Part shown: positions 1 to 64,000 of the stretch, one piece after another | Numbering within the stretch: position 1 is the stretch's first letter | How the letters are laid out: every line of letters begins with the position of its first letter | Assembly (NCBI GenBank): GCA_945874145.1 | Contig: CAMCFN010000008.1 | Location: 25,605-89,604 of the forward strand | Reading direction: 5' to 3' | Origin: Akkermansia muciniphila | GTDB taxonomy: Bacteria > Verrucomicrobiota > Verrucomicrobiia > Limisphaerales > SXTU01 | DNA: 64,000 nt | Position numbers and translations under genes: made by a program | The notes under the pieces: generated by a model | Told to the model about the DNA's origin: nothing | The model's database searches: none | Seen by the model: the letters and a program-made list of their open reading frames with translations, nothing else

Positions 1-1
1 T

Positions 2-1627
2 GTGCAGCTCACGTTGGGCGAACTGCGGGTGAAGAACTATCATCTGCTCGCCAGCGGCACCAACGACGTTGCCTCCTTGACGAATCTGCTGCAGGCGGCG
101 GTGACGAACCTTAACCGCGTGCTGCTCGAGCACACGAACAGCGCCTTTCTGGATCGCGCCCACTACCAGCGCGGCTGGTGCTTCTGGCATCAAGGTCGCT
201 TCGCCGAATCAGCGGCGGACTTCACCGAGGCTGCGCGCCGGCTGCCCCGCTCCGAGGAGCAGGCGGTGGCGCGGTTCAAACTGGCCGAGGCCCAGGTGCA
301 GCTCAAGGAGCACACGAACGCGATGCAGAACTTCGCGCTGCTGGTGGATCAATATGCCGATCTGCCCAAGGTGCGGGCCGCGTATCTGGATCAGGCGCTT
401 TACCAGCTCGTGCGGTCGGCGCTGACCGTGGGCAGCCTCCCGGCGGCGGAGCGCGCTGTGCGCAAGATGGCGACCTGGTTTCCCCAGAGCCCGTTCAGTG
501 ATCGTGCGGCGTTTTCGCTGGGGTCGGAGTGGAACCGCCAAGGGAAACGGCCTGCAGCCCGCCAGGAGTTTCAGTGGCTGCTCAAGCAGTTCCCGCAATC
601 CCCGCTGGCACCGCAGGTGCATCTGGCCATTGCGCGCACTTATCGGGAGGAATACGACACGGCCAACGCCGCCCGGACCTACGACGAATGGGTGCGGCTC
701 TTTCCCACGAACAGCGCGCGGTCGGATGTGGAGTTCGAGCGGGCTTGGTCCAATTATCAGGCCGGGGCCACCAACGCCCTGCCGCTCTTCACCAACTTTG
801 TGGCGAATTTCCCAGCGCACAGCAACGCCCCGCTCGCCCAGCTCTGGGTGGGTGATTTTTTCTTCAACCAAGGCCAGTTCGACAAGGCCGAGGAGAGCTA
901 CCAACGTCTGTTCCAAAACACCAACTGGAGCGTCACCGATCTGAAGTATCAGGCGCATCTGTCCGCCGGACGAGCGGCCTTCTACCGGCAGGATTACAAG
1001 GGGGCGACGAACTATTTTATTTCCCTGATCAACGACGATAAGGCGCCCCGCCCGCTTCAGGCCGAGGCCTTTTTCGCCTTGGGGGACACCTATCTGAACG
1101 CCGGCCAGGATGGGGTGCCCATTGCCACCGACCCGTTCGGTGACGCGATTATCGCCTACAGCCGCATCACAAATAATTTTCCTACGAACCGGCTTGCCGC
1201 ACTGGCCATGGGTGCCATTGGCAACTGCCATCTGCAACGGGCGGAGAAACACAAGGATGCCAAGCAACTGGAGCTTGCTGCTGAAGCCTATCTGCGGGCG
1301 ATGAGTTGGCCGGGGGCCGAGGCGGCGGCGCGCACGCTGGCGGAAGTGGCCTTGGGGGTCGTCCGCGAGAAACAGGGACGCGCCAAGGAGGCGGCGGAAC
1401 ACTGGGCCAATGTCCTGTATCAAAAGCAGTTGCGCCCCGGCGAAGCCCCGGATTTGCGGCAGGTGCAGGAGGCCGGCCGGCAGTTTGCCCGGTTGCGCGA
1501 GGAACAGCAGGACTGGGCGGGGGCGATTCTCATCTACCAGCGGATGCAGCAGATGTTCCCCTCCCGGCGGGCGGCCTTGGAGCAGCGCGTGGAGCGCGCC
1601 CGGCAGATGCTCAGCGGACCAAAGTGA
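2..1627 (+). CDS. TPR-repeat protein, 5' partial
   Basis: The reading frame is already open at base 2, so the N-terminus and any signal peptide lie outside the window. The 541 visible residues are a chain of tetratricopeptide-like helical pairs (for example residues 52-74 and 88-111), rich in Ala, Gln and aromatic positions. This is typical of the large TPR scaffolds of Verrucomicrobia related to the YbgF/BamD-type envelope proteins. No catalytic motif is visible, and the partner is unknown. Its last 17 bases overlap the 3' end of the convergent HAD phosphatase gene. The TPR call is firm; the cell-envelope role is inferred from family habit only. Confidence 0.75.
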   Translation: MQLTLGELRVKNYHLLASGTNDVASLTNLLQAAVTNLNRVLLEHTNSAFLDRAHYQRGWCFWHQGRFAESAADFTEAARRLPRSEEQAVARFKLAEAQVQLKEHTNAMQNFALLVDQYADLPKVRAAYLDQALYQLVRSALTVGSLPAAERAVRKMATWFPQSPFSDRAAFSLGSEWNRQGKRPAARQEFQWLLKQFPQSPLAPQVHLAIARTYREEYDTANAARTYDEWVRLFPTNSARSDVEFERAWSNYQAGATNALPLFTNFVANFPAHSNAPLAQLWVGDFFFNQGQFDKAEESYQRLFQNTNWSVTDLKYQAHLSAGRAAFYRQDYKGATNYFISLINDDKAPRPLQAEAFFALGDTYLNAGQDGVPIATDPFGDAIIAYSRITNNFPTNRLAALAMGAIGNCHLQRAEKHKDAKQLELAAEAYLRAMSWPGAEAAARTLAEVALGVVREKQGRAKEAAEHWANVLYQKQLRPGEAPDLRQVQEAGRQFARLREEQQDWAGAILIYQRMQQMFPSRRAALEQRVERARQMLSGPK

Positions 1628-2186
1628 TGAAGGCCCGCACGTCCACCGCATCCATGCCCGCCGAACGGATGGAGGTCATGCCAAGGTCCGTGTCCTCGTA
1701 GCCCCGGCAAAACTGCGGCTCCACGCCGAGCCGCCGCGCGGCCTCTAGGAAAATATCCGGCTCCGGTTTCTGCCGGGTGACGTCCTCGCTTGTGACGATG
1801 GCCCCGAACCAGTGGTGAATCCCTAGGTGGTGCAGCACTTGTTCCACGACGCGCTTCTTGCCGCCGCTGGCCACGGCCATGGGCAGCTTGCCGTGATGCT
1901 CACGCGCGATGGCGACCACCTCGGGAATGCCCTGCACCGTTGGGATGAAGGGTAGGAAGGCATGCTCCTTCTCCACGGAGACCTCGTGATGGTCGTAGCT
2001 TAAGCCCTGTTCCTCACGGAGCATCTTGAGAATGTCGCGGGAGGGCACGCCGCCCAGCGCATAAAACCGCTCCTCGGTGAAGTGGATGCCATGGCGCTCG
2101 GAAATCACCCGCCAAGCGTGCCAGTGCAGCGGCATCGTGTCGGCCAGCGTGCCATCGCAGTCGAAGATCAAGGCGCGGGGAATCAT
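1611..2186 (-). CDS. HAD-superfamily phosphatase (beta-phosphoglucomutase-like)
   Basis: A 191-residue haloacid-dehalogenase hydrolase. Motif I DCDGT (residues 9-13) supplies the nucleophilic Asp. A cap region follows, then a GGKKR segment, the motif III lysine in QKPEPD, and the acidic motif IV in GYEDTDLGM. Length and layout match subfamily IA phosphatases and phosphoglucomutases such as YqaB/PgmB, which act on small sugar phosphates in the cytoplasm. It lies 21 bp downstream of prfA on the same strand and is probably read from the same transcript. The substrate cannot be told from sequence. Its tail overlaps the convergent TPR gene. Confidence 0.85.
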   Translation of the reverse strand: MIPRALIFDCDGTLADTMPLHWHAWRVISERHGIHFTEERFYALGGVPSRDILKMLREEQGLSYDHHEVSVEKEHAFLPFIPTVQGIPEVVAIAREHHGKLPMAVASGGKKRVVEQVLHHLGIHHWFGAIVTSEDVTRQKPEPDIFLEAARRLGVEPQFCRGYEDTDLGMTSIRSAGMDAVDVRAFITLVR

Positions 2187-2207
2187 GGGAAAGTGACTAC
2201 TCTTGGC

Positions 2208-3287
2208 TCACGTCTGCACCGCCGACAGCTTTTGCTCCAGGTCGTCATTCATCAGCGGTCCGACGAGGTCATCCAGATCGCCCTCCAGCACGTTCGCGAG
2301 GTTGTAAAGCGTGAGTTCGATCCGATGGTCGGTTACCCGGTTCTGCGGAAAGTTGTAGGTGCGGATCTTCTCGCTGCGCTCGCCGGTGCCGACCTGCGAG
2401 CTGCGCTGCGCCTCATATTTGGCCTTCTCGTCGGCGATCTTGCGATTCAGCAGGCGCGAGCGGAGCACGATCATCGCCTTGGCCTTGTTCTTGTGCTGTG
2501 AACGCTCGTCTTGGCAGCGCACCTCGGTGCCAGTGGGCTTGTGAACGATGCGCACGGCGGAGTCGGTCGTGTTCACGCCCTGTCCGCCGTGGCCGCCTGC
2601 GCGACAGACCTGGATGTCGAGATCCTCAGGGCGGATTTCAACGTCCACCTCTTCGGCCTCCGGCAGCACGGCGACCGTGCAGGTGCTGGTGTGGACGCGG
2701 CCTTGCGCTTCGGTGGCCGGGACGCGCTGCACGCGATGGACCCCGCTCTCGTATTTGAGGTTCTTGTAAACGTCCTGCCCGTTCACGCCGAAGATGACTT
2801 CTTTGAAGCCGCCCAAGTCCGACGGGCTGGAATCCATGGGCTCAACTTTCCAGCCCTTGGTTTCAGCATAGCGGGTGAACATGCGGTAAAGGTCGGCGGC
2901 GAATAGCGCGGACTCCGCCCCGCCCGCGCCGGCGCGGATTTCCACAATCGTGTTGCGCGAGTCGGTGGGCTCGGGCGGCACCACGCCCCGCTGCACGTCG
3001 AGCGTGAGGCGTTTGAGGGCGTCGTTGAGTTGAGGAAGTTCCTCCTTGGCCATCGCCGCCAGCTCGGAATCCGCCGGCTCGCTGGTGATGAGAGCCTGGT
3101 TTTCCGCCAACTCGCGCTCCACCTTCAGGTAGGCCGTCCCCGTGGCGACGAGTTCCTTGAGGCGGGCGTATTCCCGGGAAAGCTCCTGCGCACGGGATGG
3201 GTTGTCGAAGACCTTCGGATCGCTCAACGACGCCTCCACCTCGGCGAAGCGGCGGCTGAACTTCTCGATGTGCGGGCGCAGGTTCAT
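2208..3287 (-). CDS. prfA: peptide chain release factor 1
   Basis: Class I release factor of 359 residues that reads UAA/UAG and triggers peptidyl-tRNA hydrolysis on the ribosome. The PAT tripeptide of the RF1 type is at residues 190-192 (RF2 would have SPF), and the catalytic GGQ is at 234-236. The stretch [13 protein letters not shown] follows, as in all RF1/RF2. The start at 3287 ([10 protein letters not shown]) matches family length; a longer frame begins at 3335 but adds a non-conserved leader. The loop reads GHGGQGVN instead of the commoner GAGGQHVN, leaving GGQ intact. It follows rpmE, separated by a strong terminator hairpin, and precedes the HAD gene. Confidence 0.96.
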
Positions 3288-3367
3288 GGGGCACGGGTTT
3301 CCGGTTCGGCGGCCTGGCTTAAACTCAGCCCGCATAGCGCGGGCTCAACGGGCGGGATGAGGCCGGC

Positions 3368-3407
3368 AAAAAGCAATCGCCCGCCGGGCGTGGACCCGGC
3401 GGGCGAT
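3368..3407 (-). terminator. rho-independent terminator after rpmE
   Basis: A perfect 13-bp stem (arms 3376-3388 and 3395-3407, ATCGCCCGCCGGG and its complement) with a 6-nt loop. On the minus strand it is followed by TTGCTTTTT. It sits 15 bp after the rpmE stop and would end that transcript before prfA. Confidence 0.8.
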
Positions 3408-3421
3408 GGCGGTTCGGAAAG

Positions 3422-3667
3422 CTACTTCTTCTTCTTGCCGGTGGCCGCGGCGGCGGCCTGAGCAGCCTGCGTCTTGGCGAGGCGTTGTTGGAATTTGTCC
3501 ACGCGGCCTGCGGTGTCCACAAACTTCTGCTGGCCCGTGTAGAACGGGTGGCAGACGTTGCAGATGCCCAGCAGGACGGTCTTGCGGGTGGAGCGGGTGG
3601 AAATCACGTTGCCACAGGCGCAACGGAACTCGGCAGCGTCGTATTTCGGATGGATGTCCGTTTTCAT
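3422..3667 (-). CDS. rpmE: 50S ribosomal protein L31
   Basis: An 81-residue L31 of the zinc-binding (C+) type. It begins [10 protein letters not shown] and has paired cysteines at 16/18 and 36/39 (CAC and CNVC), followed by HPFYTG. The C-terminus is extended by an Ala/Lys-rich tail ending GKKKK. L31 sits at the subunit interface of the ribosome. The start at 3667 matches the universal MK beginning, and an upstream in-frame ATG (3709) adds unrelated residues. A likely promoter lies just upstream and a strong terminator just downstream, so it may be a single-gene transcript. Confidence 0.95.
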
Positions 3668-3681
3668 GTCAAAGGGCGGGC

Positions 3682-3709
3682 AGAATACTAATGGCCACCC
3701 GCTTAGCAA
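3682..3709 (-). promoter_or_regulatory. candidate sigma-70 promoter of rpmE
   Basis: On the minus strand TTGCTA (-35, plus-strand 3704-3709) and TATTCT (-10, 3682-3687) are separated by 16 bp. The -10 box ends 14 bp before the rpmE start codon, leaving a very short leader. The call rests on the sequence match alone. Confidence 0.35.
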
Positions 3710-3732
3710 GCGCTGTTTTCAGGCTTGGATGT

Positions 3733-4467
3733 TCAGCGCTGCTTGCGCGGATAGCGCCGCAGCCCATTCTGAAACCACAGCCGCCACACCATGAAGAGCG
3801 CCTCCTTCACGATACCCTTGGACATCTTCGAGTTTCCCTGGAAGCGGTCGGTGAAGATGATCGGCACCTCGGCAATCCGCAGGCCCTGCCGCCAAATCTT
3901 GTGCGACATCTCAATCTGGAAGCTGTAGCCGTTGGATTGCACGGCATCGAGGTCCAGCGATTGCAGCGTGGCACGGCGGAAGCACTTGAAGCCGCCGGTC
4001 GGGTCGCTCAGGGGCAGGCCGGTGATGACGCGCACATACTTGGCCGCGCCCAGCGAGAGCACGAGGCGGTTGAGCGGCCAGTTGATGACGCGGATGCCGT
4101 TGCAGTAGCGCGACCCGATGACGAGGTCGGCACCCTCTGCGGCGGCGAGAAACTTATGGATGTCGTCCGGGTTGTGCGAGAAGTCGCCGTCCATCTCCAT
4201 GATGAACTCGTAGTCGCGAGCGAGCGCCCACTTGAACCCGGCGATGTAGGCGCGGCCCAAGCCGTTCTTCTCCGCGCGGTGCAAAACGTGGATAGACGGA
4301 TGCTTGGCGGCGAGTTCGTCGGCGAGCTTGCCGGTGCCATCCGGCGAGTTGTCATCCACTACGAGCAGGTCCACCGGGACAGGCAGTTTGAGAATGTGCG
4401 CGGCGAGCGGAGGGAGGTTCTCCCGCTCGTTGTAGGTCGGCACGATGACAAGGGCGCGGTGGCTCAT
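3733..4467 (-). CDS. GT2 polyprenol-phosphate mannosyltransferase-like
   Basis: A 244-residue family 2 glycosyltransferase of the DPM1/dolichol-phosphate-mannose synthase type. IVPTYNERENL opens the GT-A fold, DDNSPDGT is at residues 38-45, and the metal/nucleotide motif EMDGDFSH is at 91-98. The segments SDPTGGFKCFR and GYSFQIEM mark this subgroup. It would load a sugar from a nucleotide donor onto a polyprenyl phosphate at the cytoplasmic membrane face. No C-terminal membrane segments are present, so it is the soluble short form. The start at 4467 (MSHRALVIVP) is chosen because the longer upstream frame runs into the repeat-rich region shared with the divergent PSD1 gene. Confidence 0.88.
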   Translation of the reverse strand: MSHRALVIVPTYNERENLPPLAAHILKLPVPVDLLVVDDNSPDGTGKLADELAAKHPSIHVLHRAEKNGLGRAYIAGFKWALARDYEFIMEMDGDFSHNPDDIHKFLAAAEGADLVIGSRYCNGIRVINWPLNRLVLSLGAAKYVRVITGLPLSDPTGGFKCFRRATLQSLDLDAVQSNGYSFQIEMSHKIWRQGLRIAEVPIIFTDRFQGNSKMSKGIVKEALFMVWRLWFQNGLRRYPRKQR

Positions 4468-4584
4468 GCTGCTTAGGCGGCAAGCGTCGAGGATGCGTCG
4501 CCCCAACTCAAGCCGGGATTCCCTGTAGCCGGCTCGTGGCTTCCCAAGGCGAATCCGGCGGCCTGCGCTGCGTCTGACAACGTG

Positions 4585-7500
4585 ATGCCCGACGCGGAAA
4601 ACACCTCCAAGCTCCAAGCTCCCAACCTCAAGCTCCGAAGCGTCCGCGCGCGCCTCGGCTTGGTGGTTGGAGCTTGGTGTTTCTTTGGGATATGGAGCTT
4701 GGGATATGGCGCATCCAGATCGGAGTTCGATTTCTTCGAGCGCCGCATCCGGCCGGTGCTCGTGCAGCAGTGCTACGAATGTCACAGCGCCGGAAGCAAA
4801 TCACTCAAGGGCGGCCTGCATGTGGACACCCGCGACGGCCTTCGCCGCGGCGGCAACTCGGGCGAGCCAGCGGTCGTGCCCGGCGAGCCGGACAGCAGCC
4901 GGTTGCTCGCGGCCATCCGCCACTTGAGCGCGGACTTGCAGATGCCGCCGAAGAAGCAGCTTTCGCCGCCGCAAATCGCCGACTTCGAGCAGTGGATTCG
5001 CGCCGGTGCGCCGGACCCGCGTGAGGGTAAGCCTGACACGGCCGGCAACCAGCGGTCAGCGAAGCCACACTGGGCCTTCGTTCCACCGAAGGATCAGCCG
5101 CTGCCCAAGGTGAAGGACAAGGCTTGGCCGAAGTCGCCGATTGACCACTTCATTCTCGCGAAGCTGGAGGCCAGCGGTCTGAAGCCCTCGCCGCCCGCCG
5201 ACCCGCGCACGTTGATTCGCCGCATGACTTACGATCTCACCGGCCTGCCGCCCAGCGCGGAAGAGGTCGAGGCGTTCGTCCGCGAGTGTTCCTCCATCGG
5301 CAGTCGCCAGGCGGCAATCGCAAATCTCGCCGACCGTCTCCTCGTTTCCCCGCACTACGGCGAGCGTTGGGCGCGGCACTGGCTCGATGTGGCGCGCTAC
5401 GCGGACACGAAGGGCTATGTCTATGCCCGCGAGGAGCGTTTCTACGCGCATTCCTACGCCTACCGTGACTGGGTTGTCCGCGCACTGAACAACGACCTGC
5501 CTTACGATCGCTTTCTGATGCTCCAGATTGCGGGTGATCAGCTCGTGCCGGAGTTCAAAGTCGCCGAGGGGGCGCAAGCCACCAAGGCCAGCTCTCAACT
5601 TTCAACTTTCAACCCTCAACCGGCGCGCAGCGACCTGGCCGCCCTCGGTTTCCTGACGACTGGTCGCCGCTTCATCGGCGTGACGCACGAGATCATCGAC
5701 GACCGCATCGACGTGGTGACACGCGGCACGATGGGCCTGACCGTCCAGTGCGCCCGCTGCCACGACCACAAATACGACCCCATCCCCACGGCCGACTACT
5801 ACTCGCTCTACGGCGTATTCCAGAGCACGGCGGACGAGCTTGTGCAAATCGAGTTTCCGGAAAAGTCCGACGCCCTCGCCGCGTTCGAGAAAGAGTATCA
5901 AGTTCGCCTAGACAAGCTGAACTCCACCTTGGCCGCGCGCCGCGCCGAGACCGCCGCCCGCGCCCGCGCCCGGGTGACGGACTACCTGCTCGCGCAGTTT
6001 GAGCTGCACAAATATCCCGAGGAAGGCTTCGACCAAATCCTGACCGACAAGGATCTCATCCCCGCCACTGTCCGCCGCTGGCAGGCGTATCTGGACCAGG
6101 CGAATAAACGTGGCGACCCGGTCTGGGCGTTGTGGCATCAGCACGTCACCGCGCCGCAAGGCGCGGCCAAAGTAGGTCAGGCTTCCAGCCTGATTTCTAA
6201 CATCAAATCTCCCGCTCAAGCGGCGCAGGTGGATGGAACGACAGGCGGGACGCCTGTCCTACTTTTGGAAGCCTTCGCTACGCCGCCGCAATCGCCGAGC
6301 GAAGTCGCCGAGCGCTACGGCAAGGTGCTTTCCACCATCGACCAGCAGTGGCAGGCCGCGCTTGCCGCCGCGAAGACGAACAATTTGCCGCCGCCCACGG
6401 CCCTGCCAGACCCACATGCCGAGGCGCTGCGCCAGGTCCTCTATTCTGCCAGCTCACCTGTCGTCGTCCCGGACGATGGCATAGTGAACACCGAACTGCT
6501 CTTCACCTCAAAACACACGGAGGAACTATGGAAGCTCCAAGGTGAGGTGGACCGCCACCTCATCCGCACACCAGCGTCCCCGGCGCACGCGCTCATTGTG
6601 AGTGATCGCCAGCCAACGCAGAACCCACGCGTCTTCCTGCGGGGCGACCCGAAGAACAAGGGCATCGAAGTCCCGCGCCAGTTCCTGCAAGCCGTCTCCG
6701 GTCCGCAGCGCCAGCCATTCACGCATGGCAGCGGACGCCTCGAACTCGCCCGCGCCATCGCCAGTCCGGACAACCCGCTCACCGCCCGTGTGATGGTGAA
6801 CCGGCTGTGGCTGCATCATTTCGGCGCGGGCCTCGTGAAGACGCCCAGCGATTTCGGCCTGCGTGCCGAAGCACCGAGTCATCCTGAGCTGCTCGACTGG
6901 CTGGCGCGGCGCTTCGTCGCCGAGGGGTGGAGCTTGAAGGCGATGCACCGGTTGCTGCTCACGAGCGCGGCGTATCAGCAGAGCGGCGAGTATTCAGTGT
7001 CCAGTAATCAGCATTCAGTGAGGGCACCTGATTCCGGGCGACCCACTGCAAACTGGAAACTGAATACTGAACACTGGAAGCGCGCCGCTGCGCTCGACCC
7101 CGACAATCGCCTCCTCTGGCGTGCGAACCGCCAGCGGCTCGACTTCGAGGAACTGCGCGATTCGCTGCTCATGGCGAGCGGCGAACTCGACCGCGTCCCC
7201 GGCGGCAAGCCGGTGGACATCTTCACCAGCAAGCGCCGCAGCCTCTACGGCCTCGTGGACCGCCAGTATCTCCCCGGCGTTTTCCGCGTCTTCGACTTCG
7301 CCAACCCCGACCTCCACATTCCGCAGCGACACGAGACGACTGTTTCGCAGCAGGCGCTGTTCTTCCTCAACCATCCGTTCGTCGCCGCACGGGGCAAGGC
7401 GCTTGCCTCACGCGCCGATTTCACCAGCCTCGGCTCACCGGAGGAGAAAGTCCGCCTGCTCTACCGCGCCCTCTACCAGCGCGAGCCGACGTCTGCGCAA

Positions 7501-8184
7501 ACCGCCGCCGCTGTGCGCTTCGTGGCCGAGGCGGAGGCGAACCAGCCTCAGGCGCCCAAGCCATCGCCGGAAAACCAGTGGCGCTATGGCTGGGGCGAAT
7601 ACGACGAGACCACGCGCAAGCTCAAGGGCTTCGCCGCGCTGCCGCACTTTACGGGCAAGGCCTGGCAAGGCGGTCCGAGCTGGCCCGATGCCAAGCTCGG
7701 CTGGGCGCAGCTCACCGCCGACGGCGGGCACACGGGCAATGACCTCCAGCACGCCGTCATTCGCCGCTGGATTGCACCGCGCGATTGTGGCGTGAGCATC
7801 GCGGGCCGCATCGCGCACGAGACCAGCGCGGGCGACGGCGTGCGCGCGTTCATCGTCAGCAGCTCGGCCGGCCAGCTCCGCACGGTGACTGTTCACAATT
7901 CGTCGGAGGAGCTGCGCGTGCCGACCACCGCCGTGAAAGCGGGGGACACCCTTGACTTCATTGTGGACTACCGCGCGAACCTGAACAGCGACGAGTTCAA
8001 GTGGTCGCCCATCATCACCGAGTTGAACACCGCCGCCGCTGCCGGCGCGGCCGTGCCCGTGAAGGAGTGGGATGCGAAGAAAGACTTCCGTGGCGTGGAC
8101 GTGCCCGTCATGCCGGCGCTCAAGCCCTGGGAACAGCTCGTCCAAGTGCTGCTCTCGGCGAACGAGTTTCTGTTCGTGGACTAA
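4585..8184 (+). CDS. PVC cytochrome c / DUF1549 / DUF1553 (PSD1) protein with in-frame repeat inserts
   Basis: An exported 1199-residue protein of the family expanded in Planctomycetes and Verrucomicrobia. After a hydrophobic N-terminus comes a cytochrome-like domain with haem motif CYECH (about residues 63-67), a DUF1549 domain (about 145-420), a linker, a DUF1553 domain (about 710-970, with MVNRLWLHHFG and LLTSAAYQQS) and a C-terminal extension. These proteins are thought to take part in periplasmic sugar or polysaccharide oxidation; the reaction is not established. Four stretches (residues about 7-41, 336-346, 528-561 and 802-832) are encoded by repeat DNA unrelated to the family and are read through in frame. 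GTG at 4582 is an alternative start. No partner DUF1501 gene is adjacent. Confidence 0.9.
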   Translation: MPDAENTSKLQAPNLKLRSVRARLGLVVGAWCFFGIWSLGYGASRSEFDFFERRIRPVLVQQCYECHSAGSKSLKGGLHVDTRDGLRRGGNSGEPAVVPGEPDSSRLLAAIRHLSADLQMPPKKQLSPPQIADFEQWIRAGAPDPREGKPDTAGNQRSAKPHWAFVPPKDQPLPKVKDKAWPKSPIDHFILAKLEASGLKPSPPADPRTLIRRMTYDLTGLPPSAEEVEAFVRECSSIGSRQAAIANLADRLLVSPHYGERWARHWLDVARYADTKGYVYAREERFYAHSYAYRDWVVRALNNDLPYDRFLMLQIAGDQLVPEFKVAEGAQATKASSQLSTFNPQPARSDLAALGFLTTGRRFIGVTHEIIDDRIDVVTRGTMGLTVQCARCHDHKYDPIPTADYYSLYGVFQSTADELVQIEFPEKSDALAAFEKEYQVRLDKLNSTLAARRAETAARARARVTDYLLAQFELHKYPEEGFDQILTDKDLIPATVRRWQAYLDQANKRGDPVWALWHQHVTAPQGAAKVGQASSLISNIKSPAQAAQVDGTTGGTPVLLLEAFATPPQSPSEVAERYGKVLSTIDQQWQAALAAAKTNNLPPPTALPDPHAEALRQVLYSASSPVVVPDDGIVNTELLFTSKHTEELWKLQGEVDRHLIRTPASPAHALIVSDRQPTQNPRVFLRGDPKNKGIEVPRQFLQAVSGPQRQPFTHGSGRLELARAIASPDNPLTARVMVNRLWLHHFGAGLVKTPSDFGLRAEAPSHPELLDWLARRFVAEGWSLKAMHRLLLTSAAYQQSGEYSVSSNQHSVRAPDSGRPTANWKLNTEHWKRAAALDPDNRLLWRANRQRLDFEELRDSLLMASGELDRVPGGKPVDIFTSKRRSLYGLVDRQYLPGVFRVFDFANPDLHIPQRHETTVSQQALFFLNHPFVAARGKALASRADFTSLGSPEEKVRLLYRALYQREPTSAQTAAAVRFVAEAEANQPQAPKPSPENQWRYGWGEYDETTRKLKGFAALPHFTGKAWQGGPSWPDAKLGWAQLTADGGHTGNDLQHAVIRRWIAPRDCGVSIAGRIAHETSAGDGVRAFIVSSSAGQLRTVTVHNSSEELRVPTTAVKAGDTLDFIVDYRANLNSDEFKWSPIITELNTAAAAGAAVPVKEWDAKKDFRGVDVPVMPALKPWEQLVQVLLSANEFLFVD
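4603..4709 (+). repeat. in-frame AAGCTCC-type inverted repeat in PSD1 5' end
   Basis: The left part repeats CAAGCTCC three times, and the right part carries TTGGAGCTTGG and ATGGAGCTTGGGATATGG. CCAAGCTcCCAACC (4607-4627 region) pairs with GGTTGGAGCTTGG (4664-4676) with one bulged base. The right arm encodes most of the hydrophobic core of the predicted signal peptide. Confidence 0.7.
5591..5622 (+). repeat. in-frame CAACTTT tandem motif in PSD1
   Basis: CTCTCAACTTTCAACTTT followed by CAACCCTCAACC is a 7-bp-period low-complexity tract, read in the PSD1 frame as SSQLSTFNPQP. It is unlike the surrounding GC-rich codons and falls between two conserved DUF1549 segments. Confidence 0.6.
6167..6268 (+). 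repeat. in-frame twin-hairpin element in PSD1
   Basis: A 102-bp (34-codon) element with outer arms CCAAAGTAGG and CCTACTTTTGG. Just inside them are hairpin 1, TCAGGC-ttcca-GCCTGA, and hairpin 2, ACAGGC-gggac-GCCTGT. About 57 bp lie between the two hairpins. It is translated without a stop in the PSD1 frame, in the linker between DUF1549 and DUF1553. Confidence 0.75.
6988..7079 (+). repeat. in-frame ATTCAGTG-type inverted repeat in PSD1
   Basis: The left half has TATTCAGTGTCCAGTA and CATTCAGTG; the right half has CTGAATACTGAACACTGG. TATTCAG (6991-6997) pairs with CTGAATA (7060-7066). It splits the normally continuous DUF1553 stretch between AAYQQS and DPDNRLLWR. Confidence 0.65.
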
Positions 8185-8193
8185 GCGCGTGGC

Positions 8194-8214
8194 GGGGACA
8201 CTCCTGCCCCTTTT
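8194..8214 (+). terminator. possible terminator after PSD1
   Basis: GGGGACA-ctcc-TGCCCC forms a short stem with one mismatch and is followed by TTTT, 10 bp after the PSD1 stop and just before the convergent lipA 3' end. It may also be a fragment of a hairpin repeat. Confidence 0.4.
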
Positions 8215-8226
8215 CTGAACCGCTCC

Positions 8227-9123
8227 TTAGGCCGGCGCAAACTCTTCCGCGTGGTAGCTGCTCCTCACCATCGGTCCGCTGGCGACGTGGACAAAGCCCA
8301 GCGCCTCGGCCCGCGCCCCGAGCTCCGCAAACTTGTCCGGGTGGACGAACTCCACGACCGGCAGATGCTTCAGCGTCGGCTGGAGGTATTGGCCCAGCGT
8401 GAGGATGTCGCAGTTGGCCGCGCGCAAGTCCTCCATCGCCGTGAGCACTTCCGCCTCCGTCTCGCCGAGGCCGAGCATGATGCCGGACTTCGTGAAGACA
8501 TCCGGGCGACGCGCCTTCACTTTCGCCAGCACCGAGAGCGAGCGGTCGTAAGTGGCGCGGTGCCGCACGCTCGGCGTGAGGCGGCGGACGGTTTCGAGGT
8601 TGTGGTTGTAGATCTCCGGGTTCGCGCCGAGCACCGTTTCGATGCAGTCGTCCTTGTCCAGAAAGTCCGGCACCAGCACTTCGATGACGATACCGGGGTT
8701 GGCTGCGCGAGTGGCCTCGATGGTCTGTCGGAAATGTCCCGCGCCCCCGTCCGCGAGGTCGTCGCGCGCCACCGCCGTGATGACGACGTGCTTGAGGCCC
8801 ATGCGTTTCGTCGCCTCGGCCACGCGCTGCGGCTCATCGGCTTCGAGCGCGAGCGGCTTGGCGGTGGACACGGCGCAGAAGCCGCACGCGCGCGTGCAGC
8901 GGTCGCCGGCGATCATGAAGGTCGCCGTGCCCTTGCTCCAGCACTCCCAATGGTTCGGGCACTTGGCGCTCTCACAGACGGTGTGGAGGCGCAGGTCGTT
9001 GAGCAGTTCGCGCGTCTTCGTGAACGCGCTGCTGGTCGGCAGCGAGAGGCGGAGCCACTCGGGGAGGCGCGGGCGCGGGGCGGACTTAGGCGAGGCAAGC
9101 AAGGTTTCCATCGGCACAATCAT
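8227..9123 (-). CDS. lipA: lipoyl synthase
   Basis: A 298-residue radical-SAM enzyme that inserts two sulfurs into protein-bound octanoyl groups to make lipoate. The auxiliary 4Fe-4S cluster motif has cysteines at 50, 55 and 61 (CESAKCPNHWEC), and the radical-SAM motif CTRACGFC has cysteines at 76, 80 and 83. The start at 9123 overlaps the glutaredoxin stop by 4 bp (ATGA), suggesting translational coupling; ATG codons at 9147 and 9111 are alternatives. No lipB is adjacent. The neighbouring glutaredoxin could support Fe-S or redox maintenance, which is inference from position. Confidence 0.95.
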   Translation of the reverse strand: MIVPMETLLASPKSAPRPRLPEWLRLSLPTSSAFTKTRELLNDLRLHTVCESAKCPNHWECWSKGTATFMIAGDRCTRACGFCAVSTAKPLALEADEPQRVAEATKRMGLKHVVITAVARDDLADGGAGHFRQTIEATRAANPGIVIEVLVPDFLDKDDCIETVLGANPEIYNHNLETVRRLTPSVRHRATYDRSLSVLAKVKARRPDVFTKSGIMLGLGETEAEVLTAMEDLRAANCDILTLGQYLQPTLKHLPVVEFVHPDKFAELGARAEALGFVHVASGPMVRSSYHAEEFAPA

Positions 9124-9371
9124 TCCCAACCGTTCTTCTTCCACCATTTCTCGATCTCCGGCGGGCCGAAGTCGCCGAGCACCTGGCCATCCACCTCGAT
9201 GGTCGGGGCGAGGGTCTGGCCGGAGAGGCGCTCCATCTCGTCGTAAGCCTTGTCGTCGGCCATGACGTTGAGGATCTCATACTCCACACCGCGCGCGTCG
9301 AGCCAGTCCTCGGCCTTGGAGCACCACGGGCAACAGGGTTTGATGAAGAGGCGGACGCGGGTGGGTTTCAT
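9120..9371 (-). CDS. glutaredoxin-like protein
   Basis: An 83-residue thioredoxin-fold protein with active site C14-P-W-C17, the cis-Pro segment LAPTIEVDGQVLGDFG and length typical of glutaredoxin/NrdH-type thiol oxidoreductases. It would reduce disulfides in the cytoplasm. It overlaps lipA by 4 bp. Its first 82 bp are present a second time about 550 bp upstream (9845-9926) with only three differences, on the other side of hicBA. The gene here is the intact copy. Confidence 0.9.
   Translation of the reverse strand: MKPTRVRLFIKPCCPWCSKAEDWLDARGVEYEILNVMADDKAYDEMERLSGQTLAPTIEVDGQVLGDFGPPEIEKWWKKNGWE
9289..9370 (-). repeat. 82-bp direct repeat, intact glutaredoxin copy
   Basis: This segment matches 9845-9926 at 79 of 82 positions in the same orientation. 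It encodes the first 27 residues of the glutaredoxin. The two copies enclose hicBA. Confidence 0.9.
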
Positions 9372-9377
9372 GGGAAG

Positions 9378-9590
9378 TTACTTCAGCTTGCGGAAATCCA
9401 CCTCCGAAACACCGAGTTGCTTCAGTATTTCGCGGAAGAGCCAGCCGCCGATTTCGGTGCTGGGATGAATCGGAATCGTCGTGGCGCGACCATCTTTGTG
9501 CTGCCAGCGGGCGTGGCTGCCCTTTTGCCGGGTCTGCACAAAGCCGAGTTGCGCGGCGGCGCGCATCAACTCCCTCGCCTTAGCGGGCAT
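9378..9590 (-). CDS. hicA: HicA-type mRNA interferase toxin
   Basis: A 70-residue HicA/YcfA protein with a small double-stranded-RNA-binding-like fold. The characteristic GSHARW carries the catalytic His26, followed by the PIHPSTEI segment and a C-terminal helix that ends in a short basic tail. HicA toxins cleave mRNA and are held inactive by HicB. It lies downstream of and overlaps its antitoxin gene by 11 bp, and ends 7 bp before the glutaredoxin start. The antitoxin-first order is the reverse of classical hicAB but is known in the family. Confidence 0.88.
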   Translation of the reverse strand: MPAKARELMRAAAQLGFVQTRQKGSHARWQHKDGRATTIPIHPSTEIGGWLFREILKQLGVSEVDFRKLK

Positions 9591-9801
9591 GGGCGACAGT
9601 GAGTTCCACGTCCTCGGGCAACGGCTGGCCGCGCTCGGCGAACTCCTCGACCATCATGTCGAAGACGTTGTGAAGCTCCTGCTGTGCGCCTTCCGGCGTG
9701 GAGCCGACTGCATGGCAGCCTGCAATAGCCGGCACGTAGGCGACGCAACTCCCGTTGTCGTCCCGATGGCAGACCACATGGTAGTCGAAGAGCGTTTTCA
9801 C
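9580..9801 (-). CDS. hicB: HicB-type antitoxin
   Basis: A 73-residue HicB-like protein of the compact form. It has an antiparallel sheet (YHVVCHRDDNGSCVAYVP), the conserved GCHAVGSTPEGAQQEL loop-helix, and no separate DNA-binding domain at the C-terminus. It would bind and inhibit the adjacent HicA. Transcription reaches it from the cupin/membrane-protein side. It is enclosed with hicA by an 82-bp direct repeat made of glutaredoxin 5' sequence, which points to insertion of the pair next to a duplicated gene end. Confidence 0.87.
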   Translation of the reverse strand: MKTLFDYHVVCHRDDNGSCVAYVPAIAGCHAVGSTPEGAQQELHNVFDMMVEEFAERGQPLPEDVELTVAHAR

Positions 9802-9810
9802 GATGGGAAA

Positions 9811-9927
9811 CTAGCGCAGCGGTTGGGGAAACGGAAGCGGAATGCCGCGCGCGTTGAGCCAGGCCTCGGCCTTGGAGCACCACGGGCAATAGGGTTTGAT
9901 GAAGAGGCGGACGCGGGTGGGTTTCAA
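9811..9927 (-). pseudogene. truncated glutaredoxin duplicate
   Basis: The first 27 codons match the intact glutaredoxin at 9120-9371 almost exactly, including the CPWC site. The start codon is TTG instead of ATG, and after the copied part the frame continues with ten unrelated residues to a stop. The product would lack most of the thioredoxin fold. It begins directly after the stop of the membrane-protein gene, which suggests this was the original 5' position of the glutaredoxin gene before hicBA arrived. Confidence 0.8.
9845..9926 (-). repeat. 82-bp direct repeat, truncated glutaredoxin copy
   Basis: Partner of 9289-9370 with three mismatches in 82 bp. The homology stops sharply at both ends. 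Confidence 0.9.
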
Positions 9928-9928
9928 C

Positions 9929-10285
9929 TCAGGATTGACCGGCTGGCTTTGACTTGGAGAGGAATATACTGATGAGTTTGAAGAACAAATAGACAAGCGA
10001 TGCGAACCATAGCGACACCGTAATGCTGAGAAGGAAATCAAAAGGGCGAACCCAAACACGAAAACCGGTTTCACCACCATCTCCGACGAGTCCTAGGTAG
10101 AGGCTGAATCCTTCGAAAGGAATGCCCAGAAGCCAGTATTGGCCACGGAGTCCGGAAATGTCAGCGCGCGGATAAAACAACAGCACAAGAGCGGTTAGCC
10201 CCCCTGCTATTCGAGCGAGGATTTCATCTCGCTTCTCTCGCGATCCACTCGGCAGCCTCAACACTTCTGGAATGACGACGCGCAC
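9929..10285 (-). CDS. small membrane protein, unknown function
   Basis: A 118-residue protein I do not recognise. It has a hydrophobic segment around residues 27-40, an intervening polar loop, and a long hydrophobic stretch at about 82-110 (FDFLLSITVSLWFASLVYLF) that could span the membrane. The end is basic (KSKPAGQS). The coding sequence is clearly less GC-rich than its neighbours, hinting at separate ancestry. It starts 3 bp after the cupin stop, so the two are probably cotranscribed. The copied glutaredoxin 5' end begins immediately after its stop codon. Confidence 0.6.
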   Translation of the reverse strand: MRVVIPEVLRLPSGSREKRDEILARIAGGLTALVLLFYPRADISGLRGQYWLLGIPFEGFSLYLGLVGDGGETGFRVWVRPFDFLLSITVSLWFASLVYLFFKLISIFLSKSKPAGQS

Positions 10286-10288
10286 AAC

Positions 10289-10651
10289 CTATTCCGTGAT
10301 GAACGTGTCCTGATGCTCGTAGCACGGCGCGCAGCAGCAGAGCAGGCGCAGCACCTCTGGGCCGGTGTTCCAGAGCTTGTGCTTCTGGCCCGGCGGGATG
10401 GCGACGGCGTCGCCCGCGCGGAGCTCGCGCTCCTCGGCCTCAATGCGCATCCGGCCCGTGCCGTGCGTGATGTAGTAAATCTCCTCCGACTCCGCGTGGT
10501 AGTGCTCCATCGTGCTGCCGCCCACCGGCACGCGCGCCTCGGCGAGGGACTGGTTGCGGATGCCGGAGTTGCGATACGCCAGCAGCTCGCGGATTTCGGA
10601 GCCGTCCTTGGTGGTAAAGGCCGGCACGGCATCGAGATTCGTCACGTCCAT
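10289..10651 (-). CDS. cupin-domain protein
   Basis: A 120-residue single-cupin protein. Metal-binding motif 1 reads EHYHAESEE (His50, His52, Glu56) and motif 2 reads GDAVAIPPGQKH (His91), as in small mannose-6-phosphate-isomerase-like or quercetinase-like cupins. The C-terminus is cysteine-rich (LLCCCAPCYE), which is unusual and could bind a metal. The start at 10651 (MDVTNLDAVP) fits the domain; a longer frame to 10780 adds a non-conserved leader. It is the first gene of the minus-strand row leading to lipA. The substrate is unknown. Confidence 0.82.
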   Translation of the reverse strand: MDVTNLDAVPAFTTKDGSEIRELLAYRNSGIRNQSLAEARVPVGGSTMEHYHAESEEIYYITHGTGRMRIEAEERELRAGDAVAIPPGQKHKLWNTGPEVLRLLCCCAPCYEHQDTFITE

Positions 10652-10791
10652 AACGGCGCAGACTATCCAACCGCAACGGCGCGAAGGCAATCCCGCGCGC
10701 GGCTGAGTGCTGGCTTGGGGCGGGATGCTTGACACCCCCCGGCCTTTGAAACAGCCTCCGCCGACTCGATAAACGTCCATTTTTAACCGCC

Positions 10792-12138
10792 ATGTTCACG
10801 TCCCGATCCTTCCTCCTTGGCCTTGGTTCCGTCGCGCTGGGCGCGGTGTTGCTCACGGGTTGCGCCTCCTTGAACCGCGAGGCCGGTTTCCTGCCGCTCT
10901 TCGACGGCAAGACCCTGAATGGCTGGCAGTTGCTGGGCGGCAAGGGCGGTGGCTACGGCGTGAAGGACGGCGTGCTTTATTGCGCCAAGGGTGGTGGCGG
11001 CAACTTGCTCTCGGAGCGCGACTACAGCGACTTCATCTTCCGCTTCGAGTTCAAGCTGGAGGCCGGCTCCAACAACGGCATCGCCATCCGCGCGCCGTTT
11101 GCCGAGGGCAGCTTGGCCTACAGCGGCATGGAGGTGCAGATCCTCGACGACACCGACCCGAAATACGCCAAGCTCAAGCCCGCCCAATACCACGGTTCCG
11201 TCTATCTCATCGCCGCCGCCAAGCGCGGCGCTCTCCGCCCGGTCGGCGAATGGAACGAGGAGGAGATTTACTGCCGCGGCCGCCACATCCGCGTCACGCT
11301 TAACGGCAAGGTCATCGTGGACACGGACCTCAACACCGTGACCGACCCCGAGACGCTGCGGAAGCATCCCGGCATGTTGCGCGAGAAAGGCCGCATCGGC
11401 TTCCTGGGCCACAACGATTACGTTGAGTTCCGCAACCTGCGCCTGAAGGAGCTGCCCGTGGCCGAGGCACACAACATCCCGCCGCGTGGCTTTACCCGCC
11501 TCTTCAACGGCGTGGACCTGACGGGCTGGAAGGGCCTCGTGGCCGATCCGGTTAAGCGCGCCGCGATGTCCAAGGAGGAACTCGCCGCCGCACAGGCCAA
11601 GGCCGATGAGAACATGCTCGCCCACTGGGGCACGGCCGATGGCATGCTGATCTTCGACGGCAAGGGCCAGAACCTCTGCACCGCGCGCGACTACGGTGAC
11701 TTTGAGATGCTATGCGACTGGAAGATTGGTCCGAAGGGGGACAGCGGCATCTACGTGCGGGGTTCGCCGCAGATTCAGATCTGGGAGCGTGAGACGCCGG
11801 CCAATCCCAAGCGCGTCGGTTCCGGCGGGCTTTACAACAACAAGACCCACCCCGCCGACCCGCTCAAGTGGGCCGACCACGCGCCGGGCTTGTGGAACCG
11901 CTTCCGCATCCTGTGCCTCGGCGACAAGGTGCATGTCTATCTCAACGGTGAACTGGTGGTGAACAACGTCACCATGGAGAACTACTGGGATCGCACCCAG
12001 CCGCTCTTCCCCACCGGCCAGATCGAGCTTCAGGCCCACGGCAGCGTGCTTTACTTCCGCAACCTCTACCTCCGCGAGATCACCCAGCCGCCCCCGCCCC
12101 CGGCCCCGAAAGCCAGCAAACCAGCGCCGCAGCCTTAG
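10792..12138 (+). CDS. DUF1080 lipoprotein, two tandem domains
   Basis: A 448-residue exported lipoprotein with N-terminal hydrophobic stretch and lipobox LLTGC. It holds two copies of the DUF1080 (3-keto-disaccharide hydrolase-like) beta-sandwich: residues about 31-220 (FLPLFDGKTLNGWQLLGG) and 232-430 (FTRLFNGVDLTGWKGL). These concanavalin-like domains are abundant in Planctomycetes and Verrucomicrobia and have been linked to hydrolysis of 3-keto sugars produced by Gfo/Idh-type oxidoreductases. A TAT-exported Gfo/Idh protein is encoded 2 kb away. The C-terminus ends in a Pro/Ala-rich tail. The substrate is not evident. Confidence 0.88.
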   Translation: MFTSRSFLLGLGSVALGAVLLTGCASLNREAGFLPLFDGKTLNGWQLLGGKGGGYGVKDGVLYCAKGGGGNLLSERDYSDFIFRFEFKLEAGSNNGIAIRAPFAEGSLAYSGMEVQILDDTDPKYAKLKPAQYHGSVYLIAAAKRGALRPVGEWNEEEIYCRGRHIRVTLNGKVIVDTDLNTVTDPETLRKHPGMLREKGRIGFLGHNDYVEFRNLRLKELPVAEAHNIPPRGFTRLFNGVDLTGWKGLVADPVKRAAMSKEELAAAQAKADENMLAHWGTADGMLIFDGKGQNLCTARDYGDFEMLCDWKIGPKGDSGIYVRGSPQIQIWERETPANPKRVGSGGLYNNKTHPADPLKWADHAPGLWNRFRILCLGDKVHVYLNGELVVNNVTMENYWDRTQPLFPTGQIELQAHGSVLYFRNLYLREITQPPPPPAPKASKPAPQP

Positions 12139-12215
12139 TTTCGGGCTTCCCATGCTTCGCGGTAGCACAAGCAGCGACCCGGGGCGAAACGCCCGTAGCA
12201 CGGAGACGCGCGTTG

Positions 12216-12686
12216 ATGCTGCCGACTGAGCCAGCGCCGAACCCGCAGCCGCTCACGTTCTGGCAGAAGTGGGGCGAGGTGTTCGGTTTTATCGGTCTGG
12301 TGATCGGAACGAGCGTCTGGATGTGGCAGCAGCCTGCCAGCACCCACCGTTACCTGCTCGGCGTGCTGTTCCTTGGCTGCCTGTTCGATGCCCTCTCGCT
12401 CTTCTACTACGCGCTAACGCTCATCAAGCGACGCTTCCACTCGGGGCTGCCGGGCGTGGGCTTCGTAATCTGTTTCTGGGCCTGGCTCGCCTACCCGCAT
12501 CCAGTGCTGCTCGCGGGTGGCGAGGGCTTCTGGGGCACCGCTCTCGCGAAACTACCCGACTTGCTGGTGCTGGTCGTGGTTCAGCTCCTGGTTCATGTGC
12601 CGTTGCCGTGGTTCACGCGCGCGTGCCGGCCGGAGATACCTCCGGCAAATCCGCCCGAAACAGCCAACTCCCCGCCTAGCCAGTGA
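12216..12686 (+). CDS. polytopic membrane protein, unknown function
   Basis: A 156-residue protein with about four hydrophobic segments (WGEVFGFIGLVIGTSVWMW; YLLGVLFLGCLFDALSLFYY; VGFVICFWAWLAY; LPDLLVLVVVQLLVHV) and a polar Pro-rich C-terminus. I do not recognise the family. ATG at 12216 is preferred over the TTG at 12213. It lies between two exported carbohydrate-related proteins on the same strand. Confidence 0.6.
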   Translation: MLPTEPAPNPQPLTFWQKWGEVFGFIGLVIGTSVWMWQQPASTHRYLLGVLFLGCLFDALSLFYYALTLIKRRFHSGLPGVGFVICFWAWLAYPHPVLLAGGEGFWGTALAKLPDLLVLVVVQLLVHVPLPWFTRACRPEIPPANPPETANSPPSQ

Positions 12687-12767
12687 ACCATTCCAACGGC
12701 GACGGTCGCCGGCCGCAGTCCAAATACGCCTCGCCAGCCAGCCGAGTCATCAACAGCATCGCCCGTT

Positions 12768-13895
12768 ATGCAACGTCTCGCCTCCCTGCTTGCATCCCTT
12801 TGCGCTCTTTGCGGCCAAGCCTCCGCGCTCACGCTCACCGCGCCGCTCGACTACCAAGTCACCCAGCGCACTACGCGCACGGCTGGCAAATTCCTCGTGA
12901 CGGGGCAGTTCGCAGCCGATGAGCGCGCGACTTCCCTCGAAGCCCGGCTCACCGGCCCCGGTGCAAGCGACCTTTGGCAGCCGATCGACTTCAAAGCCGG
13001 GGCCGACGCCTTCCGCGCTGAACTCGACGCGCCCGCCGGCGGCTGGTTCCGCCTCGAAGTCCGCACGCTCGCCGCTGGTAAAACACTCGCCGAAACCAAT
13101 GTTGCGCACGTCGGCATTGGCGAAGTCTTCGTCATCGCGGGCCAGTCGAATTCCGCCAACCACGGTGAAGAGAAGCAGCAGACCAAGACCGGCCTCGTCA
13201 CCACGTTTGATGGCAAGAGCTGGCGGCTCGCGAACGACCCGCAGCCCGGCGCAAGTGGCGGCGGCGGCAGTTTCCTCCCGCCCTTCGGCGACGCGCTTGC
13301 CGAGCGCTTGAAAGTCCCTGTCGGCATTGTCTCCACGGGCGTGGGTGCGACCAGCGTGCGCGAGTGGCTCCCCGCCGGCGCGCGCTTCCCGAACCCGCCC
13401 ACGCTGCTCGGCAACGTCACGCAGCTCCCGTCCGGCGAGTGGGAGTGCAAGGGCCGCATCTACACGAACTTCGTCTCGCGCGTGAAGCAAATCGGCCCGC
13501 GCGGCTTCCGCGCCGTGCTCTGGCACCAAGGCGAATCCGACGCAAACCAGCGCGATGCCACGCGCACCTTGCCCGGCCCGCTCTACACGCAGTTCCTCAC
13601 CCAACTCATCCGCGACTCCCGGCGCGAGCTGGGCTGGGACGCGCCGTGGTTTGTCGCGCAAGTCAGCTACCACGTCCCCGGCGACGAAGCATCGCCGGAC
13701 ATCCGCGCGGCGCAGGCTTCGCTCTGGAAGTCCGGCCTCACCCTCGAAGGTCCGGACAGCGACGCGCTGAAGGGCGACCTGCGCGAGCGCGGCGGCAAAG
13801 GCGTCCACTTCAGCGGCCCCGGCCTGCGCGCACACGCGGCGAAGTGGGTGGAGAAGGTCGTGCCTTGGGTGGAGTCGCAGCTCGCCAACCGGTGA
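12768..13895 (+). CDS. sialate O-acetylesterase-type SGNH hydrolase
   Basis: A 375-residue secreted esterase of the SASA (DUF303) family, which removes acetyl groups from sialic acids or other glycans. A signal peptide occupies about residues 1-20. A beta-rich domain precedes the catalytic domain, where GQSNSAN (125-131) gives the nucleophile Ser127, WHQGESD (252-258) is the family's block V-like signature, and a C-terminal His lies in GVHFSGPGLRAHA. The DUF1080 lipoprotein upstream supports a role in glycan breakdown outside the cytoplasm. The precise acyl substrate is unknown. Confidence 0.85.
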   Translation: MQRLASLLASLCALCGQASALTLTAPLDYQVTQRTTRTAGKFLVTGQFAADERATSLEARLTGPGASDLWQPIDFKAGADAFRAELDAPAGGWFRLEVRTLAAGKTLAETNVAHVGIGEVFVIAGQSNSANHGEEKQQTKTGLVTTFDGKSWRLANDPQPGASGGGGSFLPPFGDALAERLKVPVGIVSTGVGATSVREWLPAGARFPNPPTLLGNVTQLPSGEWECKGRIYTNFVSRVKQIGPRGFRAVLWHQGESDANQRDATRTLPGPLYTQFLTQLIRDSRRELGWDAPWFVAQVSYHVPGDEASPDIRAAQASLWKSGLTLEGPDSDALKGDLRERGGKGVHFSGPGLRAHAAKWVEKVVPWVESQLANR

Positions 13896-14149
13896 CAGTC
13901 AGCGCGGATTTCAGTTTGCGCATCCTGTGCCGAGGGGTGTCAAACTTCGCACCAGCCCATGGAGTGCTTTGGCCCCAGCCGGGGCTTTTATGATCCGCAT
14001 CACGCAAACACACAGCGCCAACTCGCGTCGTCGCCGCACTCCACGAGCCACCCGTGGGGCTCTGCCACGAATCGCACCGCAAAGTGGGCAGTTCGAGTGC
14101 TGGGGCCGCAATCGCGGGGGACTCAGCGGGAGTTCGCCCGCAACTGGTA

Positions 14150-15562
14150 TCAGAAATCCCAACCTTTGCGATAATCGCGCTTCACGAGTTTCGTGACATC
14201 CATGTTCTTGGCCTTCATCGCGGGGCCGTCCCATTCCACTTTCTTGCCGGTGCGCACGGCGAGGTTGCCCATGAGCACCATCTCGGTGAAGGGACCGGCG
14301 TAGTCGAGGCTGGCCATGCCCTTGAGCGCGTTGCCCCGGATGGCTTCGACGAACTCTTTGTGATGCCCGGGCGAACGGGCGAGGGTTTGGTCGGGCTTGG
14401 CGAATTCCTTGGTCTTGGAATCGGGCGTGAACTTCGGCGCGCCACCGTAGGTTTCGCACGTGATCTTGCCCTTCTCGCCGACGAAGAGAGAGCCGTTGTC
14501 GGGTGACTTGGCTTCGGGAGTAAGGCCCAGCAATTCGTTCGTCGGCTTCTTGCCCCCGTCATACCAAACGATTTTGACCGGGGGCAGTTCGCCGTGGTCG
14601 CTCTTGCGCCCCGGGAACTGGTAGGTGATGACGCAGGACTTGGGAGCCATTTCTGAAGTGGCTCCGTCGGAGACCGCCTCAACGCTGTCCGCGTGGCCGA
14701 GGTGCAGCGCCCAGAAAGCCGGGTCCATCAAGTGACAGGCCATGTCGCCGAGCGCCCCGGTGCCGAAGTCCCACCAACCGCGCCAGGCAAACGGATGATA
14801 CACCGTGCCGCCACGGCGCTTCTTGCCATCCTTCGCATCCTCGTCGGGCCAGGTGGACTTGAACGGTCGCATCGGCGCGGGTCCGAGGAAGACATCCCAG
14901 TCCAGCGTGGCGGGCACGGCATCCTCGCCGGCGGGACGGTTGCGGCCCTGCGGCCAGATGGGGCGGTTGGTCCAGATGTGCGCCTCGCGGACCTTGCCGA
15001 TGGCCCCGGCCCAGATGAGTTCGCAGAAGTTGCGCACGTCGTTGCCGGAGTGGCCCTGGTTGCCCATGAGCGTGGCGACCTTTTTCTCGCGGGCGATTTC
15101 CGCAAGGCGGCGGGCTTCCCACACCGAGTGCGTGAGCGGCTTCTGCACATACGCGCCCTTGCCCAGCTTCATCGCCAACGCGGCGGCCAGCGCGTGGTGG
15201 TGATCGGGCGTGCTCACTGAGACGCCGTCGAAATCCTTCTGGGTCTCAAACATCTTCCGGTAGTCGCGGTGCAACTGCGCCTTGGGATAGAGCGCGCTGG
15301 ATTTCTTGAGCGTGCCTTCGTCCACATCGCACAAGGCCACGATGTCCGCGCCCGCATCAGCGATGCCCTTGATGTCGCTGGCTCCCTTGCCGCCCACGCC
15401 AATGCCGGCGATGGCCACGCGGCTGTTGAGGTTCTGGCCGCGCAGCAGCACCGGGGCGCTGGCGGCGGCGATGGCCGACGCGAGCAGCGAGCGGTTGAGG
15501 AAGTCACGACGTGTGACGGGAGCAGCGGAAGACGAGAGGGGGAGGAAATACGTTTTGGACAT
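14150..15562 (-). CDS. TAT-exported Gfo/Idh/MocA oxidoreductase
   Basis: A 470-residue NAD(P)-dependent oxidoreductase. The twin-arginine signal TRRDFLNRSLLASA (residues 17-30) marks export of the folded, cofactor-loaded enzyme. The Rossmann motif GIGVGG is at 53-58, and the EKP-type motif reads VQKPLTHSVWEA, with Gln replacing the usual Glu. These periplasmic Gfo/Idh proteins are numerous in PVC bacteria and probably oxidise or isomerise sugars. ATG at 15562 fits the signal peptide; upstream in-frame sequence lacks it. It is divergent from the hydrolase-like gene at 15677 across 114 bp. Confidence 0.9.
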   Translation of the reverse strand: MSKTYFLPLSSSAAPVTRRDFLNRSLLASAIAAASAPVLLRGQNLNSRVAIAGIGVGGKGASDIKGIADAGADIVALCDVDEGTLKKSSALYPKAQLHRDYRKMFETQKDFDGVSVSTPDHHHALAAALAMKLGKGAYVQKPLTHSVWEARRLAEIAREKKVATLMGNQGHSGNDVRNFCELIWAGAIGKVREAHIWTNRPIWPQGRNRPAGEDAVPATLDWDVFLGPAPMRPFKSTWPDEDAKDGKKRRGGTVYHPFAWRGWWDFGTGALGDMACHLMDPAFWALHLGHADSVEAVSDGATSEMAPKSCVITYQFPGRKSDHGELPPVKIVWYDGGKKPTNELLGLTPEAKSPDNGSLFVGEKGKITCETYGGAPKFTPDSKTKEFAKPDQTLARSPGHHKEFVEAIRGNALKGMASLDYAGPFTEMVLMGNLAVRTGKKVEWDGPAMKAKNMDVTKLVKRDYRKGWDF

Positions 15563-15676
15563 GCCGGAATGGCTACCGTTCTGTGACCGGGGCGACAAGC
15601 AGTTTCTCCCGTCGGCGGTATGAAAAAGTCTGAATTCGCCGTGGACGCTTGCCCCCCGCCCGCTTAAACCAGCGCC

Positions 15677-17440
15677 ATGCCCACGCCCGCAATCTGTGCC
15701 CGCCGCCGGTTCTGCGCTCCGGCTGCGTGGCTCATGTTGGCCGCACTGGTGCTGGTCGCGAGCAGACTGACTGGACAGAGTCAGCACCTCGAACTTCCGC
15801 CCCGCCCCGCTGACGCACCGGGCGGCCGCGCCCTCGTGGAAGCGCTCTCCAGCATGGGGCCCGAAGCCCGCGAGGCCCGCATTGTGACCGAAGTGCTGCG
15901 CGGCAATGTGCCGGACTTCCTGCGCCGCCTCGTGCCGGTGAAGCTGACTCACGCGGTGGCTGGCCAGCCGCGCACGGTCACCGTCTTCGTCACGCCGGAC
16001 TACCTGGCGGTCGGCAGCGACGCCGACTACTTCCTCACCCCGCTCACGCCCGCCGCTGCGCAGCGCATCGCGGGAGCAACCGACTGCCGGTTACCCACGC
16101 GGCGGATCGTGGACGCGATTCATGCCGCCGCCCCGCTCAAGCTTTCGCCGCAGCCGATTCCACCGAGCAAGGAAATGGTCACGCTCCCGGTCTTCGCGCG
16201 GCACAACGAACTTGTTTGGGGACAACGCCAAGCGCTCCTCGCGGAGCATCCGCTGGGCACACTTGTCGCTGGGCCGAAGAAGGACGTGGTGCTCACGCCG
16301 CAACTCGACGCCAAGCCCGGCAAGGCCGCCATCTATGGCTGGCACCGCCCGAATGGCGTCGCGATTCAACCGCTCTATCTCGGCCACGCGGACTCGTGGG
16401 TGGACTACAGCCACGGCGTCCGGCTCGTGTATCAAACCGCAAAGCTGGACGGCGTGGACAAGGCCGTGGCGGAGCTTCTGGCTGACGCAAAGTTGAGCGC
16501 GTTGTTGAGCGACGAAGGCCCGCTCCGTGCCGAGTGGCGCGCCAGTCCACACTTCGGCGAGCAGGTGATGGATCTCCGGCTGGAGCCCAGCGTGCGCGTC
16601 CACCTCAACGCCCCTTCGCCCACCCTTCTGGCCGCCTGCGCAAGACTACAGCTCGTCCTCTACGCGCTGCCCAATGGCAACACCATCGAGCAAACCGTTG
16701 GCAAGCAGCTTCAGCCCGGTGACGATTGGCGCTTCGACATCCAGCACATCGGCGCGCAGACCCGCTGGCTGCGCGAACGCGAGACGAACGCGGCGCTTGT
16801 GGTCGCCTATTTCGAGGCGGACGGCCTGAGCTGGCCGGCGTGGAAGCGGAAGCACGGAACGGACAAGCTGGGCGGCTTCGTGGAGCGGGTGCGCGCGTTG
16901 TTCCCGGGCCATGCAGTCACGCTCACGCTCAATGGGCACAGTGGTGGCGGTAGTTTTATCTTCGGCTACTTGGACAGCCACGAACGCATCCCGGCGTTCG
17001 TGGGGCGCATCGCATTTCTTGACAGCAACTACGGCTACGACGACGCCAAGCAGCACGCGAACAAGCTCCTTGGCTGGCTGAAAGACTCACCACGAAACCA
17101 GCTCTGCGTGCTCGCGTATCACGACGCCATCGCCTTGCTGAACGGCAAAACCTTCGTGAGCGAGGCAGGTGGAACGTGGGGCCGCAGCCACGCGATGAAA
17201 GCGGACTTCGCGAAGTCGCTGCCGTTCGAGTCCACGACGAAGGATGGCTTGCAGGCGCACACGGCGCTTGGCGGGCGCGTGAAGTTTTTTCTGAAGGAGA
17301 ATCCGGAGCGGAAGATTCTGCACACGGTGCAGGTGGAGCGGAATGGCTTCATCCATTCGCTGCTCACCGGCACGGCGGCGGAAGCGCGCGGCTACGACTA
17401 TCTTGGCGCGCGGGTTTACGATGGCTTCCGCGCGCCGTGA
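15677..17440 (+). CDS. exported alpha/beta-hydrolase-like protein, unknown function
   Basis: A 587-residue protein with an N-terminal hydrophobic segment (about residues 15-33). The middle (residues about 135-260) contains CRLPTRRIVDAIHAAAP, KAAIYGWHRPNG and ADSWVDYSHGVRLVY, a block I associate with uncharacterised PVC proteins. The C-terminal half has LNGHSGGGSF, with GHSGG at 420-424 as a possible nucleophile elbow of the GxSxG type. It could be an exported peptidase or esterase; the family name is not certain and the acid/His partners were not assigned. It stands alone, divergent from the Gfo/Idh gene. Confidence 0.7.
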   Translation: MPTPAICARRRFCAPAAWLMLAALVLVASRLTGQSQHLELPPRPADAPGGRALVEALSSMGPEAREARIVTEVLRGNVPDFLRRLVPVKLTHAVAGQPRTVTVFVTPDYLAVGSDADYFLTPLTPAAAQRIAGATDCRLPTRRIVDAIHAAAPLKLSPQPIPPSKEMVTLPVFARHNELVWGQRQALLAEHPLGTLVAGPKKDVVLTPQLDAKPGKAAIYGWHRPNGVAIQPLYLGHADSWVDYSHGVRLVYQTAKLDGVDKAVAELLADAKLSALLSDEGPLRAEWRASPHFGEQVMDLRLEPSVRVHLNAPSPTLLAACARLQLVLYALPNGNTIEQTVGKQLQPGDDWRFDIQHIGAQTRWLRERETNAALVVAYFEADGLSWPAWKRKHGTDKLGGFVERVRALFPGHAVTLTLNGHSGGGSFIFGYLDSHERIPAFVGRIAFLDSNYGYDDAKQHANKLLGWLKDSPRNQLCVLAYHDAIALLNGKTFVSEAGGTWGRSHAMKADFAKSLPFESTTKDGLQAHTALGGRVKFFLKENPERKILHTVQVERNGFIHSLLTGTAAEARGYDYLGARVYDGFRAP

Positions 17441-17443
17441 GGC

Positions 17444-17752
17444 TCACGCGGGCTGAAGCACGCGGAGTGTCACACCCTTGACGAATGCCTTCACCTTCAC
17501 GCGGTAGTCCGCCATGTGCGGGGCTTTGAGATGGGCCTCCAACGCAGCGACATCCGCCCATTTCTCGATGACCATCACGGCGTCGTCGCCGAGTTGGCTC
17601 TGCACGGGGATGCTGGTCGGGCAATTTACGGCCGGTCCGTATTCAAGACAGCCGTGCTCGGCGAGCACCAGCGGCACGAGTGCGTGAAACTCCCGGAGGA
17701 ACGCATCGCGCTGGCCAGGCTGGACTTCAATGGTCGCAAGGACATGAATCAT
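17444..17752 (-). CDS. antibiotic-biosynthesis monooxygenase-fold (ABM) protein
   Basis: A 102-residue ferredoxin-like-fold protein: MIHVLATIEVQPGQRDAFL, the conserved E-x-G-CLEY segment, then VMVIEKWADVAALEAHL and a C-terminal helix and strand. Small dimeric ABM proteins such as YgiN act as quinol monooxygenases or remain uncharacterised. The start at 17752 is chosen from family length; the longer frame to 17920 has no similarity upstream. It ends 3 bp from the convergent gene at 17440. A specific function cannot be assigned. Confidence 0.8.
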   Translation of the reverse strand: MIHVLATIEVQPGQRDAFLREFHALVPLVLAEHGCLEYGPAVNCPTSIPVQSQLGDDAVMVIEKWADVAALEAHLKAPHMADYRVKVKAFVKGVTLRVLQPA

Positions 17753-17910
17753 CTGCGTATGAGCAGGGTTGGGCGGCTGGCAGTCAAGCCGTTCTCCACT
17801 CAAGACAGAAAAGCGGGCGGATCTCCGGGGCAGAGTCGGTAGTCTCACCTTTCCTCCCGCTGACCGGGGCTGGACGGGCGAGCAGCTTTGCCAGAGAATC
17901 ACCCACGCAC

Positions 17911-19275
17911 ATGACCGCAACTCCCAGCGAGGCCGGGGCTCCGCGCGTTCTCCTTGTGGATGACGACGCCGGGCAACGCAGCCTGTTGCAGACTTTTCTG
18001 AGTCGCAACGGGTTCAAACCGCTGGTGGCCGACTCCGGCGAGGCCGCCCTGCAAATACTGCGGACAACTCCGGTGAGCATGATGATCTCGGATGTGCGCA
18101 TGCCCGGCATGTCCGGCCTGGAAACGCTCCGGCAAGCCCGCCAATTTCACGCCCAACTGCCGGTCCTGCTGGTGACCGCGTATGCCGACATCCGCGAAGC
18201 CGTCGAGGCTATGCAGGACGGCGCGGTCAATTATCTGGCCAAGCCCATTGATCTCGACGAACTCCTCCAAACTGTCCGCAACGTCACCGGGCAGCCCAAA
18301 ATGGCTGCCTCGACGGAGGACGAGACCCCGGCCTTGCCGGAGCATGTGGTCGCCCAAAGTCCCTTGATGCGGGCCCTCTTCCGGGACGTCGCGCTCATCG
18401 CCCGTTCGGAGAGCCGCGTGCTCATCACCGGCGAGAGCGGCGTCGGCAAGGAGGTGCTGGCTGATTTGCTCCACGCCTGGAGCCCGCGCGCGGGCGGGCC
18501 GCTGGTGAAGGTCAACTGTGCGGCGATTCCCGAGACGCTGCTGGAGAGCGAACTGTTCGGCCATGAGAAGGGCTCTTTCACCGGGGCTCACCAACAGCGC
18601 GCCGGCTGCTTTGAGCAGGCGCATGGCGGGACCATCTTTCTGGATGAAATCAGCGAGATGACGCCTCAGCTGCAGGCCAAGCTGCTGCGCGTCACGCAGG
18701 AAGGACGCTTTCGCCGCATCGGGGCGGTGCGGGAGCAGCAGACCGATGCCCGCCTGCTGGCGGCCACGAACCGCAATTTGGAGGCGCTCATCAAGGAGGG
18801 GCGCTTCCGCGAGGATCTCTTCTACCGGCTCGCCGTCGTCGAGTTGAACGTGCCGGCCTTGCGCGAGCGGCCGGAGGACATCCTGCCGCTGGCGGCGCGG
18901 TTTTTTGCGCAGTTCGGCGGCGACAAGGCGCGGTTCACTCCCGCTGTAACCGCGTGTCTGCAACGCTATGGCTGGCCGGGGAACGTGCGGGAGTTTCGCA
19001 ATGCCATGGAACGGGCCGCGCTGCTTTCCCGGGGGGGCGTGGTCTTGCCGGAACACCTGCCCACCCGGGTGCGCAGTGGAGAGGACCCCGTCCCGGCCCT
19101 GACCCACACCGATCTCCAGCGCATGGAGGAAATCGAGCGGGAGGCCATCTTGCAGACGTTGAAGCGCCATGACTTCAACCGCACCGAGACCGCCAAAACC
19201 CTGGCCATCAGCCGCCGCGCTTTGACCTACAAGCTGCAACGCCTGCGGGAGCTGGGTTTCCCGGTCGATCCCTGA
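17911..19275 (+). CDS. NtrC-family sigma-54 response regulator
   Basis: A 454-residue three-domain activator. The receiver has the phosphoacceptor Asp61 (ISDVRMPGM) and Lys111 (YLAKPID). The AAA+ domain has Walker A GESGVGKE (about 174-181), the sigma-54 contact loop GSFTGA (Ser in place of the usual Ala) and the arginine-finger region. A C-terminal Fis-type helix-turn-helix (NRTETAKTLAISRRALTYKL) binds DNA. It would activate sigma-54 promoters after phosphorylation. No histidine kinase is encoded nearby, so its signal is unknown. The start at 17911 gives the standard domain boundary. Confidence 0.93.
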   Translation: MTATPSEAGAPRVLLVDDDAGQRSLLQTFLSRNGFKPLVADSGEAALQILRTTPVSMMISDVRMPGMSGLETLRQARQFHAQLPVLLVTAYADIREAVEAMQDGAVNYLAKPIDLDELLQTVRNVTGQPKMAASTEDETPALPEHVVAQSPLMRALFRDVALIARSESRVLITGESGVGKEVLADLLHAWSPRAGGPLVKVNCAAIPETLLESELFGHEKGSFTGAHQQRAGCFEQAHGGTIFLDEISEMTPQLQAKLLRVTQEGRFRRIGAVREQQTDARLLAATNRNLEALIKEGRFREDLFYRLAVVELNVPALRERPEDILPLAARFFAQFGGDKARFTPAVTACLQRYGWPGNVREFRNAMERAALLSRGGVVLPEHLPTRVRSGEDPVPALTHTDLQRMEEIEREAILQTLKRHDFNRTETAKTLAISRRALTYKLQRLRELGFPVDP

Positions 19276-19327
19276 GCTGGCCGCTCCCTGCATTGACGCC
19301 TCGTCGGTCCGCCGCCATATTCGCGGG

Positions 19328-20122
19328 GTGAAGTTCGACATTTCGCGCCTGCTGGATGCTTGGGAATACAAACCCGGGCAGGTGCAGGTCCGCTTGCTGA
19401 AGGGAAAGGATGGCACCCACAGGCTCCAATTGCGGCTCGATCTGGGGATTTTGCAGATGAATGTCGAGGGGCGGCCGGACGGCAAACGGCCGCTGGGGCA
19501 CGAATCGGTTTACCACCATTTCGTCAGCCAGTTGGAAAAGCACCGGGCGGCCCACGGGGGCAGCGACGAAGAGTTTGTCCTGACCCCCGATGACTGTTCG
19601 CGCCTTCAGCAGGAGGCCATCCAGTATCACCACCGCTACATCTGCTTCTACCAGCTTGGCGATTACGCGGCGGTTATTCGCGATGCCGACCGGAACATCG
19701 AGGTCTTCGATTTCGTGGACGAATTCGCTGAGACCGACGAGATGTCCTGGGCGTTGCAACAGTTTCGCCCGCAGCTCCTGCTCATGCTGACCCGGGCCAA
19801 GGGTATGACCGGCTTGGAGAAGAAGGAGTTTGCCGCCGCCGCCCGCGAGGTGGAAAACGGCATCGCCGCCCTGCGGGAGTTTTACACCGCCTTCGAGCGA
19901 CCCGACCTGGCCGAGCAGTCCGGGGAGATTCATTCGCTGGAGCAATGGCTGGAAAACCTCCGCAACAACCGCGAGCGACGCGAGGAGAAGCCGGAAGGGG
20001 AACCGCTGCAACTCACCGAACGGCAAAAGCTGGAGCGGGCCTTGCAGGACGCGGTCTCGCGTGAAGACTACGAGCAGGCGGCGCGCGTGCGCGACGCGCT
20101 GAAGAATTTGAAGGCCCCCTGA
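19328..20122 (+). CDS. UVR-motif protein, unknown function
   Basis: A 264-residue protein starting with GTG. The last 35 residues form a UvrB/UvrC-type UVR motif (LERALQDAVSREDYEQAARV) as found in UvrB, UvrC and McsA, where it mediates protein-protein contact. The rest is helical with charged, Leu-rich stretches, including EEFVLTPDDCSRLQQEAIQY and DRNIEVFDFVDEFAE, and has no recognised catalytic motif. Similar UVR proteins occur in PVC genomes. It could be an adaptor; this is inference. It follows the NtrC regulator by 52 bp. Confidence 0.7.
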   Translation: MKFDISRLLDAWEYKPGQVQVRLLKGKDGTHRLQLRLDLGILQMNVEGRPDGKRPLGHESVYHHFVSQLEKHRAAHGGSDEEFVLTPDDCSRLQQEAIQYHHRYICFYQLGDYAAVIRDADRNIEVFDFVDEFAETDEMSWALQQFRPQLLLMLTRAKGMTGLEKKEFAAAAREVENGIAALREFYTAFERPDLAEQSGEIHSLEQWLENLRNNRERREEKPEGEPLQLTERQKLERALQDAVSREDYEQAARVRDALKNLKAP

Positions 20123-20148
20123 AGTGCGGGGAGGGCCGCGTTTGGAAT

Positions 20149-20409
20149 ATGCCCTTCACCAGTGTCATCAAATTGCCCGCAGCAGATGGAAGCGCACATG
20201 CGTGTCCATGCTGCGGACAAAAAACCCTGCGAGAACGGGGAGGTTTTGAAATGTGCGGCGTGTGTGAGTGGGAGGATGACGGCCAGGATGACCACGACGC
20301 AGATGTTGTTCGCGGTGGTCCAAACGCCGACTTGAGTTTGACTGTGGCCCGAAAGCGATTTCGGCTGGGCCTCACGGAGAACAAACGCGGAATTCTTCCC
20401 CTACCATGA
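20149..20409 (+). CDS. CPCC-family cysteine-rich protein
   Basis: An 86-residue protein with C19-P-C-C22 and a second pair C36-G-V-C39 followed by EWEDDGQDD, the signature of the CPCC domain (putative zinc ribbon). Such proteins are small and uncharacterised. The composition is more AT-rich than its neighbours. Its TGA overlaps the ATG of the M48 peptidase gene by 4 bp (ATGA), so the two are translationally coupled, though no functional link is known. Confidence 0.8.
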   Translation: MPFTSVIKLPAADGSAHACPCCGQKTLRERGGFEMCGVCEWEDDGQDDHDADVVRGGPNADLSLTVARKRFRLGLTENKRGILPLP

Positions 20410-21176
20410 AAAGACACCTCGCATTTGTCCTGTTGTCGCTGCTGTTCACCGGCTGCCTCACCGTCCCCGAGACAGGCCGGAAACAAGTCATGCTCATCTC
20501 CTCCCAGCAGGAAATGCAGCTCGGCTTCAGCGCCTTCCAGCAGATGAAGAAAGAGACCCCCGTGAGCCGCGATGCCGCCATCAGCGCCATGGTCCAGCGG
20601 GTCGGCCGCCGCATCGCCGCCGTGGCGGAACTGCCCGGCGCGCAGTGGGAATTCATCGTCTTCGACAGCAAGGAGGCCAACGCCTTCTGCCTGCCCGGCG
20701 GCAAGGTGGGCATCTACACCGGCATCCTGCCCATCACCAAGGACGAGGCCGGCCTGGCCACCGTCATCGGCCACGAAATCGCGCACGCCGTGGCGCGGCA
20801 CGGCGCGGAGCGGATGAGCGAAGGGCTCCTGCTGCAAACCGGCGGTGGACTGCTCGGCGCAGGGCTGGCCAATTCCGACCCGCGCACCCGCGTGCTGGTG
20901 CTCACGGCTTATGGACTCGGGGCCAAGGTGGGCCGGGAACTGCCGCATAGCCGGGCGCAGGAATCCGAGGCGGATCGCATCGGGCTGATTTACATGGCCC
21001 GCGCCGGCTACGATCCCGAGGCCGCCGTTGCTTTCTGGCAACGCTTTGGGGAGCACAACCGCCAGCAGGGCGGCGGCACGCCGGAATTTCTCCGCACCCA
21101 CCCGCTGGACACGGTGCGCGTCCAGCAGCTCCAGCAATGGATGCCGGAGGCCAAGGCTAACTACCGCCCGCAGTAG
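20406..21176 (+). CDS. M48-family metallopeptidase lipoprotein
   Basis: A 256-residue membrane-anchored zinc peptidase of the Oma1/LoiP/YcaL type. The lipobox is LLFTGC (Cys17), the zinc-binding HEIAH is at 123-127 and the third ligand lies in QESEADRIG (about 180). It lacks the transmembrane array of HtpX and the TPR tail of BepA. LoiP-type proteins act in outer-membrane protein quality control. It overlaps the upstream CPCC gene by 4 bp. A palindromic repeat lies in the spacer before the convergent oxidase gene. Confidence 0.9.
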   Translation: MKRHLAFVLLSLLFTGCLTVPETGRKQVMLISSQQEMQLGFSAFQQMKKETPVSRDAAISAMVQRVGRRIAAVAELPGAQWEFIVFDSKEANAFCLPGGKVGIYTGILPITKDEAGLATVIGHEIAHAVARHGAERMSEGLLLQTGGGLLGAGLANSDPRTRVLVLTAYGLGAKVGRELPHSRAQESEADRIGLIYMARAGYDPEAAVAFWQRFGEHNRQQGGGTPEFLRTHPLDTVRVQQLQQWMPEAKANYRPQ

Positions 21177-21229
21177 GGGAAAAGCAGTCCCAAATTCCGA
21201 AGTGAAACGCCTGCCGCCCGGGCGGAGCG

Positions 21230-21245
21230 CGGCCTTCAGGCCGCA
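21230..21245. repeat. GCGGCCTTCAGGCCGC palindrome, copy 1
   Basis: A 16-bp near-perfect palindrome in the 154-bp spacer between two convergent genes. The identical 16-mer, also preceded by GCGC-type context, occurs at 54081-54096. It could fold into a short hairpin in RNA. Confidence 0.6.
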
Positions 21246-21330
21246 GAAACGTGCGTGGAACAATGGACTTCCAGTCGCACTTTGCCTGCCCAGCCTGCTC
21301 GGTGTGAACGCCGCGCGCCGGGACATTTGA

Positions 21331-22710
<1,380 letters not shown>

Positions 22711-22837
22711 GCGGCGGGCATTAAGATCAGGATTAACCGGAAGCGCAAGCGGGAGGCGCGGTGACAGGACAGCGCGGGCCGTCTTGCTGTGGTGCGAGGT
22801 GAAAGCGAAGTCGCACCGCACCGCCACGCTCCGCGCC

Positions 22838-23059
22838 TCATTCCGCCGTTCCACCATCGCGAATCAATTCCAATGCCGTTGCCGCGTCCACGTCCGGCAC
22901 CTGCACGCGGATGCCGCCGGCCGCGAGCGCATAGCCGTCCATGCTCAGGGCAGCCAGCTCGTCGGCAACGAACGCACGCAGTCCGGCAGCTTCCAGCAGC
23001 GAGCGAATGAGCTGGGCCTCGGCCGGGTTGAAGGCAGTGAAGACAGTGACAAGTTGCAT
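22838..23059 (-). CDS. DUF2007-family small protein
   Basis: A 73-residue protein beginning MQLVTVFTAFNPAEAQLIRS, with the GLRAFVADE and VPDVDAATALELI segments of DUF2007, a ferredoxin-like fold proposed as a signal-transduction module. It lies 3 bp downstream of the PIN-TRAM gene and upstream of the FAD oxidase on the same strand. Its function is unknown. Confidence 0.75.
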   Translation of the reverse strand: MQLVTVFTAFNPAEAQLIRSLLEAAGLRAFVADELAALSMDGYALAAGGIRVQVPDVDAATALELIRDGGTAE

Positions 23060-23062
23060 GCC

Positions 23063-24097
23063 TCAGGCCGCCGGGGCGGGATTGGTTCCCGGCACGACCT
23101 TGGGGTCGGCAAAGACCATCGTGCCCGTGGCGCTTTGCAACAGGCTGATGACCTGCACCTCAATCTGCTGACCCACGAACTTTTGCGCGTGGTTCACCAC
23201 CACCATCGTCCCGTCGCTCAAGTAGCCGATGCCCTGGGTCCGGTCCTTGCCCTCGCGGGCGATTTTCAGGTTGAAGACCTCGCCGGGCAGGATCACCGGT
23301 TTCAGGGCGGCGGCCAGCTCGTTCAAGTTGACGTGCTTGACGGATTGAAGCTCGGCGATTTTGCCTAGGTTGTGGTCATTGCTGTAAATGCAGGCGCTGA
23401 GGACTTGGGCCAAGCGGATCAGCTTGGTGTCCGTCTCCTTCTCCTCGGGAAAATCGGCGTCGTGAATCTTCACCTCGTTCACCTTGTTACGCTGGAGGCG
23501 GGCGAGCATGTCCAGGCCGCGGCGGCCCCGCGCCCGGCGCAGCGGGTCGGCGGAGTCGGCGACCAACTGGAGCTCCTTGAGCACGAACCGGGGCACCACG
23601 ACGATGCCTTCCACAAAGCGCGCCTCAATGAGGTCGGCAATCCGGCCATCAATGATGACGCTGGTGTCGAGCAGCAGCAGGTTCTCGGGTCGATTCTCGC
23701 GGGCGAACTTCACGTAGGGGATGATGAGGGAGAAATCCTCCTTGTTGCTGCGCATCGCCATGATCATGCCGATGTAGCCAAAGCTGATGAACAAGGCCAT
23801 GCGCACCAAGGCGCGCGTGACTTCGTCCTCCTTGTCCACCCACATGAAGATCCCGGAGTTGTCGAACATCCACGCGACCAAGGTGCCCAGCAGCAGCCCG
23901 AACGTGGCCGCCGAGAAGGCCCGGAGGGAAAAGCCCTTCAGCATCTCGTCGAGCGCGATGAGGACCCCGCCGAGGCCAAAGCCGAGAAGGGTCCAGAAGC
24001 GACCCGCATCCAGCAGCTCCGGCCGGACCTGGCTCACGGCGAAGCCGCCGAGGGTGCAGAGGAACAAGAACAGGATTCGGATGGCCCAGATAGTCAT
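23063..24097 (-). CDS. PIN-TRAM membrane protein (YacL-like)
   Basis: A 344-residue integral membrane protein. About four N-terminal membrane segments (residues 5-25, 35-52, 63-78 and 97-116) are followed by a PIN nuclease domain that opens LLLLDTSVIIDGRIADL (Asp144) and a C-terminal TRAM domain (about 285-340). The architecture matches Bacillus YacL. PIN domains cut RNA and TRAM domains bind it, so membrane-tethered RNA processing is likely but unproven. It sits 16 bp downstream of mlaD and 3 bp upstream of DUF2007. Confidence 0.9.
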   Translation of the reverse strand: MTIWAIRILFLFLCTLGGFAVSQVRPELLDAGRFWTLLGFGLGGVLIALDEMLKGFSLRAFSAATFGLLLGTLVAWMFDNSGIFMWVDKEDEVTRALVRMALFISFGYIGMIMAMRSNKEDFSLIIPYVKFARENRPENLLLLDTSVIIDGRIADLIEARFVEGIVVVPRFVLKELQLVADSADPLRRARGRRGLDMLARLQRNKVNEVKIHDADFPEEKETDTKLIRLAQVLSACIYSNDHNLGKIAELQSVKHVNLNELAAALKPVILPGEVFNLKIAREGKDRTQGIGYLSDGTMVVVNHAQKFVGQQIEVQVISLLQSATGTMVFADPKVVPGTNPAPAA

Positions 24098-24113
24098 GAT
24101 GACTCGAGATCGG

Positions 24114-25277
24114 TCAGCGGGGCTGGGACTTCTGGCGCGGACTGAGCAGCGGCTGCGTCGGCGCGCTGTTCGTCGGCTTGGGCGGCTTGGGTTTGTAGAA
24201 CAGGCCGTGCGCGTTGAGGTTGCTCAACAGCAGCGCTCCATTGCCTGCAAACACGCGGCCATCCCCGAGGAAGCTGTTCAAGTTGGTCATCACCAGATGT
24301 GCGTCCACGGCGAGGGAGTTGACGTTTGAGAGGGTGCTGTTGACCTGCCCACTGATGGCCGGCAAGTCAGTGGAGAGCTGCTTGAAATTGCGGGCCATGG
24401 CCTCATCCCGGAGCAGTGCGCCCACCAAGCCACGACCGGCGTTAACCTCACCCAGAAGGTTTGTCACCTGACCTGAAGCGGTTTCTAGGTTGCGCACGGC
24501 GGCTTGGATAGCTGGGCGGTTGCTTCCCACGGTGTCTTGAAGGTCTGCGCCGACCCTATTGAGCTGCTCCGAGAACCGCAACACATTGCTCACTGCCACC
24601 TGGATGGGGATGACATTGGTGGCCAGCAGCGCATCCACGCGGTCCAGCGCCCCGATGGCCTTGTTCTCCAGCACCAGCGCGCGGTCGGTGACCGCCCGGG
24701 TCTGGTCCGCCACCACGCGCAGGCTGCCTACCATCGCCGCGAAGTTGGTGAGCGTCTGCTCGGTGAGCAAGGTCTTGTTCACGCGGTCCACTGAGAGGTC
24801 CACCTTCTGCGCCATCTGATCGAGCCGCTGGATCAGCCCGAGCGCGTCGCGGGCGGCGTCCTGGATGTTGAAGGGCGCCCGGCACTCGCGCAGGGCGGAA
24901 CCGTCCTTGGGCAAAGGCGGCAGGACATTTTGCGTCGGGGCGATGGAGACGAACTGGTCGCCAAGAAAGCCCTGCGCCTCGATGTTGAAGACGGCGTCGC
25001 CGGGAATGCTCCGCTGCTTCTCGATGCGGAGAAAAATGATGACGGACTTGCTGTCCGGGGAGAGTTCAACGTGGCTGACGTTGCCAATCGTCACCCCCGC
25101 CAGCAGCACGGCGGCCTTCTCCTTGATGCCACCGACGTTCGTGGTCTTGAGCCGCACGACATAGGTCGGCTTGATCAGCGACAAACCCTTCGAGAAGTTC
25201 AGAACAAGCAGTGCCATGAGCACGAGGCCCACGGCGACAAACCCGCCCACTTTCCATTCAACGCGCGACTGGCTCAT
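24114..25277 (-). CDS. mlaD: MCE-domain lipid transport protein MlaD
   Basis: A 387-residue substrate-binding component of an Mla-type phospholipid transporter. One N-terminal membrane helix (about residues 10-28) anchors a single MCE domain (about 38-115, with GGIKEKAAVLLAGVTIG and QGFLGDQFVSI). The remaining 270 residues are predicted helical and would form the needle or coil seen in longer MCE proteins. It is one base pair downstream of mlaF, whose last codons contain AAGGAG as a good ribosome-binding site. MlaB and MlaC are not encoded nearby. Confidence 0.9.
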   Translation of the reverse strand: MSQSRVEWKVGGFVAVGLVLMALLVLNFSKGLSLIKPTYVVRLKTTNVGGIKEKAAVLLAGVTIGNVSHVELSPDSKSVIIFLRIEKQRSIPGDAVFNIEAQGFLGDQFVSIAPTQNVLPPLPKDGSALRECRAPFNIQDAARDALGLIQRLDQMAQKVDLSVDRVNKTLLTEQTLTNFAAMVGSLRVVADQTRAVTDRALVLENKAIGALDRVDALLATNVIPIQVAVSNVLRFSEQLNRVGADLQDTVGSNRPAIQAAVRNLETASGQVTNLLGEVNAGRGLVGALLRDEAMARNFKQLSTDLPAISGQVNSTLSNVNSLAVDAHLVMTNLNSFLGDGRVFAGNGALLLSNLNAHGLFYKPKPPKPTNSAPTQPLLSPRQKSQPR

Positions 25278-25278
25278 A

Positions 25279-26025
25279 TCAAAACGTGTGCTCCTTTTCG
25301 TCCGAGATACCCCGCACGAACCGGCTCACCACCGGGTCGGCCGAACTCATCATTTCCTGCGGTGTGCCGGTGGCGTAGATGCGGCCCTCATGCAACATCG
25401 CCACGCGCCGGCCCACGGTCTGCATGCTCCGCATGTCGTGCGTGACCACGATGGACGTGACCCGCAGGCGGTTGCACACCCGCAGGATCAGCTTGTCGAT
25501 GCTGTCCGCCACCACCGGATCCAGTCCCGTGGTCGGCTCGTCGTAGAAGATGACTTCGGGCCGGTAAATGATGGCGCGGGCGAGACCGACCCGCTTGCGC
25601 ATGCCGCCGGACAGCTCCGCGGGCTTCTTCTTCTGCGTGCCGGGCAGGTCCACCATCTCCAACGCCTCGGCCACCCGGCGGGTGATCTCCTCCGGCGTAT
25701 GGTTGCGCTCCCGCGCTAGGACGAAGGCGATGTTTTCCTCCACGGTCAACGAATCGAAGAGCGCGGCACTCTGGAACAGCATCCCAAACTTGCGTCGCAC
25801 CCCAAGCAGTTCGCGCTCGTCCAGTTGCGCGATGTCCTGCCCTTCCACCAGCACCTGCCCGGAGTCGGGATGCGTGAGGCCGACGAGATGCTTGAGCAGC
25901 ACGCTCTTGCCTCCTCCGCTGCGCCCGATGATCACGAGCGACTCGCCCTGCTCAATGGTCAGGTCCACCCCATCCAGCACCTGCTGGTCGCCAAAGCGTT
26001 TGCGCAGCTGGCGGACCTCGATCAT
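25279..26025 (-). CDS. mlaF: Mla-type ABC transporter ATPase
   Basis: A 248-residue ABC ATPase. Walker A GRSGGGKS is at 34-41, the signature is LSGGMRKRVG, and Walker B runs into EPTTGLDP. The C-terminal VTHDMRSMQTVGRRVAM has the H-loop. It is most like MlaF/Ttg2A, which powers phospholipid movement between the two membranes. The start overlaps the mlaE stop by 4 bp, and it is one base pair from mlaD, so E-F-D form a tight operon. Confidence 0.93.
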   Translation of the reverse strand: MIEVRQLRKRFGDQQVLDGVDLTIEQGESLVIIGRSGGGKSVLLKHLVGLTHPDSGQVLVEGQDIAQLDERELLGVRRKFGMLFQSAALFDSLTVEENIAFVLARERNHTPEEITRRVAEALEMVDLPGTQKKKPAELSGGMRKRVGLARAIIYRPEVIFYDEPTTGLDPVVADSIDKLILRVCNRLRVTSIVVTHDMRSMQTVGRRVAMLHEGRIYATGTPQEMMSSADPVVSRFVRGISDEKEHTF

Positions 26026-26801
26026 AGCAGCGCGAGCAGGCGGGTGAGCAGTAGGGTGAGGAAGAAGTTCGACATCAAAATCGCGATGGACGCATAGACC
26101 ACCGCCTCGGTGGTCGAGTGGCCCACGCCTTCCGCCCCCTGGCCGCAGTGCATGCCCTTGTAACAGCCCGTGGTCGCAATGATGCCGCCGAAGATGAGCG
26201 ACTTGATGAAACCCATCAGCACATCGCGATGATCGGTGAACCGCAGCATGTTCACGACGGAATAGCCCGGATCGATTTGCAGCAGATGAACGCCGACGAG
26301 ATACGCCGACAGGATGCCCATGGCCACGCTTTCAGCCGTCAACAGCGGCACGGCCAGCACTGTTGCCACCACGCGCGGCACGACCAGGTAATCAATCGGA
26401 TGGGCCGCCAGCGTCCGCAGCGCGTCCACCTGCTCCGTCACCTTCATCGTGCCCAGCTCTGCGGCCATGGACGCACCCACGCGGCCGGCCACCATCAACG
26501 CCGTCAGCACCGGCCCCAGCTCACCGCACATCGACACACTCACCACGGCGAGCGTCGCCGTATCCATCTTGACCTTGTGAAACTGAAAGTAGGTCTGCGC
26601 GCACAAGACCATGCCCGTAAAGGCCCCGGTCACGAGCACCACCGTCTGGGACTTCACCCCGATGAAATACATCTGCGCCACCAAATCCCGTCCAGACAGC
26701 CGCTGGGTCGCGAGGGAACGCACCACCTCCATCACCATGAGGCTGAACCGCCCCAGACCAGCCAGGACACCGCGAATTATTTGGACAGGAAGGTCGAGCA
26801 T
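26022..26801 (-). CDS. mlaE: Mla-type permease
   Basis: A 259-residue membrane permease of the MlaE/YrbE family. The diagnostic stretch GPVLTALMVAGRVGASMAAE is followed by LGTMKVTEQVDAL and FGGIIATTGCYKGMHCGQGA. About five hydrophobic segments span the inner membrane. It is the first gene of the mlaEFD set and probably leads the operon that continues through the PIN-TRAM and DUF2007 genes. Confidence 0.93.
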   Translation of the reverse strand: MLDLPVQIIRGVLAGLGRFSLMVMEVVRSLATQRLSGRDLVAQMYFIGVKSQTVVLVTGAFTGMVLCAQTYFQFHKVKMDTATLAVVSVSMCGELGPVLTALMVAGRVGASMAAELGTMKVTEQVDALRTLAAHPIDYLVVPRVVATVLAVPLLTAESVAMGILSAYLVGVHLLQIDPGYSVVNMLRFTDHRDVLMGFIKSLIFGGIIATTGCYKGMHCGQGAEGVGHSTTEAVVYASIAILMSNFFLTLLLTRLLALL

Positions 26802-26935
26802 GCCGCGCTCATGTCGGTAACAGACGTGTGTGGGACTAGCGAGACTTCACTGCATCAGATTTTCGATCTGAGACAGATCAATTTGCTGATGACCCAGCAC
26901 CGTGAGCACCACGCAGACCAGCGACCAACCAACGC

Positions 26936-28039
26936 TTACACGTTGAACTTGAAGAGCAGCACGTCTCCGTCTTTCACGACGTATTCCTTGCCTTCCATGC
27001 GATAGAGGCCCTTGTCCCGCGCCGCCGCCACCGAGCCGCAGTTCACCAGATCGTTGTAGGCAACGGTCTCTGCCTTGATGAAGCCGCGCTCGAAGTCGGA
27101 GTGGATGACGCCCGCCGCCTTGGGCGCGGTGTCGCCCGCGTGGATGGTCCACGCGCGGACTTCCTTCTCACCGGCCGTGAAGTAAGTGCGCAGGCCCAGC
27201 AGATGGTAGGTGCCTCGGATGAGCGCGCCCACGCCGCTCTCGTCCACGCCAAGCTCCTTCAGAAACGCCTTTGCCTCCTCGGGCGTGAGGTCAATCAAAT
27301 CACTCTCGATCTGCGCGCTGATGACGACCGCCTCGCAGGCCAGATGCGTCTTGGTGTAGTCGCGGACCTTCTGGACGTAGGCGTTCGACTCGGCGGTGGC
27401 GAGATCGGACTCCTTCACGTTGCACGCGAAGATGGTGGGCTTGTCCGTCAGCAGCCAGAACGTGCGCGAGATGACCTTCTCCTCGGGCGTCAGCTCCACC
27501 GAGAGCGCCAGCTTGCCGGCGTCGAGCACGGGTTCGAACTTCGCGAGCACCGCGTCCTCGGCGAGGGCGGCCTTGTCGCCGCGCTTCACGTCACGGGCCA
27601 CCTTCTCACGCCGCTTCTTCACGGAGTCGAGGTCGGCGAGGACCAGTTCGGTGTGGATGATCTCGATGTCGCGCACCGGGTCCACGTTGCCGGAGACGTG
27701 GTGGATGTCCGCATCCTCGAAGCAGCGCACCACCTGCACGATGGCGTCCACCTCGCGAATGTGCGTGAGGAACTTGTTGCCCAGGCCCTCGCCCGCGCTC
27801 GCGCCCTTCACGAGGCCGGCGATGTCCACAAACTCAACGGCGGCCGGGATGACGACGTTCGTCTTGGCAATCTTCTGGAGCACATACATCCGGTCGTCGG
27901 GGACGGTCACGACGCCGACGTTCGGGTCGATGGTGCAGAAGGGGTAATTGGCCGCCTCCGCCTTGCGGGTGCGGGTGACGGCGTTGAACAGGGTGGACTT
28001 GCCGACGTTGGGCAGTCCGACAATTCCAGCTTTGAGCAT
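26936..28039 (-). CDS. ychF: redox-regulated ATPase YchF
   Basis: A 367-residue Obg-family P-loop protein. It starts [16 protein letters not shown] with the P-loop at 8-15; the switch II segment is [17 protein letters not shown]. It has the NVKE sequence that replaces NKxD and gives ATP preference, and a C-terminal TGS domain (about 283-366). YchF/OLA1 binds ribosomes and responds to oxidative stress. The start at 28039 is universal for the family; the longer frame upstream is not conserved. It has no close operon partner. Confidence 0.95.
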
Positions 28040-28148
28040 AAGAGGGCGCAGAGCGTGCGCGGCAGCGGAGGCTTTGCAAGCGCAAAGGCAGCGCACAAAC
28101 AGCGTGACGGCCTGCGCGGTCTCGCCGCCGCTCTGCCGGGGTTGCGGG

Positions 28149-28177
28149 TTGACACACCATTGGTTTTCGCTCAAATG
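28149..28177 (+). promoter_or_regulatory. candidate promoter of the barrel protein gene
   Basis: TTGACA (28149-28154) is a perfect -35 box. A weak -10 CAAATG (28172-28177) follows after 17 bp, about 70 bp before the start codon. Confidence 0.3.
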
Positions 28178-28244
28178 TGCAACTGTCACCCACCTAAAGG
28201 CCACCGACGTGGCTTTTGCATCACCCACACACAAACCTATCATC

Positions 28245-28823
28245 ATGAAACGTAACTCAATCGTGCGGTTCAGTGCCGCCTTCACCTCCGCACTCGCGAT
28301 CACGTACCTCTGGACGGCAAGCGCCACCGCTGGTGCCGAGGAGTCCGTGCGCCAGCAAAAGTTCGAGGTTTTCGGCGCAAGCCAGTGGACCACATCGGGA
28401 AAGATCAGCAACTTCCGGTTCTCAGACAACTTCGTGGGCGGCCTCGGCCTAGGCTACAACTTCACGGACCAGATCAACGTGAACACCGATGTGATGTTCT
28501 CTCGCGTGAACCTGGCCTCGCAGAGCACGGGAGTGAAGCTGGACGCCAACCACATCGCGGCCCATGTGAACCTCGACTACTACCTGTTCAAAAGCGCACT
28601 GACTCCATTCGTGACGGGCGGGGTCGGCGTGGACAGCTACGACGGCAGCCAAGGTCTCACCACGATTTCGAAGACGGAACTTTCCTACAAGGTGGGCGGC
28701 GGCCTGCGCTGGGATCTCACCAAGCACATTTTCGTGAAGGGCTTGTATCGCGCGGCGTGGGCGGACATCCGCAAAACCGACAGTGCCCATACCATCTCCC
28801 TGATGCTCGGCGTCAAGTTCTGA
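28245..28823 (+). CDS. small outer-membrane beta-barrel protein
   Basis: A 192-residue protein with a signal peptide (about residues 1-30, ending ASATAGA). Alternating hydrophobic/polar strands follow, such as FVGGLGLGYNF, VNLDYYLFKSALTPFVTG and YKVGGGLRWDL, and the chain ends LMLGVKF with the terminal aromatic typical of BAM substrates. It is likely an 8-stranded OmpA/OmpW-like barrel (OMP_b-brl fold). Ligand and role are unknown. The start at 28245 places the signal peptide correctly. A strong hairpin terminator follows. Confidence 0.85.
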   Translation: MKRNSIVRFSAAFTSALAITYLWTASATAGAEESVRQQKFEVFGASQWTTSGKISNFRFSDNFVGGLGLGYNFTDQINVNTDVMFSRVNLASQSTGVKLDANHIAAHVNLDYYLFKSALTPFVTGGVGVDSYDGSQGLTTISKTELSYKVGGGLRWDLTKHIFVKGLYRAAWADIRKTDSAHTISLMLGVKF

Positions 28824-28873
28824 GCCGGAGCACAGCAGCCCTCCAGCACTAAAAAGGGCTTCGTGCGCAAAGG

Positions 28874-28905
28874 AAAAGCCGCTCCAGCTTCCCGGAGCGG
28901 CTTTT
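28874..28905. terminator. bidirectional rho-independent terminator
   Basis: AAAAGCCGCTCC (28874-28885) pairs perfectly with GGAGCGGCTTTT (28894-28905) across an 8-nt loop, with T-tracts on both strands. It lies between the convergent barrel-protein and xylA genes and can serve both. Confidence 0.88.
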
Positions 28906-28973
28906 GAAGGAGTTCGCCTCGTGACTCGGGCGGCTTGCAGGGGAGGCAGCGCGGCAACGCGGCCCTACCGCGC

Positions 28974-30284
28974 TCAGATGAACTCGTTGATCAAGTTCTC
29001 GAGGTATTCCTGCCGGCCGCTTTCGAGTTCGGGCTCGCCTTGCTTGAGGGCGTGGGCTTCGAGCTGCTTGAAGCTGGTCTTGCCCTTCTCGATGTCCTTG
29101 CCGATGCCGGCATCCCAACTGCGGTAGCGGTTCTCCACGAAGTCGGCCAGCCGCCCGTCGGCGCGGATGGCGGCGGCGATCTTCAGCCCGCGAGCGAAGG
29201 CGTCCATGCCGCCGATGTGCGCGTGGAAGAGGTCGATGGGCTCAAAGCTCTCGCGGCGCACCTTGGCGTCGAAGTTTACGCCGCCCGTGGTGAAGCCGCC
29301 GTATTTGAGCATGCTGAGCATGCACTGCGTGGTGAGGTAGATGTCCGTCGGGAACTGGTCGGTGTCCCAGCCGAGCATGAGGTCGCCCGTGTTGGCGTCG
29401 ATGGAGCCGAGCGCCCCGGCGGCACCGGCGACTTCCATCTCGTGCTGCATGGAGTGGCCGGCGAGCGTGGCGTGATTGGTCTCCAAGTTCAGCTTGAGGT
29501 GGTCGATCAGGTCGTATTCGCGGAGGAAGTTCAGGCACGCGGCGGCGTCGGAGTCGTATTGGTGCTTGGTGGGTTCCTTGGGCTTGGGCTCGATGTAGAA
29601 CTGGCCCTTGAAGCCGATTTCCTTGGCGTAGGCGACGGCGAGGTGGAGGAACTTGGCGAGGTGCTCAAGCTCGCGCTTCATGTTGGTGTTCCAGAGGGTG
29701 CTGTAGCCTTCGCGGCCGCCCCAGAAGGTGTAGCCTTCGCCGCCCAGTTCGTGGGTGACTTCGAGGGCTTTCTTCACCTGCGCGGCGGCATAGGCAAAGA
29801 CGTCCGCGCTGCAACTGGTGGCCGCGCCATGGGCGTAGCGGGGATGGGCGAAGAGCTGGGCGGTGCCCCAGAGGAGTTTCACGCCGGTCTTCTTCTGCTG
29901 CGCCTTCAGGAGCTTGGTGATGGTGTCGAGGTATTGGTTCGACTGCTTGAGGTTCTTGCCGTGGGGGGCGACATCGCGGTCGTGGAACGCGTAATAGGGC
30001 GCGCCAAGCTTCTCGCAAATCTCGAAGAACACCGGGACGCGGGCCTTGGCGAGATCAATGCCGCTGAGGCCGGCTTCCCAAGGCCGCTGGGCCGTGCCCC
30101 AGCCGAACATGTCCGTGCCGTTGCCACACATCGTGTGCCAATACACGACGGAGAAGCGCAGGTGATCGCGCATGCTCCTGCCCTCGACCAGCTCGTCGGC
30201 GTTGTAGTGCTTGAAGGCGAGCGGGTTCTTGGAGTGCGGGCCTTCGTAGGAGATTTTTGGAACAGCAGGAAACGCGGCGGGCAT
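28974..30284 (-). CDS. xylA: xylose isomerase
   Basis: A 436-residue class II xylose isomerase converting D-xylose to D-xylulose. Signatures include [15 protein letters not shown], the catalytic-His segment [22 protein letters not shown], the metal-ligand segments [15 protein letters not shown] and [13 protein letters not shown], and the C-terminal [14 protein letters not shown]. The start at 30284 ([10 protein letters not shown]) matches class II enzymes; a longer frame to 30386 enters repeat-bearing spacer. No xylB, xylR or transporter is in the window, so regulation is not visible. Confidence 0.96.
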
Positions 30285-30445
30285 GGCTTCGGAATGTTGT
30301 TTGATTGTTTGACCGGGAACGCGGGTGCGCACCATGGCTCCAGCGTCGAGGGGTGGATTGCTAGTGGAATCGTTTTGCCCGCGCAAGCTTGGATTGGCGG
30401 GCAGGCCCAGCAGGCGCGGTTTGACCCGAATGCCAACGAACCGGG

Positions 30446-30561
30446 GCGCGGTTGTGTGCGGAGCACCAGCCGCAGCAAGTTGAATAGCTCTGCAGCGTCT
30501 GGGTTTGCCAGTGGTGCCGGGCCAGTGTGACCGCTGCGGCTGGTTTGCGACACAGCCGCGC
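30446..30561 (+). repeat. 116-bp palindromic repeat, copy A
   Basis: The ends are inverted repeats (left GCGCGGTTGTGT, right ACACAGCCGCGC). The interior carries CACCAGCCGCAGCA on the left and GCTGCGGCTGG on the right. A second copy of the same length and orientation is at 41371-41486, sharing TTGCCAGnGGTGnCGGGC and GCGACACAGCCGCGC. Confidence 0.85.
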
Positions 30562-30610
30562 CGCGGGAGCGGTATCCGAATGCGCCAATGCCTTGACGTG
30601 GCGAAATTGC

Positions 30611-30640
30611 TTGTCGGCTCTTTTTGTCACTGCGTAATGT
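30611..30640 (+). promoter_or_regulatory. candidate promoter of tRNA-Phe
   Basis: TTGTCG (30611-30616) and TAATGT (30635-30640) are separated by 18 bp. The tRNA begins about 95 bp downstream of the -10 box. The call is tentative. Confidence 0.3.
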
Positions 30641-30734
30641 GTCCTCGCTGAACGGCGGCACGCGCGTCAAGTGGCGCGGCGCAACCGGTGTTCGGCGGCG
30701 TCCGCCCTGTGGACGCGGTCAGCTTCGCTGGCAT

Positions 30735-30810
30735 GGCTGTGTAGCTCAGTTGGTAGAGCAGCGGATTGAAAATCCGCGTGTCGCCGGTTCAATTCCGGCC
30801 GCAGCCACCA
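30735..30810 (+). tRNA. tRNA-Phe (anticodon GAA)
   Basis: A complete 76-nt cloverleaf including an encoded CCA end. The acceptor GGCTGTG pairs with CGCAGCC with one G-T wobble, the D-arm holds AGCTCAGTTGGTAGAGC, the anticodon loop is TTGAAAA within GCGGA/TCCGC, and the T-loop is TTCAATT. The decayed genomic island starts at the next base, so this is the likely integration target. Confidence 0.97.
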
Positions 30811-30871
30811 CTTCCAATTTAACCCAATAAAATCAAGGTGTTTAAGCACTTTGAGGGTTTTCAAAAAGCCC

Positions 30872-30894
30872 CACTGCTAACGCCCACTGCTAAC
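30872..30894 (+). repeat. CACTGCTAAC direct repeats near the island end
   Basis: CACTGCTAAC occurs at 30872-30881 and 30885-30894, 13 bp apart, about 60 bp inside the island. A third ACTGCTAAC lies on the minus strand at 37460-37468. Position and spacing would suit integrase arm-type sites. Confidence 0.4.
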
Positions 30895-30983
30895 ACTTCC
30901 ACTGATTTCAGGGACGTTTAAGGGTGTCAACTAGGGCTGGCTCCTTCTTTCCTCCACCGACTCCCAAACAGCCCGCCACTCCG

Positions 30984-31520
30984 TCATTCTGCGACCACCG
31001 GCACGTCGATGGGATGCCCCTCGCCTTGCCGGCGGGCCGCCTCCCGGAGCTGCCCAATGAGCCCGATGACCACCAGCGGGCGCTCGGCAGGGGTCTCGTC
31101 CATCCGTAGCAGCTTTGTGCTGACTTGCACTGGGACCTGCCACGCGCTGATAAGTTCCTTCAACGCCTGCGTGTCATTCGCGGCCACGAGTTTCTTTGCC
31201 CGCTGGATTTGGTCCAGCCACCCTTCGGACTCATCCAGCATCCGCTCGCGCAGCCTCGTCGCCCGCTCGGCAAGGGTTTCGGCCTTGGCCGTGGTCAATT
31301 GGTCAAGCCGCTGGTCCAGCTTTTGGTCAAGTTGGGTCACGGCCAGCCGCCACTTCTCGCGCTTGCATCGGGAGGACACCGCGCCCGCACCCAGGCCGTG
31401 GCGCTTCGCCAGCTCCGCGCAACTGCCCAAGCCCTGCTGATACTCCTCCCGCACGCGCAGCCAGACAGACGTGGGCGTGCGCTGCTTCCTGCTCGGTGAC
31501 GGATTCGCTAGATTTGCCAT
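30984..31520 (-). CDS. HTH terminase-small-subunit-like protein
   Basis: A 178-residue protein with an N-terminal helix-turn-helix: WLRVREEYQQGLGSCAELAK, then HGLGAGAVSSRCKREKW, as in phage terminase small subunits and related DNA-binding proteins. The remainder is a charged helical region (LDQKLDQRLDQLTTAKAETL) likely to form a coiled coil, followed by a beta-rich end. No terminase large subunit or capsid gene accompanies it, so it may be a relic or serve as a regulator. The start is taken at 31520 (MANLANPSPS); an ATG at 31538 is possible. Confidence 0.6.
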   Translation of the reverse strand: MANLANPSPSRKQRTPTSVWLRVREEYQQGLGSCAELAKRHGLGAGAVSSRCKREKWRLAVTQLDQKLDQRLDQLTTAKAETLAERATRLRERMLDESEGWLDQIQRAKKLVAANDTQALKELISAWQVPVQVSTKLLRMDETPAERPLVVIGLIGQLREAARRQGEGHPIDVPVVAE

Positions 31521-31645
31521 GCGCGAGTGTAGCGTCAATTCGGGCCGTGCGAAAGTCCGCCATCAGCAAACCCCGGCGGTTGCCTTGCCAGCCCCTCCGC
31601 TCCGGTGAAAGCATCGCTGTGCCTCAAAAGGACACGGCCCTTGTG

Positions 31646-31666
31646 GTGACACTTTCAAGGTGTTAC
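31646..31666 (+). promoter_or_regulatory. candidate operator of the Phd/PIN module
   Basis: GTGACAC (31646-31652) and GTGTTAC (31660-31666) form an imperfect palindrome, with 8 of 10 pairs matching and T/C differences at the rest. It is 10 bp upstream of the antitoxin GTG, the expected place for antitoxin autoregulation. Confidence 0.5.
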
Positions 31667-31675
31667 TTTCCGTCC

Positions 31676-31924
31676 GTGAGCACCATCACGGCAAAGCAGT
31701 TGCACCAAGAGACGAAGGCCGTCCTTAACCAGCTTGAGCAGGGCGAGTCCTTGGTCATCACGCGCAATGGCCGCGCCATCGGGCGCATCGAGCCGATGAC
31801 CGCCGCCGAGCAACCCGGCTGGAATGACATCATGGGCGAGGTGTGGCGGGCGCAGAAGACCATCAAGGTCGCCGACCGCGTGCCCAATCCCGTCTTGCAG
31901 GAGCGTCAACGCCGCCGCCGGTGA
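31676..31924 (+). CDS. Phd/YefM-type antitoxin
   Basis: An 82-residue antitoxin starting with GTG. The N-terminal half (STITAKQLHQETKAVLNQLE, then VITRNGRAIGRIEP) is the Phd/YefM DNA-binding fold; the C-terminal half is a charged segment that would bind the toxin. It overlaps the PIN toxin gene by 4 bp (GTGA), the usual coupled arrangement. A palindrome upstream may be its own operator. It is one of three toxin-antitoxin modules on the island. Confidence 0.82.
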   Translation: MSTITAKQLHQETKAVLNQLEQGESLVITRNGRAIGRIEPMTAAEQPGWNDIMGEVWRAQKTIKVADRVPNPVLQERQRRRR

Positions 31925-32349
31925 GAATCTACGCCGACACCTCCTCGCTGATTGCGTGGTTTCACCCGGCGGACGAGTTCGCTTTGGTGGTGACTTCGTG
32001 GTGCCGTGAGCGCTCGCCGGACTTCTGCTGGAATCCTCTGCTCCGCGTTGAACTGCGCCACAATCTCCGGCGGCTTTCGGGCAGCTACGCTGCGGCCGCA
32101 TGGCACGCCTACCGGGCCAGCGAAACCACCCAGCGACTCAAGCTGGGCATCCATCGCCTCCCCGACCTGCTGGAATGGGGCGATGAGTTGAGCGCCCGCC
32201 ACGCGCAGGCTGTGACCGCCGGCACTTGGGATTTTGTTCACGTCGCCGCCGCGCAGCATGCCCGCGCCGAGGTCTTCATCACCTGCGATGTCGCACAGGC
32301 GGAACTGGCCCGCCTCGCCGGCCTGTCAGATGTGCATCTCTTCAAGTAG
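31921..32349 (+). CDS. PIN-domain ribonuclease toxin (VapC-like)
   Basis: A 142-residue PIN protein starting with GTG. The first strand RIYADTSSLIAWF carries Asp6, an acidic Glu follows near NPLLRVELRHNL, and the C-terminal DFVHVAAAQHARAEVFITCD carries further acidic positions. VapC toxins cut tRNA or rRNA. It overlaps its Phd-type antitoxin by 4 bp. It is followed by about 300 bp without a supported gene, ending in a terminator that serves the opposite strand. Confidence 0.83.
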   Translation: MRIYADTSSLIAWFHPADEFALVVTSWCRERSPDFCWNPLLRVELRHNLRRLSGSYAAAAWHAYRASETTQRLKLGIHRLPDLLEWGDELSARHAQAVTAGTWDFVHVAAAQHARAEVFITCDVAQAELARLAGLSDVHLFK

Positions 32350-32651
32350 GCGGAATGCGGTTCACCGGGCTGACAAAGTGAGCGTCGCGATGAGGCAATG
32401 CGGCGGCTCCGCCGAACCCGCCCCCCCAGCTTCGCCCGCAGCCGATTCTTGATGGCTTCTATCCGGGCTTGGCCCAACGCCGGCCCAGATCCTCGTCCTG
32501 CTGCTTGCGTTCGCTGGTTATTAGCTCCCGGCCTTCCGCACCGCAACAAGTGTCAGGTGGAAAAGATTTCTTGTCCGGCCCTTCCCTCCCCCAAAACCCC
32601 CGACCCCCCCCAAAAGGGTGCTTTCGGGGGTTTCGCCGCTTTTGGGGCGGG
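32350..32651. other. 302-bp spacer between PIN toxin and DUF3987 gene
   Basis: I see no gene I can support. The right part holds a strong terminator hairpin for the convergent DUF3987 gene; the left part shows no motif I recognise. Confidence 0.55.
32593..32633 (-). terminator. terminator of the island replication genes
   Basis: A perfect 10-bp stem: AAACCCCCGA (32594-32603) with TCGGGGGTTT (32624-32633). On the minus strand it ends in TTTT, about 20 bp after the DUF3987 stop. Confidence 0.7.
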
Positions 32652-34226
32652 TTATCTGTCCGCGAGGCTCGCCAGCCTGAGGAATGGGCTGGGGCGTCCG
32701 CCGGTGTCTTCCTTCCGCTCCACGGTGAACCGCTCCGCGAACTGTACGGCAAGGGCGTGGACTTCCTCCGGTTGGAAGCCGTGGCTCTTGTCGAGGTTAC
32801 GGAGCGTTTCCTTGCCGCCCGGCTTGCTGGCGATCAGGACGTGGAGTTCCTCCGCGCGCTTGGCTCGTTTCTGCATCCGGGCCGCGTTGGTGATTTGCAG
32901 AGCGGAGCGGGCGCACCAGCGCATGAGGTCCACCGCACGCGCGGCTTGCTCGCCGGTGAGTTCCTGAGCTTCAAGGTAGTCGGCCACGCATAGCCCGATG
33001 GCGAGGCGGATGGCGTTCTCGCGCCAGCGGCCAAGCTCCGCCTCCATGTCCCGAAACTCGCCGCGCCGGAGCCGCACGCCATCGTTGTGGAACTGCCCGA
33101 AGACTTCGCGGGCTTCGGGCGTGCAAACGATGCGGTGCGACTTCCCGGCAAGTGCTTCACGCCGCGCGAGGATGCTGCGAATGAGTTGGCTCCATGCGGC
33201 CTCCGCCGTCTCGCCCACGCGCTGCGCGATGCCGTCGTCTTCCTGCGGCTCCGTCTCCACGGTGAACGTGAGCAGCCGGGCCGTCATGCCGCGCTCGAAG
33301 GCTTCCTCGTTTCCCATGAGTTCGCGGAGGATGGACGGTTGCACCAGCAGGAGCATCGCGAGGCAGGGCGTGATCTGGCAGACGCCGCGCCCGATACGGT
33401 CGCTCCGCCACGGCTCCACGGTGTAGCCGGAGAGGTAAAGGTCGAGGTCCGCCTTGTCGTCTCCGCGATACTTGCCCAAGAGGACACGGACGGTTTCCCC
33501 GCCCTCCGCCGAGTAGCAGAACAGGCCGGGATTGTTCTGGGCAAACTGCGCGGCCATGGCCTCGCTCGTGGCGTTGCCCAGCCAATACGTCGGCAGCGCG
33601 GACAGCAGCGGTTCAATCTCCGCGAGCCGCTCGTGAGCCTGTTCCAGTTCGCGCCGGGTTTCCGCCCTCTCCGGTTCGCCCATCGTCTTCTTGTCCCTGC
33701 CCCGGCCGGTCTGGCCGGTGGCGAGTTCGTTCACCAGCACGCCCACGCGCTTTTCGAGGATGGCCTTGTCCGTCTTCAAGCCGGGGAGCTGGTGCTGCTT
33801 GAAGGCCGCTTCGAGTTCGGCGGAGGCTTCGAGCAAGGGGCGCACGATCGCGTTCGCCACGCTGCACTTGCCGGAGGACTTCGGGGCGGCGGGAATGATG
33901 TAGAGGTTCCCGTGGCAGTCTTTGCCGTCCACCGCTCCGGTGAGCGTGTAGGCGTTGCCTAGCGCGCCGCTGACGATGCCCACGGCGCACATGGCCGGTA
34001 ACTGCACCGGGACACGGTGGACGTTTGCCAGGTCCGCCGCGATGGCGCGGAGGGACGGACTGAGCGCGTGCAGGGGAAACTTGCCCGGCTCCAAGTCCGG
34101 CGGGCCACTGTCCGCTTGCGCCGGGGTGGCGCGTGTGGTTATTTTTGCGCTGTGAACATTCGGTGTCTCGCGCGGTGTGGCTGGCAGGCCGCCCGCGCTT
34201 TTCGTTTTCAAGGGTAGGGTTTTCAT
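32652..34226 (-). CDS. DUF3987 primase-helicase-associated protein
   Basis: A 524-residue DUF3987 protein, a family found with primases on integrative elements and phages and thought to act in replication. An N-terminal Pro-rich stretch is followed by AALANVH-type helices, a P-loop-like sequence APKSSGKCSVANAIV (Lys120, with Cys where Ser/Thr is usual), and a long charged helix (REL-EQAHERLAEIEPLL). The middle has GLFCYSAEGGETVRVLLGKY. Its ATG overlaps the stop of the downstream primase reading frame by 4 bp, tying the two genes together even though the primase is frameshifted. Confidence 0.82.
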   Translation of the reverse strand: MKTLPLKTKSAGGLPATPRETPNVHSAKITTRATPAQADSGPPDLEPGKFPLHALSPSLRAIAADLANVHRVPVQLPAMCAVGIVSGALGNAYTLTGAVDGKDCHGNLYIIPAAPKSSGKCSVANAIVRPLLEASAELEAAFKQHQLPGLKTDKAILEKRVGVLVNELATGQTGRGRDKKTMGEPERAETRRELEQAHERLAEIEPLLSALPTYWLGNATSEAMAAQFAQNNPGLFCYSAEGGETVRVLLGKYRGDDKADLDLYLSGYTVEPWRSDRIGRGVCQITPCLAMLLLVQPSILRELMGNEEAFERGMTARLLTFTVETEPQEDDGIAQRVGETAEAAWSQLIRSILARREALAGKSHRIVCTPEAREVFGQFHNDGVRLRRGEFRDMEAELGRWRENAIRLAIGLCVADYLEAQELTGEQAARAVDLMRWCARSALQITNAARMQKRAKRAEELHVLIASKPGGKETLRNLDKSHGFQPEEVHALAVQFAERFTVERKEDTGGRPSPFLRLASLADR

Positions 34227-34384
34227 CCGGGAATCAGGTCTTCCAGTTGGGATTGGTCTTCGGGGCGGAGGCGGGTGCAGTCGTTCAAGTCCTTCACGGG
34301 GGCACCGTCGGCCATGAGCAGGCCGGTGAAGTCGGCGGCGTCCACGGTCGCACCCACGCCTTCAAGTTGTGCTGCCGTGCGCCA
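34223..34384 (-). pseudogene. C-terminal remnant of the frameshifted primase
   Basis: After the primase frame is lost near 34375-34395, a second frame continues RTAAQLEGVGATVDAADF and then GLLMADGAPVKDLNDC to a stop at 34223. This looks like the missing end of a Toprim-type primase (family members typically read ..KDLNDAL..). Its TGA overlaps the DUF3987 ATG by 4 bp, as expected for the original gene end. Confidence 0.65.
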
Positions 34385-35231
34385 GGGTCCGGACACGCTT
34401 GCCGGCAAAGAGCGGCAGAGCGTCGGCAGGGATGGAGTTGCCCGCCCCCAGCATGGCGACGGCGGCGGTGTCAGCCGCGCGCCCGTGGGCGTAAATGAAG
34501 TGGTGGGCGGCGATCAAGTCGGGTCCGCCCTCACAAAGGAGGACAAAGTGCAACGGCAGGCTTTCCCGTGCGCCGATGGGCCATGCCGCGCGCGAGCCGG
34601 GGAGCGTCTGCGCCTTGGCGCCGATGCCGGGCCACGGCTTGCCGTCCATCCGGCGCGATTGGGCGTTCACCCGCGCGCCGTCTGCGACCATCCACGCGGG
34701 CGAATCCTTCCAGCCGGCAAACCAGAGCAGGCCGCGCCCGGCCATGAGCTTGACGCCTTCAAGGGAGACATAGCGGAGCTTCGCCAGCGTGCCCATTTCG
34801 TGCTCGTGCTCGAATGGGCTTTCGAGCAAGGGCCAAGTCTGGCGTTGCTCCGCCTTCGCCGCGTCCACGTCGGCGGGCTTGGGCCGGGGTGGTCGTGGTG
34901 TGGATGCTACCGGCGAGCCGCCGGCAAGGGCGATGAACGCACAAAGGGCTTTGGCGTGCGGGAGGCCGCTGGCGAGCGTGTAGAAATCCACGGCGTCGCC
35001 TCCTCCGCAACCGGCGAAGCAATTCCAGAGCGCGCCGTCCGCCGTGATGGAGCAGGACGCGCTGCGGTCTTCGTGGAACGGGCAGCGGCAGGACTTGGAC
35101 GGCTCGCCTGCGAATCCGAAGTGCCGCCAGAGGTCGTGAAGCGTGAGCCGTGCCTTGGCTTCGGTGAGGTTTACTCCGCGCCCTCCGCCTCGGCGTTCGC
35201 GCTCGCCTCGCACATGGCCACGAAATCTCAA
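34362..35231 (-). CDS. CHC2/Toprim primase, frameshifted
   Basis: A 289-residue product with an N-terminal zinc-finger of the DnaG CHC2 type (C50-P-F-H53 and C71-FAG-C75) and a Toprim-like segment (FVLLCEGGPDLIAAHHF, about residues 230-245). The frame then ends abruptly after LFAGKRVRTLAHGSTT, where relatives run on through the rest of the Toprim fold, and the continuation is found in another frame just downstream. A small deletion between two CGCACGGC-like sites would explain this. It overlaps the AlpA-like gene by 4 bp. The enzyme is probably inactive. Confidence 0.75.
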   Translation of the reverse strand: MRFRGHVRGERERRGGGRGVNLTEAKARLTLHDLWRHFGFAGEPSKSCRCPFHEDRSASCSITADGALWNCFAGCGGGDAVDFYTLASGLPHAKALCAFIALAGGSPVASTPRPPRPKPADVDAAKAEQRQTWPLLESPFEHEHEMGTLAKLRYVSLEGVKLMAGRGLLWFAGWKDSPAWMVADGARVNAQSRRMDGKPWPGIGAKAQTLPGSRAAWPIGARESLPLHFVLLCEGGPDLIAAHHFIYAHGRAADTAAVAMLGAGNSIPADALPLFAGKRVRTLAHGSTT

Positions 35232-35515
35232 TTCGAGCCGAGGTGGAAAAGTCTTACTCCTTTCACCTGTCCAGGCTCACGGATGGACACGCTCCGAATT
35301 TTCCCTTCGCCGGCCATCTGGTAGAGCTTCGCGCGGGTGAACCCGGTGTAATGCTCCGGTCCGGCCTTGGGGGAGCGAATCCAGACGGGCAATTGCCCTT
35401 GGCGCTCCGCCATGAGTTCGGCGGCGGTGGTGGCGAGTTTGCGACGAACTGCCGGGGTCGCTTCCGGGGCCACGATTGTTCCGCCGTGGCTGCGGGTGTT
35501 CAGGTCAGTCTTCAT
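35228..35515 (-). CDS. AlpA/excisionase-like DNA-binding protein
   Basis: A 95-residue protein. The C-terminal 55 residues (VWIRSPKAGPEHYTGFTRAK, then LYQMAGEGKIRSVSI and GVRLFHLGS) form a winged-helix HTH_17-type domain of the AlpA/excisionase kind. The N-terminus has an RRKLATTAAELMAERQG helix. Such proteins control integrase expression or direct excision. It is the first gene of the AlpA-primase-DUF3987 operon, all joined by 4-bp overlaps. Confidence 0.75.
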   Translation of the reverse strand: MKTDLNTRSHGGTIVAPEATPAVRRKLATTAAELMAERQGQLPVWIRSPKAGPEHYTGFTRAKLYQMAGEGKIRSVSIREPGQVKGVRLFHLGSN

Positions 35516-35618
35516 AGATGTCAGCTATCAACGCTGAACATCTAATCAGTGCTTCAAAGGACAGCCCCCCGTTTCTAAGAGCGGTGGGGCCGTCCACCTG
35601 TCGCCACTTCCCCCGGAG

Positions 35619-37073
35619 TCAGCCAGCGGCCACCAGCACGAATCGGGAGCCATCGAAGCGGGTCTTGCCTTGCTGGATGGACCTTCGGGACATTGTGGTG
35701 AGTGCTTCGAGGCGGACCTCGACCACGACTTTTCTCTTGGCCGAGCGCAGGCGCATTCGTTGCCTAGTCTTGCTAGCGTAAGACCGCCAGTCCTCTGATC
35801 GCACTCCCCTGAAAACCACTTCAAGCAGTTCTCCGATTGCTTGGTCAGTAAAGAGGCATAGCTGCGGCCCCAGCCCATCTTCTGTCAGCCACCAATCCAA
35901 GAGGAATTTTTCGCGCGGTGAAGGCTCGGGCAGCAGAGGGAGGCGCGACAGGCTCTTGCTTTTGCCGTTGATACGGGCCTTCCGTGCTTTCCTAGCTCGT
36001 TCGAACGCCCTGCCCAGCCTTAAGAAAAAGGCGTCGTCCTTCGCCCAGAGCGCCGGTGTGACAGCCGTCTCCACCAATGCGTGATGCTCGCGCTCAAAGA
36101 TAACTCCACTGCCGTCCTGCGCCAACTTGAGCACACCCTCTCTGAGTTTGGGGTCACTCTGCCTCTGGTTCCATTCTTCAATCAGCTCCTCCAAATCGCG
36201 CCCGTCGACCTTGATGTTGAGATGCTGCTCTCGGAGCTGGCCTGCTTGGGCGCGTAGCAACAGCGGCGCATACACCACATCGTTAAATTTCCACCGTCTC
36301 TTCTCCAGCACTGCTTTTGAGCGCTCCAACTTGTTTCTTCCGATTTCAAGCCCGTCGAACATAGAAGCAAGAATGCGTTGTTCTTCACCCAGTTGAATCG
36401 CCTCCCGCGCTTCAAGCACCTCTGGTGGTATTACCAACACAACCTCGCCACCCTCCTGGCGCTTCAGCTTGAATTCTAGGGACTCGCAAACCTGATATGC
36501 ACCCGCCACCTGGCTGCCGGTTGACTCAGACGAGCGCACCCAAAGCAGCGCGCCACTCGAATCGTATTTTGCCAAGAACAGTGACGACTCCCCGCTAAAT
36601 GCGGAGCCCGAAATGCTTGTGACCCCGAAAAGTGCTGGCGACCCGATGTAGCCGGCAACGAACATGTTCCCGCTCGAATCGAGGGCCACAGCATTTGCCT
36701 CGTCAGGCCTTGACCAAGAAGGGCGCGGCAATTGATTGCCTCCGGCTGTATTCAGCCAGAGCAAGTTCGACTGAACACCATAGCAAGCGACAAACACGTC
36801 GAGGCTATCTCCCGCCGTCACGTTGCTCGGGCCGAAGTTGCCGATTCCACTGAATGCACCGACCACCACAAAGCCGTCCCCCGGTGTCGTTGCCATGCAC
36901 AGAACGGTTCCGTTCCCAATGTTCTGCGCCTGAATGAAGCGAGGAGTTTCGAGGGCCGGAGCCGCGCCTCCGGTGAACAGTGTGAGGGCGAAGAGAGCGA
37001 TTGCGGCGAGACAACGCGGCAGTTCAGCCAAGAAAGCTGTCCTCAAGTAAGAGGAAGATGGTGAGTCTCGCAT
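35619..37073 (-). CDS. chimeric ORF: exported beta-propeller start fused to unrelated C-terminus
   Basis: A 484-residue frame with two unlike halves. Residues 1-190 have a signal peptide (about 20-40) and SBBP-type beta-propeller repeats (FVVVGAFSGIGNFG, VALDSSGNMFVAGYIGS, FLAKYDSSGALLWVRS). From about 195 the sequence becomes a charged, Lys/Arg-rich, cytoplasmic-looking region without repeats (KAVLEKRRWKFNDVVYAPLL, RARKARKARINGKSKSL). A propeller this short is incomplete. The composition is more AT-rich than the surroundings. It may be a fusion created by deletion on the island; function is unknown. Confidence 0.6.
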   Translation of the reverse strand: MRDSPSSSYLRTAFLAELPRCLAAIALFALTLFTGGAAPALETPRFIQAQNIGNGTVLCMATTPGDGFVVVGAFSGIGNFGPSNVTAGDSLDVFVACYGVQSNLLWLNTAGGNQLPRPSWSRPDEANAVALDSSGNMFVAGYIGSPALFGVTSISGSAFSGESSLFLAKYDSSGALLWVRSSESTGSQVAGAYQVCESLEFKLKRQEGGEVVLVIPPEVLEAREAIQLGEEQRILASMFDGLEIGRNKLERSKAVLEKRRWKFNDVVYAPLLLRAQAGQLREQHLNIKVDGRDLEELIEEWNQRQSDPKLREGVLKLAQDGSGVIFEREHHALVETAVTPALWAKDDAFFLRLGRAFERARKARKARINGKSKSLSRLPLLPEPSPREKFLLDWWLTEDGLGPQLCLFTDQAIGELLEVVFRGVRSEDWRSYASKTRQRMRLRSAKRKVVVEVRLEALTTMSRRSIQQGKTRFDGSRFVLVAAG

Positions 37074-37565
37074 GGTCGTTCCCGGCTTCTTTCTCCCTGT
37101 TGACTGGAAAAACTCCCCCGGTCAAGTCATAGATGTCACCAGCATTCTACCGTGTCCGACACGCACCGCGCGCCGCCGCTGCGCGCGGGGTAATTGCACG
37201 CTCTCCTACTGCTACTGCAAAGGTCGCTCGCTTGAGCCGGTGAAACCAGCAAGTCCCGGCACGTTCCTGCGGGTCGCTGACCTTGTCTCGCCGCGTCCAT
37301 TTCCTCTCTACTGGGTGGACAAACTCCCCGTCGGCGCGGGGAGAAGCGGGAAAAGGAGCGGCCGGGATGCGCCCAGGACTCGCACCTGGGTTCGCCGCGC
37401 TAAGTCGAGACTGGGAGAGCCTTTTCGCTCTTGGGTGGGATTTCACCAGTGCCCGCGGTGTTAGCAGTTTCGTTCCCGGCTGGAGGCACGCAAGGCGAGG
37501 GGCGATGCCGCGCGCAAGTGGAAGCCAAAGCGGGAAGAGGCTCATGGCTACCGGCAGCGAGCCCG
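37074..37565. other. 492-bp region without a supported gene
   Basis: Frames here are open mainly through base composition and show no recognisable protein. The stretch contains a tRNA-like T-arm (37372-37390, minus strand) and a single ACTGCTAAC (37460-37468, minus strand) matching the repeats at the island's left end. Confidence 0.5.
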
Positions 37566-37691
37566 TCAGAACCTGGCCTCGCGGAGTTGTTGCTCGGCAC
37601 GGACGGCGTGCCGGAGGTCGCGGACGGTCTTCTTGTCGCCCCCGCCTTGCTTCCACGGCTTGCACAGGCCGCACGCGGACGCCTTGTGCGC
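37566..37691 (-). pseudogene. Cys-motif tail in frame after a TAG stop
   Basis: Directly after the TAG of the 52-residue ORF, the same frame continues AHKASACGLCKPWKQGGGDK, then KTVRDLRHAVRAEQQLREAR, to TGA. The CGLCKPWKQ motif is the kind seen in tiny Cys-motif proteins of such islands, but here it has no start codon of its own. Confidence 0.5.
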
Positions 37692-37850
37692 CTAATCTGG
37701 CGTTGGGTGAGTTTGGTCTTCACGGGTGCTGGCAATCAGTTTCACCGCCGCTCGGCGCTCGCGCTTGGCGACGCGGCGCTTGTTCATGGGCCGCAGGTGC
37801 CGCCACCATTCCGGCGGGGCGGTCAACGTGTCTTGGCGGGTGTGGGCCAT
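37692..37850 (-). CDS. 52-residue basic island protein
   Basis: A small ORF with PPEWWRHLRPMNKRRVAKRE in its centre and a basic character throughout. I have seen similar EWW-HLRP-KR small proteins as companions of phage-like island genes, but cannot assign a function. It starts at ATG 37850 and ends at TAG 37694-37692, after which the frame stays open for 41 more codons. Confidence 0.5.
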   Translation of the reverse strand: MAHTRQDTLTAPPEWWRHLRPMNKRRVAKRERRAAVKLIASTREDQTHPTPD

Positions 37851-37873
37851 CGGCGGAGAGCGGGTTTCGCTGG

Positions 37874-38326
37874 TCAGGGCTTCACCCTCAAGCCCTCGGT
37901 GATGGCGAGCTTGCGTTGGTTGGTGTCGAACGTAAGGAATTCCCGCGCCTTCAGATGCAGCGCCGTAGCGACGTGAAGCACGTCGAGGCTGCGGTGTCCG
38001 CCTGCCGCCGTGTGGCGCTTGGAAAGGACTTCGGCCCGCCCATGCACATCCGCCCATTCCGCAGTCACGAGCACGACCGCACCGGTATCCAAATCGGTTT
38101 GCAGGTCTGCCAAGGCACGGTCGCAATCGGCTTGGGGATAGCCCTTGGTTTTGTCCCGCGAGTGGAGCCAGACTTGAAAGCGGACGCTCTGACGGAACTC
38201 GTAGAGCAGCAGGCCGGAGACGTGCAACGGCTCTGCCATGGCCTTGAAATACGCCGCCGCCGCCGGGGAGTTGTCCTGCCGCCGGTAGATGGCGCACAGG
38301 AAGGATGTGTCGGGGAAGGCGTTCAT
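37874..38326 (-). CDS. PIN-domain ribonuclease toxin (VapC-like)
   Basis: A 150-residue PIN protein. MNAFPDTSFLCAIYRR carries Asp6, a conserved Glu lies in LLLYEFRQSVRF, and RSLDVLHVATALHLKAREFL followed by TFDTNQR holds the C-terminal acidic residues. It would cut RNA when freed from its antitoxin. It overlaps the upstream Phd-type antitoxin by 4 bp. It is the second Phd/PIN pair on the island, and sequence divergence from the first (31921-32349) shows they are not recent duplicates. Confidence 0.85.
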   Translation of the reverse strand: MNAFPDTSFLCAIYRRQDNSPAAAAYFKAMAEPLHVSGLLLYEFRQSVRFQVWLHSRDKTKGYPQADCDRALADLQTDLDTGAVVLVTAEWADVHGRAEVLSKRHTAAGGHRSLDVLHVATALHLKAREFLTFDTNQRKLAITEGLRVKP

Positions 38327-38580
38327 CCTTCCTCACCGTCCAGTTCAGCGGCGCGCATCGCGGCGACTTCCTTGGTGGAGAATACACGGTCGCCCCACGT
38401 CTCTTTGAGCCGCGCCATGATGTCGGGCTTCACGAGTTTGGCCGTCTTGGCGGGCAGGGCCGGCACGAGGCGGGCGAAGAGCTTGCCCGCCTTGGTGATG
38501 CCGACTTCCTCGCCGTCCTCTATCCACGCGGCGACGCGGGGGAACTGGTTTCGCAAATCTCTGACAGTGGCCTTTTTCAT
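38323..38580 (-). CDS. Phd/YefM-type antitoxin
   Basis: An 85-residue antitoxin: MKKATVRDLRNQFPRVAAWI, then GEEVGITKAGKLFARLVP, is the Phd fold, followed by a toxin-binding tail (GDRVFSTKEVAAMRAAELD). The start at 38580 is preferred over an ATG at 38601 because it matches the family's MK-x-ATVRDLR beginning. Its stop overlaps the PIN toxin start by 4 bp. Confidence 0.83.
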   Translation of the reverse strand: MKKATVRDLRNQFPRVAAWIEDGEEVGITKAGKLFARLVPALPAKTAKLVKPDIMARLKETWGDRVFSTKEVAAMRAAELDGEEG

Positions 38581-38629
38581 CGTGCTACAAGATTGTCTCA
38601 CACGTCCACGGGTGTCAACCGTGTGCGGG

Positions 38630-38980
38630 TTACGCCTTGGCGAGGGTCTTCACACAATAGCTGTTCAGGCTTTCGCCTTCGGCAAGGGCTTTGAGCACGA
38701 GGCGCCGGTGCATGGTCGGCTCCACGCGGAGGACAAACTTGCCGCTGTAGTTGCGGCGGTCGGACGTGGCTTCGGGCAGGGGTTTCCCGTCAGTTTCCAA
38801 AAGCTCAATCCACTCTTCGACAATTCGGCAAAGGTCCGCATAGACCTTGGCCTCGTCGTCACCGTGGCAGCAGGGGCCGATAATGGGGGGCGCGCTGCCG
38901 ACAAAGCAGCCGTCTTCCTTGCTCCATTCCACGAGTTTCGTGTAACGGGCGGACTTGGCTTTGAGTTCGTTTGGTTTCAT
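38630..38980 (-). CDS. hicB: HicB-type antitoxin with RHH-like tail
   Basis: A 116-residue HicB-like antitoxin. The N-terminal YTKLVEWSKEDGCFVGSAPP is the HicB partial-RNase-H fold, and the C-terminal segment YSGKFVLRVEPTMHRRLVLK followed by GESLNSYCVKTLAK is a ribbon-helix-helix DNA-binding tail. It would bind HicA and repress the operon. The toxin gene lies first here and overlaps it by 4 bp, opposite to the hicBA pair at 9378-9801. Confidence 0.82.
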   Translation of the reverse strand: MKPNELKAKSARYTKLVEWSKEDGCFVGSAPPIIGPCCHGDDEAKVYADLCRIVEEWIELLETDGKPLPEATSDRRNYSGKFVLRVEPTMHRRLVLKALAEGESLNSYCVKTLAKA

Positions 38981-39171
38981 GGCTGGCTCGCTTCGATTTT
39001 CCGCCGCACTTCTTTCTCCTGATAGGGCTTCGCATCATCACCGGAGCCGCCGCTAAGGGTCGCCCGGACGCCCTTCGGATGAACGAAGTTGCGGTGGCTG
39101 CCCTTGCCGCCCCGGTTCACGAAGCCGGCTCGTTCCAAATCGGTGATGAGCTGGCGAAGCTTGCGTGGCAT
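38977..39171 (-). CDS. hicA: HicA-type mRNA interferase toxin
   Basis: A 64-residue HicA toxin. LRQLITDLERAGFVNRGGKG precedes the catalytic GSHRNFVHP motif, and the chain ends with a helix (YQEKEVRRKIE). It is the leading gene of the hicAB module, overlapping hicB by 4 bp. An integrase tail fragment lies about 35 bp upstream. Confidence 0.85.
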   Translation of the reverse strand: MPRKLRQLITDLERAGFVNRGGKGSHRNFVHPKGVRATLSGGSGDDAKPYQEKEVRRKIEASQP

Positions 39172-39207
39172 TCAGTATCAAAGGAGTATCACTGACGTTC
39201 GCCGGTG

Positions 39208-39285
39208 TCAAACGCGGTTGCCGATGTTCAAGCCCGGCAGCTTGGCGATGGCGGCGCGGAGGGTTCCAAGCTCGTGGTGCGTCGC
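39208..39285 (-). pseudogene. tyrosine integrase C-terminal tail, fragment 1
   Basis: The 25 codons read ATHHELGTLRAAIAKLPGLN plus a short end and TGA, the very end of a tyrosine recombinase that follows the catalytic Tyr. An upstream in-frame stop closes it. Plus-strand 39228-39282 matches 39878-39932 at 49 of 55 positions, so it comes from a related but different integrase. Confidence 0.65.
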
Positions 39286-39831
39286 TCAGGACGGCGGTTG
39301 GGGTGTTCCAAGGTTTGCCATCTCGCGGGCGGCACAGGCCTGACAGATGCCGTGCGTCAGTGAAATGCGTGGGTGACGTGCGAAAAATTCATCCACTCCT
39401 TGCCAGTAGCCATCATCGTCACGAACCTTGCCGCACCAGCCACAAACCGGGATCAAGTTGCGCAGCTTGTCGATTTCGGCGCGAGCGGCGACCAGTTCCG
39501 TGACATCGCGGAGGATGACGCACGCATACCGGCGTCCACCAGCGGACAGTTGCGCGATGCTGGCCTCGGCGGGAAACTCATGCCCATCGGCGCGCAATGC
39601 CCAGATCATCGAACGCGAACCCATCGGGCGGGAGGTTGTTCCACTTGCCGCGAAGCGCTGCATGTGTGCCCGGTGTCCCGCCCGGAACCGTTCCGGCATC
39701 AAGGCTTCCAAGCTCAGCTCGCTGACGGCTGCCAGAGTGTGTCCGAAGATGCGCTCGGCTCCGCCGTTGAAGAACAGGATTCGGGAATCCTCATCCACCA
39801 CGATGATGCCATCGTCTGCGATCTGGGCCAA
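39286..39831 (-). CDS. PAS-domain protein with C-terminal CxxC pairs
   Basis: A 181-residue protein with one PAS domain (DGIIVVDEDSRILFFNGGAE, then a linker and PAEASIAQLSAGGRRYACVI plus LRDVTE) followed by a short helix and a cysteine region: VCGWCGKVRDDDGYWQGVDE, then HGICQACA. This CxxC-GYW-C-x2-C tail occurs at the end of some PAS and receiver proteins and may bind metal. No kinase or cyclase domain is present. The only start in frame is TTG and the frame is open further upstream, so the N-terminus may be lost. It lies between two integrase tails. Confidence 0.65.
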   Translation of the reverse strand: MAQIADDGIIVVDEDSRILFFNGGAERIFGHTLAAVSELSLEALMPERFRAGHRAHMQRFAASGTTSRPMGSRSMIWALRADGHEFPAEASIAQLSAGGRRYACVILRDVTELVAARAEIDKLRNLIPVCGWCGKVRDDDGYWQGVDEFFARHPRISLTHGICQACAAREMANLGTPQPPS

Positions 39832-39848
39832 GGCGTTGAGGCATGTTC

Positions 39849-40067
39849 CTAACCCTGCTTCGGAGCCCTGAAAATCGTCAAGCCCGGCAGCTTGCCGACA
39901 GCGGTGCGGAGGGTTTCAAGTTCGTGGTGCGTGTAGCCGGCGTGGACGGCCTCGCTCTTGTGGCCGGTGAGCTTCATCCGCAGTTCCGGCCCAACGCCCG
40001 CGTTCGCCAGTGCGCTCGTAAACGAGTGGCAAAGAACTGGCAGCGCGGGGCAAAAACCAGCGGCCAT
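39849..40067 (-). pseudogene. tyrosine integrase C-terminal tail, fragment 2
   Basis: The frame reads SFTSALANAGVGPELRMKLT, then GHKSEAVHAGYTHHELETLR, with GH and the nucleophilic Tyr of tyrosine recombinases. The preceding HxxR box is lost: PVLC stands where H-x-x-R is expected, and all upstream domains are missing. It begins right at the end of the rhlE gene. The product cannot be an active recombinase; it marks the right end of the island. Confidence 0.75.
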
Positions 40068-41305
40068 CAGCGGCGCTTCCGCGCGCCGAAGAAGTAGCCG
40101 CTGCCGACGCGCGACATCTGGACCTTGCGCTCGTAGGGCTTGGGGGCGTTGGCTTTCTGGGCCTCGAACAACGCGGTGTAGCGGTAGTTGAAGCCTTCGA
40201 GCTTCTCGCGGGGAATCTGCTGGCTGATGTAGCGCTCAATGGAGAAGACGTGCATGGCGTCCTCGGCGATCATGAGGGTGAAGGCGTCGCCGGTGTTCTC
40301 CGCGCGCCCGGTGCGGCCGATGCGGTGGACGTAGTCCTCCGGGTGCTGCGGCACGTCGAAGTTCACGACGTGGCTGACGTTGGCGATGTCTAGGCCGCGC
40401 GCGGCGATGTCGGTGGCGACGAGGACTTCAAACTTGCCTTGCCGGAAGCCGTCGAGGGCCTGCTCGCGTTCGCGCTGGGTGCGGTTGGAATGGAGGACGG
40501 CCACGGCGTGGTTGTCGCGCTTGAGGACGCTGGCCACGCGGTCGGCCCCGTGTTTGGTGCGGCAGAAGACGATGACGGAGTCGTAGTTCACACGCTTGAG
40601 CAATTCCAGCAGCAGGTCGGTCTTCTGCATGTCGCTCACGGGGTAGATGACGTGCTTGACCGTCTCGGCGGGGGAGCGGCGCGCGCCGATCTCGATGGTC
40701 TCGGGATTCCGCATGGCCCATTGGATGAGCGTTTCAATCGCGGGCGGAATGGTGGCGGAGAAGAGCATGGATTGCCGCTCGGTCGGGCATTTCTGAAGGA
40801 TGCGCTTAACGTCCGGTAGGAAGCCCATGTCCAGCATGCGGTCAGCCTCGTCGAGCACGAGGTGCTGCACGTAGCCGAGGTTGCAATTGCCCTGCTCCAT
40901 GTGGTCGAGCAGACGGCCGGGTGTGGCCACGATCACGTCCACGCCGCTGCCGCTCTTGAGCGCGTCAATTTGCTTTTGATAGCCGACGCCGCCATAGACG
41001 ACCGCGACGGTCAGGTCAGTGAACCGGGCGTAGTCGCGGAAGGCCGTCTCCACCTGCGCTGCCAGTTCGCGGGTGGGCTCCAAAATCAGCGCCCGGGTCA
41101 CATGTTCGTGCTGCTTGAGTTTCGAGAGGATGGGGAGGGCGAATGCGGCGGTTTTTCCGGTTCCGGTCTGCGCGCTGCCGATGAGGTCGCGGCCTTCAAG
41201 GACGAGGGGAATGGCGCGGAGCTGAATGGGGGTGGGCTCGGTGTAGCCCATGGCTTTCACGCCCTCAAGAACGTTGGGGGTAAGGCCCAGTTTGGTAAAC
41301 GACAT
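40067..41305 (-). CDS. rhlE: DEAD-box RNA helicase (RhlE-like)
   Basis: A 412-residue ATP-dependent RNA helicase with all core motifs: the Q motif (GYTEPTPIQ), motif I AQTGTGKT, Ia PTRELA, II DEAD, III SAT, IV VIVFCRTKHGAD, V ATDIAARGLDI and VI HRIGRTGR. The C-terminus is short and basic, ending GARKRR, as in RhlE rather than DeaD. The start is at 41305 (MSFTKLGL); ATG 41332 is an alternative. The island abuts its stop codon, and the last codons appear intact. Confidence 0.94.
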   Translation of the reverse strand: MSFTKLGLTPNVLEGVKAMGYTEPTPIQLRAIPLVLEGRDLIGSAQTGTGKTAAFALPILSKLKQHEHVTRALILEPTRELAAQVETAFRDYARFTDLTVAVVYGGVGYQKQIDALKSGSGVDVIVATPGRLLDHMEQGNCNLGYVQHLVLDEADRMLDMGFLPDVKRILQKCPTERQSMLFSATIPPAIETLIQWAMRNPETIEIGARRSPAETVKHVIYPVSDMQKTDLLLELLKRVNYDSVIVFCRTKHGADRVASVLKRDNHAVAVLHSNRTQREREQALDGFRQGKFEVLVATDIAARGLDIANVSHVVNFDVPQHPEDYVHRIGRTGRAENTGDAFTLMIAEDAMHVFSIERYISQQIPREKLEGFNYRYTALFEAQKANAPKPYERKVQMSRVGSGYFFGARKRR

Positions 41306-41370
41306 GCCCTGACATTGCCGCAGCTGGGCCAAGAAGGGAAGCGGTCAATGCGGCGAGGAAAACGCCCGGG

Positions 41371-41486
41371 GCGCGGCTGTGTGCGTAGCATCCAGCCAGA
41401 GCATGTGGCCTTGGCTCCGCATCGTCCGACTTGCCAGCGGTGTCGGGCTGGCGTGGCCGCTGCGGTTGGTTGCGACACAGCCGCGC
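41371..41486 (+). repeat. 116-bp palindromic repeat, copy B
   Basis: Same length and orientation as 30446-30561, with perfect 12-bp terminal inverted repeats GCGCGGCTGTGT and ACACAGCCGCGC. It lies in the divergent spacer between rhlE and lspA, within about 70 bp of both starts. Confidence 0.85.
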
Positions 41487-41555
41487 TCTGGGGCAGTGCG
41501 GGCAGCCAAACTGGCGGTTGTTTTCCGTCCGCCAAACGGCTACATCACCGGGCAC

Positions 41556-42113
41556 ATGACTTGGACCCCCAACCGCCGAATGGCGTTGCTCGCCGTGGTG
41601 ACGCTGGTGCTCGACCAGTTGACCAAATTCGGCGTGCTGCGGTTCCTAGGCTACGCCCAAGAGCGGGTGGTGCTGGAAGGCTTCTTCAAGTTCGTCCACT
41701 GGGGCAACACCGGCGCGGCCTGGAGCATGTTCCATGGCAACAATGAGATGTTGACCATTGTGGCGCTGCTGGCCCTGCTCGTCTTGTTCCTGACCCGCCA
41801 CCACTTCGGCATCGAACAGCCGCTCGGCCAGTGGGCGCTCGGATTCATGTTCGGCGGCATCGCCGGCAACATCGTGGACCGGATCGTGCATGGGCACGTG
41901 GTGGACTTCATCTACTTCCACGTCCGCACCCGCAACGGCGCGGAGGCGGGCTTCCCCGCGTTCAACGTGGCGGACAGCGGCATCTGCATCGGCGTTGGCC
42001 TCATGTTCCTGCTGTCGTGGCTGATGGATGCGAAGAAGCCAGAAGAGCCAGCCGCTGCTCCGGCGGAAACTGTCTCCAAGGAATCCGCCCCCGCTGCGTC
42101 GAAGGAAGCATGA
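41556..42113 (+). CDS. lspA: lipoprotein signal peptidase
   Basis: A 185-residue membrane aspartyl peptidase that cleaves the signal peptide of diacylglyceryl-modified prolipoproteins. Four hydrophobic helices are visible. The catalytic Asp108 is in GGIAGNIVDRI and Asp140 in FNVADSGI; HWGNTGAAWS is the conserved N-terminal loop. A non-conserved Ala/Glu/Pro-rich C-terminal tail follows the last helix. Many lipoproteins in the window (DUF1080, M48, LptE-like) are expected substrates. Its stop overlaps the start of the esterase gene. Confidence 0.95.
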   Translation: MTWTPNRRMALLAVVTLVLDQLTKFGVLRFLGYAQERVVLEGFFKFVHWGNTGAAWSMFHGNNEMLTIVALLALLVLFLTRHHFGIEQPLGQWALGFMFGGIAGNIVDRIVHGHVVDFIYFHVRTRNGAEAGFPAFNVADSGICIGVGLMFLLSWLMDAKKPEEPAAAPAETVSKESAPAASKEA

Positions 42114-43240
42114 TGCGACCACCCCAGTCCTGCGAACGCGCCGGCTTTGCTATCCTCTCTCTTATATCCGCTCTTCTCTCCCTCCCCGCCGCCGAACCGT
42201 CCGCTGCCGCAATCATCTCCCCCTTCTTCGCCCCGCCCGCCGAACACGCCGGCCAGCTTGGCAACTACCGTTCTCCGCTGCTCTTCAACGATGGCTCGCG
42301 CGTTAAATCCGCCGCCGACTGGCCGCGCCGCCGCACGGAGATTCTCGCGCAATGGCATGGACTGATGGGCACATGGCCGCCCGTGCTGGAGCAACCGAAG
42401 CTCGAATACCTCGCGCAGAGCCAGCGCGACAATTTCACCCAGCACCGCGTCCGCGTGGAGCTGGCACCCGGCGTCTCCGGCGAGGCGTGGCTGCTGATTC
42501 CCGATGGCAAAGGACCGTTCCCCGCCGTGCTCGTGCCGTTCTACGAGCCGGAAACCAGCATTGGCCTGGGCAAGAGTCCGCAGCGCGATTTCGCCCTGCA
42601 ACTCACGCGCAAAGGCTTTGTTTCCCTGAGCATCGGCTCGCCCGGCGGCGACGCCCGCAAGCCCGAATCCGGCCGTGAGGTGTGGCAACCGCTCTCCTTC
42701 CTCGGCTACATCGGCGCGAACTGCTGGCACGCGCTGGCGAATCTGCCGCAGGTGGATTCCAAGCGCATCGGCGTGGCCGGCCACAGCTACGGCGGCAAGT
42801 GGGCGATGTTCGCCTCGTGCTTCTACGACAAGTTCGCCGCCGCCGCGTGGAGCGATCCCGGCATCGTCTTCGACGAGTCTCGCTCGAATGTGAACTACTG
42901 GGAGCCGTGGTATCTGGGCCGCGACCCGCAGCTCACGCGCAAGCCCGGCCTCATCCGCCCCGAGAACCCGCGCACCGGCGCTTACAAGAAGATGATGGAA
43001 CAAGGCCGCGACCTGCACGAAGTCCACGCGCTCATGGCCCCGCGCCCGTTCTTCGTGAGCGGCGGCAGCGAAGACCCGCCCAGCCGGTGGATTCCGCTGA
43101 ACCACACCATCGCCGTGAACGACCTGCTCGGGGTGAAGCACCGCGTGGCGATGACGAACCGGAAGGAGCACTCGCCCAACGAGGAGTCCAACGCCGCGCT
43201 CGTCGCCTTCTTCGAGCACTTCCTGAAGCCAACAAAATGA
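42110..43240 (+). CDS. exported alpha/beta-hydrolase (acetyl xylan esterase-like)
   Basis: A 376-residue secreted hydrolase with a signal peptide (residues about 10-30). The nucleophile elbow GHSYGG lies in KRIGVAGHSYGGKWAMFAS, with family segments AWLLIPDGKGPFPAVL upstream and a C-terminal His in NRKEHSPNEES. The fold resembles the dienelactone-hydrolase/acetyl-xylan-esterase group common in PVC genomes. Tandem ATG codons (42110, 42113) overlap the lspA TGA, so translation is probably coupled. The stop is followed at once by a twin-hairpin element. The substrate is inferred as a polysaccharide ester. Confidence 0.85.
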   Translation: MMRPPQSCERAGFAILSLISALLSLPAAEPSAAAIISPFFAPPAEHAGQLGNYRSPLLFNDGSRVKSAADWPRRRTEILAQWHGLMGTWPPVLEQPKLEYLAQSQRDNFTQHRVRVELAPGVSGEAWLLIPDGKGPFPAVLVPFYEPETSIGLGKSPQRDFALQLTRKGFVSLSIGSPGGDARKPESGREVWQPLSFLGYIGANCWHALANLPQVDSKRIGVAGHSYGGKWAMFASCFYDKFAAAAWSDPGIVFDESRSNVNYWEPWYLGRDPQLTRKPGLIRPENPRTGAYKKMMEQGRDLHEVHALMAPRPFFVSGGSEDPPSRWIPLNHTIAVNDLLGVKHRVAMTNRKEHSPNEESNAALVAFFEHFLKPTK

Positions 43241-43301
43241 CTGTAGCGGCGCTCTGTGAGCGCCGGGTTGCGGTCACGGCGGTCACAGACCGCCGCTACA
43301 G
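43241..43301. repeat. twin-hairpin element filling a convergent spacer
   Basis: CTGTAGC and GCTACAG form the outer stem, extended by GGCG/CGCC. Inside are two perfect 7-bp hairpins: GGCGCTC-tgt-GAGCGCC and GGCGGTC-aca-GACCGCC, separated by 13 nt. It begins at the base after the esterase stop and ends 2 bp before the last base of the opposing gene, so it could end transcription from both sides. Confidence 0.85.
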
Positions 43302-43303
43302 AC

Positions 43304-44491
43304 TCACTTCAGCGGCACCTGTTCCTTGCCACGCAGATAGGCGATCAAGTTCCGCACCTCATCCTCGGGCAGCGCCTGGAGCAAGCCCTCCGGCATCATG
43401 GACAATTCGCTCTGCTTCAGCTTCGCGATGTCTGTGCGCGCAATGGTGAGCGACTCGTTGGGCGTGACAATGGTGACGGCGGTCGCGTCCTGCCGCGCCA
43501 TGATGCCGGAGATGCTGCGGTCATCCTTCGTGTCGAGGTTCCACGTGCGGTAGTCGTTCGGGATCTCGGCGTTCGGGTCGAGGATGTTGTGCAGCAAGTA
43601 GTCGAGGTCCGCGCGGTTTGAGCCGGTGATGTCCGGTCCCACCTTGCCGCCGACGCCGTAGAGCAGATGGCACTGTCCACAGGTCTTCGCGAACACGGTC
43701 CGCCCCTTGCCCAAGTCGTCCTTCTGCGCGCCGGCCTTCGCGAGGAGCGCCTTGTAGCGTTCCATCTCGGCCTTCTTGTCCGCCGTGCTTTCGCGCGCGG
43801 CGCCCCAGTGCTGGTCCAAGGCGGCATTGAGATCGGCCTGCTGGTAGTTGCGGAGCTGTCGCACGAGGTCGGCGGGCAAATCCTTCGCCGCAAGCTTGCC
43901 GGCCACGAGCGCGGCCACAAGCGGACGGGCGAAGGAAAGGCGCGACGCCAGCGTGCCCAGCGCGTCGCGCTTCTCGGCAGCGGTGAGGGTGGCCAGCAGT
44001 TCGAGAATGGCCGGCGGCGTCTTCCCATCGTCGTAGGCCGCCAGCCCGCGCAAAGCCGCCCCGCGCAGCGCCGGCTCTTTGAGCAACTGCCGCAGCGGTT
44101 CGGTCAGCGACGCGTCCTTTGCTGCCACGAGCGCTTCCAGAGCGGCGAGCCTTTGCGTTGTGGAAGTCTTCGGGTCGAGCAACTGCTTTCGCATGTCCGC
44201 GAGCGCGCTCGCGCTGCCGAAGACGAGGGAAAGCTGCTGCACAAGTTCCTTCACCTGCGCGTTGCCACTCGCGCCGAGCTTGGTCGCGACCGCATCCCAG
44301 CCCGCCGGAGGCTTCACGCCGCGCCGGCCCTTGAGGCCGTCGGCCATGCCCTTGAGGATGTCGAACTGCACCTGCGCATCGTCGGCGGACTGGAGCACCT
44401 GCACGAGGATCGGCAGCGCGTCATCGGACTGCGCGCGCAGGGAGGCCAGCGGCAGACAGGTTGCGAGGAACAGCAGGCAAAGGCGTTTCAC
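43304..44491 (-). CDS. exported HEAT-like / cytochrome c protein
   Basis: A 395-residue protein starting with GTG 44491, with a signal peptide (LCLLFLATCLPLASLRAQ). The first two thirds are HEAT-like helical repeats (LEALVAAKDASLTEPLRQLL, ALRGAALRGLAAYDDG). The last third is a PVC-type haem domain with CGQCH and VGPDITGSNRADLDYLLHNI, then an LPEDEVRNLIAYL helix. It matches the C-terminal half of the large PVC haem proteins such as that at 50974. It probably carries electrons in the periplasm; the redox partner is unknown. Confidence 0.85.
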   Translation of the reverse strand: MKRLCLLFLATCLPLASLRAQSDDALPILVQVLQSADDAQVQFDILKGMADGLKGRRGVKPPAGWDAVATKLGASGNAQVKELVQQLSLVFGSASALADMRKQLLDPKTSTTQRLAALEALVAAKDASLTEPLRQLLKEPALRGAALRGLAAYDDGKTPPAILELLATLTAAEKRDALGTLASRLSFARPLVAALVAGKLAAKDLPADLVRQLRNYQQADLNAALDQHWGAARESTADKKAEMERYKALLAKAGAQKDDLGKGRTVFAKTCGQCHLLYGVGGKVGPDITGSNRADLDYLLHNILDPNAEIPNDYRTWNLDTKDDRSISGIMARQDATAVTIVTPNESLTIARTDIAKLKQSELSMMPEGLLQALPEDEVRNLIAYLRGKEQVPLK

Positions 44492-44617
44492 GCGCGCACT
44501 TTGGGAAAGCTTCGGCGTGGCGGCAAGCGCACTTTGGCTGCGAATGGAGCCCGACCTCCGAACCGGCGCGAACTTCGCACTCCAGGCAGGCACGCCGGGT
44601 CGGAGACTGGCGCTCCG

Positions 44618-46099
44618 CTATGGCAACCGCACGAAGCGCTCCCACGCCGCGTTCCACTGCGCAGTATCGCACGGCTCGTAGCGCACAGTCTCGAACGAGG
44701 CTCCGACTAGTTCGCGACCCGCAGCCAGCGACGGCAGGTGGCCGAGGGCGATGGCTTGCACAAGGATGTTGCCGATGGCCGTGGCCTCCGTGGGACCAGC
44801 CAAGACTGGCAGGCCGACCGCGCTGGCCGCGAACTGGTTCAGCAACGCGTTCTTACTCCCGCCCCCGACGATGTGGAGCTGCTCGACTTGGATGCCAGCC
44901 AGTTCCTCCGCCTGGCGCAAGGTCCGGCGATATTCCAGCGAGAGACTTTCCAGCACGCAGCGGACGAACTGCCCCGGCGTCTCAGGCACGGGCTGGCCAC
45001 TCGCGCGACACGCGGTCGCAATGCGCTCCGGCATCGCGTCCGGGGCGAGGAAGCGCGGGTCGGCGGGGTTGATGAGCGAACGGAATGGCTCGGCCTCGGC
45101 AGCAAACTGGGTGAGCGTGGCGTAGTCGAAATCCTGCCCCGCACGCGCCCACTCGCGACGGCACTCCTGCACCAGCCAGAGGCCGACGATGTTCTTGAGC
45201 AGCCGCACGGTGTTGCCGAAGCCAATCTCGTTCGTGAAGTTCAGCTCGCGACAGCGGTCGGTGAGAATCGGCGCGGTGAGTTCCAGACCGAGCAGCGACC
45301 AGGTGCCGGAGCTGAGATAGGCCCACTTCGCGACGCTGGATGCCGGATGCTGGATGCCGGCGGGAACACCGGTCACCGCCGCGCCGGTGTCATGCGTGCA
45401 GGTGGCGATGACCGCCACGTCCGCGCTCAACCCCGACTCGCTCGCGACTTGCGGCTTCAATTGGCCCAGCTTGGTGCCCGGCTCGACGAGCGGCGGAAAC
45501 TTCTCCGGCGCGAGGCCGAGCGCGTCCAACAGCGGTTTGGACCACGTCCGCGTGCGCGGGTTATAGAGCTGCGTGGTGCTGGCCAGCGAGACCTCCGCGC
45601 GGGCGACGCCGCTGAGGAAGTAGTTGAAGACATCGCCGAGCGGAACGATTTGCGCCGCGCGGGCCAGCCGTTCCGGCGTTTCGGCGGCGAGATGGTAAAG
45701 GTGGTTGATGGGCATGAACTGGATGCCCGTCTCCGCGAAGACTTGCGCCCACGGCACTTTCGCGAAGACCGCCTTTACCCCACGCTCGGTGCGCGGATCG
45801 CGATAGTGAAACACCGGCCCAATCACTTCGCCGCGCGCGTCGAGGAGCACGCAGTCGAGGCCCCACGAGTCCACGCTGACGCTGGCGACGGGGACGTTGC
45901 GCTGCGCGACTTGCCGCAGGCCTTCCTGGATGCCGGACCAGAGGGCGGGCAAGTCCCAGTGCCACGAACCCGCGCTGCGGAGCGGCGGGTTGGCGAACCG
46001 GTGAATCTCCTCCAGCGTGAGCCGCCCGTCCGCCAGCGAGCCCAGCATCACGCGCCCGCTCTCCGCGCCGAGGTCGATGCCGATGTAGTGCGTGGCCAT
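44618..46099 (-). CDS. rhaB: rhamnulokinase (FGGY family)
   Basis: A 493-residue FGGY kinase. The ATPase start is IGIDLGAESGRVMLG; the substrate region is VDSWGLDCVLLD and the C-terminal HIVGGGSKNALLNQ is as in L-rhamnulokinase. It phosphorylates L-rhamnulose. A GC-rich repeat (45335-45364) lies in the stretch where relatives read directly from the CHDTASAV loop into WAYLSSGTWS; here GIQHPASSVAKWAYLSSGTW carries several extra residues. ATG 46099 is the likely start, with 46117 as an alternative. No rhaA, rhaD or regulator is adjacent. Confidence 0.9.
   Translation of the reverse strand: MATHYIGIDLGAESGRVMLGSLADGRLTLEEIHRFANPPLRSAGSWHWDLPALWSGIQEGLRQVAQRNVPVASVSVDSWGLDCVLLDARGEVIGPVFHYRDPRTERGVKAVFAKVPWAQVFAETGIQFMPINHLYHLAAETPERLARAAQIVPLGDVFNYFLSGVARAEVSLASTTQLYNPRTRTWSKPLLDALGLAPEKFPPLVEPGTKLGQLKPQVASESGLSADVAVIATCTHDTGAAVTGVPAGIQHPASSVAKWAYLSSGTWSLLGLELTAPILTDRCRELNFTNEIGFGNTVRLLKNIVGLWLVQECRREWARAGQDFDYATLTQFAAEAEPFRSLINPADPRFLAPDAMPERIATACRASGQPVPETPGQFVRCVLESLSLEYRRTLRQAEELAGIQVEQLHIVGGGSKNALLNQFAASAVGLPVLAGPTEATAIGNILVQAIALGHLPSLAAGRELVGASFETVRYEPCDTAQWNAAWERFVRLP
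45335..45364. repeat. in-frame GGATGCC/GGATGCTG repeat in rhaB
   Basis: GCTGGATGCCGGATGCTGGA and the bases after it repeat GGATGCYGG three times in 30 bp. On the coding strand it reads GGCATCCAGC-like units and encodes the extra residues of rhaB. Confidence 0.55.
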
Positions 46100-46240
46100 G
46101 CGAGCAGGAACATTCACCGAGCGGGCGGAGGACGGGCAACAGAGAATTGGCGGAAAGGCGGCCGGCGCACGATTGGCACGCGCTGCAACTGCCGGCTGGC
46201 CGCCTTGACTCGTTTCCAGCCGCTCCCTAGAGTCGCGAAC

Positions 46241-47275
46241 ATGATTCTACGGAATTTTCGCGCAGCCCTCTGGTTGGCGGGCCTGCTGGCGTTTCCGCAC
46301 CTGAGCCCCGCACCGCTGATCTACAAGGCGGGCGAGGGCTGGTCCTACGAGACCTACGGCAGCTCGGGCAGTTGGCAGAAGACGCGTGCCAAGGATCAGC
46401 TCGAAGTGGCGGAACAAGCCTTCGAGAAGAAGGATTACGATCTCGCCCTCAAGGCCGCCCGGCACACGGTGAAGAAGTGGCCGCTCTCCGACTACGCGCC
46501 CAAGGCTCAGTTCTTCGTGGGGCGCAGCTTGGAAGAGCAGAAGAAGGACGAAGAGGCCTTCAAGGCCTACCAAACGCTGTTGGAGAAGTATCCCAAGGTG
46601 GAAAACTATCAGGAGGTGCTCAAGCGCCAGTTCGAGATCACCAACCGCTATCTCGACGGCCAGTGGTTCAAGCTCTGGGGCGTTGTTCCCTTCTTCCCCT
46701 CGATGGAAAAGACCACGAAGATGTATGAGAAGGTCATTGCCAACGGCCCATACAGCGATGTCGCTCCGCTGGCCCAGATGAACATCGGCTCGGCGCAGGA
46801 GAAGCGGAAGGAGTTCCCCGACGCGGTGAAGGCCTATGAGAAGGCTGCCGACAAGTATCACGATCAGAAGAACCTCGCCGCCGATGCGCTCTTCAAGGCG
46901 GGCCAGACCTATCTCAAGCAGGCCAGCGGGGCCGAATACGATCAAGGCATCGCGGCCAAGGCCATCGCCGCCTTCACGGACTTCATCGCCCTCTATCCGG
47001 AGGACAAACGCGTGGCGGACGCCCGTAAAAACATCGATGGCCTCAAAACCGAGCAGGCCCGGGGCGCTCTAAAGATCGCGGAGTTCTACGAGAAGAAGCG
47101 CCAGTGGAGCGGGGCCATGGTCTATTACAATGAAGTCATCATCAAGGACCCGGACGCGCCTGCCGCCGCCTTGGCGAAGCAACGGATTGAATTTCTCAAG
47201 ACGCTGACCGGCACCGTCACCCCGCCAGCGACCCCAGCCACCACCAACGCCGCGCCCGCTGCGGTCAAGCCGTGA
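46241..47275 (+). CDS. bamD: BamD/TPR outer-membrane assembly-like protein
   Basis: A 344-residue protein with a hydrophobic signal segment (about residues 8-24) but no clear lipobox. Its TPR repeats follow the BamD/YfiO pattern (AEQAFEKKDYDLALKAARHT, then SDYAPKAQFFVGRSLEEQ and later YSDVAPLAQMNIGSAQEKR). BamD is the lipoprotein partner of BamA in barrel insertion. The C-terminus has a Pro/Thr/Ala tail. It overlaps the LptE-like lipoprotein gene, an arrangement common in Verrucomicrobia, which supports an outer-membrane role. The bamD symbol is a best match. Confidence 0.78.
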   Translation: MILRNFRAALWLAGLLAFPHLSPAPLIYKAGEGWSYETYGSSGSWQKTRAKDQLEVAEQAFEKKDYDLALKAARHTVKKWPLSDYAPKAQFFVGRSLEEQKKDEEAFKAYQTLLEKYPKVENYQEVLKRQFEITNRYLDGQWFKLWGVVPFFPSMEKTTKMYEKVIANGPYSDVAPLAQMNIGSAQEKRKEFPDAVKAYEKAADKYHDQKNLAADALFKAGQTYLKQASGAEYDQGIAAKAIAAFTDFIALYPEDKRVADARKNIDGLKTEQARGALKIAEFYEKKRQWSGAMVYYNEVIIKDPDAPAAALAKQRIEFLKTLTGTVTPPATPATTNAAPAAVKP

Positions 47276-47793
47276 TGCACCTGCCCGCCCTCCGTGCCCT
47301 CGGCCTCGTCGGCTTGCTGGCCGGCCTCACCGGTTGCGCCAGCTACAAGCTCGGCCCCACGGCTGCCTTTCCCGCCGGCCAGCACAGCATCCAGGTTGCC
47401 TCCATCAGCAACCGGACCGACGAGCCGCGCCTCATTGAGGCCGTGAACAACGCCCTGCGCAAGCGCCTTCAGCAGGACGGCACCTACAAGCTGGACACGC
47501 GCGGTGAATCCGATGTGGTGCTCACCGGGGTGATCACTCATTTCAACCGTTCCGCCTTGAGCTTCCAGCCCGGAGACATCCTCACGGCACGGGATTACGC
47601 ACTCGGTGTAACTGCCCAGCTCACCCTGAAAGAACGCGGCACCGGCAAGGTGCTCTTCGACCGGGCAGTCAACGGACGGACCACCATTCGGGCTGGCAGC
47701 GACCTCGCCAGCGCCGAACGGCAGGCGGTGTCCTTGTTGGCTGAAGATCTGGCCCGCAATGCGACTTCCCTGATCGTGGACGGGGCCTGGTAA
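47275..47793 (+). CDS. lptE: LptE-like lipoprotein
   Basis: A 172-residue lipoprotein with lipobox LAGLTGC and the CASYKLGPTAAFPAG beginning of LptE-type proteins. The central SIQVASISNRTDEPRLIEAV and LRKRLQQDGTYKLDT match the LptE fold, which plugs LptD in lipopolysaccharide export. GTG 47272 is an alternative start. The stop codon of bamD overlaps the start, so the two are translated together. The assignment rests on pattern; residue identity to E. coli LptE is low. Confidence 0.72.
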   Translation: MHLPALRALGLVGLLAGLTGCASYKLGPTAAFPAGQHSIQVASISNRTDEPRLIEAVNNALRKRLQQDGTYKLDTRGESDVVLTGVITHFNRSALSFQPGDILTARDYALGVTAQLTLKERGTGKVLFDRAVNGRTTIRAGSDLASAERQAVSLLAEDLARNATSLIVDGAW

Positions 47794-47831
47794 AGCGGGG
47801 CGCTCGTGGTCCGTGCCACCTTCATTCGCCC

Positions 47832-48377
47832 TCAGGGCTGCCGCAAGATCCACTCCGCCGCCGCCGACACATCATCCACCACCACCGCTTGGGCAGCTCT
47901 CTCCGCTAGTTTCTTCTCCACCTCTGCGCCGTAGCCGGTGCGCACCAGGATGCTTTGCTGCACGCCGGCGTTCCAGCCGCACTCCAAGTCGATCACCTTG
48001 TCCCCCACCATGAAGCTGCGTGACAGGTCCACCGCCAAATCATCCCGAGCGGCAAAGAGAAACGCCGGCGAGGGTTTGCGCCCGACGCTGGGCTGCTCCG
48101 GCGCTTCCGGGGAATAGTAAATCTTGGTCAGCCGCACCCCCAGCGGTGACAGCATGTTGATCAGCCGCCGGTTCACGGCGTGCATGTTCTCCTCGGTGTA
48201 ATAGCCGCGCCCGATGCCGGACTGGTTGGTGACGATGATGAGCAGGAAGTCCGCGTCTTGCAGACGCTTCAGCGCCGGTCCTACGCCGGGGATCAGCTCC
48301 AACTGCTCCGGGTCGCTCAAGTATCGTTTTTCAACGTTGAGCGTCCCGTCACGATCGAGAAAGACAGCGCGTTTCAT
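47832..48377 (-). CDS. gmhB: heptose bisphosphate phosphatase-like HAD protein
   Basis: A 181-residue HAD phosphatase of the GmhB/histidinol-phosphatase type: MKRAVFLDRDGTLN, VTNQSGIGRGYYTEE, and MVGDKVIDLECGWNAG. It would remove the 1-phosphate from heptose bisphosphate in the ADP-heptose path. The zinc-binding Cys/His loop found in E. coli GmhB is absent (the segment reads YYSPEAPEQPSVGRKPSP), so it belongs to a zinc-free branch. It overlaps rfaE1 by 4 bp, supporting the heptose role. Confidence 0.87.
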   Translation of the reverse strand: MKRAVFLDRDGTLNVEKRYLSDPEQLELIPGVGPALKRLQDADFLLIIVTNQSGIGRGYYTEENMHAVNRRLINMLSPLGVRLTKIYYSPEAPEQPSVGRKPSPAFLFAARDDLAVDLSRSFMVGDKVIDLECGWNAGVQQSILVRTGYGAEVEKKLAERAAQAVVVDDVSAAAEWILRQP

Positions 48378-49393
48378 CCTTCGCGGCGGAAAATTTCCGT
48401 TAACTCCTCGGGTGAAACGGTCGCCGTTCCCACCTTGCCCACCACGACTCCGGCCGCGTGATTGGAGAAAATCGCCGCCTCCACGGGCGACGCCCCGGCA
48501 GCGACGGCCAGCGTGAAGGAAGCAATCACCGTGTCGCCCGCCCCGGACACGTCGAAGACTTCGCGCGCCACGGTGGGAATGTGAAACGGCTTTTGCCCGC
48601 GCTGGCAGAGCAACATGCCCTGATCCCCAAGGGTGATGAGCAGCAATGCAGGACTCAACTCGGTCAGGAGCGTCTCGGCCACGCGCTGGAGGCCCGGGTC
48701 TTTCAGCGGGTCCACGTTGCGCGAACCGTCGGGCACCCCGGCGAGTTCAAACGCCTCCTTCCGGTTGGGCGTGAGCAGGGACAAGCCCGTGAGACTGAGC
48801 GCATGCACGGGCTTGGGATCGAAACTCAACCAGACTCCGCGCGCCCGGCAGAGCTGGCGGATGGCGTCCACCAAGGCCTGGGTCACCACGCCCTTGCCGT
48901 AGTCGCAGATGACCACCGCAGCCGCACCCGGAAGTCGCTTTTCCAAGGCGGCGAGGAGCTGGCGCTGGCTGCGCTCGTCCACTTCGCCGCGCGTCTCGCG
49001 ATCCACACGCACGACTTGCTGCTGATGAGCGATGATGCGGGTTTTGACGCTGGTTGTGCGCTTGGGGCCGGACAGCAAGCCAGCGCAGCCGATGCCCTGA
49101 TCGGCCAGCAGAGCACGCAGCCGCTGGGCGGCCTCGTCCTTGCCAATCAGCCCGAGCAATTCCGTGTTGGCGCCCAAGGCATGAATGTTTCGCGCCACAT
49201 TGGCCGCGCCGCCGGGCATCCAGCTCTCGCGATCGAACTCCACCACGGGCACCGGGGCTTCCGGCGAGATGCGGCCGACATGACCCCAAATGTATTGATC
49301 GAGCATCACATCGCCGATGACGAGGACACGGGCCGCCGCCGAACCGCGAATGAGTTCTTCAAGCCGGCTTGCCGGAATGGTGGGGGATTTCAT
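48374..49393 (-). CDS. rfaE1: heptose-7-phosphate kinase (RfaE domain I)
   Basis: A 339-residue PfkB-type kinase: VLVIGDVMLDQYIWGHVGRI, the sugar-binding PGGAANVARN, and the anion-hole DVSGAGDTVIASF with catalytic Asp. It phosphorylates D-glycero-D-manno-heptose 7-phosphate for lipopolysaccharide core synthesis. The adenylyltransferase domain fused in E. coli HldE is not present here. Start ATG 49393. It overlaps gmhB by 4 bp, so the two form a heptose operon. Confidence 0.92.
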   Translation of the reverse strand: MKSPTIPASRLEELIRGSAAARVLVIGDVMLDQYIWGHVGRISPEAPVPVVEFDRESWMPGGAANVARNIHALGANTELLGLIGKDEAAQRLRALLADQGIGCAGLLSGPKRTTSVKTRIIAHQQQVVRVDRETRGEVDERSQRQLLAALEKRLPGAAAVVICDYGKGVVTQALVDAIRQLCRARGVWLSFDPKPVHALSLTGLSLLTPNRKEAFELAGVPDGSRNVDPLKDPGLQRVAETLLTELSPALLLITLGDQGMLLCQRGQKPFHIPTVAREVFDVSGAGDTVIASFTLAVAAGASPVEAAIFSNHAAGVVVGKVGTATVSPEELTEIFRREG

Positions 49394-49421
49394 GGAGTAG
49401 TGCGGAGCAACTGGATGAAAG

Positions 49422-50210
49422 CTAATCCAAAAACGCCGTGAGCGGACTGGTCGGGCTGGCCGCAGTCTGCACGGGGCCAAGGCCAATTTCAAAGGCCGCC
49501 CGCCCTGCTTCCACCGCCTGCTTGAAGGCCACGGCCATCCGGTTCGCATCGCTGGCGATGGCGATGGCGGTGTTGACGAGCACGGCGTCCGCGCCGAGTT
49601 CCATCGCCTCCGCCGCGTGGCTGGGCGCACCGATGCCGGCATCCACCACCACGGGCACGATGGCCTGCTCGATGATGATGCGGAGCTGGTCGCGGGTCTG
49701 GAGACCGCGGTTCGAGCCGATCGGCGATCCGAGCGGCATCACGGTCGCGCAACCGGCCTCCTGCAAGCGCTTGGCCAGCACGGGGTCGGCGTTGATGTAG
49801 GGCAGCACGGTAAAACCTTCGCGCACGAGCACTTCAGCGGCCTTGAGCGTTTCGATGGGGTCGGGCAGCAAGTAGCGCGGGTCGGGATGGATTTCGAGCT
49901 TCACCCACTTGGGCAGCCCGGCGGCGACGGCAAGGCGCGCGAGACGGATGGCTTCTTCCGCGTTCATCGCGCCGCTGGTGTTCGGGAGCAGCAGATATTT
50001 CTGCGGGTCAATGAATTCGAGGATGTTGGCGAAGGGATCCTTCTGCCCGCTCAGGTCCGCGCGCCGCAGCGCCACCGTCACCATTTCGGTGCCGCTGGCC
50101 GCCAAGGCATCACGCATCGCGACGGGCGAAGGGAACTTGCCGGTGCCGAGGATGAGTCGGGATCGGAAGGTTCGCCCGGCGATGACCAACGGACGGTGCG
50201 CCAGATTCAT
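49422..50210 (-). CDS. thiG: thiazole synthase
   Basis: A 262-residue TIM-barrel enzyme that builds the thiazole phosphate of thiamine. The family start is [13 protein letters not shown]; the catalytic Lys104 lies in [17 protein letters not shown], and [12 protein letters not shown] and [20 protein letters not shown] complete the barrel. ATG 50210 matches family length. No thiS, thiF or thiH is adjacent and no TPP riboswitch is visible in the 100-bp spacer upstream. Confidence 0.94.
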
Positions 50211-50311
50211 GCGCGGGGAAAATAGGCGGTGCAATCCGGCGCGTCCAGCGTGCTCGCGTCCACCGACAACGCATTGCCCGGCGGGAAGGTTTCCATTACA
50301 CTTCTCGCACC

Positions 50312-50899
50312 ATGTCCGCTCCGCACATCCTCGCCGTCATTGGCAGCCTCCATCAAAAGTCCGTCACCCGCGTCGTGCTGCTGCACCTCGCCGACACGCT
50401 CCGCGCGGAGGGAGCCACCGTGGATGTGCTGGACTTCGCCCAAACGCCGCTGCCGCTGTTCAACGCCGACACGGCCTGGGCGCAGCCGGGCTTTGCCGAA
50501 CTGAAAGCCCGGGTTGATCGCGCAGAAGTGCTGCTGTTGGGCACGCCGGATTACCACGGCAGCGTGAGCAGCGCGCTGAAGAACTTCCTCGATCATTTCT
50601 GGAAGGAATTTGCCGGCCGGCTCTTCGCCACCGTCGTCGCCTCGCATGAGAAGGGACTCACGGTGCATGACCAACTCCGCACCATCGCGCGGCAATGCAA
50701 CGCCTGGGCGCTGCCCTACGGGGTTTCGTTCGCGGAGAAGGAGGACGTGCGGGACGGCACGGTGGTCAGCGATGCCTTCCGCCAGCGGCTGGCGATGCTG
50801 ACCCGCGACGTGCGGGTGTATGGTGGCTTGCTGGCGGAGCAGCGCCGCGCGGACCTCGCCGGGACCGACCCAGGTTTCCTCGCCCGCCTGCGGAAGTGA
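50312..50899 (+). CDS. NADPH-dependent FMN reductase
   Basis: A 195-residue flavodoxin-like reductase. [20 protein letters not shown] binds the FMN phosphate and [20 protein letters not shown] is the diagnostic segment of the FMN_red family (azoreductase/SsuE/ChrR-like). Such enzymes supply reduced flavin or reduce quinones and metals. It is divergent from thiG across 101 bp. The specific acceptor is unknown. Confidence 0.9.
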
Positions 50900-50943
50900 T
50901 CCAAATCGGCTGCCGGATCGACGCCTGAATTCCTGCTTCCACC

Positions 50944-50967
50944 GCCCCGTCCGTTTGGGGCAATTTT
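50944..50967 (+). terminator. possible terminator after the FMN reductase
   Basis: GCCCC (50944-50948) pairs with GGGGC (50957-50961), followed by AATTTT. The short stem makes the call tentative. Confidence 0.3.
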
Positions 50968-50973
50968 CCGCCT

Positions 50974-53900
50974 ATGAAGACACCTTGCCTGTATGCCATC
51001 GCCGTGCTCGGCACCCTGCTCCAAGCCGCCAGCGCGCAAACCCCCGAATGGATCTGGCACGCCAACGGCGGCAAGCCCCCCGGCAACAACGAGCGCCGCT
51101 TCTTCCGCAAGACCTTCACCCTCACCGCCAAGCCGACCAAAGCCACGCTCGCTGCCTCCGTGGACAACGAGGGCACCGCCTTCCTCAACGCCAAATCCGT
51201 CGGCACCATCGTCTCGTGGGAGCAGCCCGTCACCGTGGACGTCACCGCCGAACTCAAAGTCGGCGAAAACATCTTCGGCCTGCGCGGCATCAATCACGGC
51301 GGGTCCGCCGGCGTCGTGGCCCGTTTGGAGATGACCTTCGCCGACGGCAAGAAGACGGCCATCGTCACCGACACGACCTGGCTCGCGCACAACGAAGATG
51401 TTGTCGGCTGGCAGACGGCGGAGTTCAAGCCGCTGGGCTGGGGGAAGCCCGTATCCGTCGCCAAGCTCGGCGCGGGACCATGGGGCGACATCCTCGCCGG
51501 TGGCGGCGCGAAGGGCGCGCCCAGAGCCGCCGGCGGCAAGCGCGAGGCCACGCCCGCCGATGCGCTCTATACGTTGCCCGGCTTCAAGACAGAGTTGCTC
51601 ATCAGCGGTGAGCCGGAGGAAGGCTCGTGGGTCAACCTGTGCAAGGACAACCAGGGCCGGCTCATCCTCAGCCCGCAGTATCGCGCGAACAATCCCGACG
51701 GCGGCCTGCTCCGCGTCACGCTCGGCGCGGATGGCAAGGTCGCCAAGCGTGAGCTCATCGCCAAGCCGCTCTACGACGCGCAGGGCATGGTCTTCGCCAA
51801 CGGCGCGCTCTGGGTCGTGGTGAACAAGTATTCCACCAAGTTTGAGTCCGGCCTCTACCGCATCACCGACGATGGCAGTGACACGTGGAGCAAGATTGAA
51901 CTCGTGAAGAAACTCCCCGGCGGCGGCGAGCACGGCCCGCACGCGGTGGAGCTTGGCCCGGACGGAAATCTCTACGTCATGGCCGGCAACCACTCCAAGC
52001 CGCCCACCGAGTTGGAACCCCACCCCCAGTATCGCAACTATGGCGAAGACCACGTCCTCCCGCGCCAGTGGGACGGCAACGGCCACGCCACCGGCATCCT
52101 CGCGCCGGGCGGCTACGTGCTGCGCGCCAAGCCGGACGGCACGAAGTTCGAGTTCTTCTGCGGCGGCTTCCGCAACCAATACGACTTCGCCTTCAACGTG
52201 GACGGCGAGCTGTTCACCTACGACTCCGACATGGAGTGGGACTGGGGCATGCCCTGGTATGTGCCCACGCGCGTGAACCACGCCGTCTCTGGCGGCGATT
52301 ACGGCTGGCGCTCCGGCACGGGCCGCTGGCCGGACTATTACGCGGACAGCCTCGGCGCAGTGCCCGACATCGGCGTGGGCTGCCCGACCGGCGTGGGCAA
52401 CGGCAAGGGCGCGAAGTTCCCGGCCAAGTATCAGCGCGCCATCTACATCATGGACTGGACCTACGGACGGCTCATGGCAGTCCATCTCAAGCCCGATGGC
52501 GCGAGCTACACCGCGACGTGGGAGAACTTCGTCGCGCCCGCCGGCCTCATGGACAAAAGCAAGGGCAAGTCCCCGCTGAACGTGACCGACCTCGTCATTG
52601 GCGACGACGGCGCGATGTATTTCACCATTGGCGGACGCGGCACCGCTTCGGGCCTCTATCGCGTGAGCTACACCGGCAAGGAATCCACAGCGCCCGCTTG
52701 GACGCCGAACACCGAAGGCGCGGAAGCCCGCGCGCTGCGCCGCAAGCTGGAGGCTTACCACGGCAAGGCCGACCCGAAGGCCCTCGACTTCATCTGGCCG
52801 CACTTGAACAGCGCCGACCGGTCCATTCGCTTCGCCGCACGCGTCGCGCTGGAAGCGCAGCCGGTCACCACGTGGCAGGCCCGCGCGCTGGAAGAGAAGT
52901 CTGCTGACGGCGGCCTCACCGCGTTGCTCGCGCTCGCCCGCCTCGGCGGGAAGTCCGCGCAGGATGAGTGCCTCCGCGCGCTCGGCAAGTGGCCGCTCGC
53001 CACGCTCCCGGAGCGCCAGCAGTTGGACAAGATTCGCGTCATCCAGGTGAGCATCGCCCGCAACGGCCTGCCTTCGACTGACGTGGTGAAGCTCGCCACC
53101 GAGAAGCTCTCCACCAGCTACCCGAACAAGAGCACCTTTGTGAACCGCGAGCTGGCGCAGGTGCTCATCGCCCTCGGCGCGCCCGATGTGGTGGACAAAA
53201 CCCTCACCCTGATGGCCGCCGCCCCCACGCAAGAGGACATGATTCACTACCTCTTCCACCTGCGCACCGCCAAGCGCTGGACGGCAGACCAACGCCGCGA
53301 GTATTTCAGCTATTGGACCAAGGACCGCTCCGGCTACGCGCATCAGGGCGACACCGTGAAGTGGTTCCAAGAAGCAGGCCGGCCCTACGGTGACGGCTCC
53401 AGCTTCAACAACTTCTTCAAGAACTTCCTCAAGGAGGCGACCGCAAACCTGACCGACGCCGAGAAGGGCGAATTCGGCCCGTTGCTCGCCAGCATCGCGT
53501 CTGGCGCGCCCGCCGGTCGCAAGGGCGCGAGTGACTTTCCCAAACCGGCGACCCGCAGTTTTGTGAAGGCGTGGACGATGGCTGACTTCGATCAGGATCT
53601 CGACAAGGTCGGCAAGGGCCGGAGCTTCGAGAAGGGCAGGCAGGCGTTCGTGGATGCGCAATGTCTCGCCTGTCACCGCTTCGGCCTGGAAGGCGGCGGG
53701 GTTGGACCCGACCTGACGGCGGTGAGCGCGCGCTTCAGCCGCCGCGACATGTTGGAAAGCATCATTGACCCGAGCAAAGTCGTCTCCGAACAGTTCCAGA
53801 ACACGACCGTCTGGCTCAAGAGTGGCGACGACCACACGGGGCGGCTCGTGGAAGAAACCACCGACAAGCTCGTGCTCGTCCCGAACCAGCTCCAACCGGA

Positions 53901-54066
53901 CACGAAGATCACGGTGAAGAAGGCCGAGGTGGCCCGCCGCAGCTTCAGCAAGATCTCCCCCATGCCCGGCAACCTCGCCGACGGCCTGACGAAGGACGAT
54001 ATCCTCGATATGCTCGCCTTCATCGAAAGCTCCGGCCGCAAGAACCACAGCGCCTTCGCGAAGTAG
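50974..54066 (+). CDS. large PVC haem / beta-propeller dehydrogenase
   Basis: A 1030-residue exported protein: signal peptide (about 1-21), a beta-sandwich region (about 25-150, WIWHANGGKPPGNNERRFFR), a six-bladed propeller of the sorbosone-dehydrogenase kind (about 220-570, EHGPHAVELGPDGNLYVMAG and VNHAVSGGDYGWRSGTG), a HEAT-like helical part (about 580-850) and a C-terminal haem domain with CLACH and GVGPDLTAVSARFSRRDMLE. The multi-domain order matches the PVC-specific membrane-bound dehydrogenases that oxidise sugars in the periplasm. The substrate is unknown. Confidence 0.9.
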   Translation: MKTPCLYAIAVLGTLLQAASAQTPEWIWHANGGKPPGNNERRFFRKTFTLTAKPTKATLAASVDNEGTAFLNAKSVGTIVSWEQPVTVDVTAELKVGENIFGLRGINHGGSAGVVARLEMTFADGKKTAIVTDTTWLAHNEDVVGWQTAEFKPLGWGKPVSVAKLGAGPWGDILAGGGAKGAPRAAGGKREATPADALYTLPGFKTELLISGEPEEGSWVNLCKDNQGRLILSPQYRANNPDGGLLRVTLGADGKVAKRELIAKPLYDAQGMVFANGALWVVVNKYSTKFESGLYRITDDGSDTWSKIELVKKLPGGGEHGPHAVELGPDGNLYVMAGNHSKPPTELEPHPQYRNYGEDHVLPRQWDGNGHATGILAPGGYVLRAKPDGTKFEFFCGGFRNQYDFAFNVDGELFTYDSDMEWDWGMPWYVPTRVNHAVSGGDYGWRSGTGRWPDYYADSLGAVPDIGVGCPTGVGNGKGAKFPAKYQRAIYIMDWTYGRLMAVHLKPDGASYTATWENFVAPAGLMDKSKGKSPLNVTDLVIGDDGAMYFTIGGRGTASGLYRVSYTGKESTAPAWTPNTEGAEARALRRKLEAYHGKADPKALDFIWPHLNSADRSIRFAARVALEAQPVTTWQARALEEKSADGGLTALLALARLGGKSAQDECLRALGKWPLATLPERQQLDKIRVIQVSIARNGLPSTDVVKLATEKLSTSYPNKSTFVNRELAQVLIALGAPDVVDKTLTLMAAAPTQEDMIHYLFHLRTAKRWTADQRREYFSYWTKDRSGYAHQGDTVKWFQEAGRPYGDGSSFNNFFKNFLKEATANLTDAEKGEFGPLLASIASGAPAGRKGASDFPKPATRSFVKAWTMADFDQDLDKVGKGRSFEKGRQAFVDAQCLACHRFGLEGGGVGPDLTAVSARFSRRDMLESIIDPSKVVSEQFQNTTVWLKSGDDHTGRLVEETTDKLVLVPNQLQPDTKITVKKAEVARRSFSKISPMPGNLADGLTKDDILDMLAFIESSGRKNHSAFAK

Positions 54067-54080
54067 TTGCTCACCGGGGC

Positions 54081-54096
54081 GCGGCCTTCAGGCCGC
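54081..54096. repeat. GCGGCCTTCAGGCCGC palindrome, copy 2
   Basis: Identical 16-mer to 21230-21245, 14 bp after the haem-protein stop and in the spacer before hisA. Confidence 0.6.
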
Positions 54097-54179
54097 CTCC
54101 GCGTGCGACCAACCGAAAGCGCGCCAGCACGGGGCAGCGGGCGCTTGAAGCAGAGGCCGTCGCCGCCTACGCTTCGCGC

Positions 54180-54950
54180 GTGTTCCGGCCCTGCATTGAT
54201 CTCCACGACGGCAAGGTGAAGCAAATCGTCGGCGGCTCGCTGCAAGACGGCGGGGCCGGCCTGCGCACCAACTTCGTGAGCGAGCGGCCCGCGTCGTGGT
54301 TCGCAGAACTCTACCAGCGCGACGGCCTCACGGGCGGGCACGTCATCCAGCTCGGTTCCGGCAACGAATCAGCAGCGCGTGAAGCGCTCGCGGCGTTCCC
54401 TGGCGGCCTGCACCTTGGCGGCGGTGTGAACCTCGACAACGCGCGTGGCTGGCTCAATGCCGGTGCGTCGCACGTCATCGTCACGTCGTGGGTCTTCCGC
54501 GATGGCCAGCTCGACCTCGACCGCGTGCGCGCACTCGTGGCGGCGATTGGCAAGGAGCAGCTCGTGCTCGACCTGAGCTGCCGCGTGCGCGAGGGCGAGT
54601 ATTGGGTGGTGACGGACCGCTGGCAGAAGTTCACCGAGTTCACCGTGAGCGAAGTCGCCTTGGCCCAACTCGCTGGGTATTGCGCGGAATTTCTCGTCCA
54701 CGCAGTGGATGTCGAGGGACTGTGCCAGGGGGTGGATTTGGCGCTGGTGGAGAAGCTCGCCCGCTGGTCGCCCATCCCCGTCACTTACGCGGGCGGCGCG
54801 CGGTCACTGGCGGACTTGGAAGCGGTGTCGCGCGCGGGCTTGGGTCGGGTGGACCTGACCATCGGCTCGGCGCTGGACATCTTCGGCGGTAGCGGCGTGC
54901 GCTACGCGGACGTCGTGGCGTTCAACCAGAAGCAAGCCGCCGGTGGATAA
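54180..54950 (+). CDS. hisA: eukaryotic-type HisA (ProFAR isomerase)
   Basis: A 256-residue (beta/alpha)8 barrel starting at GTG. It reads FRPCIDLHDGKVKQIVGGSL with catalytic Asp in CIDLH, TNFVSERPASWFAELYQRDG, LHLGGGVNLDN, VIVTSWVF, HAVDVEGLCQGVD and GSALDIFGG. These blocks match yeast HIS6, not the usual bacterial HisA (PAIDL-KxGxCVRL). The enzyme isomerises ProFAR to PRFAR in histidine synthesis. No other his gene is near. It may derive from lateral exchange with a eukaryote-like lineage. Confidence 0.85.
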   Translation: MFRPCIDLHDGKVKQIVGGSLQDGGAGLRTNFVSERPASWFAELYQRDGLTGGHVIQLGSGNESAAREALAAFPGGLHLGGGVNLDNARGWLNAGASHVIVTSWVFRDGQLDLDRVRALVAAIGKEQLVLDLSCRVREGEYWVVTDRWQKFTEFTVSEVALAQLAGYCAEFLVHAVDVEGLCQGVDLALVEKLARWSPIPVTYAGGARSLADLEAVSRAGLGRVDLTIGSALDIFGGSGVRYADVVAFNQKQAAGG

Positions 54951-54992
54951 CTCCACATTGCCGACCGGCTTGCTCCCCGTTAGGTTCCGCCC

Positions 54993-55130
54993 ATGAAGTG
55001 GCTCACGCGGCAGGAGCAGACAGTTTTGTTGGCAGTCCTGTCGCTCGTGTTGCTTGGGCTCGCGGTGAAGACCTATCGAACGGCCACCGCCGAGCCTCGC
55101 GCTAACGTGCCGGCCACCGCCACTCGCTGA
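54993..55130 (+). CDS. 45-residue single-pass membrane peptide
   Basis: A short ORF, MKWLTRQEQTVLLAVLSLVL and a few more residues, with one transmembrane helix (about residues 9-26) and a polar tail. The KWLTRQEQ start resembles the N-termini of verrucomicrobial ComEA-like or small membrane proteins, but no HhH domain follows. It ends one base before the Minf_1886 start, suggesting coupling. Confidence 0.5.
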   Translation: MKWLTRQEQTVLLAVLSLVLLGLAVKTYRTATAEPRANVPATATR

Positions 55131-55131
55131 T

Positions 55132-55557
55132 ATGCAACCGTCGCTCAACGTCGAGGAAGTCCTCGAAACCATTCTCGCCAAGGACAACCGCTATCATCGC
55201 GACGCCTATTACTTCGTCCGCGACGCGCTCGACGTGGCGCAGCGGAAGTTCAGCAAGGCCGCCAAGGGCAAGCCCGCGCACGTCAGCGGCCAGCAGTTGC
55301 TCGAAGGCATTCGTGAGCACTCGCTCGAACAGTTTGGCCCGCTGACGATGATGGTGCTGGAAGAGTGGGGCGTGCGCCGCTGCGAGGACTTCGGCGAACT
55401 GGTCTTCAACATGGTGGAAAGCTCGCTGCTCGGGAAGACCGACAAGGACAGCCGCGAGGACTTCAAGGGCGGATATGAGTTCTTCGAGGCGTTCCGGAAG
55501 CCGTATTTGCCGAAGGCCAAAGCGCAGGTAGTCAAACCGGTAGCACCGGTGAGCTAG
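55132..55557 (+). CDS. Minf_1886-family protein
   Basis: A 141-residue protein of the Planctomycetes/Verrucomicrobia-specific Minf_1886 group: RYHRDAYYFVRDALDVAQRK, HVSGQQLLEGIREHSLEQFG and EEWGVRRCEDFGELVFNMVE are its three conserved helical blocks. Function is unknown. Start ATG 55132, one base after the upstream small ORF. Its presence supports the phylum assignment. Confidence 0.85.
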   Translation: MQPSLNVEEVLETILAKDNRYHRDAYYFVRDALDVAQRKFSKAAKGKPAHVSGQQLLEGIREHSLEQFGPLTMMVLEEWGVRRCEDFGELVFNMVESSLLGKTDKDSREDFKGGYEFFEAFRKPYLPKAKAQVVKPVAPVS

Positions 55558-55576
55558 CCGTTGGGCACCTGATTGC

Positions 55577-56251
55577 ATGGAGACCGCATCACCAATTGCG
55601 CGGCCGAAACCCAAATGGCGCGTTAAGTTCGTCGGATTTGGAGGATTTGGCTTGTTGCTGGGATGGCTTCTGGCGTGGGTTGCCGAAGCGAACGGAGTGC
55701 TCTTTGGTGGGGTCGATGTGGTCTTTGTCACCTTGATTTCCGGCTGCTGCTGCGGCTTCGTGACAACGATCACTGCCGCGATACTCGAACGAAGAGGCGG
55801 GAATCTTACTTGGCAAGCTGGCTTTCTAGGAGCTGTGGCGTTGTCGGTCGCCACAATCAGCTTGTGGTCGTTCTTCTGCACCCGGAAAAATCTGGAAATC
55901 CTAATAAGCCCCATGCAGGTGCCAGCCGACTTGCGCGTTCAAAGAGGGCACGGGTTTCTGCACAGCATGCACGTCCACCTCACTGGATCGCCTGCCACCA
56001 TCTCCGCGCTGATTCGAGCGAAGCAGTTGGTGGAGGTTCCAGCCGCTCTTCCCGATGTCGGCGAGCCCGATATCGCTAGCTTTTCGGCTCGACGGCAATC
56101 CGCTGAAGAGTGGGACTGGTGGCGTCCGGCCTCGATGCCGGGAGCGAAGTTCTACTACCTTCACCACAAGAGTCAGGCCATCCAAGGCTGGGCTGAAGGC
56201 TGGTGGGTCAATGGCGCGACGAACGAGGCCTACGCGTTCATCGGTGGCTAG
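55577..56251 (+). CDS. membrane protein, unknown function
   Basis: A 224-residue protein I do not recognise. Three hydrophobic segments lie in the first half (FGGFGLLLGWLLAWVAE, VVFVTLISGCCCGFVTTITA, FLGAVALSVATISLWSFF); the second half is soluble and Trp-rich (EEWDWWRPASMPGAKFYYLH, GWAEGWWVNG). The gene is less GC-rich than both neighbours, which hints at separate origin. It lies 19 bp after the Minf_1886 stop. Confidence 0.6.
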   Translation: METASPIARPKPKWRVKFVGFGGFGLLLGWLLAWVAEANGVLFGGVDVVFVTLISGCCCGFVTTITAAILERRGGNLTWQAGFLGAVALSVATISLWSFFCTRKNLEILISPMQVPADLRVQRGHGFLHSMHVHLTGSPATISALIRAKQLVEVPAALPDVGEPDIASFSARRQSAEEWDWWRPASMPGAKFYYLHHKSQAIQGWAEGWWVNGATNEAYAFIGG

Positions 56252-56345
56252 TCACGACGGACGAAAGCTCGCCACGTCGCTTGCAGTTTCCTTGCCCCTT
56301 TCGTTGCACAGTCTTGGAGCAACCGCTACCTTCCGCGCCCTGACT

Positions 56346-58925
56346 ATGCCTGTCGCCCGCGCATCTCATCGCTCTTCGAGTTCCTCCGCCTCCCTCCCCG
56401 CCATCCCGCCCGGCACCACCGTCACCACGCTCGACAATGGCCTGACCGTTATCTTGCGCGAGGACCGCAGCGCGCCGGTTGTGTCCGCGCAGGCGTGGGC
56501 GCAGACGGGCAGTGTGCATGAAGGCCGCTGGCTCGGTGCGGGCTTGAGCCATGTGCTCGAGCACATGCTCTTCAAGGGCACGGCCACGCGTCCGCCGGGG
56601 CAGATTGACCGCGAGGTTCAGGACGTCGGCGGCTACATGAACGCCTACACGAGCTTCGACCGCACGGTGTATCACATCGACGCCCCGAACACCGGCGCGC
56701 GCGTCGCCGTGGACGTGCTCTGCGACATCATGCAGCACGCCGCGTTGCCCGACGACGAGCTGAAGAAGGAACTCGACGTCATCCGCCGCGAGATGGACAT
56801 GGGCCACGACGACCCCGGTCGCCGCGCGGGCCGCCGGCTGTTCGAGACGGCTTACACGCGCAGCCCGTATCGCTTCACCGTCATCGGCTACCGCGACATC
56901 TTCGACACGCTCCAGCGCGAGGACATCGTCAGTTACTACCGTGAGCGTTACGCGCCGAACAACGTCTTCTTCCTCGTCGTGGGCGACATCATCGCCGCCG
57001 ACGTGCTGGCACAAATCAAAACGGCGTGGGCCAAGTCCCCTTCCCGCGCGATTCCGCCTATGGTCCTGCCCGAGGAGCCGTCGCAAGCCGCCGCGCGCGA
57101 AGTCATCGAGGAAGCGCCCATCGAACTCGGCCACTTCCATTTCTCCTGGCACATCCCCGATGTGCGCCACGCGGACATTCCCGCGCTCGACGTGCTCGCC
57201 ACGTTGCTCGGCAACGGTCGCAGCTCGCGCCTGTTCCAAAACGTCCGCGAGAAGAAAGCCCTCGCCCACTCCGCCGACGCGTGGACTTACAACCCCGGCC
57301 TGCCCGGACTCTTCGGCATGAGCGGCGTGGTGGACGCCGACAAATTCACCGCCGCCCGCGCCGCGATGCTCGCCGAGGTCGAGAAGATGAAGGCCAAGCC
57401 CGTGCCCAAGGCCGAGCTGTCCAAGGCCGTGAAGCAGTTCACCGCCGGCACGCTCGCCACGCGCAAGACGATGGCCGGCCAGGCAGCAGACCTCGGCGGC
57501 AACTGGCTGGCCGCGAGCGACCTGAACTTCTCGCAGCGCTTCCTCGCCGCCGTGCGCCGTCTCAAACCCGCCGACCTCCAGCGCGTCGCGCGCAAGTATC
57601 TCACGCCGGAGAACCGCACGCTCTACGCGCTCTTGCCCGAGGGCACCGCGCCGAAGTGCACGTCGAGCGTCGAGGTCAGCACGCACAACGACACCCGCAA
57701 GTTCACCTTGCCGAACGGCCTGCGCCTGCTCGTGAAGGAAGACCATCGCCTGCCCTTCGTTCATTTCCGCGCCGGCCTGCGCGGCGGCGTGCTGGCCGAG
57801 ACGGCGGCGAACTGCGGCGCAAGTTCCATGCTCGCAAAGGTGATGATGAAGGGCACCAAGACCCGCACCGCCGAGCAGCTCGCGACGGAAATCGAGAGCG
57901 TCGGCGGCAGCCTCGACACCTACAGCGGCAACAACAGCTTCGGCGTCACGGCGGAAGTCTTGCGCGAAGATTTCGCCCTCGGCCTCGAACTCGTGACGGA
58001 AGTGCTGCTGCACCCGTCCTTCCCCAAAGCCGAGCTGGAGCGCGAGCGAGAGATTCAGCTCGGCAACCTCCGCCACCAGCGCGACGAGTTGCTCTCCAGT
58101 TGCTTCAAGCTCATGAAGCGAACGCTCTTCGGAGACACCGCCTATGGCCTGGATTCCCTCGGCACCGAAGAGACGGTGAAGCGGATGCAAGTCGCCGATC
58201 TGGCCGCCCTGCACCGGCAGCTCGTCACGCCCGACAACTGCGTCCTCGCCATCTACGGCGCGGTGGAGACGAAGAAGGTTGAAGCCGCAGTGAAGAATGC
58301 CTTCGCGAAGTGGCGAACTGCCACCCGCGCAAACCCCATCCGCCAGACGCCAGACCCAATCTCCTCACAATCCCGCCGCGCCTCCGACACCCGCGACAAA
58401 AAGCAGGCCGTCCTTGCCATCGGCTTCCCCGGCACCACGATGCACCATGCGGACCGCTACGCGCTCGACCTCATTCAAGAGGCGTGTAGCGACATGGGCT
58501 CCCGGCTTTTCACGCGCATTCGCGAGAAGCTCGGCCTCGCCTACTACGTCGGTGCGCAGCACTTGGCGGGACTCGTGCCCGGCTACTTCGCGTTCTACTG
58601 CGGCACGTCCCCGGAGAAGGCTGCACTCGTGGAGGCGGAACTCTTGGCCGAAGCCGAGTTGCTCCGCACCGACGGGCTGACCGAAGAAGAGCTGAAGCGC
58701 GCGAAGGCCAAAATCATCGGCCAGAAGAAAATCTCCCGCCAAGACCTCGGCGGTCAGGCGATGCTCCACGCCCTCGACGAACTCTACGGCCTCGGCTACG
58801 CGCACCATGGGGCAGACGACGCACACTACCAAGCCGTGACTCTCGCCGAAGTGAAGGCCGTTGCTGCCCGCTACTTCCTTCCGGAAGCCAGCGCGGTTGC
58901 CGTCATCAGCGGGCCGGTGGCGTAA
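56346..58925 (+). CDS. fused double-domain M16 peptidase
   Basis: An 859-residue protein with two M16 halves in one chain. The N-terminal half has the inverted zinc motif H69-VLE-H73 (HVLEHMLFKG) and the acidic ligand region in IRREMDMGHDDPG. The C-terminal half (from about residue 450, FTLPNGLRLLVKEDHRLPFV) has no HxxEH: its equivalent reads NCGASSMLAKVMMKG. This one-active, one-inactive pairing matches M16B peptidases that usually come as two genes. No signal peptide is apparent, so it may act in the cytoplasm. A Ser-rich stretch follows the start. Confidence 0.9.
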   Translation: MPVARASHRSSSSSASLPAIPPGTTVTTLDNGLTVILREDRSAPVVSAQAWAQTGSVHEGRWLGAGLSHVLEHMLFKGTATRPPGQIDREVQDVGGYMNAYTSFDRTVYHIDAPNTGARVAVDVLCDIMQHAALPDDELKKELDVIRREMDMGHDDPGRRAGRRLFETAYTRSPYRFTVIGYRDIFDTLQREDIVSYYRERYAPNNVFFLVVGDIIAADVLAQIKTAWAKSPSRAIPPMVLPEEPSQAAAREVIEEAPIELGHFHFSWHIPDVRHADIPALDVLATLLGNGRSSRLFQNVREKKALAHSADAWTYNPGLPGLFGMSGVVDADKFTAARAAMLAEVEKMKAKPVPKAELSKAVKQFTAGTLATRKTMAGQAADLGGNWLAASDLNFSQRFLAAVRRLKPADLQRVARKYLTPENRTLYALLPEGTAPKCTSSVEVSTHNDTRKFTLPNGLRLLVKEDHRLPFVHFRAGLRGGVLAETAANCGASSMLAKVMMKGTKTRTAEQLATEIESVGGSLDTYSGNNSFGVTAEVLREDFALGLELVTEVLLHPSFPKAELEREREIQLGNLRHQRDELLSSCFKLMKRTLFGDTAYGLDSLGTEETVKRMQVADLAALHRQLVTPDNCVLAIYGAVETKKVEAAVKNAFAKWRTATRANPIRQTPDPISSQSRRASDTRDKKQAVLAIGFPGTTMHHADRYALDLIQEACSDMGSRLFTRIREKLGLAYYVGAQHLAGLVPGYFAFYCGTSPEKAALVEAELLAEAELLRTDGLTEEELKRAKAKIIGQKKISRQDLGGQAMLHALDELYGLGYAHHGADDAHYQAVTLAEVKAVAARYFLPEASAVAVISGPVA

Positions 58926-58931
58926 CGGAAG

Positions 58932-59009
58932 GCGAGAACGCTCGCCGCCCCAGCGCAACTGCGCCGGTTTTCTGATTGAATGTGTCGGACGGCGGCGGAT
59001 ACTCCGCCT
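58932..59009. repeat. two perfect hairpins in the spacer after M16
   Basis: GGCGAG-aacg-CTCGCC (58932-58947) and GGCGGA-tac-TCCGCC (58995-59009) are separated by about 47 nt. They recall the two inner hairpins of the twin-hairpin elements, but an outer stem is not evident. Confidence 0.5.
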
Positions 59010-59059
59010 CCAACACTTGACCAGAACGGACTAACAGTTGGGGCAAACGCACCGCGTGC

Positions 59060-60001
59060 ATGAGTAAAGAGTCCTATTTGAAAGCCCCGTGCGCCCATTG
59101 CAACGGGCGCATTTCATTCCCCGCCAGCGCGCGCGGAATGACCGTGGCCTGCCCCCATTGCGGTGGCCAAACCGTCCTTGATGCTGGGGCCGCCGCTGGC
59201 GAAGCAGTTCAAGCCGATCCGGTCGCCGAAGCGGCCCCGCCTGAGCCCGAACCCGCCGCCCCGCCTGAACCGGCCCGCCCCAAAGCCACACCAGTCGCCC
59301 GCCCCGCGGCAACCGCTCAAGGTGCCGGCGCGATCGGCAAGCCGTTGACAGCGGTGCAGCAAGCCGCCATCGCCGCCGCTCGGGCATCGGCCCGCAGCGG
59401 GGCATCGGCGGTCAGTCGTCCGGGAGCCAAGCCCGGCGACAAAAAACCAGCCGTCCTGAAACCCGCTTGGACTGATGAAGACGCAGGGGAAACGGACGCC
59501 AAACCGGTGCGCTGCGACTTCTGCGGCGCCAAGGTTCCGCGCGGCGAACCCCGTTGTCCCGATTGCGGCACCGTCGTGCTGGCCAAGGTCGAGGCCCCCG
59601 CGAAGCCAAATTGGTTTCGGCGAGTGGGTTACACTTTGGTGTTCCTGCTGGCCATCGGCGCGGCGGTCGAGTGGGGCAGATATTACATGTCGGTCCGGCC
59701 CAAGGTCGGCAAGGATGGCAAGCCGTTGAAGGAGGGCGTGGAGTTGTTGAATCACGCGATGCAGGCACAACCGGGCACCGCGCTGTTCTATGTCCGCGGC
59801 AACGTGACCAACCACTCGGACGTCGCTTATTTCTCTGTGAAGGTGGAGTGCGAACTGCTCGACAAAACCGGCGCGCCACTCGGCAAGGTGTCGGACACCC
59901 GCATGGTGCTCGACCCGCACAAGCTTTTCCCGTTCAGCGTCGCGGTGCTGGACCCCGACGCGAAAAGCTACACTAACATCACCGTCTCCGCGCAGCGTTG
60001 A
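59060..60001 (+). CDS. zinc-ribbon membrane protein
   Basis: A 313-residue protein. Zinc ribbon 1 (CAHC ... CPHC, residues about 11-34) and zinc ribbon 2 (CDFC ... CPDC, about 150-170) flank a Pro/Ala-rich linker. A transmembrane helix follows (YTLVFLLAIGAAVEWGRYY). The C-terminal domain (FYVRGNVTNHSDVAYFSVKV) is a beta-sandwich of the FxLYD type, predicted outside the membrane. Its role is unknown. The TGA overlaps the hemB ATG by one base. Confidence 0.75.
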   Translation: MSKESYLKAPCAHCNGRISFPASARGMTVACPHCGGQTVLDAGAAAGEAVQADPVAEAAPPEPEPAAPPEPARPKATPVARPAATAQGAGAIGKPLTAVQQAAIAAARASARSGASAVSRPGAKPGDKKPAVLKPAWTDEDAGETDAKPVRCDFCGAKVPRGEPRCPDCGTVVLAKVEAPAKPNWFRRVGYTLVFLLAIGAAVEWGRYYMSVRPKVGKDGKPLKEGVELLNHAMQAQPGTALFYVRGNVTNHSDVAYFSVKVECELLDKTGAPLGKVSDTRMVLDPHKLFPFSVAVLDPDAKSYTNITVSAQR

Positions 60002-61017
60002 TGCCCGGCGGCCACCCGCACCTGCCCATGACCGCCCCCGCTTTTCCCACCTACCGCCCGCGCCGCCTGCGCCAGTCGCCCGTGTTGCGCCGCATGGTGG
60101 CGGAAACCCAGTTGTCCGCCCAGCAGCTTGTGATGCCGCTCTTCGCCCGTCCCGGACGCAAGGAACGCCGCCCCATCGGTTCGATGCCGGGGGTGTGCCA
60201 ACTCAGCGTGGACGAAGTGTTGAAGGACGCGACCGCCGCCTTTGCTGCGGGTGTGCCGGCGGTGTTGCTCTTCGGGATCCCCGACATCAAGGATGAGAAA
60301 GCCTCCGGGGCTTACGCTCGCAATGGCATTGTGCAGCAAGCCGTCCGCGCGCTGAAAAAGGAGCTCCCCGAACTGCTGGTCATCACGGATGTCTGCCTCT
60401 GCGAATACATGAGCCACGGCCATTGTGGTATTGTGCATCGGGCAGCCGGGAAGATTCTGAATGACCCTAGCCTCAAACTGCTGGCCCGCACCGCCGTCAG
60501 CCATGCCGAGGCTGGGGCCGATGTGGTCGCCCCTAGTGACATGATGGACGGCCGGGTGCGGGCGATCCGCGCGGCGCTGGACGTGGGCGGCTTCACGGAC
60601 ACGCCCATCCTAGCCTACGCTGCCAAGTATGCGTCCGCTTTTTATGGTCCATTCCGCGAGGCAGCCGAATCCGCCCCGCAGTTCGGCGACCGCCGCAGCT
60701 ACCAGATGAACCCTGCCAACGCGGAGGAGGCGCTGCGCGAGGTGGCCTTGGACATTGCGGAAGGGGCGGACATGGTGATGGTCAAGCCCGCGCTCGCGTA
60801 TCTGGACATTCTGCACCGGGTGAAGACGACGTTTGGCTACCCCACGGCGGCCTACGCCGTCAGCGGCGAGTATTCGATGATCAAAGCCGCCGCAGCGAAA
60901 GGCTGGATTGACGAGCGCGCGGTCACGCTGGAAGCCCTGCTGGGAATGCGCCGAGCCGGGGCAGACATCCTCATCACCTACTCGGCGAAGGACGTGTGTG
61001 GCTGGCTGAAAGGCTGA
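60001..61017 (+). CDS. hemB: delta-aminolevulinic acid dehydratase
   Basis: A 338-residue porphobilinogen synthase, the second common step of haem synthesis. The zinc-binding segment DVCLCEYMSHGHCG has the cysteines of zinc-dependent HemB. The Schiff-base lysines lie in ILAYAAKYASAFYGPF and MVMVKPALAYLDI, and SDMMDGRVRAIR is conserved. ATG 60001 is used; MTAPAFPTYRP (ATG a few codons on) is an alternative start. Haem supply suits the several cytochromes in this window. Confidence 0.95.
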   Translation: MPGGHPHLPMTAPAFPTYRPRRLRQSPVLRRMVAETQLSAQQLVMPLFARPGRKERRPIGSMPGVCQLSVDEVLKDATAAFAAGVPAVLLFGIPDIKDEKASGAYARNGIVQQAVRALKKELPELLVITDVCLCEYMSHGHCGIVHRAAGKILNDPSLKLLARTAVSHAEAGADVVAPSDMMDGRVRAIRAALDVGGFTDTPILAYAAKYASAFYGPFREAAESAPQFGDRRSYQMNPANAEEALREVALDIAEGADMVMVKPALAYLDILHRVKTTFGYPTAAYAVSGEYSMIKAAAAKGWIDERAVTLEALLGMRRAGADILITYSAKDVCGWLKG

Positions 61018-61034
61018 AGGCTCTCTTGGCCGAC

Positions 61035-61550
61035 CTACTTATCGGCAAAGACCACGAACACCAGCACGGCGATAAACACCACCGCGAGGAGGATGCCAAT
61101 CCCGATGAACACCCATTTGGTGGTGTTGCTCTTCTTCTTGAACGGCGAGTTCTTGTCGAAAGTCGTGAGTTTCTGGGTGCCCTGCTCCAGTTCATTGAGC
61201 TTCACGCCCTGAGGCAGCACGGCCGTTTTGTCCAAAACCCTCTTGCCGGTGGCCCCGGTCGGTGCCGACGCCTCAAGTCGGGCCTCGATGGAACCGAAGC
61301 GGACGACCTGGCCGATGGGCAGCGCCATCTCTGTGACCTGCTCCCCATTGATGAAGGTGCCATTGGTCGAGTCGAGATCCTTGACGATCACGTCGTTGCC
61401 CTTGAGGAGGATTTCGCAGTGGTGACTGGAAACCGACGGTGCCGGAATCTGGAAATTGTTGTCCTCCAACCGTCCGACCGTGGAGCGATCCGTCTTCAAT
61501 TCGAAGGACCTGCCGGTGAATCCTTCGGTGAGTAGAACAAGTCGCGGCAT
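61035..61550 (-). CDS. FHA-domain membrane-anchored protein
   Basis: A 171-residue protein: an N-terminal FHA domain (VGRLEDNNFQIPAPSVSSHH with the Arg/Ser-His pair, and DLDSTNGTFING) binds phosphothreonine, a linker follows, and a single C-terminal helix (WVFIGIGILLAVVFIAVLVF) anchors it in the membrane with the FHA domain in the cytoplasm. The kinase partner is not in view. It is convergent with hemB. Confidence 0.88.
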   Translation of the reverse strand: MPRLVLLTEGFTGRSFELKTDRSTVGRLEDNNFQIPAPSVSSHHCEILLKGNDVIVKDLDSTNGTFINGEQVTEMALPIGQVVRFGSIEARLEASAPTGATGKRVLDKTAVLPQGVKLNELEQGTQKLTTFDKNSPFKKKSNTTKWVFIGIGILLAVVFIAVLVFVVFADK

Positions 61551-61715
61551 ACGTCGTTTGGTTTCGGCTGATTATTGTCAGGGCGAAATCCAAGTCAACC
61601 GGTTTCGGGTCCGCAGATTCCGTCCGCTCGCTTCAGAATCAGGGGTTTTCACCCTAGTTACAGCCCATTTCATTGGGGTCCGACACCCTGCATGCAGGAA
61701 TCCCCCAAGCCCGAA

Positions 61716-62837
61716 TCAGGGGATTCGCACCTCCACCAAAGTCCCATCCGCGGCCGTCCTCACAACGCAGAAGTCCGCCGGTTGCCCCGGCACGAGGTCA
61801 TCCCGCAATCCCATCAACTCCGCTGGGCGCTGGGAGAAGTGCGGCCAGACTTCGCGCCAGGACTTGCCCAGCATCTGCGCGGCGCGCGTGATGCCGTCAA
61901 TGGGCTTGAGCGCGGACCCGGCGAAGTTGGGCTTGCCCGGCTGGCGCACGATCTGGTCCGCGCCGACTTCCAGTTCGATGCTGCCAATCGTGTAACGGCC
62001 CGGTGGCGCGCCGGCGGCGGACATCGCGTCGGTCGTGTAGTAGATGCGCTCCGGCGGAAGGGCGCGGTGCATGTGCCGGAAAAGCATTGGTGAAACATGG
62101 TAGGTGTCGGGAATCAGGCTGGGCACCAGCCCAGGCGTGTCAAACACCCGCCAGAGAACGTTGTCGTGCCGGTCAAGCTGTTGCGGAATCCCATTCCCAA
62201 GGTGGGTGAAGCCACGGGCACCGGCCGCCACCGCCGCCTGCATCGTCTCAACCGGAGCATTCGTGTGGCCCAAGCTCACCACCATGCCCAGCGAGACTGC
62301 CAGGCGGATCGCCTCCAAGGCCCCGCCGCGCTCCGGGGCTACGGTGATCAACACCGGGTCGTTACCGGTGGCGGCGCGTAGCTCCCGGATGTCCGACTCG
62401 GTGGCGTCACGCATGACGGCGGGATTGTGCGCGCCTTTGAAACCGATCTCGGGCGACAGAAACGGGCCTTCAATGTGCCAGCCCGCCATGGCCGCGCGCA
62501 GCTCGGAGTTCGCGTCGCGCAGGGCCTTCGCCCGCCGCACGCGGGCCATGAGCTTGGGCCACTCGTCGGTGATGAGCGTGAAGAAGAAACGTCCGCAACC
62601 ATCCCGGCGCATCTGGCGCGCGGCGGAGAGCAGCAGCTCCTCGGTCAGATGATCGTCACGTTGGAAGTCCACCCCGCCGTAGCCGTTGATTTGAAGGTCG
62701 AACAGCGTTGGTGCGAGCCAAGTGTCGTCCGGCGCGGCGGCAGCGGGGGTGACTTCTGAAATGATGCCGTTGTTCCACGTCACGCGCAGCGCTTGGCCGT
62801 TGGCGAAGTGACGCCCGACAATTTCTCCGTGATGCAT
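61716..62837 (-). CDS. nagA: N-acetylglucosamine-6-phosphate deacetylase
   Basis: A 373-residue amidohydrolase. The N-terminal DLQINGYGGVDF has the Q-x-N form of the E. coli-type single-metal enzyme. Other ligands are in WHIEGPFLSPE, VSLGHTNAP and THLGNGIPQ, and the catalytic Asp is in TTDAMSAAG. It removes the acetyl group from GlcNAc-6-phosphate on the way to glycolysis or cell-wall recycling. Start ATG 62837. No nagB is adjacent; an AraC-type regulator lies immediately upstream on the same strand. Confidence 0.93.
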   Translation of the reverse strand: MHHGEIVGRHFANGQALRVTWNNGIISEVTPAAAAPDDTWLAPTLFDLQINGYGGVDFQRDDHLTEELLLSAARQMRRDGCGRFFFTLITDEWPKLMARVRRAKALRDANSELRAAMAGWHIEGPFLSPEIGFKGAHNPAVMRDATESDIRELRAATGNDPVLITVAPERGGALEAIRLAVSLGMVVSLGHTNAPVETMQAAVAAGARGFTHLGNGIPQQLDRHDNVLWRVFDTPGLVPSLIPDTYHVSPMLFRHMHRALPPERIYYTTDAMSAAGAPPGRYTIGSIELEVGADQIVRQPGKPNFAGSALKPIDGITRAAQMLGKSWREVWPHFSQRPAELMGLRDDLVPGQPADFCVVRTAADGTLVEVRIP

Positions 62838-62890
62838 GGCCGATTCCTAGCGCGGGCGACGGTGCGGAACGAGCAAAATTGCTCCGCGCC

Positions 62891-63766
62891 TCACGCCGGC
62901 TGGCCGCTCGCGCTTCTTTGCAACTGCCGGCGATACTCACGCGGCGTTTGCCGCGTGATTTCGCGGAAGCGGCGGTTGAAGTTGGGCAGGTTGCGGAAGC
63001 CGCAATCTAGCGCTACATCCGTCACCTTCCGGTTTTCATCGGCGAGCAGCCGGCACGCGCGCCCCACTCGCAGCTCGTTCACGTATTCTGGCAGCGTCTT
63101 GCCCGTCCGGAGCTTGAAGAAGCGGCTGAACGCGCCTGCGCTCAGGTGCGCCGCCCGCGCCACCGTGGTCCGGTCAATCTCACCGGTGAGGTGGGCGTGG
63201 ATGTGGGCGATGACCCGCTCCATCCGGCCCTGATCCTCGCTGGCCAGACTGGGCACGAAGCCCGCGCTGGCGATGGGCTCCAGCTCCCGCGAATGCGCCA
63301 GGGTTTCCAGCACCCCGAGCAGCTCCGTTATGCGTCTCAATCCCTTCGCCGTCGCGAGCCGGAGAACTCCCGCCGCCGCCATATCCCGGGTCTGGCCGGT
63401 GACGCGTAATCCTCGGCCCGCCCCCCGCAGCAGTCGCTTGACCGCCGCCGCCTCGGGGATTTCCAAGAAGTCCCGCCCCAGCGACGTGTCGAGGAACCGC
63501 ACGACGATGGCGTGGACCACCGTGCGTCCGCCTTCCGGGTCCTGCTGCCAGACGTGGGGGAGGTTCGAGCCGACCAGCACGAGGTCGCCGGGCGCGAGCG
63601 GCGTAATGTTGTCGCCCACCAGCCGGTAACCGGTGCTTTTGAGGACAAGGGTGATTTGGAACTCCGGGTGGAAGTGCCACGTCGCTCCGTAGCCCGGCCC
63701 ACGCACCTCCTCGCAGTGGAACGACTCCCACTGCCGCTGTGGCGTCTGCTCGAAGACCGGTTTCAC
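62891..63766 (-). CDS. AraC-family transcriptional regulator
   Basis: A 291-residue regulator starting at GTG 63766. The N-terminal cupin sensor has ATWHFHPEFQITLVLKSTG and LAPGDLVLVGSNLPHVW; the C-terminal double HTH has VARAAHLSAGAFSRFFKLRT and VTDVALDCGFRNLPNFNRRF. Upstream in-frame codons would run into the divergent oxidoreductase gene, so the GTG is preferred. It lies 53 bp upstream of nagA on the same strand and divergent from a Gfo/Idh gene, so a sugar signal controlling one or both is likely. Confidence 0.88.
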   Translation of the reverse strand: MKPVFEQTPQRQWESFHCEEVRGPGYGATWHFHPEFQITLVLKSTGYRLVGDNITPLAPGDLVLVGSNLPHVWQQDPEGGRTVVHAIVVRFLDTSLGRDFLEIPEAAAVKRLLRGAGRGLRVTGQTRDMAAAGVLRLATAKGLRRITELLGVLETLAHSRELEPIASAGFVPSLASEDQGRMERVIAHIHAHLTGEIDRTTVARAAHLSAGAFSRFFKLRTGKTLPEYVNELRVGRACRLLADENRKVTDVALDCGFRNLPNFNRRFREITRQTPREYRRQLQRSASGQPA

Positions 63767-63923
63767 GCGCGCACTGTAGCCGTCGCCGGGAGATGGCGGA
63801 AGGTGGAAGAACCTGACGACTTGGTGGGAGCATGTCCACCACCTCCCAAGCCTGGCACGGAAGTATCTGAACCCGTGACGAACGGCGGGGCATCTGGCAA
63901 CGTCTGCCGCAAACACTGCTCCC

Positions 63924-64000
63924 ATGGAACACACAATTAAAATCGCCCTCGTCGGCGCCGGCATGTTCGGCGGCGATGTCCACCTCCGCGCCTACGCCGA
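63924..64000 (+). CDS. Gfo/Idh/MocA oxidoreductase, 3' partial
   Basis: Only 25 codons are in the window: MEHTIKIALVGAGMFGGDVH, then LRAYA. The GAGMFG Rossmann motif fits an NAD(P)-dependent sugar oxidoreductase. It diverges from the AraC-type regulator across a 157-bp promoter region. Confidence 0.7.
   Translation, partial: MEHTIKIALVGAGMFGGDVHLRAYA

Follow-up and report, generated by a model that had tools for sequence, protein, structure and literature searches.

Repeats in the coding regions of bacteria are usually viewed as rare events, frameshift switches or parasites that the host tolerates, and the heptanucleotide repeats of cyanobacteria are known as STRRs. Rickettsia palindromic elements (RPEs) are short palindromic DNA segments that lie in frame within unrelated genes and are retained as protein, as stated in the available part of one report (PMC10969869). 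Intragenic REPs often encode 20-30 amino acids, and both uvrA genes of Opitutus terrae (Verrucomicrobia) carry them, according to the accessible text of another (PMC3733652). The heptanucleotide repeats TAACTGA of Beggiatoaceae and GGGAATC of Xanthomonas, the latter with a likeness in Nostoc, were described in the available portions of two reports as lying mostly between genes or being underrepresented in coding sequence (PMC4679880; PMC4692102). PARCEL repeats are coding repeats with dyad symmetry, many of them in membrane-targeted proteins, as far as the consulted part of the source describes them (PMC2996958). No report of the in-frame repeat pattern described here was found in the open-licence papers searched.

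The window is the whole stretch of 64,000 nucleotides that was analysed, and its host genus consists of uncultured, likely verrucomicrobial bacteria. One of its reading frames, open over 1200 codons, gave Pfam matches to PSCyt1, PSCyt2 (DUF1549) and PSD1 (DUF1553). A Foldseek comparison of the protein structure against the PDB found nothing at E ≤ 0.001. As the preliminary description had claimed, four blocks of repeat DNA in this PSD1 gene were read through without stop or frameshift (Table 1). Its claim of several repeat families in one gene was likewise supported, with up to six array families in the PSD1 gene of one relative. Alignment with PSD1 orthologues showed that the residues of the repeat blocks differed among orthologues, and conservation of these residues, which would have spoken against insertion, was not seen. 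Blocks 1, 2 and 4, together with a fifth, decayed block, were tandem heptanucleotide arrays, two of which had inverted arms, and the remaining block 3 was a palindromic pair with GTAG ends.

Table 1. Features of the PSD1-type gene, in positions of the window
Feature	Position	Strand	Basis
PSD1-type gene (PSCyt1 + DUF1549 + DUF1553), 1200 aa	4582..8184 (start GTG 4582 or ATG 4585)	+	ORF and Pfam
Site S0, heptamer palindrome of the AAGCTCC type at the gene's 5' end (block 1)	4598..4709	+	lag 7, arms, fold, congeneric orthologues
Predicted signal-peptide core LGLVVGAWCFFGIWSLGYGA	4654..4713	+	sequence; most of it encoded by the inverted (GGAGCTT) arm of S0
Site S1, faint trace of an ACCGCTG-type array	5023..5064	+	comparison with congeners bearing crisp arrays; no more than 10/21 at lag 7 in this gene
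Site S3, decayed AATCGGC-type array	about 5297..5324	+	14/21 at lag 7
Site S4, non-palindromic heptamer array of CAACTTT/AACTCTC (block 2)	5586..5625	+	18/21 at lag 7; fold z -1.2
Site S5, GTAG...CTAC palindromic pair, REP-dimer-like (block 3)	6172..6262	+	fold z -5.5; dispersed matches; nearest orthologue differs here
Site S6, AGTDTTC heptamer palindrome (ATTCAGTG-type) (block 4)	6988..7079	+	arms, fold, dispersed matches, site shared with further PSD1 paralogues of the own genome

The gene resembles the RPE system in carrying in-frame repeat DNA within a conserved gene. It differs in that most of its repeats are heptamer arrays of many families, that the families turn over at the same sites of orthologues and that the repeat DNA at S5 stands where native-like sequence is found in the nearest orthologue. 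RPEs are defined by a palindrome of about 150 bp that encodes a conserved peptide; blocks 1, 3 and 4, each about 90-110 nt long, have palindromic folds and block 2 does not. Block 3 is like the intragenic GTAG REPs in its GTAG ends and twin palindromes, whereas the heptamer arrays of blocks 1, 2 and 4 are not. With the heptanucleotide (STRR-like) repeats of bacteria the arrays share tandem seven-base units in many copies, but those repeats are reported to be mainly intergenic and the arrays here are in many cases coding and biased in orientation. PARCEL is a 25-residue tandem motif that forms domains, whereas the units here are of 7 bases, cycle through 7 residues and would make short linkers.

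The period of seven stood out in the PSD1 genes. In the 63 PSD1 ORFs of the own genome (183 kb), 26 arrays were counted at lag 7 against 0-2 at lags 5, 6 and 8-13, and the 89 PSD1 ORFs of relatives gave 87 against 0-8 at the same lags. Unselected stretches of the own genome had 6 lag-7 arrays in 400 kb, a number equal to that at lag 6 (6 and 6) at the threshold used, the counts being 5 and 0 at one step stricter. For a distant named set, lag 7 was not clearly above other lags. Of 118 arrays, a count from which two array rows consisting of N runs (L229) are excluded, 116 lay inside seven site bins; these were drawn after the fact, and their mapped ranges take up roughly a fifth of the protein. 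All 20 AATCGGC arrays overlapped ORFs, as did five of the six arrays of the unselected sample, one of these five within 20 codons of the frame start.

Arrays at S1 kept about the native linker length. At S3, a site absent from the preliminary description, the self-match at lag 7 compared with 5-9 of 21 at six other lags, and arrays were found there in 8 PSD1 ORFs of the own genome and 17 of relatives. The AACTCTC kind of block 2 recurred at S4 in the PSD1 genes of relatives. Block 4 at S6 had arms at 6989-7005 and 7052-7068 matching at 94%, a fold z of -5.3 and a self-match of 17/21 at lag 7. A search of the own genome with this block gave 18 further matches at E ≤ 0.003 in about 16 places, and its 20-base pattern, allowing up to three mismatches, gave 196 matches in the own genome against 17 for the reversed control; the AGTDTTC copies fetched from beyond PSD1 often did not lie within long ORFs.

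PSD1 was enriched in arrays without being their special target: UvrA, MutL, GcpE and other genes also carried arrays. Same-genus UvrA genes had 48 arrays in 9 genes, 4-7 per gene and with several families at one site. For UvrA the lag counts were 61 at lag 7 against 0-4 at seven other lags.

The repeat sites turned over between congeners, with different families at the same site in close orthologues. Five cassette types, assigned by eye here and below, were seen at S6 in the own gene and 10 of 10 congeners, and eight types in 32 close orthologues, where the types changed 19 times on the gene tree against a mean of 19.0 after shuffling. A second group of orthologues again had many types at S6. 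Type B kept about the native linker length. Gene conversion among the own paralogues was rejected as the source of S6: the spacers of the paralogues differ from that of the gene studied here, whose S6 resembles orthologues of other species.

Taking these results together, we consider it probable that in the PSD1 gene and its same-genus relatives the in-frame repeat blocks at fixed positions, likely translated and likely having replaced native linkers, form predicted flexible linkers and a predicted N-terminal signal peptide. A wider reading is more tentative, and we would give it less than an even chance: dispersed seven-base palindromic arrays may serve throughout the genus as translated linker cassettes, swapped in and out of PSD1, UvrA and other large proteins at fixed positions and at a faster pace than the genes themselves diverge. 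Microsatellite-like DNA would then be a standing source of new linkers, and in one case of a signal peptide. On the first, probable reading, slippage and copying from dispersed members of a family would bring in new arrays, which might be swapped as blocks with the flanks left intact and would persist if the peptide they encode is polar and free of stops. Such repeats are dense in two gene families, one of them that of the repair protein UvrA, keep the frame, are biased in orientation and differ among close relatives at fixed protein positions. They offer a natural experiment on the peptides that a loop will accept, as well as a testable route from repeat DNA to a linker or signal peptide.

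Three units of seven bases equal seven codons, thus an array gives the same heptapeptide in any frame, and a stop-free family is harmless in every frame provided that the total length keeps the frame. The array consensuses were stop-free as read in 112 of 118 cases, the other six containing a stop, while 43 would have a stop if reversed. Among the consensuses open both ways, 63 of 69 were in the more hydrophilic orientation, a raw count inflated because orthologous arrays were included and are not independent; for distinct heptamers open in both directions the count was 24 of 26. In the predicted structure, pLDDT was below 50 at residues 1-27, 29-46, 149-159, 327-345, 527-536, 541-553 and 805-816, which overlap S0, S1, S4, S5 and S6. 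S3, one of the two most array-rich sites, was modelled as an ordered helix, and four low-confidence stretches of the model had no repeats. The bias toward the hydrophilic orientation, together with the five sites that overlap predicted disordered loops, points to selection on the encoded peptide as the likely filter on the arrays.

Growth of the arrays in situ, through slippage of the polymerase on short native repeats, with inverted arms made by template switching and native codons reseeding equal families, appeared somewhat unlikely as the general source. The CTCGACC arrays at S6 in L273 and L277, which continue directly into native CTC GAC CC codons, are what it would predict, and the available part of one report describes bacterial heptamers as overrepresented and proposes slippage for them (PMC4692102). 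Against it, the same families occur at many unrelated sites and genes, as AATCGGC does at S2, S3, UvrA, MutL and others, and the spacer of S6 type A is common across species in its sequence beyond the repeat.

The non-repeat spacer and the edges that S6 type A shares across species, and the lack of tree signal in the S6 types, would fit cassettes that represent old alleles passed from species to species through homologous recombination via the conserved flanks, a view that is also on the unlikely side. The identity of cassettes exceeded the gene-wide identity in some pairs, such as L274/L278 (96% vs 80%), but was about equal to it in L271/L272 (76% vs 78%) and L273/L277 (79% vs 79%). At S6 no local signature of recombination was found in the flanks: flanks of equal types were no more alike than those of unequal types, and thus no exchange tract was seen. 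The types at S5, moreover, followed the gene tree, with 11 changes against a shuffled mean of 18.2.

Block 3 at S5 was not heptameric (10/21 at lag 7 and 10/21 at lag 6) and had the traits of a GTAG REP, namely GTAG at its first and CTAC at its last bases, complementary arms and many genomic copies; a search of the own genome gave 12 further matches at E ≤ 0.0035 in about 10 places. RPE-like or REP-like elements moved by a transposase such as a RAYT/Y1 enzyme and tolerated in frame, with heptamer arrays as one class, would account for these ends, for the dispersed matches of blocks 3 and 4 and for the Y1_Tnp matches that 8 of 10 congeners show, those of 4 congeners being nearly full-length; GTAG REPs are moreover known from genes of Opitutus terrae, in the part of the source available (PMC3733652). 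We nevertheless regard such elements as an unlikely explanation. A RAYT as mover in the own genome is not supported, no Y1_Tnp match having been found in this genome, which is 82% complete. The canonical units of the arrays numbered 42, with close variants among them, and fixed ends were not observed. Where block 3 stands, the own gene and its nearest orthologue were unlike over about 150 nt and identical just downstream, and the orthologue had a different, native-like sequence of similar length and not an empty site with a clean insertion, so that replacement fits better than insertion. What remains of the earlier proposal of short palindromic elements entering the gene and tolerated as protein is repeated entry into the gene family at tolerant positions with the frame kept; the common unit is the heptanucleotide tandem array and not the palindrome, block 2 is not palindromic, and block 3 fits replacement better. 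Chance low-complexity DNA or an assembly artefact, conceivable for a genus known from draft assemblies, is extremely improbable given the excess of period seven in PSD1 and UvrA genes, a reversed-pattern control with 0 of 47 matches, and arrays at the same sites in 10 further genomes of the genus as well as in proteins of several origins.

Preferring translated repeat blocks at fixed positions, we finally consider S0, where the encoded peptide would be the signal peptide. Block 1 (4603-4709) had a self-match of 15/21 at lag 7, the next best lag giving 12/21, inverted arms at 4598-4627 and 4657-4686 with a 73% match, and an RNA fold z of -3.3, and crisp arrays were also present at S0 in 5 congeneric orthologues. 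Occurrence of the repeats elsewhere in the own genome, as supposed earlier, held for blocks 3 and 4 but not for block 1, for which the search returned itself and short weak matches, the best being 23 nt at E 0.04; AAGCTCC is therefore not shown to be dispersed in the own genome, and block 1 was dropped as a dispersed family. In the fetched loci, the AAGCTCC pattern was found at S0 of the own gene, at S0 of orthologues and at two own places, both already matched in the block 1 search, with 0 in the reversed control.

The inverted arm of S0 encodes a predicted signal-peptide core, LGLVVGAWCFFGIWSLGYGA. Similar cores were present in 8 of 9 congeners with the 5' end available, the exception being G010, and the leaders of all five outgroup orthologues differed from this core. 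The S0 palindrome may represent an exaptation in which one arm would give a polar stretch and the inverted arm a hydrophobic core that exports the protein. Gene calling is affected as well, the annotated start lying after the repeat-encoded leader in 14 of 31 database orthologues.

The hydrophobic arm of S0 goes against the polar rule of the other arrays.

The PSD1 gene at 4582-8184 of the window was a single open frame of 1200 codons, and the four repeat blocks attributed to it in the preliminary description all lay inside that frame. Seven-base units made up three of the four (blocks 1, 2 and 4), as scored by comparing the sequence with itself offset by seven bases, 21 comparisons per window, and block 3 was a palindromic pair running from GTAG (6172) to CTAC (6262). 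The elements had also been called palindromic, which held for blocks 1, 3 and 4, whose folding was better than that of shuffles (z -3.3, -5.5 and -5.3), but not for block 2, which folded no better than shuffles (z -1.2).

Domains, repeat blocks and recurrent array sites of the window PSD1 gene
Feature	Position	Self-match at lag 7	Remark
PSCyt1	residues 64-124		
DUF1549	residues 186-417		
DUF1553	residues 718-980		
Block 1	4603-4709	15/21	at S0
Block 2	5591-5622	18/21	at S4
Block 3	6167-6268	10/21	at S5
Block 4	6988-7079	17/21	at S6
Decayed AATCGGC-type array	near 5297-5324	14/21	other lags 5-9
Faint array trace	near 5023-5064		seen by comparison with congeners
S0	residues 1-18		array bin
S1	residues 143-169		array bin
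S2	residues 168-193		array bin
S3	residues 229-255		array bin
S4	residues 318-356		array bin
S5	residues 522-570		array bin
S6	residues 795-846		array bin

The host genome is a draft (4.58 Mb, 157 contigs, 82% complete) with about 60 PSD1 genes. Judging by how close homologues are named (Limisphaerales, Verrucomicrobia), the bacterium is probably a member of the Verrucomicrobia. At a threshold of 17/21, its PSD1 ORFs (63 ORFs, 183 kb) contained 26 lag-7 arrays in 20 ORFs versus 0-2 at lags 5, 6 and 8-13, lag 14 being an echo of lag 7. The PSD1 ORFs of relatives (89 ORFs, 283 kb), picked by similarity to the window protein and thus favouring orthologues of the window gene, contained 87 in 42 ORFs and 0-8 at other lags. 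Since 6 lag-7 arrays were present in twenty 20-kb stretches of this genome chosen solely by position, the density in PSD1 was about nine times higher; lag 6 also gave 6 in these stretches at 17/21, and one step stricter it gave 0 versus 5 for lag 7. Five of these six arrays overlapped ORFs that match Pfam families, including one near the start of the frame, where it may precede the start codon. In a distant named set (80 loci), 4 of 87 PSD1 ORFs were flagged, two of which consisted of N runs and were removed; five arrays remained, in one Abditibacteriales and one Planctomycetaceae gene. In this set, lag 7 did not clearly exceed the other lags (7 versus 2-6, N rows included). Both genes (L202 and L213; 2 of 87 ORFs) carried an array at S6, a site that may accept arrays in several phyla.

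Of 118 arrays placed on the window protein, 116 fell into the seven bins S0-S6, which were defined post hoc with the arrays already known. One site held different units, AGTDTTC, TCGACCC, ATTCCGA, AAGCTGA kinds and others at S6 and AATCGGC, AAAGTTC, ATTCGCA and others at S2, and several sites shared one unit. Orthologues of the window gene, some partial or split in two pieces, were found in 10 of 10 same-genus genomes. At S6, an AGTDTTC palindrome occurred in the own gene and two congeners, a TCGAG palindrome in two, an ATTCCGA array in four, an ATTCCGC-like array in the nearest relative and a CTCTCAC-like palindrome in one; five outgroup genes had none of these repeats there. Eight S6 types were assigned by eye in 32 orthologues (the window gene and P0001-P0031, from 120 matches listed) and mapped, with those of other sites, on a gene tree built without the repeat columns (200 shuffles). 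The types required 19 changes at S6 (shuffled mean 19.0), 10 at S1 (10.8) and 7 at S3 (8.7), and S5 types carried tree signal since they required 11 versus 18.2. The flanks were no more similar between orthologues with equal types, and a second orthologue group (P0121-P0149) again showed many S6 types, partly of the same families. One S6 cassette type, VAADVRRL...SQSLLTSAATGERL (P0015, P0019, P0023; L347), enclosed differing heptapeptide repeats mid-cassette in a nested arrangement.

The repeat DNA had been regarded as inserts, which is too simple because S5 looked like a replacement and the S1 arrays and S6 type B kept linker lengths within the range of array-free relatives; S6 type A was longer. 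At S5, the window gene and its nearest orthologue were identical letter for letter just downstream of about 150 nt that were not recognisably alike, and the orthologue's version resembled the native loop of the outgroups.

Consensus units were stop-free in the coding direction in 112 of 118 arrays, 43 of which would gain a stop if reversed, and the other 6 contained a stop as read. Among the 69 arrays open both ways, the direction read was the more hydrophilic one in 63 (mean Kyte-Doolittle -1.18 versus 0.29); because orthologous arrays are not independent, each distinct unit was also counted once, giving 24 of 26 (p about 1e-5). In the AlphaFold2 model of the window protein (mean pLDDT 80), pLDDT was below 50 at residues 1-27, 29-46, 149-159, 327-345, 527-536, 541-553 and 805-816, overlapping S0, S1, S4, S5 and S6. 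It was also low at four repeat-free stretches (278-285, 364-371, 389-398 and 890-907), and S3 was modelled as ordered.

Searching the own genome with a 21-base AATCGGC pattern (up to 3 mismatches) gave 47 matches that collapsed to 20 arrays, and the reversed control gave 0. Twelve of the 20 lay in PSD1 ORFs, which make up 4% of the genome, and the remaining eight overlapped ORFs whose reading strand gave Pfam matches: UvrA, MutL, peptidase U32, an ABC transporter, PAP2/PMT, a CofH-like radical SAM protein, DUF1501 and a short ORF with an N-methylation motif. The coding direction read AATCGGC in 19 of 20 arrays, the exception being the CofH-like gene. At a limit of 2 mismatches, the AATCGGC pattern was present in 8 of 8 same-genus genomes searched (own included) and 1 of 4 others, and the reversed control gave 0 except for 4 in the genome G004. 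AGTDTTC copies were more mixed, several fetched ones lying in no long ORF (e.g. L376, L380, L382). The peptidase U32 gene (L367) contained three heptamer-periodic stretches (16-21 of 21) and the MutL gene (L370) two, one weak, with GGCGGGACGCC-type motifs nearby. A GGATGCC/GGATGCT array (17/21) was observed at 45332-45360 of the window, in an FGGY-type carbohydrate kinase ORF (44621-46246, minus strand).

UvrA stood out as much as PSD1, with 48 arrays, 4-7 per gene, in nine genes from the genus (own L385 and L386-L393), and the site after EKEPPQ(K/R)VW held GGAACGC, AGTGTTC, AATTCAG or GTCAGCA kinds by species. Second UvrA copies, three of them from the genus, had 1-3 arrays each; of 13 UvrA genes belonging to other families in the order, 11 had 0, one had 1 and one (L395) had 7.

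Beside the observed units, sites, turnover, open frames and orientation, we propose that arrays would arise or get copied, that whole blocks would swap between conserved flanks, and that the survivors would be those encoding polar, loop-compatible peptides. The exchange may proceed by any of three mutually compatible routes, namely recombination between species, copying of dispersed elements and renewed slippage. Rickettsia palindromic elements, to which the repeats had been likened in principle, are the nearest precedent for palindromes lying in frame (PMC10969869). Taken on its own, block 3 is a further case of a known kind, because intragenic GTAG REPs are described, among other places in the two uvrA copies of Opitutus terrae, a verrucomicrobium (PMC3733652). 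Heptamer repeats are known from bacteria but reportedly lie mainly between genes or are underrepresented within coding sequence (PMC4679880 and PMC4692102), whereas the arrays here were dense and frame-keeping in coding DNA. A search of the open-licence literature found no report of heptamer arrays that are dense, keep the frame, occupy fixed sites of a protein and turn over between relatives.

Contrary to the polar rule of the other arrays, at S0 the AAGCTCC arm encoded polar residues and the inverted arm LGLVVGAWCFFGIWSLGYGA. This repeat-encoded LGLVVGAWCFFGIWSLGYGA is a predicted signal peptide, because the CxxCH of PSCyt1 follows the leader and the attachment of c-type hemes is extracytoplasmic; an annotated start downstream of the leader in 14 of 31 database orthologues counts against it. 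A like core was present in 8 of 9 congeners with a known 5' end, and five outgroups had other leaders. In one congener (G007, locus L276), a long palindrome with a GTAG start lay in frame within the leader, before the AAGCTCC-derived core.
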